Source of the DNA: a virus
Direction: 5' to 3' (one strand)
Length of the DNA stretch: 25,021 nt
Virus record (IMG/VR): IMGVR_UViG_3300032265_000044
Coordinates: 1-25,021 of that record
Shown here: positions 1 to 25,021 of the stretch, piece by piece
Position numbering within the stretch: position 1 is the first letter of the stretch
Layout: the number at the start of each line of letters is the position of its first letter
The notes under the pieces: generated by a model
Seen by the model: the letters and a program-made list of their open reading frames with translations, nothing else
Database searches by the model: none
What the model was told of the DNA's origin: nothing
Translations under genes and position numbers: made by a program

Positions 1-2
1 AT

Positions 3-137
3 ATTCTCCACAATCAATACAAGTCACGCAAATCTGGTCAACGAAACAGAAACGACCCACGGGATTACGAAGCAATCTGCTACTTGATACCAAGGGAACA
101 GTTTAAAGAGATAAAAGGTTTTTCCTTTAATGACTGA
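3..137 (+). CDS. C-terminal fragment of an unrecognised protein
   Basis: Frame 3 is open from the left edge and ends at TGA 135-137, giving about 44 residues of a protein that starts outside the window. The end is charged and polar (NDPRDYEAICYLIPREQF, then KEIKGFSFND). The other two frames also stop before 110, so coding here rests on composition and on the 8-base overlap with the next start (ATG at 130), which is the tight packing seen throughout the window. I do not recognise the family. Because the next genes are an HNH protein and a DUF6378-like protein, it probably belongs to a nucleic-acid or early-function block rather than to the virion genes. It could still be a chance reading frame. 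Confidence 0.45.
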   Translation: MLHNQYKSRKSGQRNRNDPRDYEAICYLIPREQFKEIKGFSFND

Positions 138-486
138 GGATATGGGAACCACTAAACGAGGGAACCTATCGCAAAGAAGAAAGTTAGCGATATGGGAACG
201 AGAACATGGCAAATGCATGATCTGCTCAGTCAAGTTGAGGACAGGTCATTTTATCTTCGAGCACGTCCGGGCCTTGGAACTGGGAGGATCGGATACGGAC
301 GAGAATATACGTCTTACGTGCAAGGCTTGTGCTACGGAAAAGACGAAGGAGGATCACAGCATAGCAGCGAAAGCGAAACGAGCGAAGTCATCAACTTTAG
401 GTTTGAAAGTATCCAAAACCCCACTGCCATATGGAAAGAACTCAAAATGGAAGAAAAAGCTAAACGGAACTATAGTAGCCCGCTGA
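130..486 (+). CDS. HNH endonuclease-like protein lacking the final His
   Basis: A 118-residue protein with a compact HNH zinc fold. C29-x2-C32 and C64-x2-C67 form the zinc knuckles, E44-H45 (FEHVRALELGG) matches the first His block and N59 (DENIRLTC) the Asn block. In most family members the last knuckle is followed by His (CxxCHxxKT). Here the sequence is CKACATEKTKED, with Ala68 in that place, so nicking activity may be weak, lost or supported by another residue (H76 is nearby). The N-terminus and C-terminus are Lys/Arg-rich, as expected for DNA binding. ATG 130 overlaps the previous gene. A second ATG at 142 has a purine run too close to serve well. Phage HNH proteins act in packaging, homing or DNA processing, and the context does not choose between these. 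Confidence 0.75.
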   Translation: MTEDMGTTKRGNLSQRRKLAIWEREHGKCMICSVKLRTGHFIFEHVRALELGGSDTDENIRLTCKACATEKTKEDHSIAAKAKRAKSSTLGLKVSKTPLPYGKNSKWKKKLNGTIVAR

Positions 487-815
487 ACTGGCGTCAGTTC
501 ATTGATCACACACAGAAGACCGCTGAGGCTCACGCTGTTAAAAATGGTGATCCAGTTCCAGCAATTACGAAGGCTTCCCTGATGGCCTCTGTAATGCTTG
601 AGAAAGAGGTAACGGCGCACGACGTATCAATCATCATGATGTGTATATCGTTAGCCAAGGTCAGTGAGGATCGCCTTAATCCCGATCTTTACCGTGATGT
701 GATCACAACGTCAGCACACACCGCCCAGTTCGCAAAGCCAGTAGATGGTAGCTTTGCTGAACTGAGGATTATGTCTGACTTAGCTAATCAGTTGGCAGCA
801 GCAGACGCAGCTTAA
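447..815 (+). CDS. DUF6378-like small phage protein
   Basis: A 122-residue protein overlapping the HNH gene by 40 bases in another frame. The open frame extends back to 192, but the segment before 447 is Ser/Gly/Tyr-rich shadow of the HNH gene. ATG 447 has a GGAAAG ribosome site about 7 bases upstream, so I start there. The core (ITKASLMASVMLEKEV, TAHDVSIIMMCISLAKV, LNPDLYRDVI, then a TTSAH helix) follows the all-helical pattern I associate with DUF6378: an N-terminal WxxF helix, a T-x-x-D-V-x-x-M-M helix, and a closing D-x-x-x helix. The family's biochemical role is unknown to me. The similarity is from memory of the pattern, so the family name is tentative. It ends at TAA 813-815, inside the stop codon of the opposing gene. 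Confidence 0.6.
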   Translation: MEEKAKRNYSSPLNWRQFIDHTQKTAEAHAVKNGDPVPAITKASLMASVMLEKEVTAHDVSIIMMCISLAKVSEDRLNPDLYRDVITTSAHTAQFAKPVDGSFAELRIMSDLANQLAAADAA

Positions 816-3367
816 CGCTTGGCTGCATCCAACGCTTGAACAACTGCGTCGTCGGGTAATGAAAGCATATGCTCAGTCTTGCTTGCCAACATAACCTGAC
901 GGCGCTTTAAATCACGAAGAAGTGATTCTGCCGTAAGACCACCGACCTTACCGCCAGATTTGCGTCCTTCACGAGATGGCTGCTCAACCGTAGGCAAGGC
1001 GGCACGTCCGGTTACTGATAACAAAGCATTTCCAAGTCGAGACCATCCATTTGGATTAGGCTTGTTAAGGAGGGCTTGCATCAATTTTGGATCACTGGCG
1101 GCAGCTTGAAGTTTTTTAATTGCTTCTTCGCGGGTTCCGCCAAATACCCAATCGTTAGCTTTGTTAAATACGGCTGGAATTGCCCTTTTGCCAACGCCTA
1201 ATAAAGACAAAGCACCACCAACTGGGCCAGCGCCAGCAATATTTGTGGCCCCCTCAAGGGCGTGACCAGCCAATGCTCCAACAATAGTATCCGAAAGAGC
1301 ACCAGTAGCGCGGCCATAAAGAAGTGTGAACATATTGTTATCAACCAAATCGTCTAGCGTTTTACTAGGTACGATTTTGGCATTTCCTATCTTAGACAAG
1401 GCAGTAGCAGAATCGTGAAGGGCATTCACATATTGCTCTTCTTCTGGCTTAGGAAAAACTTTCTTAATCATATCTGGATGAGCATCCAAAAAGTTAGCTA
1501 ACGCTTTTGGATTATTCTTATTAACGATGTTTTCAAATGAATTTGAGAACTGCCGAATTTGAGACTGTTCTTCATTTTCACCCGATTTTTGAGCAATAGA
1601 CATTAACCGATCAGATAAGCCGGGAACTTCTTTGATCATCGCGGCATTCTTTGGATCGCTAACAAACTTTGTAACTTTTTCAGGAGTAATTTTAATATTG
1701 CTGCCATTATCGGTTAATTCACCAACCATCCAGTCAGAAACGTTCTTATCCGCCTGATCGCCAAATACATCGCGCAACTGACGCAAATTATTTGGACCAG
1801 AAGAGCCGCTGTAAAGATTCTTAAGTGTCATTTCTGGTGAAACTTTTTCGTTATTAACCATGTTGGATAAATAACCATCACCGAAAGTATCGTAATACTG
1901 TTTGGTCGCTGCACGAGCTTTATTCCAAGCCTCAATTTCACCATAAGCGTTTCCAAATCTGATATTTTCAGGGTTGGAAAGAACTTCACCGATTTTATTG
2001 GCAAAACCATACAAAGCAGGGGCATCAACTACGTTTGGGGACGTGTAAGCCTTTCTGGCTTGAGCTAATGCCATAGACCTTAAATCTTGAAGCTCATTAA
2101 ATGGAACCTGAGAACCTTCCATTTGAGAAATGTTATCCAAAACTTTAGTCATTTCAGATGGAAACCCAGCTCTTTTTGCTTGAGACAATCCATCCAAATA
2201 ATCGTTGAGTTGTCCTACAGCTTTGTTTTTATAAACGCCAGCCGACTGCAATTGTGGGTCTTGCCATGCAGCCTTAGCTTGATCATCCAATCTCTTATCA
2301 AGAGCTGTAATCATGTTTCGAACATTAACTGAAGCATCGCCTTGTGGGCTTGTTCCAGTTAGTCCAAAAGATGTTGACATATCAATTGGTTTACCAGCAG
2401 CGGCAGACGCCTGTTGAACGGTCATCTCAGCCTGAGCCGCAAGATTTTGATCGGATGTTTCCATCTGATTTCTTAATGCTTGAGCCTCCGCAGTATTTTC
2501 AAACTCTTTCATTCCAAGAGTTTTTTGAGCTAACGCCTGTGCCTGTTTAGCAGCAGCTTCCGCCCCCTTAACTTGAAGAGTTTGAGCAGTAGTTGGCTCA
2601 ACATTCGGGACAAAGCTAGGCGTTGGAGCGGCCAAAGTTCTCTCAGCAACTTCAGGTTGAACAAACGATTCACGAGCAGCTTTACCAGCAATCTGGCTTG
2701 CTACGTCAGAAATATTCTCAGGGCTTTTAGCGCGAATCATAGCGGCTGGGCCAGCTATTGCCGCACCACCACCAAGTCCGCCTACCACACGAGCGAATGG
2801 CTCATATGGAGTTCCTTGTGTTGCTAACCCAGCAGCCTCACTAGACGCTCCTGATGCAAATTGAGCAAGAATACGCTCCAATGCACTTCCGGGACCAACA
2901 ACAGCCAATGGCAATGCTTCCGCACCAGCTTCAACAATTTTCCCCGGAGTTGTTTGTGGACGTGGTGCTGTAGGAACACCCACCGTTTCTGCCGCTGAAG
3001 TAACATCAGCTAAAGAAGGGAGTCTGTTCGTACCATATTTCTGCTCATATCTTTTTTGGATATCGCGTACATTCTGAGTGCTTTTTTCAAATTCCTCAGA
3101 TGATCCTGCTGGCAATGCGCCTATTTTTTCACCAGCCCAAACGCCACCACTAACGGCGCGGCCCGGTAAACTTTCGATAAGGTCTGAAATGTTTTGAGCA
3201 GTTTCAGGAATGCCATAAATACCACGTTGAATCCCACTTATTGCACCACGACCTACATCAGATGTTACAGATGGGGGAGCATTACCAACGGATGGAAGAA
3301 CAAAATCTGGAGCGGTGGAAACCTGTTGAGGCTTCTTTTGCAAACTTGGAAGAACAAAATCATCCAT
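812..3367 (-). CDS. Large ejection-type / internal virion protein (851 aa)
   Basis: The last gene of the rightward-entering operon, 1 base after the 1207-residue protein. It starts with two copies of a short DFVLPS motif (residues 3-8 and 21-26). A Gly/Ala-rich hydrophobic stretch follows near residues 190-212 (GGLGGGAAIAG), then a long helical, Gln/Ala/Lys-rich middle and a second Gly-rich hydrophobic stretch near 690-745. The last 55 residues hold RKSGGKVGG and the end motif LSLPDDAVVQALDAAK. I associate that end with large phage ejection or structural proteins from environmental phages. Size, helical composition, glycine-zipper-like segments and position beside another giant protein suggest an internal protein released with the genome, perhaps able to insert in membranes. 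No lytic transglycosylase or protease motif was seen. The function is inferred from pattern and place only. Confidence 0.6.
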   Translation of the reverse strand: MDDFVLPSLQKKPQQVSTAPDFVLPSVGNAPPSVTSDVGRGAISGIQRGIYGIPETAQNISDLIESLPGRAVSGGVWAGEKIGALPAGSSEEFEKSTQNVRDIQKRYEQKYGTNRLPSLADVTSAAETVGVPTAPRPQTTPGKIVEAGAEALPLAVVGPGSALERILAQFASGASSEAAGLATQGTPYEPFARVVGGLGGGAAIAGPAAMIRAKSPENISDVASQIAGKAARESFVQPEVAERTLAAPTPSFVPNVEPTTAQTLQVKGAEAAAKQAQALAQKTLGMKEFENTAEAQALRNQMETSDQNLAAQAEMTVQQASAAAGKPIDMSTSFGLTGTSPQGDASVNVRNMITALDKRLDDQAKAAWQDPQLQSAGVYKNKAVGQLNDYLDGLSQAKRAGFPSEMTKVLDNISQMEGSQVPFNELQDLRSMALAQARKAYTSPNVVDAPALYGFANKIGEVLSNPENIRFGNAYGEIEAWNKARAATKQYYDTFGDGYLSNMVNNEKVSPEMTLKNLYSGSSGPNNLRQLRDVFGDQADKNVSDWMVGELTDNGSNIKITPEKVTKFVSDPKNAAMIKEVPGLSDRLMSIAQKSGENEEQSQIRQFSNSFENIVNKNNPKALANFLDAHPDMIKKVFPKPEEEQYVNALHDSATALSKIGNAKIVPSKTLDDLVDNNMFTLLYGRATGALSDTIVGALAGHALEGATNIAGAGPVGGALSLLGVGKRAIPAVFNKANDWVFGGTREEAIKKLQAAASDPKLMQALLNKPNPNGWSRLGNALLSVTGRAALPTVEQPSREGRKSGGKVGGLTAESLLRDLKRRQVMLASKTEHMLSLPDDAVVQALDAAKR

Positions 3368-3368
3368 T

Positions 3369-6300
3369 TTATTGCCCCAAAACTAGATTTGAAACACCCT
3401 GACCATAATGATCGTCAAATGCCTTTGTGGCTTTTGATACGTCTTTATTCTTAACTGCATATTCCCGTAATGCTTTTGCATCATCTGGATTAACCGTGGA
3501 AAGAACTGCCCGTTTAGCATACATATCAGGTGGATTTTGCTTAGCAAAAAGCTGTTCAGCACCGTTCAGATGACCAAACTTTGCTGCATAATCTTCATAG
3601 AAAGCAGTGCGATTTTGTTCATATTGAGCTGCCTGACGAAGACCTTCAACAATTCTCTTGTAACCCATTGATGTGTTTTCGGTCCCCGGATTTGCCTGAA
3701 CGGATTGCTGAACAATAAAGCCCGGTTCATGGCCACCAATAGAGCGACTAAGTTCCGCACCAAGCCTAAAGCGATCTTTGGTAAGATTTTCAATAGCAGC
3801 GACAGAACTAGCATCAAATACAGGAGAGCCACCCAAACTTTGCAAGAAAGTATTGGCGCTTTTAGCAAACTCACCACGTTCAGTTGCGTATGAACCGGGC
3901 GTCAAAAATCCTGTATCGGGAAGATTTTTACGCTGTAAATCCATATCATCTAAACGATATTGTTGCCCAAAGGCAGCCTGAGACTTAGCACGCTGATCCG
4001 CCAAGGATTTCGCTGCATTTGAAGCCTCATCCTTTGCCATTGTAGGGTTCATTTGAATATTAAACTGCTGATCAGGAATATAACCTTCTGGCACCTTCGT
4101 TGGATCAATAATTTTGGTTTCGGGTTGAATCGGGGTGGCTGATGTAGCTGGAACCTGATCTTTATTTTCACTGACATCTGGCAATGGGTCAGCCGTTCCT
4201 TCTTTTGTTGGAACCGATTCAGGCTTGATATCAGACAAAGGATTCATTTTTTCATCGGTAATACGTTTTGGCGGCAGAAGTGGATTGGTGTTGTCATACA
4301 AGACAAATCCATATCCCGGAATCCACTGCTTAGAATACAATCCAGCCCGTGCTGTTGCTGCGCGAGCTTGCATTTCTGATATCTCTGCGGGAGCCTTCTG
4401 CTCTTGAACGCTTACTTCACGTCCTTTGAGAGCTTGTTCAGCCAAAGCTTTTTGAGTTTCATAATTAATCTGCTTCTGCTTAGCATAGGTATTCATGCCA
4501 GTCAGTCCGCCTTGACCAATGGCTTGGGTAAGGAATGGAGATGGGCTTGCCATCATGCCAAAGCCAGCAGCCATCATGGCCTGACGAGCATCATCAGATA
4601 ATGGTTGACCCTTATTAAAGGTGCTTGAAATAAAACCCGGCTGCGTATCTGATCCAAATACACCACCTAGCCCCTTAGATATAGATGATCCTAATCCACC
4701 CAAGAAACCTTGATCTGCGGGAACGGTTTTTTCTGGATCAGCAGAGCTGCCATCAGCATGTGGAATGCGAGGAACAAGACCGCCAGTGGCATACATGGAT
4801 TGGCCTAAAGTACCACCAATACCGCTATCTCCACTAATATAACTTGGCAAAACTGATGAAGGAGCGGTGGCTAAACTGTATTTTTTGTAAGCCTTACCAA
4901 ACCCTTCAATACCAGAAGTGTCAAATGTTGGCGCATCATATGGATGAGCTGTCGGGATAGGCATACTTCCGCCCGCTTTAATTTCCTTTGCTTGAGGAAT
5001 ATATGATCCAAGCGTAATCTTAGCTAATGCAGCCATTTCTTCAGCTAGTGGATCATCAGCGTATGGTATTTGAGTAAATTGGCTTCCACCCGACGCAAAT
5101 GGATGACGCTCCATGCTTTCAGGGACAAGGCCGCCCATTGATGACCCACCAGCTGCAAAGTGGCCACGATCCGCAGCTTTATTAGTAGCATCATTGTAAT
5201 CAACAACACGCATACCATCATCGCGACGGTAAACAGCATTAGGATTATGCTTTTCAACCTCTTGAGCACTAAGACCAATTTGCGTACGTGGGTCACCCTT
5301 ATAATTATACTTATAAAGGTTTTGACCATCAAAGGTCTTACCAATAGGCTCCATGTTTTCTTTAAGGCGCTCGTCTGATGGCGTCATATAACCCAACAAT
5401 GACGTGCCAAGGCCAAGTGCGGCATTCATTGGATTTGGAGCCGGAGTAGTGGCCGTGCTCGTACCACCCTGACCAGCGCCAAGGCCGGAAGCCATGTTTG
5501 CCAAACTACCCAACGTCTGGAATGGATATGCCTGTTGCTGAGCGAACTGTTGATATGCAGCTGCGTTCTGAGCTTGCTGAACTGCGTACGGAATAGCTCC
5601 AGCCGCCGACAACTGTTGAGCGCCAGTCATGCCAGCCGTTTGAGCGCCAGCCCCTAACTGTCCATATTGAGCACCAGCGGCCAATGACATTGGAACCGTT
5701 TGAAGTGCCGCGTTTTGAGCCAATGTTCCAAGCTGACCGTACTGAGCACCAAGAGCACCCAACTGTTGAGCGCCCTGCATAGCAGCATTTTGAGCACCGG
5801 TGCCAAGTTGACCGTATAGTGATGCTTGCTGCTGAGCCAATGGCATACCCTGAAGTGCCGCGTTCTGAGCCGCAGTACCTAATGCACCATATTGACCAGC
5901 CGCACCCATTCCTTGGCCAGCAATGTTTGCAATATTAGCAGCGCCCTGTTGCTGAGCTTGACCGGCATTAATAAGAGCCTGTTGAGCCTGTCCACCAAGT
6001 TGACCATACTGATTAGCAAGGCCGCCAATCTGTCCATACATAGAACCCTGCTGCCCAGCGATACCCGCCTGAGCGCCAAGGCCAGACAAATAATTCTGTG
6101 CCGCCGATTGATAGCCAGTGTTAGCCATCTGGCCAAGCGTTTGACCCATAGCAAGGTTCTGCTGGCCCATAAGAGCCGCCTGAGCCACCTTGCCACGATC
6201 CCCACCGAAAGCACCCTGCTGAATTGCGCTTCCCTGAAGTTGCTGTTGCTGCTGTTGATTTTGATTCTGCATCATTGCAGCCGTTGAACCCATCGCATTC

Positions 6301-6992
6301 TGCAAATAAGGATTCATGTAACCTTGAACGCCAGCCGCATAATTCGGGGCATTGTAACCCTGAGAAATACCACCCAATCCGCCGATAGTCTGCCCAAGCC
6401 CACCAGCCGCGCCCATCGTACCCATCTGAGCGGCCTGATAACTTGGCTGAGCTGCATATGTTGATTGCATCAGCGGCCTCATGCCAGCTTGAGCAGCGCC
6501 CGCAGCTTCTTGATATTGAGGCATAGTTCCAGCCGCAAAAGTTTGAGCACCCTGAAAATAAGGTTGCGCCACTCCCAAGCCTTGGTTCAAAATATCTTGA
6601 GCTTGCCCAGCCGCTCCATACCCCGCCTGATAAGCTGGCTGAGCCGCATTCATGTTCATTCCAGCTTGCTGTGCAGCGGCACCCGTCAGATCAGTAGCCG
6701 CGCCATAATAAGGCTGGGCAACATTTTGGCCTTGAGCAATTTGGTTCATGGCAGTATTCGTCGCGCCATAACCAGCCTGATATCCGGGCTGTGCGGCCTG
6801 AGAATATTGCTGAGCTTGATTGATGCCAGCTTGCTGAGTAGCATTGATATCAGGAACTAGCTGCCCCTGATACTGCTGGTAAGGTTGCTGCTGAAGGGCT
6901 TTACCCTGCTCAGTTATGTACTTGTACATATCCTGAACAGCCTGTGGAGGCGCACTCGTGGACGTAGTGGTGGCTGAACCCTTGGAACCCAT
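3369..6992 (-). CDS. Large Gln/Ala/Gly-rich virion protein with a central S74-like domain (1207 aa)
   Basis: Residues 1-510 are extremely rich in Gln, Ala, Gly and Tyr, including a 4 x 25-residue tandem repeat (368-467). Near 536-620 lies a segment like the peptidase S74 intramolecular chaperone domain: SDERLKEN, with S539 and K544 spaced as in the Ser/Lys pair of endosialidase-type domains, then NLYKYNYKGD, GLSAQEVE and DGMRVVDY. After it come short Gly-Gly motifs (FAAGG, FASGG, YATGGLVP), a Met/Ala-rich helix (ARQAMMAAGFGMMAS), a proline-rich linker and a helical C-terminus with AELSRSIGG. S74 domains normally end tail fibres or spikes, so a central position with about 590 further residues is unusual. 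Best guess: an internal or ejection protein, possibly self-processed at S539 into parts of about 538 and 669 residues. A tail appendage is the main alternative. Confidence 0.65.
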   Translation of the reverse strand: MGSKGSATTTSTSAPPQAVQDMYKYITEQGKALQQQPYQQYQGQLVPDINATQQAGINQAQQYSQAAQPGYQAGYGATNTAMNQIAQGQNVAQPYYGAATDLTGAAAQQAGMNMNAAQPAYQAGYGAAGQAQDILNQGLGVAQPYFQGAQTFAAGTMPQYQEAAGAAQAGMRPLMQSTYAAQPSYQAAQMGTMGAAGGLGQTIGGLGGISQGYNAPNYAAGVQGYMNPYLQNAMGSTAAMMQNQNQQQQQQLQGSAIQQGAFGGDRGKVAQAALMGQQNLAMGQTLGQMANTGYQSAAQNYLSGLGAQAGIAGQQGSMYGQIGGLANQYGQLGGQAQQALINAGQAQQQGAANIANIAGQGMGAAGQYGALGTAAQNAALQGMPLAQQQASLYGQLGTGAQNAAMQGAQQLGALGAQYGQLGTLAQNAALQTVPMSLAAGAQYGQLGAGAQTAGMTGAQQLSAAGAIPYAVQQAQNAAAYQQFAQQQAYPFQTLGSLANMASGLGAGQGGTSTATTPAPNPMNAALGLGTSLLGYMTPSDERLKENMEPIGKTFDGQNLYKYNYKGDPRTQIGLSAQEVEKHNPNAVYRRDDGMRVVDYNDATNKAADRGHFAAGGSSMGGLVPESMERHPFASGGSQFTQIPYADDPLAEEMAALAKITLGSYIPQAKEIKAGGSMPIPTAHPYDAPTFDTSGIEGFGKAYKKYSLATAPSSVLPSYISGDSGIGGTLGQSMYATGGLVPRIPHADGSSADPEKTVPADQGFLGGLGSSISKGLGGVFGSDTQPGFISSTFNKGQPLSDDARQAMMAAGFGMMASPSPFLTQAIGQGGLTGMNTYAKQKQINYETQKALAEQALKGREVSVQEQKAPAEISEMQARAATARAGLYSKQWIPGYGFVLYDNTNPLLPPKRITDEKMNPLSDIKPESVPTKEGTADPLPDVSENKDQVPATSATPIQPETKIIDPTKVPEGYIPDQQFNIQMNPTMAKDEASNAAKSLADQRAKSQAAFGQQYRLDDMDLQRKNLPDTGFLTPGSYATERGEFAKSANTFLQSLGGSPVFDASSVAAIENLTKDRFRLGAELSRSIGGHEPGFIVQQSVQANPGTENTSMGYKRIVEGLRQAAQYEQNRTAFYEDYAAKFGHLNGAEQLFAKQNPPDMYAKRAVLSTVNPDDAKALREYAVKNKDVSKATKAFDDHYGQGVSNLVLGQ
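5592..5891 (-). repeat. 4 x 75-bp tandem repeat inside the 1207-aa gene
   Basis: Four consecutive 25-residue units (residues 368-467) begin with YG(A/Q)LG. The first three continue with xxAQNAAxQ and the fourth is more diverged (AGAQTAGMTG). The unit boundaries at 5891, 5816, 5741 and 5666 are exactly 75 bases apart. A related incomplete unit, YGQLGGQAQQAL, lies upstream. The period suggests duplication of a helical module. Confidence 0.8.
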
Positions 6993-7002
6993 CGTATAAC
7001 CC

Positions 7003-7563
7003 TCAATCTACTTCTTCGTCAGTAGAACCTGTTTTCGCGCCCCATAGGAAAAACGCCCCAGCGGGTTCACCAAAGTTACGCTCGTATAAAGCTATCTTAG
7101 CACTTGTTCTCGTATTTGACAAAACCCCAATCATCAAAGGAAGTTCAAGGTCTGTCGCAACTTTCTTAGCAAATTCAATCAGTTTCTGGACCCGTGATTC
7201 TTTGGCATTACGATAATCTGGATGCACAAAGACACACATTTCTTCCAAGAACTGTTTCTCCGAATACCAATAGTTAGCCACCCGCAAAACAACCAATCCT
7301 TCAAGTTTATCTTTCGGTCCAATGACGCCGATAATACCGTTGCTTTGTGTCAATTGTGGCCACAGAGCTTCAGCAACTTTGGTATCATTAAAATCAAACA
7401 AACCATTCTCTTTATGGACAATACGAGCCAAGTCCATAATGCCAAATAGGTCGTCTTTGGCGGCAACCCTGACGCGGGCTGGGGTAGTGATTAGCTCAAT
7501 TTTGCGGTTCTTCCGTGCACTCTTTGACAGACGAACACGTTTTTTAGTCTCTACAATTTGCAT
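7003..7563 (-). CDS. GNAT-family N-acetyltransferase
   Basis: A 186-residue protein. After a basic tail (RLSKSARKNRK, residues 11-21) it follows the GNAT order: a first strand and helix (PARVRVAAKDDLFGIMDLA), a middle strand (EGLVVLRVAN), the core strand-turn-helix (EEMCVFVHPDYRNAKESR, then a long helix 124-137), and a final strand-helix (LPLMIGV, ALYERNFGEPAGAFF). The acetyl-CoA loop is usually Q/R-x-x-G-x-G/A. Here it reads RNAKESR without those glycines, a variant I associate with phage-encoded members of the family. The substrate is unknown. Lying between virion genes, it may modify a virion or host protein, but that is inference. It starts 3 bases after the upstream stop and has 10 bases before the next gene. 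Confidence 0.75.
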   Translation of the reverse strand: MQIVETKKRVRLSKSARKNRKIELITTPARVRVAAKDDLFGIMDLARIVHKENGLFDFNDTKVAEALWPQLTQSNGIIGVIGPKDKLEGLVVLRVANYWYSEKQFLEEMCVFVHPDYRNAKESRVQKLIEFAKKVATDLELPLMIGVLSNTRTSAKIALYERNFGEPAGAFFLWGAKTGSTDEEVD

Positions 7564-7566
7564 TTA

Positions 7567-8169
7567 TTAGTCCTTCTTTGGGCCGGGTAGTTTACTCAGT
7601 GTCTTTATTAAGTCCTTGCGAGCCAAAACGACAAAATCGTCCAAAAGATTATGCCCGTCGTCAATGTCGCCACTGCCAAGTGAAGTAACAACACTAGGAG
7701 GAATAACATATTCCCCTCCAGCAGCAACAATAGGCGCGAGAGCACCATTTTCTTTTTCAATTCTAGGTCCACCATTATGGCCCATCATACTTAGTTGTTT
7801 ATTATCATTGTAATCGTGGCAAAGGTCATCCCAAACATCAAGCCCTGCATCGGTATTTCCCTCACCTAATGCCGACACGATGTCAGCCGGAATAACATAT
7901 GACCCAGCCGGAACATGCATATTGAGATGATCAGTACGACCAGCTACTGCGGCATGAATTGGTCCGATATGAACACGCAAATCATGCGCCGCACGATCTG
8001 AGACATCTGCATTGGTTAACGGGTCGGGAATGTCACCGCCCGATGCCTTCTTAGAACGAGCAACATTCAATGCCGCCGCTATGGCTTGATCTTGAGGATG
8101 ACCAGAATAAATCATTTCCCTTATATTAGAGCTGATCGTCTTCTGTGACTTACCGTGTGCTAGTGGCAT
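7567..8169 (-). CDS. Phage protein with two GxYVIP repeats (200 aa)
   Basis: It begins MPLAHGKSQKTISSNIREMI, followed by a QDQAIAAALNVAR helix and KKASGGDIPDP. I know this N-terminal type (DUF6496-like) only as a conserved phage protein. Two similar segments follow: residues 85-116 (VPAGSYVIPADIVSALGEGN, then a DAGLDVWDDL helix) and residues 148-180 (VAAGGEYVIPPSVVTSLGSG, then a DIDDGHNLLDDFV helix). They look like an internal duplication. The C-terminus is basic (TLSKLPGPKKD). The KKASGG segment resembles the SGG/AGG motifs of the two giant proteins downstream. It may be a minor virion component, but no enzymatic motif is visible and the function is not known to me. Confidence 0.65.
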   Translation of the reverse strand: MPLAHGKSQKTISSNIREMIYSGHPQDQAIAAALNVARSKKASGGDIPDPLTNADVSDRAAHDLRVHIGPIHAAVAGRTDHLNMHVPAGSYVIPADIVSALGEGNTDAGLDVWDDLCHDYNDNKQLSMMGHNGGPRIEKENGALAPIVAAGGEYVIPPSVVTSLGSGDIDDGHNLLDDFVVLARKDLIKTLSKLPGPKKD

Positions 8170-8179
8170 GACCTATACC

Positions 8180-8590
8180 TTAATTTGATGCGCCAGATAT
8201 CTTAAACGTAAGGTTTGTGGTGCCAGCGTAAGCCTGTATTGTATAATTTGAATCTAAAGCAGTGCCGCCCCGCCACGAAATTGTCGTGTGAGCAGCGATG
8301 GCTGCGGAATAATAAAGAGCATTTGTAGCATTTGCAGTGCCGCCCGACGGAACAAAACAAATAGTAAATGTGTCGGCTGACCCCGATGTATTACAAATGT
8401 CTATTCCAGTGAGTGTATACTGGAGCGTATTTGGCACCGTGTACAAGATATTAGCTGATGTCGTTGACTGAACCGTTGGAGATGGATCGGCGATGTAGAC
8501 ATAAGACATATAGGAAAGTATTTGCGCTAAATTGTTAATAGCGACAACACCGTTTTTCTGTGTAGTGAGGATATCGTCCAAACTAGCCAT
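8180..8590 (-). CDS. Small beta-rich virion protein (136 aa)
   Basis: Its ATG (8588-8590) overlaps the stop of the nozzle gene in a TAATG junction, so the two are probably translationally coupled. The first 35 residues look helical (DDILTTQKNGVVAINNLAQI). The rest is Thr/Ser/Ala-rich with alternating beta pattern (SANILYTVPNTLQYTLTGID, then DTFTICFVPSGG and TISWRGGTALDSNYTIQAYA). This layout, a short helix followed by a jelly-roll-like sheet, is common in small phage accessory proteins encoded beside gp10-like nozzles. A capsid decoration or tail-knob part is possible. I cannot name a family. Confidence 0.6.
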   Translation of the reverse strand: MASLDDILTTQKNGVVAINNLAQILSYMSYVYIADPSPTVQSTTSANILYTVPNTLQYTLTGIDICNTSGSADTFTICFVPSGGTANATNALYYSAAIAAHTTISWRGGTALDSNYTIQAYAGTTNLTFKISGASN

Positions 8591-10632
8591 TAGAATTTTC
8601 CATCTATTTGATAACGATACCTAATCGCCCCAAGACGCCAGAATGTGCCAACGTCATTTGACGATATAGCAATTGACATGAGACGCGCACGGATGCGAAC
8701 GGAGATGTACTCTGTCGCTTGCGTCATATTATACGGGCCATAAGTAGTAACTGCATCGCCGGGGTAATTCGTCACGTAGAATGTGATTTGAACTGTGGCG
8801 TTCTGCGTACCGCTGTACGTTCCCCACTTCATGTCTGGCCAAATCTGATCGATAAAGATCAGGTTATCGGCCTCGTTAAGTTGGAAAAAGCCTGTCTGGA
8901 ACGATGACAGCATTGCTGTCGTGGCCGTTCCGCTTGCAGCATTATTTCCTACTTCATGCTGATATAAGTAATTATCAGACCCAGCACCAATGGGAGACCC
9001 AAGAACAGATTGGTCAATCCAAGCAGTACGGCCAAGAGAACCATAGTCCCACTGTTGGAGGACTGTGTTGTATTTGACATAAGAGTCATTCTCCGTCGAA
9101 CTTGCCGATGGATAATACCAAGTTACTTCATTAAACTGAGAATTAACCCCACAGCATACCTTGCTAAGATATGAAATGTTAATATTTTGGAAGATGACAT
9201 CCCAAATTGGGCATGGGATGCTTTGCGGTCCTGACCCCATAGACATGAAGAACTGCTTTTGGCTCATCCAAAAGATAGCACCGTTAAGTTGACCAGTGCA
9301 GTGACGGGAGATAGCGCCACAATTTGAACCGATTTTATTGAAACCATAGACAAATGGCGTACCGACATACTGCATCGCCCAAAGGTCTAGGTCGGTCCAA
9401 ATTAATCCCTGCTGTGGTCCCTGAATAGCAGTGACGATCTTGGACCCCGTTGGGATGCGATATGATCCAGCTTGATTGGTTGGCGCTGCTGTCCAAGATG
9501 AGAAGTTTTCAAGGTCAGACCACCTAATTAACATTGGGTCTGGAGACAGCGTAAACGACGACCCGTAGGCAACAACTTGGCGCTGCGGCATGGCAACAAA
9601 AATACCGCTGTTTACCAGTGGACCATCTCCACCGACAATTTGAGCATTTTGTAATTGGCTGTTTGGTTGCCAGTAATAAATTGCGCCACCCGCTGGGCAA
9701 GCAATCAAATCTTGGCCAAAGTTATCCAACGTCCAATCAGTTGCCGTTATCGGCGTACCCGGAACAGAGGGCTGCGTCGTTCCGACACCAAAACCACCCG
9801 TACCAAAGCCGCCAACGCCGAACCCGCTCCCCGTAGGCTGCGGGCCTAAAGCAACATAAAAAGTTGCTCTAATATTTCCAGAATCAATTGAAACTGGCCC
9901 AGCGGTAGAAGTGGCGGTATTGGACGCCGAAAAAGTAAACGTATTTGATGTTGGAACAGTGAGGACTGTGTAAAGTCCAGAAAGGGTCACGCCGCCAACG
10001 GTCGTTGAAACGCCAACATAAAAACTATCACCGACATTGTATCCATGATTATTCAATGTGGCTGATACGATAGAGGAACCGTTAACTGTCGAAAATGCAT
10101 ATGATGCCCCGCCGCTTGTGACGGAAGATGTGGCATAATCCAATGCATTGATTGTGTAAGTTGTTCCTGACGCTACAGAAAGCTGATATGGGCCAGTTAA
10201 AATTATACCGCCAACCGAAACTGGCGTAACATAATTAACGTAATCCAAAACAGACGCGGTAATTCCAGCATCCGTTACATTGACAGCGTTTGACCCAGTG
10301 GTTGTCGTAAAATTGGGGGCTGAATTTGTAACTGTAATTTGAGGCGTTATATCAACTAAATTATTGGATGTTAAAACATCAAGTTGCGCTTCCGCCCCAA
10401 TGGCAAGGTGGTTTATTGTATTAAAATCAGCCCACCCCTTCAAAGCGCGAACTTTAGAAGATAGAACTGAATTGTAGTACGCAACCCAACCACCAAGTTT
10501 TTGAGCCAAGCCAAGGCCATTTCGTTCCGGTAAAAACCGAATCAATGCAGATGACGAGTAAGCAGCCTCATTTAACGCCAACGTGGTGTTGGTTTCTACG
10601 CCGGGCCGTAACTTGATCGTGTTATGGGGCAT
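8590..10632 (-). CDS. P22 gp10-like packaged DNA stabilisation / tail nozzle protein
   Basis: The N-terminus IKLRPGVETNTTLALNEAAY followed by SALIRFLPERNGLGLAQKLGGW is the signature of the Gp10 stabilisation family: KLxPGVxxxxT, then RF and xKLGGW. Other family marks are the Gly ladder FGVGGFGTGGFGVG (residues 271-284) before DWTLDNFGQDLIACP, and the C-terminal FWRLGAIRYRYQIDG. The protein plugs the head-tail channel and forms part of the short tail. At 680 residues it is longer than P22 gp10 (about 470). Most of the excess is a beta-rich block at residues 105-250 that contains two similar units (113-170 and 185-242, both GG-hydrophobic-x-(T/S)G-x-Y, ending in ATS). The gene starts 3 bases after the SU10-type adaptor gene, which is the expected partner. 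Confidence 0.85.
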   Translation of the reverse strand: MPHNTIKLRPGVETNTTLALNEAAYSSSALIRFLPERNGLGLAQKLGGWVAYYNSVLSSKVRALKGWADFNTINHLAIGAEAQLDVLTSNNLVDITPQITVTNSAPNFTTTTGSNAVNVTDAGITASVLDYVNYVTPVSVGGIILTGPYQLSVASGTTYTINALDYATSSVTSGGASYAFSTVNGSSIVSATLNNHGYNVGDSFYVGVSTTVGGVTLSGLYTVLTVPTSNTFTFSASNTATSTAGPVSIDSGNIRATFYVALGPQPTGSGFGVGGFGTGGFGVGTTQPSVPGTPITATDWTLDNFGQDLIACPAGGAIYYWQPNSQLQNAQIVGGDGPLVNSGIFVAMPQRQVVAYGSSFTLSPDPMLIRWSDLENFSSWTAAPTNQAGSYRIPTGSKIVTAIQGPQQGLIWTDLDLWAMQYVGTPFVYGFNKIGSNCGAISRHCTGQLNGAIFWMSQKQFFMSMGSGPQSIPCPIWDVIFQNINISYLSKVCCGVNSQFNEVTWYYPSASSTENDSYVKYNTVLQQWDYGSLGRTAWIDQSVLGSPIGAGSDNYLYQHEVGNNAASGTATTAMLSSFQTGFFQLNEADNLIFIDQIWPDMKWGTYSGTQNATVQITFYVTNYPGDAVTTYGPYNMTQATEYISVRIRARLMSIAISSNDVGTFWRLGAIRYRYQIDGKF

Positions 10633-10635
10633 AGT

Positions 10636-11346
10636 TTACATTCTCGACGGCGTTGCAGCGGGGGCAGTCGAGTAAGATGACCAAGCCGCAGCCTCGTACT
10701 TCTTACGATTTTCTTCAGATAGGGCAGACCTGAGAAGAACTTGATACTGGCTCTCATAGCTTTGAGCCATCTGAGGGTCATCAGATTGACGGCCAAAATT
10801 ACGCTGATACGCCGAAATATAGATCATGGAAGCCATAATCATCATATCTGGCAAATTAGTAGAGATATATGTCTGCGTGTTCGTGGCGGACAACGGAGCA
10901 GAACGAACCGTTCCCGTCAGACGAACTTGATATGACGAATCAGGAATAGGCCCAACAATAATAAGCTGTGATGTAAACCCAGTAGTTGCAGCATCGCCAC
11001 CATATTCAGCATAATAAAGTGGTAACCCAGATAAAGACCCGCTGCCATATACGTTTTGAATGTATTCTTTAGTAACGGGGAGCAATGCGGATGACGCCCC
11101 TGTTCCGCTAATAACCTCCATCGTTTGTGTCGTCACAAACTGAGACTGCGGGACTACAAGGGTATTGTTGTTTGCGGTAAAAGAATAAGCCGATGTACTG
11201 ATTTGCGTGGAAAGAAAATCTAAATCACGCTGCATACGCAATTCTGCATATGAGATCATTTGAGGCAAAATAATCTGGTAATTTGCATCAGTGGTCGGCA
11301 CCACCGACATCGTCGCGATCTGCTGGACGTATGTATTGTAATCCAT
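10636..11346 (-). CDS. SU10-type head-tail adaptor protein
   Basis: A 236-residue protein. The pattern matches phage adaptor proteins of the SU10 type: an N-terminal helix (MDYNTYVQQIATM), the IILPQMISYAELRMQRDLDF helix, a beta section, then VGPIPDSSYQVRLTGTVRSA (the P-x-P-D-x-x-Y-x-x-x-x-x-G strand), LPDMMIMASMIYISAY and a long C-terminal helix (EENRKKYEAAA). Such proteins sit under the portal and connect it to the nozzle, which fits the gp10-like gene directly downstream. The length is normal for the family. The gp4-like adaptor, the other neck protein, is about 12 kb upstream, with fibre and lysis genes in between. Confidence 0.8.
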   Translation of the reverse strand: MDYNTYVQQIATMSVVPTTDANYQIILPQMISYAELRMQRDLDFLSTQISTSAYSFTANNNTLVVPQSQFVTTQTMEVISGTGASSALLPVTKEYIQNVYGSGSLSGLPLYYAEYGGDAATTGFTSQLIIVGPIPDSSYQVRLTGTVRSAPLSATNTQTYISTNLPDMMIMASMIYISAYQRNFGRQSDDPQMAQSYESQYQVLLRSALSEENRKKYEAAAWSSYSTAPAATPSRM

Positions 11347-11348
11347 GA

Positions 11349-11861
11349 CTATCCAACCATGTTAAAGGCCGTTGTCTCAACTTCCGACACACGACGCGAC
11401 CAACCTTTTCCAAAGTTAGCATAGTTTGATAGAGATTGTAAGAAGGCTAAACGGGCCTCGCAAACTCTCGTTGCAACATCGCGAGGGTTTGACGCTTCAA
11501 GAGCACTAAGTGTGGCTGGCCCGATTTGTCCGTCCGCATTAACATTGAGAACCGTTTGAAGGGCTTTCGCTGCACGGGACGGACCCGAATTAATGGCAAA
11601 ATCGAATACGGCATAATCCACGCCCATAGGCAGATCGTCACCCCTTACCGTATCCCAATATTTATCTTTGTACAGCGGCATGACATCATTTGGGCCTAAA
11701 TCCCTAATGTTGTCTTTCGTCACCGCATGGCCAACATACTGCTCCCAAGTTGCCTTGGTGCAGCCTAAATTCGTTGCTCCGCCGGGGTCTTTTGGGTTAT
11801 CAACGTATCCGCCTTCATTTTTAAGTACGAGGGCGAAACACTGCTCAAAGTTATCCTTCAC
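11349..11861 (-). CDS. Endolysin, GH108 N-acetylmuramidase
   Basis: A 170-residue lysozyme. Residues 14-27 (KNEGGYVDNPKDPG) contain the EGGY motif of glycoside hydrolase 108, with E16 as the catalytic acid, followed by GGATNLGCTKATW. The C-terminal part has the peptidoglycan-binding pattern DYAVFDFAINSGPSRAAKAL and NADGQIGPATLSAL, as in PG_binding_3. It cleaves the glycan backbone of the host cell wall. No signal peptide or N-terminal anchor is visible, so it should depend on the holin for release. The start codon is GTG (11859-11861), supported by AAAGGAA (11868-11874) with 6 bases between. The holin gene lies immediately upstream, so the pair forms a lysis cassette. Confidence 0.92.
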   Translation of the reverse strand: MKDNFEQCFALVLKNEGGYVDNPKDPGGATNLGCTKATWEQYVGHAVTKDNIRDLGPNDVMPLYKDKYWDTVRGDDLPMGVDYAVFDFAINSGPSRAAKALQTVLNVNADGQIGPATLSALEASNPRDVATRVCEARLAFLQSLSNYANFGKGWSRRVSEVETTAFNMVG

Positions 11862-11864
11862 GTA

Positions 11865-12368
11865 CTATTCCTTTGGTGCCGGTGTATGCTGATGCGATGA
11901 ACCAAAATAATACGATAACACCAATGTCAACGAGGCATCTAACGTCCCCAATACGCGAGCAATAAGTTCACGCATGGCGTCAGGAATAACGCTGTTAAAT
12001 AGATGCCACTGGATAAAAACCCAAGCTAGAATAACTACAATGGCGATGACACGGGGCGTCCAATCATGCGTCTGAATCTGCATGTTACGGGCGCTGTCAC
12101 GGTCACTGGCAGCGATCTTCTCAAGGTCTATATCAAGCGACTTCATTTGAACTTTGAAGTCAGCGTCGATCTTCTTCAGTGCTGTTAGCTGATCTGGAGT
12201 GGCTGTACCCATTGCAGCCATGATTTCATCTTCAGATGCATCTTGATGACCAAACAAGGCACTAGATACGGCTTTAACAGCCATTCCAGCCAGCGGTCCG
12301 CCTAAAGCGGTGGCTATGGTTGGGGCGACCTGACCAATCAGTGGGCCAAAAGTTTTGAGAAAGTCCAT
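11865..12368 (-). CDS. Holin, GTA/3TM type
   Basis: A 167-residue membrane protein. Residues 8-38 form a Gly/Ala-rich hydrophobic stretch (FGPLIGQVAPTIATALGG). A charged helical middle follows with KIAASDRDSARNMQIQTHDW, close to the conserved DRxSAR...DWTPR of 3TM gene-transfer-agent-type holins. Two clear membrane spans end the protein (106-124 VIAIVVILAWVFIQW, and about 137-156 IARVLGTLDASLTLVLSYYF). The C-terminus is short and His-rich (SSHQHTPAPKE). It should form the inner-membrane lesion that lets the GH108 endolysin reach the cell wall. The endolysin start lies 3 bases after its TAG. Confidence 0.8.
   Translation of the reverse strand: MDFLKTFGPLIGQVAPTIATALGGPLAGMAVKAVSSALFGHQDASEDEIMAAMGTATPDQLTALKKIDADFKVQMKSLDIDLEKIAASDRDSARNMQIQTHDWTPRVIAIVVILAWVFIQWHLFNSVIPDAMRELIARVLGTLDASLTLVLSYYFGSSHQHTPAPKE
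11868..11874 (-). promoter_or_regulatory. Ribosome binding site for the GTG-started endolysin
   Basis: AAAGGAA on the - strand lies in the last codons of the holin gene, 6 bases before GTG 11861. It supports GTG as the start, since there is no ATG nearby. Confidence 0.6.
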
Positions 12369-12369
12369 G

Positions 12370-12837
12370 TTATTTCACCGTAATCATAAGGAAAATACCA
12401 ATAACTGCTATTCCAAGCAACAAAGCACCAACAATGCTACTGACCATGATTAGGTCTTGCCTGTTTTCTTCTTGCTGCTTCAATGCTGCCGCTGCTTCTC
12501 TTGCTGCTTCTTTTCTCATCTCAATGACCTGACGTTGAATAGCATCCCATGCAGCCCTACCATACTGGCCAACAAACATATTCTTAACATCAGCCGCCAT
12601 CTTTTGAGCTTTGGCTTTTACCGCGTACATCTTTACGGCTTCAGCTTCAAAGTCAGCTTGAGATTGAAACATCTTCTTTTTTCTAGGAGAAGACGCAATT
12701 TGAACAACTTGTGCAACACGGCCAAAAAGGGTTCCCACCTTCTCAGCCGTGTCCATAACATCATGACCCGCATCAACTGCTGACTTAATGCTATTATAAA
12801 TAGCAGTAGCCCCAGCTATGAGGGTAAACGGGTCCAT
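12370..12837 (-). CDS. Tail-anchored coiled-coil membrane protein (155 aa)
   Basis: I start at ATG 12835-12837 (MDPFTLIAGATAIYNSIKSA), which has a GGA-containing site a few bases upstream and abuts the previous stop. A frame extension to 12870 would add 11 residues overlapping that gene. The N-terminal 45 residues are mildly hydrophobic. Residues 51-127 are strongly helical and charged (PRKKKMFQSQADFEAEAVKM, then MRKEAAREAAAALKQQEENR), likely coiled coil. Residues 129-152 are one C-terminal membrane span (IVGALLLGIAVIGIFLMI). Being just upstream of the holin, it may help lysis, for example as a holin partner or spanin analogue. There is no lipobox or cysteine, and no known spanin pattern. I recall similar proteins in environmental phages without a known role. 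Confidence 0.65.
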   Translation of the reverse strand: MDPFTLIAGATAIYNSIKSAVDAGHDVMDTAEKVGTLFGRVAQVVQIASSPRKKKMFQSQADFEAEAVKMYAVKAKAQKMAADVKNMFVGQYGRAAWDAIQRQVIEMRKEAAREAAAALKQQEENRQDLIMVSSIVGALLLGIAVIGIFLMITVK

Positions 12838-12838
12838 A

Positions 12839-13042
12839 TTATTCCGTGGGAGCGTCAGCTGGAGTTTCAACTGGAGCTTCGGTTGCGGCAGTGGATGCTG
12901 CTAATTCTACTTGTGGCTTAGCTTGCCCATGAAGAGCTGCAATAACATCCGCAACTTCAGCGTAAACGCCGTTAGCCAGATGCTTTAAAATTGCATTAAC
13001 ATGAGCAACAGTTAATTTAAGATCAAGTTCAAGGTTTTCCAT
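12839..13042 (-). CDS. Small acidic protein with Ala/Pro-rich tail (67 aa)
   Basis: ATG 13040-13042 opens MENLELDLKLTVAHVNAILK, a helical N-terminal half (LxVxxVNxILxxLxxxxYxEVADVIAALHGQA). It is followed by a low-complexity Ala/Pro/Thr/Glu tail (APVETPADAPTE). I recall this N-terminal pattern as a small conserved phage protein placed among tail and lysis genes, but its job is unknown. It is 9 bases downstream of the previous stop and abuts the following start. There is no membrane segment. Confidence 0.6.
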   Translation of the reverse strand: MENLELDLKLTVAHVNAILKHLANGVYAEVADVIAALHGQAKPQVELAASTAATEAPVETPADAPTE

Positions 13043-13051
13043 TTTATCCTC

Positions 13052-13360
13052 TTAGAAAGGTGGCAATTGCGGTTGTGATACAGGCTGAGATAACTGTGTT
13101 ATTTGTGCAGCAATCCCAGTTTCTACGGCTGGCATACTAATGCAATCCGATACCCATGCATAAGCCATTTCTTGCGTAATGTCAGCATATGGAATGAATT
13201 TGGCTGGGCTAGGTGTACCAAGTTTTGCCGTACCAGATGCAGATGACGATATTGTGCCATCCGTGCCAGTGCATACCCAGTTTATGGCCGTGACTACATT
13301 AGTCAGGTCATCGTATGTTGGGGATACAATAAATTGAGGAAACGTCCATGTGAACTGCAT
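13052..13360 (-). CDS. DUF7936-like small phage protein (102 aa)
   Basis: I choose ATG 13358-13360 (MQFTWTFPQFIVSPTYDDLT). The open frame continues to 13471, but that extension only overlaps the upstream gene. A GAG-containing purine patch lies about 7 bases before this ATG. The protein follows the pattern FTW-xxxx, then VVTAINWVCTGTDG, SSASGTAKL, FIPYADITQEMAYAWVSD and a Gln/Pro tail. This matches, from memory, a roughly 100-residue tail-module family now called DUF7936. Such genes commonly accompany fibre genes in environmental phages. The role is unknown. It may be a small fibre or tail accessory. Confidence 0.65.
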   Translation of the reverse strand: MQFTWTFPQFIVSPTYDDLTNVVTAINWVCTGTDGTISSSASGTAKLGTPSPAKFIPYADITQEMAYAWVSDCISMPAVETGIAAQITQLSQPVSQPQLPPF

Positions 13361-13379
13361 TACACACTCATAAAATTGA

Positions 13380-13613
13380 TTAAGGCGTTGGTGGATTAGG
13401 ATCAGTAAATTGCCCCGTTGCTGGATCATATATCCAGCCAAATGTGACAGAAGAGTTGTCGGGTAATGCAACTAATGTGCAACCTTCTGGAGCTGGGTCA
13501 ATAGAGGGATCAGCAACAATAATATTGATAACAGTTTCATCACTGTTTTGAACAACTGCACAGTTTTGTGGATTGCCATTAGGCTCAACTATTTGCATTG
13601 GACCTCCAAACAT
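13380..13613 (-). CDS. Fibre partner protein, paralogue 1 (77 aa)
   Basis: Its ATG (13611-13613) shares one base with the TAA of the 603-residue fibre (TAATG), implying coupled translation. From residue 18 it matches the 60-residue protein at 15620-15802: AVVQNS(D/N)ETVINIIVADPS, then DPA-x-EGCTLVALPD and VTFGWIYDPA-x-G-x-FT. The form 'V-N-x-I-V-A-D ... LV-x-LPD ... GW-x-YD-x-x-x-G-x-F' resembles the N-terminal part of small tail-fibre assembly proteins and a motif seen in phage fibre accessory genes. An additional 15 residues at the N-terminus (MFGGPMQIVEPNGNP) are absent from the paralogue. Likely a fibre-associated assembly factor or tip protein, inferred from place and duplication. Confidence 0.65.
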   Translation of the reverse strand: MFGGPMQIVEPNGNPQNCAVVQNSDETVINIIVADPSIDPAPEGCTLVALPDNSSVTFGWIYDPATGQFTDPNPPTP

Positions 13614-15424
13614 TACGTGTACTCCCAGATGCGAATGACGCCTTGTTTTCCATTTGGCGCAGCTGAATTTCCAATCGAAGCACCGCTTCCACTTCCGTAT
13701 CCAGTTCCAGCCCCACCAATATTACCACCAAGAGCGCCAACTCCCCCGCCTCCAAAGAAGCTGCCTCCACCACTGCCGCCTACACCAACAGAGGCATCAT
13801 CGCTACCAAACCCTCCGGCACTTCCGCCGCCATTAAGATCACCATTTGTACCAGAACCGCCAGCTCCGCCGGGCTTTTTACCAGTTGCACTATTCCCGCC
13901 TAATCCGAAGGAACCACCACTAGCTGTTATAGTGGTGGCGCTTACAGTAAAGGTTGAATTTCCTCCAGCAGAACCATTTCCAACGGAACCTGATGATCCA
14001 CCTCCACCAATGGCATATGTATATGCTGTACTTGGGGAAACAGTAAAATATTTAGCCACATATCCGCCACCGCCGCCACCGCCAGCCGCTCCACTAGTTT
14101 GACCATTCCCACCTGAGCCGCCGCCTCCACCAACAACCTCAACATAGATTGAGTTACAACCAGCGGGTGTCGTGTAGGACGTGCCTGATGTTAATACCTG
14201 TGGAGCACGGATCAGCGTGCCTGTAGCAGCTGTGGCAGTCGCTGCAATCGTAATAGAACCCGCGCCATTAGTTACAGTAATACCTGAGCCAGCAGTAATA
14301 GTTGAACGGGTAAAGTTTGTTCCGTTTCCAATATCAATCGCACCGTTAGCTGGCGTTGATGTCAAACCAGTACCGCCATTGGCGACTGCTACAGTTCCAG
14401 AAACGTTTCCGGCTGTTGTTGCTGTTGCCGCATTACCGGATGTATTTACGTTAATCGTGGCTGGCAAGCTAAGGGTAACGCCGCCTGTGGATGCAGACGC
14501 GGTAATCTGACTGGCTGTTCCGGTTATGGACGTAACGCCACTATTACTAATCGTGACCGCACCAGTTGAACCGGAAACTGTAATGCCAGTACCCGCAACA
14601 TTTGATGTAACGCCGGTATTGGTGACACTTACAGCACCAGTAGCAGATGTATTAGTGCTTAAACCGCTGCTAGTCGTTAACGATGTAACACCCGTATTGG
14701 TCACACTAACAGCGCCAGTCGCAGATGTATTTGTGCTAAGACCACTACTAGTTGTTAAAGAAGTGACACCTGTATTAGAAATAGTAACGGCACCAGTGGC
14801 AGCCGATACGCCAATTCCAGTACCCGCGACATTGGAAGTAACAATACCAGTAAGACTTGAACCAGAACCGGCGTATGAAGTAGCGGTTACGGTGCCAACC
14901 ACTTGAAGCTTTGTGCTTGGTGATGATGTTCCGATGCCAACGCTACCCGATTGTGTTGCGAGATAAGTGTTACCCAGTACGGTCAATGTACCAAAGTTGT
15001 TGGTCAACCCATCGTCGGTATAACGGATGTTGGTGCCATCAGAGTAAATAGAGACATTATAGCCCTGTGGAGCTGAAACAGAAGTGCCGCCACCAGCCGA
15101 TGATACGGTAATCGAAAACGAACCAGATGTAGTGTTGTAAATAATCCATTTTCCAGAAATACCGGAAGGAAATTGCAATATTTGGTTGGCCGACAATGCG
15201 CCAGTCAACGTAATACGCATGGCTTGAGTTTGACCAAGTGAACCAGAGGATGTTGGCCCAGTAAGCGTAGTTGTAGCTGATGCGCCAGTTGGCATCGCGA
15301 TGGAAGTGGTGTTACCAAAAACGGCATCTAGAATCGTTTCGTTAAAATTTAACGGCTGATCCCACGTTGGCGACGTGCTATTATATACAGGTTGATTTAA
15401 CCCAGTATTAGTCGTCGTTGCCAT
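13613..15424 (-). CDS. Tail fibre with Gly-rich C-terminal domain (603 aa)
   Basis: The N-terminal 130 residues (TGLNQPVYNSTSPTWDQPLN...) resemble the attachment region of short-tail phage fibres. Residue 160 onward is a Ser/Thr/Gly repeat shaft: one GIGTSSP motif (SVGIGTSSPSTKLQV), then two identical 26-residue units (GVTSLTTSSGLSTNTSATGA plus VSVTNT) and further TGAVTISN-type repeats. Residues about 403-603 form a Gly-rich domain that starts GTLIRAPQVLTSGTSYTTPA, continues CNSIYVEVVGGGGG with many GGxGG runs, and ends GVIRIWEYT. The same domain ends the larger fibre. Such Gly-rich tips can fold as polyglycine-II helix bundles in known adhesins, so this is probably the receptor-binding tip. 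The domain name is by pattern only. The gene overlaps the 69-residue membrane gene by 17 bases. Confidence 0.8.
   Translation of the reverse strand: MATTTNTGLNQPVYNSTSPTWDQPLNFNETILDAVFGNTTSIAMPTGASATTTLTGPTSSGSLGQTQAMRITLTGALSANQILQFPSGISGKWIIYNTTSGSFSITVSSAGGGTSVSAPQGYNVSIYSDGTNIRYTDDGLTNNFGTLTVLGNTYLATQSGSVGIGTSSPSTKLQVVGTVTATSYAGSGSSLTGIVTSNVAGTGIGVSAATGAVTISNTGVTSLTTSSGLSTNTSATGAVSVTNTGVTSLTTSSGLSTNTSATGAVSVTNTGVTSNVAGTGITVSGSTGAVTISNSGVTSITGTASQITASASTGGVTLSLPATINVNTSGNAATATTAGNVSGTVAVANGGTGLTSTPANGAIDIGNGTNFTRSTITAGSGITVTNGAGSITIAATATAATGTLIRAPQVLTSGTSYTTPAGCNSIYVEVVGGGGGSGGNGQTSGAAGGGGGGGYVAKYFTVSPSTAYTYAIGGGGSSGSVGNGSAGGNSTFTVSATTITASGGSFGLGGNSATGKKPGGAGGSGTNGDLNGGGSAGGFGSDDASVGVGGSGGGSFFGGGGVGALGGNIGGAGTGYGSGSGASIGNSAAPNGKQGVIRIWEYT
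14127..14164 (-). repeat. 38-bp exact repeat shared by both fibre genes, copy 1
   Basis: Identical over 38 bases to 16328-16365 and encodes part of CNSIYVEVVGG in both fibres. A second identical run of 21 bases (14198-14218 and 16399-16419) lies at the same 2201-base offset. The segment between is similar but not identical. Confidence 0.85.
14604..14759 (-). repeat. 2 x 78-bp tandem repeat in the 603-aa fibre
   Basis: The units 14604-14681 and 14682-14759 are exactly 78 bases each and encode the same 26 residues (starting GVTSLTTSSG). By my reading they differ at 13 bases, and none changes the protein. A diverged third unit follows. Confidence 0.85.
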
Positions 15425-15617
15425 TGGTAATATCCTTCTTACGGCCTAGAATCTGCTGAAAAGTTTCAGTTTCGTATATCCGAATGCTATACCATATAAT
15501 AGGCAACAATGCACCAAGGGGTGTTAGCCAGCCAAATAACGTCGTAATAGTAGCGGAAATAGATATCCAATCCATTAGATGCTTCATTCCTCTATCAATG
15601 TTATCTGTTGCTGACAT
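15408..15617 (-). CDS. Small membrane protein, putative accessory holin (69 aa)
   Basis: The start is ATG 15615-15617, because AGAGG (15625-15629) lies 7 bases upstream. A TTG two codons earlier would be only a few bases from it. A short charged N-terminus (MSATDNIDRGMKHLMDW) precedes a hydrophobic region, residues 18-48 (ISISATITTLFGWLTPLGAL and LPIIWYSIRIY), long enough for one bent or two short membrane spans. The C-terminus is charged (FQQILGRKKDITNGNDD). This layout is that of small holin-like phage proteins, but it sits between the two fibre cassettes and 3 kb from the endolysin. Lysis timing, or a fibre-module passenger, are both possible. It overlaps the 603-residue fibre start by 17 bases. 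Confidence 0.6.
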   Translation of the reverse strand: MSATDNIDRGMKHLMDWISISATITTLFGWLTPLGALLPIIWYSIRIYETETFQQILGRKKDITNGNDD

Positions 15618-15619
15618 AA

Positions 15620-15802
15620 TCAAACCTCTGTAGGTGCAGTAAATGTACCATTAGCAGGATCATAAATCCAACCGAATGTCACGGGGGAACCGTCAGGCAG
15701 CGCAACCAATGTGCAGCCTTCTGTAGCTGGATCAACAGATGGATCAGCAACAATGATATTGATTACGGTTTCATTGCTGTTTTGAACAACTGCACTATTC
15801 AT
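15620..15802 (-). CDS. Fibre partner protein, paralogue 2 (60 aa)
   Basis: I start at ATG 15800-15802 (MNSAVVQNSNETVINIIVAD), which shares a base with the TAA of the 2268-residue fibre (TAATG). An in-frame extension to 15817 lies within the fibre end. The protein continues PSVDPATEGCTLVALPDGSP and VTFGWIYDPANGTFTAP. It closely matches residues 18-77 of the protein at 13380-13613. Both copies follow a fibre ending in GVIR(I/V)WEYT, with the same sequence at the join (ACACGTAATG). The position and the duplication argue for a job tied to the fibre tip, such as a chaperone or bound partner, though direct evidence is lacking. No membrane or signal segment. Confidence 0.7.
   Translation of the reverse strand: MNSAVVQNSNETVINIIVADPSVDPATEGCTLVALPDGSPVTFGWIYDPANGTFTAPTEV
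15625..15629 (-). promoter_or_regulatory. Ribosome binding site that fixes the 69-aa protein start
   Basis: AGAGG on the - strand ends 7 bases before ATG 15617, the optimal distance. It is too close to the in-frame TTG at 15623 to serve that codon. Confidence 0.6.
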
Positions 15803-18800
15803 TACGTGTACTCCCAAACGCGGATAACACCAGCAGCACCAGCGCCAGAGCTAGTGCTGCCTGAACCGGAACCACCACCCGCACCGCCGCCGCCATATGT
15901 ATTTCCTGCTGCACCATCATTTTGAGGAGAACCGCCCCCAAAATAACTTCCACCGCCATTACCATAAATTGCGTTAGTCGATGATACCCAAAATCCAGAA
16001 GTTCCGCCGCTTCCGCGTATATTTAAATCGCCACCAGAACCAATTCCGCTTGCGCCACCCACTGTGCTGCCAAAAGTAAAAGATGCAACTTGACCGCCGC
16101 CGCCGCCACCACCACCAGTAATTGTTACGCTAGATGGCCCAGTAAATGTGGTATTTCCGCCAGAGTTACCATTAGTGCTATTAACAGAAACTGCTGTCCC
16201 TCCAGCCCCAATTGCGTATGCGTAAGCAGTGCTTGGGGAAACAGTAAAATACTTAGCAGAATACCCACCGCCACCGCCACCAGCACTAGCACCGGAAGAT
16301 ATTGCTTTATTTCCTCCCGAACCACCGCCACCAACAACCTCAACATAGATTGAGTTACAACCAGCAGGGGTTGTGTAGGATGTTCCAGATGTCAGAATCT
16401 GTGGAGCACGGATCAGCGTACCTGACGCCGTTGCTGATGCAGTAGCGCGGTATAACTGACCGGATGAGTTTACATATACGTTGGCTGCTGTTGCACTAGT
16501 ACTGCTGTAGACGGATGGAATAAGCACGTTGCCGGAGGAGTCGATACGCATACGTTCTGTACCGCCCGTAGCAAGTACGGTGTAAGAACCATTGATTGCC
16601 ATTGGTTGATATGCAGATTGGGCAGCATTTACAGCTTCAATAGATGAACCAGAATAAGCGGAGTTATATCCACCTAAGCGCATCCCGCCTGTTGCGCCAA
16701 AAAAGAACCCAACGCCGTTACCATCGCCGCCAACTACAGCAAACTTACCGTAAGTGCTTGGCGAAGTCGTCCCAATACCTACGTTGCCGCTGCCGTCAAT
16801 AGTCATTCGAACTTTTGATGCGGCAGTGTCTGCGGATGTTTGGCCCGTGAAAAACAAAAGCTGTGTTCCAGCGGACTGTGTGTATATACCGGAAACAGCA
16901 GTGCTATCTTGAAAACCAATACCCCCGCCATACGCCCCCCCGCCTAATATAGCAGGGTAACTGGCAACTCCGGCGGGAGTAAACACACCAGTAACTTGCA
17001 ACCTTGAATTTGGCGAACTCGTCCCAATACCTACGTTGCCGGAGGAGTCGATACGCATACGTTCTGTGGCGTTGGTATTAAACAACATTGGTGCATTGGC
17101 GTCAGTCGTAATTGTAACCGCACCGTCAGTTGCGCTTTGTGAAAATGCAGCGGTGTTTTGTGTTCCTGCTTTTAACAAAAACTTGGCAACGCCACTGGTA
17201 TTAGTGTTATAAACCCACGTTGAAAGAACGCCAGCAACATTGCCAGAAACTGTCAATTTTTCAGTTGGCGAAGTCGTCCCAATACCTACGTTGCCGCTAG
17301 TATCAATACGCATACGTTCTGACTGGCTACCCGTCTTAAATATGATGCTGTCAGTTGTACCCGCGCCAGACGTGGATTCCAATGTCAGTGTAGACGATGC
17401 TGCCGTTCCACCGATCAAGAGTGGTGTTGTGAGCGATGTAGTTAGCGTTGGCGAGGCAGAGTAAGATGGAGCAACACCAACACCGCCCGATACCAATACG
17501 GAGCCAGTAGCAACGTCCGCCAGCTTTGATAAAGCGGTTGTCGTGGAGGCATACAGCAAATCACCAATGGTATACGAGGATTGTCCTGTGCCACCGTTTG
17601 CAACAGTCAAAGCATTTGTAAGAGACAATGTGCCAATGGCTGTCGTTGACGTACTCAGAAATGTAGCATTACCATTAGAGGCAATTGTCAGAGCTGTTAC
17701 AGCACCGTTATTACCTGTCTTAAAGAGAATACTATCAGTTGTTCCCACACCGGTAGTTGATTGCAGCGTCAACGATGAGGATGCTAAAGTTCCACCAAAA
17801 TGAGATGGGGCAGTCAAAGATGTAAGTGTCGGCGTTGCCGAATAGGCAGGAGCAGCGCCAACACCACCCGAAACTAATACGGAACCCGTTGCGACATCCG
17901 CTAATTTGGATAGTGCCGTAGAAGACGAAGCATATAACAAATCGCCAATCGTATACGAGGATTGTCCCGTTCCGCCATTGGCTGCAACAAGAGTACCGGC
18001 GACAGTAACAGCACCAGTTGTGGCTGAGCTAGGCGTTAAACCAGTTGTGCCGAATGTAATTGATGTAACAGCGGCAGTTGTTGGGACTGAACCCCATGTC
18101 GGAGCACTTCCCGTTGTAGCTACAAGAACTTGTCCCGTAGTTCCAGCGCCAGTAACACCAAGAGCACTTGTTCCGTTACCATAAATAACGCCGTTAGCCG
18201 TAAATGTAGCCGCTCCCGTTCCACCGTTTGCGACAGTCAAAGCATTCGTAAGTGATAGTGTGCCAATGGCCGTTGTGGAGGCACTGAGGAATGTAGCGTT
18301 ACCATTAGAGGCAATTGTTAAAGCCGTTACAGCACCGTTATTACCCGTCTTAAATAAAATGCTATCAGTCGCTCCAACGCCAGATGTTGATTGAAGCGTG
18401 AGCGTTGACGATGTGGTCGTGCCACCAATGTGCAGTGGTGTCGTTAAGGATGTAGTTAATGTTGGCGAGGCAGAATAGGATGGAGCATTGCCGACGCCGC
18501 CAGATACTAGCACAGAGCCAGTAGCAACATCCGACAGCTTAGACAGCGTTGTAGCAGCTGACGCATAAAGAAGATCACCAACTGTGTAAGATGTTATATT
18601 TGTCCCACCACTAGCGACAGGAACAACGCCAGAAAGAGTGGCAAGAGTTACTGTTGTCCAAGTGGGGGCTGCTGATGGCCCACCAGACAAAAAGAACTGT
18701 CCAGATGTGCCATAAGTGCCCGCTCCAATACCGAACTGACCAGCTGGGCCAAACCGGAATGCTTCAGTGGCAGAGTTACCGCCTGTAGCAGTTGTATATA

Positions 18801-21800
18801 CAGATGCATACGTTCCTTGAGCCGTATCCGTAAAGTTTTCGGCTGCTGATAAAGCAAAGTATCCCGTTGATGCAGTCCCAAATATCGTTGCGCCATAACC
18901 ACGGCCAGTGAATTGTGATAAGAAATCACCGGTTTGCGAAGCCGTTGGTGACGCAGCCGTTCCGCGAGCTTGACGGCCCGTAAATGCAGAATAGCTTCCC
19001 GTGCCATAAGCATCTTGAGTAATACGAGTATTGGCCGCATTAGCGCCAACAATGTACAAATCCGTGCCAGCTGGAAGTGTCCCAGTTGGAGTTGTCGTTT
19101 GCGTATTGGATACAATGGTTAGCTGTGTCTGTGGAGCGGCTGTATTAATACCAATACGATTGTTGGTATTATCCCAAAAGAACTTGGCATTGTTCTGACT
19201 GTAAACACCAGATGCACCAGCAAATACGACAGAACCTGTGGTAAAGGATGTATTTGTTCCCGTACCACCGTTTGTAACACCCAATGTTCCAGTAATGCCT
19301 GTGGTTAATGGAAGACCCGTGGCATTGGTCAGAATCGCAGCGGAAGGAGTTCCAAGGGCTGGCGTTACGAGAGTTGGTGACGTTGATAGAACAACGGAAC
19401 CTGAACCAGTTGAAGTAGTTACGCCCGTTCCACCAGCGAGAACCGGAAGAGTTCCAGCTATCAATGCGGATGATGAAGTTGAGTAAATAGCATTATTAGC
19501 AGCAGTAAATGTTGTTAATCCTGTGCCGCCGTATCCAGTACCAATAGTGGAGCCATTCCAAGTACCAGCAGTGATTGCTCCACTTGTACCAATGGTCATG
19601 GCATCCGTAGCGCCATTGTTAACCACGAAGTGAATGGCATTGCTTGTCGTCGTGCCGATAGCAAGATCAACCGATGTTGATGTTAAAAATACGTTATTTG
19701 GTGTATTAAGCGCACCTGTTCCAGAGAACCCAGATGAGTTCATACCGAAATCACCGAAATAGGTGCTGGCCGTTCCGTTGTTATTACTAACAATAAAATC
19801 AGTTGATGCTAAGGTACCAGAATTGGTGTTTTGAAGAACCATCTGGTTGTATGAGTTTACGCTATTTGTGTATGAAGCAAATGTATTCGTGTCTGTATAA
19901 CCAAGTGTACCATAGCTATAAGCGCCAGCAGCTGCTGCACTGGCAATTGATCCATTTGCAGTTACATACGTAAATGCACCCGTGGAAGGCGTTGTAGCGC
20001 CAACCGTTCCATTGATACCGCTCACCCAAGAGGCTGTTGTGCCATTGGAAGTAAGAATTTGATTGTTTGTACCAATACCCAAACGTGTTGCGCTACTTGC
20101 GCCATTCCCAAGGATTAAGTCGCCCGTTGTCGTAATCGGTGACAATGCGTTAAAGGCGGCAGATGCAGTTGTCTGTCCAGTTCCGCCAAATGAAATACCA
20201 ACTGTGCTTAGGCCAATCGTGCTGCCCGTTTTGGTAATTGGTGCGGATACAGTGATATTACCGGATGCTGACGTTTGCGCCCAAACCAAAGAGGTGGAAC
20301 CAACTGTAATAGTGCCAGTTGTGTTCATCACCCATGAGGTTGCGCCATAAGTCGTTCCATTAGTGACAAAGGTTGCCGCGCCAGTTTCAATGAAATTTGG
20401 GCCAGTACCAACTGTATTAAAGTCAGTAGCGCGAGTTAAAACCCAATTGGTCAAAATTGTGCCAACGGTCGTAACTGTATAAATTCCGTTATAAGCAGAC
20501 GTTGTCATATCCTTAACAAGGATACGGTCATTTAACGAGGCGGTATAACCATCGGTAGAGAATGCCGCCTGTACACCGCTATTAGTTAAAGTTGCACCAA
20601 CGCCTGACGATCCATTGTTATAGGTTGCCGTCAAATTAGCTGTTGTGGCTGCGGCTGACGCAGTGTGGAATGTTTGGTTAGATACCGTGGCAACTTGTCC
20701 ATCAACATATTGTTTGGTTGATAATTGAAGTGCCGAAACTGGGTCTTGAGTAACCGTAACAGTTGTCAGGCCAGAAAGTGTCGCTGCTGTAGCACCAAGT
20801 GATACGGACGTTGTTCCAAGGGTAATGGCGGAATTAGTTAAACCAGCATTTGGAATTGTCGCTGACGCTGTAAAGGCACCAGTGCCATTACCAAATACAT
20901 ATCCACTAAGCGTAGACGCGCCCGTGCCGCCGTTAGCGACAGGAAGAACACCGGTAACACCAGTGGTAAGTGGCAAGCCCGTGGCGCTGGTTAGGATGGC
21001 CGTAGACGGCGTACCAAGGTTTGGTGTCACGAATGTTGGAGAATTTGATAATACTGTGCTTCCAGTACCCGTAGATGTCGTTACACCAGTGCCACCAGCT
21101 GTAACCGGAAGAGTACCAGATGCTAATACCGAAGTAGATGTTGCATATAATGCCCCACCAGAAGTAAAGACCGATAGACCAGTACCGCCATTGGGGGTAC
21201 CAAGTATTCCAATAATGCCCGTGGTTAAAGGAAGGCCAGTAGCATTAGTTAAAACAGCGGAAGATGGAGTTCCAATGGCAGGAGTTATCAAAGTAGGTGA
21301 ATTTGATAATACAACTGAACCAGTCCCAGTTGATGTTGTCACACCCGTGCCACCAGCCGTTACCGGCAAAGTACCCGTGGTCAACGCCGATGCAGAAGAT
21401 TCATATACCGCACCGCCTGACGTAAATGGCGTGGCTCCACTGAGACCAGTGCCACCATTCGAAGTGGGCAAAGTTCCGGTAATTGCTGATGAAAGGCTTA
21501 CCTTACCCCAAGAAGGAGCGACACCGACGCCACCAGAAAGTAAAACATTGCCAATAGCCACATCGTTAAGACGGGCCAAGGTGGAAGATGATGAAGCATA
21601 AAGAATATCACCCGTTGTATATGATCCATAACCCGTGCCACCCTGCGTCTCAGACAGTGGCGTTGTTAAGCCAGATAGTGACGTAATATCGCTATTTGCG
21701 CCTGACGATGCAGCACTAAGGTTTGTTCTAGCGCCTGAGGCTGTCGTTGCCCCCGTTCCGCCATAAAGAATAGCGACAGGAGTTCCCTGCCATGTTCCAG

Positions 21801-22608
21801 AACTAATCGTGCCAATAGACACTGTTCCAGTGGCAGTAAGATTGGTAAATGAACCAGCTGATTTGGTTGTTCCGCCAATGGTTGTCTGGTCAATTGTTCC
21901 GCCAGTAATTGCAACCGCATTAGCATTTTGTGTGGCCATCGTTCCAAGGCCAACGACTTGGCTTGGCACAATAGAAATAGTCACATTAGAGGCACTTGTA
22001 ATTTGACCCTGAGCGTTAACAATAATCTGAGGAACTGCTGACGCCGTGCCGTAGGTCTGTGCAGTTACGCCAGTATTAGCGATTGCAATCGTTCCAGTCG
22101 TGGTGATTGTACCGCCCGATAAGCCGGTTCCAGCCGTGATTGATGTAACACTACCAAATCCAAAGTTTTGTGCTTTTACAAATGCTGTAGTGGCAATTTG
22201 AGTGCTATTGTCTACCGTCAAGGCCGTTGGGGCCGTTGGTGTGCCAGTAAAATTAGGTGAATTAAGTGGCGCGGCGGCCAACATTGTCATTACTTGGGCC
22301 ACAGTAAGGTCTAATGGCTGTAAACTACCAGACGAATTGTTGCCCTTGAGCGTTTTACCGCCCATTTGAGCAAGATAATCATTGGTAACGCCATTATTAT
22401 TAAGGCCAATTGTACCGGTAGTTGTAATTGTTCCGCCCGAAAGCGGGTTTTGAGCCGTGATTGACGTAACCGTTCCAGAGTTTGTATTAAAACCCGCAAC
22501 TTGCTGAACCGTGGCGCTGTAAGACGTATTTCCTTGCACAACCATAAGTTGGGCATTCCCGCTCAAACTAAGTGCTACGGGAAGATTTGGAATGGAAATA
22601 TTGGCCAT
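15802..22608 (-). CDS. Giant tail fibre with Gly-rich tip (2268 aa)
   Basis: The N-terminus (MANISIPNLPVALSLSGNAQ) and the following SPNFTGTPTAPTALTVDNST-type repeat plus QIATTAFVK are phage fibre/collar elements. The shaft has repeating ...AGGTGVTTSTG...VLSNSPT...TPxxGTPSxAxLT...GLPLTTG units (three copies), a segment around residues 640-760 with DRILVKDMTTSAYNGIYTVT and WVLTRATDFNTV (a common fibre insert), a DLLYAS...GSVLVSGGVG repeat (three copies), and three NVGIGT(T/S)SP motifs toward the C-terminus. Residues about 2063-2268 are a Gly-rich domain that starts GTLIRAPQILTSGTSYTTPA and ends GVIRVWEYT. It is presumably the main receptor-binding fibre. It is long for a short-tailed phage and repeat-rich at DNA level. 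No S74-type C-terminal chaperone domain is present. Confidence 0.85.
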   Translation of the reverse strand: MANISIPNLPVALSLSGNAQLMVVQGNTSYSATVQQVAGFNTNSGTVTSITAQNPLSGGTITTTGTIGLNNNGVTNDYLAQMGGKTLKGNNSSGSLQPLDLTVAQVMTMLAAAPLNSPNFTGTPTAPTALTVDNSTQIATTAFVKAQNFGFGSVTSITAGTGLSGGTITTTGTIAIANTGVTAQTYGTASAVPQIIVNAQGQITSASNVTISIVPSQVVGLGTMATQNANAVAITGGTIDQTTIGGTTKSAGSFTNLTATGTVSIGTISSGTWQGTPVAILYGGTGATTASGARTNLSAASSGANSDITSLSGLTTPLSETQGGTGYGSYTTGDILYASSSSTLARLNDVAIGNVLLSGGVGVAPSWGKVSLSSAITGTLPTSNGGTGLSGATPFTSGGAVYESSASALTTGTLPVTAGGTGVTTSTGTGSVVLSNSPTLITPAIGTPSSAVLTNATGLPLTTGIIGILGTPNGGTGLSVFTSGGALYATSTSVLASGTLPVTAGGTGVTTSTGTGSTVLSNSPTFVTPNLGTPSTAILTSATGLPLTTGVTGVLPVANGGTGASTLSGYVFGNGTGAFTASATIPNAGLTNSAITLGTTSVSLGATAATLSGLTTVTVTQDPVSALQLSTKQYVDGQVATVSNQTFHTASAAATTANLTATYNNGSSGVGATLTNSGVQAAFSTDGYTASLNDRILVKDMTTSAYNGIYTVTTVGTILTNWVLTRATDFNTVGTGPNFIETGAATFVTNGTTYGATSWVMNTTGTITVGSTSLVWAQTSASGNITVSAPITKTGSTIGLSTVGISFGGTGQTTASAAFNALSPITTTGDLILGNGASSATRLGIGTNNQILTSNGTTASWVSGINGTVGATTPSTGAFTYVTANGSIASAAAAGAYSYGTLGYTDTNTFASYTNSVNSYNQMVLQNTNSGTLASTDFIVSNNNGTASTYFGDFGMNSSGFSGTGALNTPNNVFLTSTSVDLAIGTTTSNAIHFVVNNGATDAMTIGTSGAITAGTWNGSTIGTGYGGTGLTTFTAANNAIYSTSSSALIAGTLPVLAGGTGVTTSTGSGSVVLSTSPTLVTPALGTPSAAILTNATGLPLTTGITGTLGVTNGGTGTNTSFTTGSVVFAGASGVYSQNNAKFFWDNTNNRIGINTAAPQTQLTIVSNTQTTTPTGTLPAGTDLYIVGANAANTRITQDAYGTGSYSAFTGRQARGTAASPTASQTGDFLSQFTGRGYGATIFGTASTGYFALSAAENFTDTAQGTYASVYTTATGGNSATEAFRFGPAGQFGIGAGTYGTSGQFFLSGGPSAAPTWTTVTLATLSGVVPVASGGTNITSYTVGDLLYASAATTLSKLSDVATGSVLVSGGVGNAPSYSASPTLTTSLTTPLHIGGTTTSSTLTLQSTSGVGATDSILFKTGNNGAVTALTIASNGNATFLSASTTAIGTLSLTNALTVANGGTGAATFTANGVIYGNGTSALGVTGAGTTGQVLVATTGSAPTWGSVPTTAAVTSITFGTTGLTPSSATTGAVTVAGTLVAANGGTGQSSYTIGDLLYASSSTALSKLADVATGSVLVSGGVGAAPAYSATPTLTSLTAPSHFGGTLASSSLTLQSTTGVGTTDSILFKTGNNGAVTALTIASNGNATFLSTSTTAIGTLSLTNALTVANGGTGQSSYTIGDLLYASTTTALSKLADVATGSVLVSGGVGVAPSYSASPTLTTSLTTPLLIGGTAASSTLTLESTSGAGTTDSIIFKTGSQSERMRIDTSGNVGIGTTSPTEKLTVSGNVAGVLSTWVYNTNTSGVAKFLLKAGTQNTAAFSQSATDGAVTITTDANAPMLFNTNATERMRIDSSGNVGIGTSSPNSRLQVTGVFTPAGVASYPAILGGGAYGGGIGFQDSTAVSGIYTQSAGTQLLFFTGQTSADTAASKVRMTIDGSGNVGIGTTSPSTYGKFAVVGGDGNGVGFFFGATGGMRLGGYNSAYSGSSIEAVNAAQSAYQPMAINGSYTVLATGGTERMRIDSSGNVLIPSVYSSTSATAANVYVNSSGQLYRATASATASGTLIRAPQILTSGTSYTTPAGCNSIYVEVVGGGGSGGNKAISSGASAGGGGGGYSAKYFTVSPSTAYAYAIGAGGTAVSVNSTNGNSGGNTTFTGPSSVTITGGGGGGGGQVASFTFGSTVGGASGIGSGGDLNIRGSGGTSGFWVSSTNAIYGNGGGSYFGGGSPQNDGAAGNTYGGGGAGGGSGSGSTSSGAGAAGVIRVWEYT
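16328..16365 (-). repeat. 38-bp exact repeat shared by both fibre genes, copy 2
   Basis: This is the copy in the 2268-residue fibre; see 14127-14164. Recombination between the two would remove about 2.2 kb and fuse the fibres. Confidence 0.85.
16526..17298 (-). repeat. Exact short repeats encoding GIGTxxP / ERMRIDSSGNV motifs
   Basis: A 35-base exact repeat at 16526-16560 and 17033-17067 encodes TERMRIDSSGNV. A 34-base exact repeat at 16758-16791 and 17265-17298 encodes SGNVGIGTTSPT-type sequence. They mark module joints in the fibre shaft. Confidence 0.8.
17560..18600 (-). repeat. Long imperfect direct repeats in the giant fibre (DLLYAS...NGG unit)
   Basis: A unit with Y(T)xGDLLYAS...SKLxDVATGSVLVSGGVG...ILFKTGNNGAVTALTI...LTNALTVANGGTG is present near 18230-18600 and again near 17580-17985. 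A third, shortened copy near 17290-17580 ends in SERMRID. Anchor sites are spaced 630 and 381 bases apart. Parts of the first two differ at only a few bases (for example 17661-17720 against 18291-18350). Confidence 0.8.
19310..21373 (-). repeat. Three-copy AGGTGVTTSTG...GLPLTTG fibre repeat
   Basis: The unit of about 145 bases (AGGTGVTTSTG to TGLPLTTG) occurs near 21229-21373, 20971-21115 and 19310-19454. The first two are 258 bases apart, which is a whole number of codons (86). Confidence 0.75.
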
Positions 22609-22610
22609 CT

Positions 22611-23345
22611 TTATAACCCCGGTTGCGGTATTTGAGCGTAGCCGTAAGGCAGACCAACGAGGGCTGTAACCATGAGGGTCTTGCCTTGAAGCAGATTACC
22701 CGAAGGTATAGCACTGTTCGTTTGATAAGTGAATTGTGTAGCCGTTGTTACAGTCACACTATAGAACCCATCAGCCGCATTTTTTGATAGCCCTTCAACA
22801 GCAATTTGTGAATTTGTCACCAAATTGTGTGGGGCTGGGCAAGTAACCGTGATTGTTTTTGTTCCGTTTGCCAGAATCGACAATGGATTTAAATTTACGC
22901 GGTACGCAGTCGATAAGAACTGTGGCTGTACAGCATTCTGATCCAAACCAGTTGGCAAACCAATCGGTGGCGTTGTTGTAAAATTACCATCATTATTAAT
23001 CAAGCTGATGGTTGGATAAATTGGAATACCCGTCACTGGATCGGTTGGAGCACCCATAGAAATGGCAATCGTCGTCGTTTCGGCAAAATAGTAATCCGTC
23101 GTGCGAGGATTTTGAATTGGAGTTGGATCGGCTGGCAATATAATGGCACGCAATTGATTTTGCGGCACATCATTGCACGGAGCGCAGACAAGAATGCGCT
23201 TGTTAATAAGGCCAGCGCCCGCGTAATCGAACTGCCATCTTAAAGAGTGATGATTATAAACAAGCCCACAACGGTCGCACTGACCCGCTGCCCTTGGATT
23301 ACGAGAGCTTACGGATGCACGGCCTAATTTTGAGGCGTATCCCAT
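22611..23345 (-). CDS. Zinc-ribbon structural protein (244 aa)
   Basis: Residues 22-58 hold a probable zinc ribbon, C23-x2-C26 (CDRCGLVYNHHSLRWQFDY) and C54-x2-C57 (KRILVCAPCNDV), after a basic N-terminus (MGYASKLGRASVSSRNPRA). The middle is Pro/Ile-rich (IIPADP-type, PTDPVTGIPIYPTI). From about residue 160 comes a beta domain (ITVTCPAPHNLVTNSQIAVE, then GLSKNAADGFYSVTVT and TQFTYQT) that resembles segments in the gp4-like and gp10-like proteins. I recall similar Cys-containing proteins beside podovirus adaptors. It is likely a neck or tail component with the ribbon as a structural fold. The gene is 5 bases after the gp4-like gene and 2 bases before the fibre. Confidence 0.7.
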   Translation of the reverse strand: MGYASKLGRASVSSRNPRAAGQCDRCGLVYNHHSLRWQFDYAGAGLINKRILVCAPCNDVPQNQLRAIILPADPTPIQNPRTTDYYFAETTTIAISMGAPTDPVTGIPIYPTISLINNDGNFTTTPPIGLPTGLDQNAVQPQFLSTAYRVNLNPLSILANGTKTITVTCPAPHNLVTNSQIAVEGLSKNAADGFYSVTVTTATQFTYQTNSAIPSGNLLQGKTLMVTALVGLPYGYAQIPQPGL

Positions 23346-23350
23346 TTAAT

Positions 23351-24313
23351 TTACCTAAAATAACCGCTAATCTGTGGGCTTATATAAACATTAGAAGTTT
23401 CTACGTTCTGATCTGCGGCTATTGCATAGGTCTCATCAGCCAATGGCTTTAATAGCATGGACTTCTGAGGGTTCCACATAACAGCAAGGCGGTGAGCCAA
23501 AGCGTAAGCGTAGGCTTCCATCCAAAGATACGGGATTTCAACTGTTTGACCAGATGTAAAATTGCTGTCTTGGATTTGGCGAACCCGATAGTATTTCAGG
23601 TACTGCGATGATTGACCGTCGGGAACAGGCCAAAGTGTTACTGATGGCCCCGGCGATCCAGATGAGCGCGACGAACTAATCAAACGATCAAACCAAAATA
23701 CCGTTGGAAAACCTTGTTGCTGCTTATTTGGGTAAGAAGCGTATTCGGTGCGCGAAACAGGAAGAATGATTCGGTCGATTGGATTGCTTTCATTAGATGT
23801 TGTCGTAACATAAGCATCCAGAATCACCACAGTGTTAGGATCAACTGAATAGGTGCTAATAGAGGTTTGAATACCAAACTGATTATATGGCGCAATAGTC
23901 GCGTTACTAGGCGTGGATGTACCATTGTAAGACGATTCAAACGAGACCGCGCCACTGACAGATGAAGTGACTGTTTGAGTGCCATCTACGACGCCAGTAT
24001 TGTAGATCGTAATCTGTGTGCCAGCTGTATAAATTGGCGTATTAGGCGTAGCATACGTCAATGTCGTTGTCGTACCGTTTCCGGTAACAGTCAAAATGGC
24101 TGGCGTCTGGTCAAAGTAAACTTGCTGCAAGTCTACAGTCCACAGATTAACACCACGGTTTGACCAGTTCGCAAGCAACATATTCGACGCCATACGCGCC
24201 GATTCCATATGCTCTTGTGCAATTGCCGTATTACGAATTTCAGCAAGGTTGAACGCATAAAGTGTGAGTTCACCAAGTGAAGGATTGTAATTATAGGTGC
24301 CGCTAGTGGTCAT
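23351..24313 (-). CDS. P22 gp4-like neck adaptor
   Basis: A 320-residue protein. The start PSLGELTLYAFNLAEIRNTA, then HMESARMASNMLLANWSNRG and VNLWTVDLQQV, is the helical pattern of packaged-DNA stabilisation gp4-type adaptors (a helix with 'L..A..ALN.LL..W...G'). The end VTLWPVPDGQSSQYLKYYRV, then the long helix EIPYLWMEAYAYALAHRLAV, also fits the family. In between, residues 72-140 form a beta insertion (TVTGNGTTTTLTYATP...ITIYNTGVVDGTQTVT). gp4-type proteins join the portal to the nozzle. ATG 24311-24313 has AAGGAT about 5 bases upstream, which overlaps the end of the upstream gene. P22 gp4 is shorter (about 166), so insertion is the main difference. Confidence 0.75.
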   Translation of the reverse strand: MTTSGTYNYNPSLGELTLYAFNLAEIRNTAIAQEHMESARMASNMLLANWSNRGVNLWTVDLQQVYFDQTPAILTVTGNGTTTTLTYATPNTPIYTAGTQITIYNTGVVDGTQTVTSSVSGAVSFESSYNGTSTPSNATIAPYNQFGIQTSISTYSVDPNTVVILDAYVTTTSNESNPIDRIILPVSRTEYASYPNKQQQGFPTVFWFDRLISSSRSSGSPGPSVTLWPVPDGQSSQYLKYYRVRQIQDSNFTSGQTVEIPYLWMEAYAYALAHRLAVMWNPQKSMLLKPLADETYAIAADQNVETSNVYISPQISGYFR

Positions 24314-24322
24314 GACTGATCC

Positions 24323-25018
24323 TTAGTAAGAACCATCATTGCCAACTAATACACCTTCACCGAATGCGCCGACAGCATAAGTTCCGGCAGTCGTATTAAC
24401 GCGAAACTGAATGTCTGTTTTTTCCGTATAGATCAGCGGATATTGCCGATGAATATCTAAAATGCTGATAAATGGCGACTGAGCAACATTAAATGCTACC
24501 TTTGTAGAGGGATTTTGCTGCCAGTTGATAAAGATCAAGTTGTTGGCAGATGTATATGGGTTAGATGCAAAGACATCAATTCGATTGAGATAAAAAGAAT
24601 AATTGGCCGGAACGGTATAGATAGCCATCTGCGTCTTGCCAACACCGGTAGCAATCTGTGCGTAAGTCGTTCCGCTGTTTTTAGCTGTAATGGTGCCGAC
24701 ATTTGTCCCGCCCAGTGTCGCCACAGACGTTACAATCATGCTGTTAATGCGGAAAAATGCCGTGCCGTTGGTGGCCGTACCGGAAGTGCCGCCGGAGAAT
24801 GTCACAGTATCGGTCACGACAGCGTAGTTCGCATCCAAACCAGTAACAGTCATAGTCAAGGTTTCAGACACCGTGCTGGCGTATGTCATGGTCAACGCAG
24901 ATGTTGGGTAGGTATAGGTTGACGCGTTTTCCCAAACTGGGATGCTAGTCGTCGTTACACTGGGTTGATAGCCAAAGATATTAACAACATTATGAAGGGA
25001 AATTTGGCTACGGGCCAC
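24323..25018 (-). CDS. Beta-rich structural protein, possibly incomplete at its start (231 aa as seen)
   Basis: The first candidate start is GTG at 25016-25018 (MARSQISLHNVVNIFGYQPS). The codon before it (25019-25021) is sense, so the true start may lie beyond the window. The protein is Thr/Ser/Val-rich with regular beta pattern (TYASTVSETLTMTVTGLDAN, NRIDVFASNPYTSANNLIFI, QFRVNTTAGTYAVGAFGEGV). It ends in GVLVGNDGSY and directly precedes the gp4-like adaptor with a 9-base gap. I do not recognise a named family. In short-tailed phages this position often holds a capsid decoration, head-fibre or neck protein, and the compact sheet composition would fit. Confidence 0.6.
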   Translation of the reverse strand: MARSQISLHNVVNIFGYQPSVTTTSIPVWENASTYTYPTSALTMTYASTVSETLTMTVTGLDANYAVVTDTVTFSGGTSGTATNGTAFFRINSMIVTSVATLGGTNVGTITAKNSGTTYAQIATGVGKTQMAIYTVPANYSFYLNRIDVFASNPYTSANNLIFINWQQNPSTKVAFNVAQSPFISILDIHRQYPLIYTEKTDIQFRVNTTAGTYAVGAFGEGVLVGNDGSY

Positions 25019-25021
25019 TTG

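Follow-up and report, generated by a model that had tools for sequence, protein, structure and literature searches.

The window, that is, the whole stretch of DNA analysed here (25,021 nucleotides from a 25-kb virus contig), carries on its minus strand, in this order, fibre 1, partner 1, a membrane-protein-like ORF, fibre 2, partner 2 and a DUF7936 protein (Table 1). The initial annotation of this DNA had described two fibres (2268 and 603 residues) that share one kind of tip, each followed by a paralogous partner of 60 or 77 residues whose start shares one base with the fibre stop. Each of these points was borne out: both fibre ORFs are present, their tips are homologous (125/196 residues identical, 64%), the partners are 82% identical over 57 amino acids (E = 6e-33), and TAATG, in which the fibre stop and the partner ATG have one base in common, stands at both junctions. 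Both junctions read TGGGAGTACACGTAATG, an exact match of 17 bp at an offset of 2189. The membrane-protein-like ORF between the cassettes and the DUF7936 gene after the second cassette had been omitted.

Table 1. Features of the two fibre-partner cassettes, with positions in the window
Feature	Position	Strand	Basis or remark
Fibre 1 (long), 2268 aa	15802-22608	-	Single ORF; shaft collinear with long fibres of L035, L077 and L024
Tip 1, TNF-like plus glycine-rich domain, putatively receptor-binding, 206 aa	15805-16422	-	Model and 7ypx_A match
38-bp exact repeat, tip 1 copy	16328-16365	.	Other copy 14127-14164
21-bp exact repeat	16399-16419 / 14198-14218		Offset 2201
GGAG, Shine-Dalgarno-like core in W-E codons of fibre 1	15811-15814	-	8 nt before partner 1 ATG
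Partner 1, predicted one-domain beta-sandwich assembly partner, 60 aa	15620-15802	-	Model, 7ypx_a match, AAM22 gp51 profile match
Membrane-protein-like ORF between cassettes, ~69 aa	15408-15617	-	Kept upstream of fibre 2 in L008 and L071-L079
Fibre 2 (short), 603 aa	13613-15424	-	ORF; PHROG tail-fibre matches
Tip 2, Gly_rich_2 (PF21722), 202 aa	13616-14221	-	39 bits (cutoff 24.3); tip alignment
38-bp exact repeat, tip 2 copy	14127-14164	.	Other copy 16328-16365
GGAG, Shine-Dalgarno-like core in W-E codons of fibre 2	13622-13625	-	
Partner 2, same core plus 16-residue N-terminal leader (MFGGPMQIVEPNGNPQ), 77 aa	13380-13613	-	
DUF7936 protein, 102 aa	13052-13360	-	PF25590, 72 bits; alternative downstream neighbour of such fibres

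The leader of partner 2 is kept as protein across eight genes, which differ by synonymous changes and by changes of length in frame, and translation is therefore taken to start at the overlapping ATG. A start at the second ATG, behind a GGAGG, was considered and rejected, because the GGAGG is not conserved. The N-terminal part of fibre 2 and the ORF upstream of it share 96.6% DNA identity with the related locus L008, and a search of Pfam and PHROG with this membrane-protein-like ORF gave no match. Just ahead of the DUF7936 gene, the sequence GAGTGTGTAATG (13358-13369) looks like a decayed fibre-end junction GAGTACACGTAATG; it is as though a tip and DUF7936 had once been neighbours and partner 2 had come in between.

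As for the rest of the window, one protein is a relative of the 'phage stabilization protein' found in several podovirus-like phages, both cultured and uncultured (best match MW202675, 50.6% identity), and a second contig, IMGVR_UViG_3300034198_000343, is identical to the window over 10.9 kb. An HNH endonuclease gene lies at the window edge (130-486, plus strand). At 3369-6992 on the minus strand, a protein of 1207 residues contains a Peptidase_S74 domain in its middle (residues 539-588); it occupies the position of a relative's 'internal virion protein', and such a place is unusual for a self-cleaving chaperone of the C-terminal kind. A scan for promoters and terminators gave nothing informative.

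Folds of the tips and their partners

We modelled tip 1 as a monomer from an alignment of 44 tips (mean pLDDT 93.1). In the PDB it matched the fibre of cyanophage Pam3 best (chain A of 7YPX), with a VIA Z of 23.5 over 189 aligned residues (32% identity, rmsd 2.1) and a Foldseek E of 1.5e-8; next came the Bxb1 tail tip (Z 17.4) and then the ALK/LTK glycine-rich domain (Z 8-10). The likeness of this fold (tip 1 residues 2-206) to the animal ALK/LTK domain was also pointed out for gp24 by the Pam3 authors. The Pam3 gp24 tip consists of a TNF-like and a glycine-rich domain and is thought to read its receptor through variable distal loop ends (PMC9608196).

Aligning the two tips and the two partners, as the initial annotation had proposed, upheld their likeness for the partners, for the tips as a whole and above all for the proximal part of the tips (30 of the first 31 residues identical), but not for the distal non-glycine positions, of which only 10/38 agree. 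At these distal positions, tip 2 and the tip of L008 are identical at 17/40 and differ at 23/40, although the flanking DNA is 94-97% identical. The window tips are accordingly of the Pam3 gp24 type, with a conserved proximal part and hypervariable distal loops. Conserved glycine motifs and hypervariable distal loops are also found in the gp38 adhesins of T-even phages (S16, PP01); however, gp38 is a separate tip protein, whereas the window tip is part of the fibre. The tips would bind receptors, and the fibres would presumably be trimeric. The different N-termini and shafts, together with the strongly diverged distal loops, make it plausible that the fibres represent two receptor specificities or a long/short pair, and, with two shafts and two diverged tips, a single particle may bear two fibre types that use different receptors. 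No close tip was found among the isolated phages of INPHARED.

The 60-residue partner 1 was modelled from an alignment of 41 members (pLDDT 93.9) and is predicted to consist of five strands and nothing else. The only structure with a VIA Z of at least 2 was chain a of 7YPX, the Pam3 chaperone gp25 (Z 5.2, weak when taken alone; 53/60 residues, chaperone residues 4-60), which Foldseek matched at a non-significant E of 3.8. The assignment of this fold thus leans on a coincidence, namely that tip and partner independently find both chains of one complex. In Pam3, gp25 residues 1-55 form a five-strand beta-sandwich stuck to the junction of the TNF-like and glycine-rich domains; this N-terminal domain binds the fibre, and a C-terminal helical domain (residues 64-162) trimerises (PMC9608196). 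The window partners stop where the Pro-rich linker would begin and lack the helical domain. The two systems are alike in tip fold, perhaps (by a weak match) in partner fold and in the pairing of a partner gene with a glycine-rich fibre; they differ in the trimerising domain and in that the window phage has two cassettes, on long repetitive shafts.

A second line of evidence came from profile comparison. The partner profile matched gp51 of Pantoea phage AAM22 over 61 columns (prob 96.9), whereas neighbouring proteins, used as controls, scored below 1. AAM22 gp51 is itself a Caudo_TAP match (32.7 bits, cutoff 22.1), and its gene sits after a Gly_rich_2 fibre. To the Caudo_TAP family (PF02413; Mu Tfa, the lambda gpK family, AAM22 gp51) the window partners appear similar in the N-terminal domain and are alike in the position of the gene directly behind the fibre. 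However, they lack the helical C-terminal half, and none of the 41 partner members reached the Caudo_TAP gathering score in Pfam. The Mu Tfa structure (5YVQ) was absent from our fold lists, and its absence carries no weight against a relation to Tfa. Against Pfam and PDB sequences, the partner profile gave chance matches only (OCRE, protein G). In a viral structure library, the partner came closest to models of small phage proteins that are uncharacterised; two-domain proteins of greater length and annotated chaperones ranked lower. The partners matched PHROG 14370 and 18617, families without a function. In INPHARED, AAM22 was the sole match for partner 1, and a query with a related partner added a Pseudomonas phage. 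A scan of bacterial genomes returned one match only, in a MAG. On a Bdellovibrionaceae MAG contig (L093, 4001-5102), a 65-residue relative of the partner stands before, not after, a glycine-rich protein. The initial annotation had assigned the partner no function. Judged from structure and gene context, it is most likely a tail-fibre-assembly protein of one domain that lacks the helical half responsible for trimerisation.

Distribution of the cassette and the terminal glutamate codon

We searched IMG/VR with the partner alone and with the tip. The partner search yielded ten loci, and in all nine with upstream sequence the partner lies directly behind a glycine-rich fibre. The tip search yielded 75 loci. 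Among 58 distinct tips with a readable end, the next gene is the partner in 34/58 (31 with the one-base overlap), DUF7936 in 8/58 and something else in 16/58. The eight DUF7936 genes use the same one-base overlap. They start at the same TAATG behind glycine-rich tips, without the GAG signal described below (L035, L043, L068-L084), and DUF7936 also occurs behind an S74 fibre (L078); our literature search found no paper naming this domain. Versions with different numbers of cassettes, which the initial annotation had suggested seeking, do exist: L030 has two tip-partner pairs, and L050 and L051 have three in tandem. In L050 (1348-4261) and L051, three short glycine-tip fibres follow one another, each with its own partner.

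The slots are also filled differently among relatives. L024 has a tip and partner in slot 1 and a tip and DUF7936 in slot 2, and L008 has DUF7936 ahead of the membrane-like ORF and a tip and partner in slot 2; these differing contents indicate that the two slots are filled independently. The long fibre of L035 shares 52.6% amino acid identity with fibre 1 residues 461-1699 (the shafts are repetitive, and alignments beyond this best block need care), and the homologous long fibres of L035, L077 and the shorter L078 fragment end in Peptidase_S74 and not in a tip and partner. Peptidase_S74 domains are intramolecular, self-cleaving chaperones. In sister phages, S74 (PF13884) thus takes the same C-terminal slot of a homologous long fibre, but it acts in cis and cleaves itself, whereas the window partner is a separate protein. 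Judged from these loci, the tip and its partner are a widespread, swappable cassette. A comparable arrangement is known from Alteromonas phages V22 (gp26/gp27) and A5 (gp8/gp9), in which a fibre is followed by an intermolecular chaperone; such host recognition modules move between unrelated phages, and one fibre needs the chaperone while another does not (PMC7289586, PMC10579305). The likeness lies in a fibre with a downstream chaperone as a mobile host-recognition module; the Alteromonas chaperones, however, have 195-239 amino acids and DUF4376, and they may be unrelated to the window partner.

The last glutamate of the fibre is encoded by GAG in all 34 partner-coupled fibres, which gives a GGAG usually 8 nt ahead of the partner ATG, whereas tips without a partner use GAG in four cases and GAA in 15 (15/19; Fisher P = 6e-10, in a test that ignores sequence relatedness). 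Where Ser stands in place of the preceding Trp, it is encoded by TCG in 4/4 cases, so that GGAG is retained, and the adjacent Tyr/Phe and Thr/Ser codons vary freely at partner-coupled fibre ends. Because coupled and uncoupled tips are intermixed in the tip tree (L034 beside L068-L084, L049/L031 beside L020, and the window and L008 tips beside L035/L043), several of the GAG/GAA contrasts look independent. This codon pattern suggests that the fibre gene probably contains, in its GGAG, the ribosome-binding site of the partner.

History of the two copies and alternative readings

The 38-bp and 21-bp exact repeats reported in the initial annotation, both offset by 2201, were recovered at their coordinates, and further exact repeats that it lacked were found: 20 bp (offset 2201), 19 bp in the partners (offset 2234) and the 17 bp at the junctions. 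The two tips have 12 consecutive codons in common (P = 0.00035 by permutation at the protein identity observed), a run that is among the top four of 1632 tip pairs below 72% identity, in which the longest run is usually 2-4 codons. At synonymous positions, 45% of codons are the same, compared with a family background of 35%, and outside the patches the value is near background. A search of 2.9 million viral contigs found the 29-bp core of the 38-bp block in no lineage but this one, where it stands in both window tips and in the L008 tip. The idea that the block is a general DNA-conserved recombination site was rejected, both by this restriction of the core and by codon identity near background across 1630 tip pairs. 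In the partner tree, partner 1 groups with the L006 partner (96/95), and partner 2 and its counterpart in the close relative L008 have identical cores; in the tip tree, tip 2 groups with the L008 tip and tip 1 falls outside, with modest support. The two cassettes thus largely have separate closest relatives, which the initial annotation had itself named as evidence against its reading. It had proposed recent shared ancestry or gene conversion; gene conversion fits the 38-bp patch with its lineage-specific core, but a recent duplication of the whole cassette does not fit the synonymous sites near background. What fits the sequences best is a local exchange between the copies, which either preceded the split from L008 or has been maintained from then on.

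For these reasons we regard it as quite improbable that both cassettes arose by a recent duplication within the genome, followed by replacement of the shaft: the shared exact stretches (38, 21, 20, 19 and 17 bp) and the closely similar partners would be accounted for, but the orthology of partner 2 to that of L008, the grouping of partner 1 with L006, the position of tip 1 outside the tip 2-L008 pair and the background-level synonymous sites disfavour it. Still more improbable is a switchable pair in which the two fibres are alternatives, not made simultaneously, like Mu S/U and S'/U'. Mu-type cassettes have a duplicated fibre tip and assembly gene, and the present layout matches this. However, both copies have the same orientation, intact genes and their own N-termini; a search for tail-fibre inversion found no oppositely oriented copies, no long inverted repeats (only short imperfect ones) and no recombinase or invertase match among the window proteins scanned, so that this reading is likewise disfavoured.

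The remaining alternatives concern the partner itself. That PHROG 14370 and 18617 carry no function and that some tips have no partner would suit an unrelated small protein, acting for example in lysis or regulation and hitch-hiking with fibre genes, but the 9/9 loci found without using the fibre, the profile match to a Caudo_TAP protein and the conserved embedded ribosome-site-like motif leave little room for it, and we give it a low probability. We also think it unlikely, though less so, that the partner, instead of acting as a transient chaperone, is a permanent part of the virion that caps the tip stoichiometrically or serves there as a co-receptor subunit. As it lacks the trimerisation half, its role may be limited to clamping the tip; the codon signal points to coupled expression, and Mu Tfa stays in the virion (PMC9608196). 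On the other hand, gp25 was not detected in Pam3 virions (PMC9608196), and tips without any partner exist.

A proposed mechanism of tip assembly

We propose that one late operon of the window carries two receptor-binding cassettes, each of which can be swapped independently of the other. Each fibre, presumably trimeric, would end in a Pam3 gp24-like TNF/glycine-rich tip and be followed by a one-domain assembly partner corresponding to the tip-binding beta-sandwich half of a Tfa/Pam3 gp25-type chaperone, without the helical trimerisation half. Ribosomes ending the fibre would re-initiate on the partner through the embedded GGAG and the TAATG overlap, and the partner would thereby be made in step with its fibre. 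During folding of the tip, it would then attach laterally to the conserved proximal (TNF-like) part, and the hypervariable distal glycine loops would stay free to read the receptor. Counted against this proposal are the weak match of the partner to 7YPX chain a, its missing trimerising domain, the lack of any score above a Pfam gathering cutoff among the partners, the uncorrected relatedness in the codon test and the 24/58 tips without a partner, eight of them with DUF7936 at the same junction; such tips are evidently not always in need of one. On balance, we consider this explanation, swappable Pam3-type tips with coupled one-domain assembly partners, to be probable. A broader generalization is offered only tentatively: the single-domain partner class (PHROG 14370/18617) might fold or cap glycine-rich tips without a trimerisation domain, and one partner might serve different tips through the conserved proximal face, so that phages could accumulate tips, one to three per genome, and exchange them freely with S74-type ends.

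The results point to what a family of tiny, so far unassigned phage proteins probably does and suggest that half of a known fibre chaperone may suffice. Tip variation is concentrated in the distal loops, while the part presumed to face the chaperone stays fixed, and at the end of the same fibre phages appear to trade cis (S74) for trans (partner) chaperones. The terminal GAG codon together with TAATG also provides a sequence rule by which fibre-partner cassettes may be spotted in unannotated viromes.

Follow-up and report, generated by a model that had tools for sequence, protein, structure and literature searches.

Organization of the fibre-partner gene pairs

The window, a 25,021-nucleotide stretch of the viral record IMGVR_UViG_3300032265_000044, contains two fibre genes, each followed by a gene for a small protein referred to here as its partner (Table 1). 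In both pairs one base is common to the TAA stop codon of the fibre gene and the ATG of the small gene, and both fibre tips match the Gly_rich_2 family (PF21722), in agreement with the original prediction that the small genes are coupled through TAATG to fibres with Gly-rich tips. The range 13380-15802 also holds fibre 1 and a gene for a small membrane protein.

Table 1. Positions of the fibre, partner and neighbouring features in the window
Feature	Protein	Coordinates	Strand	Description
Partner 1	P0002, 77 aa	13380..13613	minus	Tfa-NTD-like stand-alone protein with N-terminal MFGGPMQIVEPNGNPQ extension
Partner 2	P0001, 60 aa	15620..15802	minus	Tfa-NTD-like stand-alone small protein
Fibre 1	P0004, 603 aa	13613..15424	minus	
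Fibre 1 Gly-rich tip	residues 402-603	13613..14221	minus	TNF-like + Gly-rich fold; PF21722
Fibre 2	P0005, 2268 aa	15802..22608	minus	
Fibre 2 Gly-rich tip	residues 2063-2268	15802..16422	minus	PF21722
Stop/start overlap, fibre 1/partner 1		13611..13615	minus	TAATG
Stop/start overlap, fibre 2/partner 2		15800..15804	minus	TAATG
DUF7936 protein		13052..13360	minus	downstream neighbour of partner 1; PF25590, E 3.2e-20

The two partners share a core running from AVVQNS to GWIYDPA..F, in which 44 of 51 aligned residues are identical (79% identity at the DNA level), whereas their termini differ as had been predicted: partner 1 starts with MFGGPMQIVEPNGNPQ, partner 2 with MNS, and the C-termini are also unlike. 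Nei-Gojobori estimates of dS 1.23 and dN 0.087 give a dN/dS ratio of approximately 0.07. The partners are therefore an old pair under strong constraint, and their similarity reflects neither chance nor a recent copy.

A second possible start of partner 1, an ATG at codon 6 preceded by GGAGG, is less likely because the relative at locus L007 retains FGGPM through synonymous codons that break the GGAGG. A longer reading frame for partner 2 with a TTG start at 15817 is unsupported, since the TAATG start is common to its relatives. A GGGAG sequence within the WEYT codons of fibre 2 could act as the ribosome site for partner 2.

Fibre tips, partner families and the Pam3 complex

Fibre 1 matched PF21722 with an E value of 1.2e-9. 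For fibre 2 the match came from its last 235 residues (E 7.9e-13); a query with the whole protein, which is little informative, matched no family. Fibre 1 also matched phrog_863 (E 4.9e-22), which carries the label "tail fiber assembly" and the category tail. The AlphaFold2 model of the fibre 1 tip (pLDDT 94.2) shows a TNF-like and Gly-rich fold and aligns to the fibre protein gp24 of phage Pam3 (E 7.5e-10, Z 23.5, 2.4 A over 191 residues). Pam3 gp24 itself scores 23.8 bits against PF21722, for which the cut-off is 24.3.

Both partners belong to the phrog_14370 family (E 2.3e-6 for P0002 and 4.2e-5 for P0001), which is listed in PHROGs, like phrog_18617, as having unknown function. Neither partner matched Caudo_TAP (PF02413) up to an E value of 1 or DUF4376 (PF14301), and a search of NCBIfam returned nothing useful. 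Two other matches were set aside: P0002 has only YDPATGQF in common with bacterial genes at L103 and L104 (genome_contigs), and a 35-residue match in a Thermus phage (L120) falls where two long and dissimilar genes meet.

When the AlphaFold2 model of partner 1 (pLDDT 90.6) was compared with 350,542 chains, the first match was residues 1-62 of Pam3 gp25, a weak match taken alone (Foldseek E 1.4, probability 0.44; VIA Z 4.6, 3.5 A over 59 residues). At the sequence level, profile A3 found no Pam3 match in the PDB, and a direct comparison of the partner with gp25 covered only GW..F..P, a similarity that is not significant. The model weakly suggests that partner 1 adopts a beta-sandwich like the N-terminal one of gp25. 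The nearest solved structures of the tip and, weakly, of the partner are two chains of one fibre-chaperone complex.

In the Pam3 report (PMC9608196), gp25 is the chaperone of fibre gp24 (PDB 7YPX): its N-terminal domain binds the tip, gp24 becomes soluble on co-expression with gp25, and the authors liken gp25 to intramolecular chaperones. As in the window, the gp25 gene lies behind that of a PF21722-type fibre, but 11 bases separate the two genes in Pam3 whereas those of the window overlap, and gp25 is a protein of 162 residues with a C-terminal helical trimeriser which the window partners do not possess. The partners had been proposed to act in place of a missing S74 domain. The S74 domain (PF13884) was not found in fibre 1 or in the last 235 residues of fibre 2; the analogy itself is loose, given that the partners have no helical trimeriser. 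S16-type gp38 adhesins, according to the same report, are likewise accessory gene products tied to a long fibre with a Gly-rich fibre-end architecture; there the Gly-rich domain resides on the separate protein, whereas in the window it is part of the fibre and the partners themselves are not Gly-rich.

Association of the partner domain with Gly-rich fibres

Searches of IMG/VR gave 124 matches, from which the window copies L011 and L012 were skipped; L093 (base 2) has no upstream sequence. Relatives were counted as units defined by a distinct small protein together with the last 30 upstream residues; some near-copies remain among the 57 units, which include the two of the window itself (identical in L001). 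In 51 of these the small gene follows a Gly-rich fibre (50 by threshold, and L010 after its upstream gene was read in the right frame). The tip encoded before the small gene is not Gly-rich in the other six (L061-L066), and in five of them a Gly-rich gene starts directly behind the small gene, while L065 ends too early. Among 261 ORFs in 47 representative loci, which include one threshold case (L073, Gly 0.20), the association gave a Fisher p value of 7e-28, uncorrected for relatedness.

The same arrangement was found in named phages, where a Gly-rich fibre precedes the small domain in 20 of 20 judged records (L113 and L115 sit at the threshold of 0.22; L112, Bordetella PBb002, was left out as its upstream gene is cut by the start of the record). 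Their regions contain 117 ORFs of at least 200 residues, and each of the 20 Gly-rich ones lies directly before the small domain. A Gly-rich fibre also precedes the relative at all 11 loci found with a divergent query; the Bcep1 query matched only itself in IMG/VR, and one relative-search query found no named phage. The original prediction had regarded relatives in phages devoid of Gly-rich fibres as evidence against it; a search for these among the 57 units and the named phages yielded none. Within the sample, the link between the partner and Gly-rich tips is close to exclusive. In the opposite direction, 18 of 62 Gly-rich ORFs of the representative loci have no partner, which is also absent from 6 of 20 judged loci with a Gly-rich fibre in a separate set (selected from 24, as three extend past the end of the sequence and L174 stops at the junction; several are mutual near-copies, and L163 is the twin of the window).

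The partner-type domain is also present as the beginning of larger proteins. It opens the Caudo_TAP tail-fibre assembly (Tfa) proteins of three phages, Goslar (QBO63882.1), Pantoea AAM22 (gp51) and AH07 (gp24), whose N-terminal parts belong to phrog_14370, as well as a DUF4376 protein of Pseudomonas phage Aura (WYW01035.1). BLAST relatives of the fibre chaperone gp27 of Alteromonas phage V22 carry DUF4376, according to PMC7289586. In the Tfa proteins, Caudo_TAP extends from approximately residue 32-43 to the end, so that it takes in the latter half of the shared domain as well, whereas the window partners match neither Caudo_TAP nor DUF4376. The Goslar protein scored 37.1 bits against profile A2, built without sequences of named phages (E 2.2e-12 in a 20-sequence search), and 72 bits against profile A3, which includes Goslar; the Tfa profile phrog_188 already covers it from residue 1.

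Like the window partners, the Goslar-type Tfa proteins are encoded directly behind a Gly-rich fibre. From 35 Goslar-like Tfa loci, three (L144, L156 and L157) were left out because the true Tfa start was not reached and the fibre could not be judged. Among the 32 fully read proteins, the partner-type domain and a Gly-rich tip occur together only at the Goslar contig; the 31 others lack the domain and follow Gly-poor tips. Within the sample, Tfa proteins with the domain at their start (3, versus 31 others) occur only behind Gly-rich fibres.

These results bear on the alternative that the small protein is a passenger, that is, a small component of the virion or baseplate, or a protein with an unrelated task, which merely resides within the fibre operon. 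The solo forms have no domain of tested function and their PHROGs families are unannotated, as a passenger would allow. However, records from Gram-negative and from Gram-positive hosts alike show the link to Gly-rich tips, although the genes behind the partner vary, and among Tfa proteins the domain changes with the tip type, making a passenger highly improbable.

Specificity and proposed function of the partners

The original prediction had each small protein working on the fibre to which it is coupled. The window, where every Gly-rich fibre has one partner gene, and the repeated fibre-partner units of L016 and L017 are compatible with dedicated pairs, in which a partner has become adapted to its coupled fibre and works with no other. 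However, across 37 pairs partner distance did not correlate with tip-scaffold distance (Mantel r 0.15, p 0.10) or tip-loop distance (r 0.07, p 0.24), in a test whose power is limited by the slow evolution of the partners and whose scaffold and loop columns were hand-chosen. Moreover, the three partners of L017 are 89-94% identical, but the loops of their tips share only 29-57% identity, and therefore a single kind of partner may suit a range of tips. Fibre-specific pairing thus appears unlikely, and this part of the prediction was not borne out. We tentatively consider that partners of this kind may constitute a separate class of fibre chaperone, pared down to a solo tentacle domain with no trimeriser, which might serve any PF21722 tip of a phage by holding only its conserved scaffold. 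Such a generic clamp would leave the receptor loops free to diversify and would allow fibre-plus-partner cassettes to multiply, as in L017 with its three, with no need for a new dedicated chaperone to evolve each time.

An action of the small protein on the Gly-rich tip, as originally proposed, is supported by the gene order in the IMG/VR units, by the distribution of the domain among Tfa proteins and by the matches to Pam3 gp24 and gp25, from which we infer binding. The partners look like a stripped-down version of a helper domain that other phages use on Gly-rich tips, and they are probably stand-alone Tfa N-terminal "tentacle" domains that fold or clamp tips of the PF21722 type.

A different possibility is that the small protein is a permanent cap, which folds with the tip, remains on the virion and shapes or shields the receptor-binding loops. 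The Tfa of phage Mu reportedly stays bound to its fibre (PMC9608196 and PMC7289586), the TAATG overlap suggests near-equal amounts of both proteins, and the solo form has no linker-plus-trimeriser, an arrangement that the Pam3 authors tie to release (PMC9608196). In contrast, the closest candidate relative with a solved structure, Pam3 gp25, went undetected in virions, and the loops that it covers are presumed to bind the host (PMC9608196). The partners also vary little and the loops much, which fits a binder of the scaffold better than a receptor-facing part. A permanent cap therefore seems doubtful.

As a folding clamp, the partner would be made in cis while the C-terminus of the fibre leaves the ribosome, and translational coupling would probably keep the two proteins nearly equal in amount. 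Its docking site might be the conserved face of the tip, close to where the TNF-like and Gly-rich parts meet; there it could hold the Gly-rich loops aligned during trimer formation and would most likely depart afterwards. Because the partner has no trimerising helical domain, its copies, of which a fibre could hold up to three, would be expected to clamp independently of one another, with the fibre trimerising by itself. How tip folding is helped without a trimerising chaperone is a question raised by this arrangement.

This role would give phrog_14370 and phrog_18617 a precise and testable job. In our sample the domain marks PF21722-type Gly-rich tips, either solo or joined to one of two known C-terminal domains, a rule that would aid the annotation of fibres and their helpers in metagenomes. 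The findings also suggest a co-expression partner for producing Gly-rich phage tips in the laboratory.

In some relatives, the overlap slot of the partner is occupied by a DUF7936 gene. Ten distinct DUF7936 genes were found directly after a Gly-rich fibre (4 genes), after a partner (2 genes), after other genes (3 genes) or at a contig edge (one gene). In view of these mixed upstream genes, DUF7936 was rejected as a second partner of Gly-rich tips and is regarded as a general neighbour of fibre genes.

Gene junctions and constraint on the small proteins

The 25,021-base window of the virus record carries two fibre genes, each followed by a small gene (P0002, 77 aa, partner 1; P0001, 60 aa, partner 2), with lysis-type and structural genes after the DUF7936 gene in minus-strand order. 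Both fibres end in WEYT-TAA, the final A of the stop codon doubling as the A of the partner ATG. The TAATG coupling of both partners to Gly-rich-tip fibres, as described in the original prediction, was confirmed by the one-base stop/start overlap read at each junction, and GGGAG in the last fibre codons could be the ribosome site of the partner. Residues of the short membrane-type protein from the fourth codon on gave no family match.

Features of the window discussed in the text
Feature	Position	Strand	Remark
Fibre 2	22608-15802	minus	first in gene order
Partner 2	15802-15620	minus	next after fibre 2
Short protein, likely membrane segment	ATG 15617, end 15408	minus	between partner 2 and fibre 1
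Fibre 1	15424-13613	minus	after short membrane protein
Tip model of fibre 1	13616-14230	minus	
Partner 1	13613-13380	minus	after fibre 1
DUF7936 protein	13360-13052	minus	after partner 1
Large protein, 1207 residues	3369-6992	minus	Peptidase_S74 (PF13884), residues 539-588, E 1.7e-9

The partners share 44 of 51 residues, with dS 1.23 and dN 0.087 over 51 codons, and are true coding sequences under constraint. Both TAATG starts were accepted because relatives share the extension (MFGGPMQ..PNG.PQ) seen at the N-terminus of partner 1, with synonymous changes in locus L007. An S74 domain is present in the window, since PF13884 matches the large protein, and none was seen on the fibre tips. This chaperone domain sits in the middle of that protein, not at its end.

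Structural comparison with the Pam3 fibre-chaperone complex

The predicted model of the fibre 1 tip (37 sequences, pLDDT 94.2, pTM 0.90) matched first the Pam3 fibre gp24 (7ypx_A; E 7.5e-10, Z 23.5, 2.4 A over 191 residues, 28% identity), followed by the mycobacteriophage Bxb1 tail-tip chain 9d93_Qa (Z 17.9) and the glycine-rich domains of ALK/LTK (Z 8-10). For the partner 1 model (54 sequences, pLDDT 90.6), a Foldseek search of 350,542 PDB chains placed first the Pam3 chaperone gp25 (7ypx_a), a weak match with an E value of 1.4. VIA comparison with gp25 residues 1-62 gave Z 4.6 and 3.5 A over 59 residues, gp25 being the sole chain with Z of at least 2 among 178 compared. The Pam3 paper was known ahead of the structure search, so this match was sought beforehand and not chosen post hoc. 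Fibre and partner thus separately point to the two chains of one solved fibre-chaperone complex.

The model of partner 1 has five strands (16-22, 27-34, 45-49, 61-63 and 68-70), the same number as the N-terminal beta-sandwich of gp25, which is described as two plus three strands in the Pam3 report (PMC9608196). According to that report, this domain sits against the side of the Gly-rich and TNF-like domains, where strand 2 and a short helix make most of the contact; in the window partner, the second strand carries V28, N30 and I32, which are among the best-conserved residues of the family. It is also stated there that gp24 by itself formed mostly inclusion bodies and was soluble with gp25 in a 3:3 complex, and that gp25 was not detected in Pam3 virions (PMC9608196). 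The C-terminal helices of gp25 trimerise (PMC9608196), whereas the solo partners have no trimeriser; they may be either chaperones that leave or lasting caps.

Association with Gly-rich tips

IMG/VR queries with P0001, a profile and P0002 returned 100 loci, with the same contigs repeated. A profile scan of these and the window gave 124 matches, 123 of them with upstream sequence, which reduced to 57 distinct units including the window's own two. The one-base overlap was found in 42 units (41 TAATG, one TGATG). The upstream product contained at least 24% Gly over its last 180 residues or fewer in 50 of the 57, and L010, read in frame, is a 51st. A non-Gly-rich tip precedes the small gene in the remaining six (L061-L066), a collagen-type fibre (PF01391) in L062, the only one of these tested. 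A Gly-rich gene begins directly behind the small gene in five of the six (L065 ends too soon), and there the small gene may serve this downstream gene. Three consecutive Gly-rich fibre and partner units occur in one contig (L017, L018).

Among ORFs of at least 150 aa in 47 representative loci, window included, 44 Gly-rich ORFs were followed by the small gene and 18 were not, compared to 7 and 192 non-Gly-rich ORFs (Fisher p 7e-28, inflated by related loci). A divergent query (Arash) of IMG/VR gave a Gly-rich upstream gene (24-40% Gly) in 11/11 loci.

From the match lists of four tblastn searches, 22 named-phage regions were fetched, of which 20 were used; L112 was left out for a cut-off upstream gene and L120 as a false match. 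They represent phages of Escherichia, Salmonella, Klebsiella, Pantoea, Pseudomonas, Bordetella, Burkholderia, Brevundimonas, Microbacterium and Arthrobacter, and one Wanchaivirus. Twenty of their 117 ORFs of at least 200 aa are Gly-rich (at least 22% Gly, last 150 residues), and all 20 directly precede the small domain. The 20 proteins comprise five solo forms (58-65 aa), three with Caudo_TAP, two of DUF4376 size (Aura and Peetri, Aura alone tested), eight actinophage forms (98-111 aa) whose tail is unassigned, and two Brevundimonas forms (161 aa).

Relation to tail-fibre assembly proteins and specificity

The PF02413 tail-fibre assembly (Tfa) proteins of Goslar (E 2.8e-20), AAM22 (9.3e-8) and AH07 (1.2e-12) begin with the partner domain, and the Aura protein has it ahead of DUF4376 (1.1e-9). 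PF02413 matches start at residues 32-43 and therefore overlap the second half of the domain. All ten proteins compared matched phrog_14370 (E 7.4e-10 for Goslar to 0.0084 for AAM22); the Tfa profile phrog_188 also covers the Goslar protein, from residue 1. Lacking the defining PF02413 domain, the partner falls outside the Caudo_TAP family, but some members of that family have this same domain as their N-terminal part, and the partner probably works like that part.

As a control, the Goslar C-terminal domain retrieved 35 IMG/VR Tfa loci, with 32 proteins fully readable. The small-domain profile matched only the Goslar contig (72 bits), which has the sole Gly-rich tip of the 32 (Gly 0.32). The other 31 Tfa proteins gave no meaningful match to it (best 0.8 bits) and have other N-terminal parts; their upstream products contain 8-14% Gly, and 28 of these 31 loci have an R.RN..FN type end, for example ETRPRNIAFNYIVRAA. 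In this sample, the N-terminal domain thus tracks tip type while the C-terminal domain is constant, a contrast of one Gly-rich case with 31 related ones; AAM22 and AH07 are further cases outside the control set.

The proposal that each small protein acts on its own fibre was not supported by 37 partner-tip pairs. Partner distances were hardly related to scaffold distances of the tips (r 0.15, p 0.10) and showed no correlation with loop distances (r 0.07, p 0.24), whereas scaffold and loops were themselves correlated (r 0.70). The three partners in L017 are 89-94% identical, versus 29-57% for the loops of their tips. Together, these sequence comparisons argue for a partner that would read the conserved tip base and tolerate loop change, rather than one dedicated partner per fibre.

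With the fibre 1 tip alone as query, 20 of 24 loci could be judged: the partner follows in 14, DUF7936 in the overlap slot in four and neither in two (L165, L166). DUF7936 occupies the stop/start-overlap slot of the partner behind a Gly-rich fibre in L028, L042, L172 and L176-L178; elsewhere, its gene comes after other genes.
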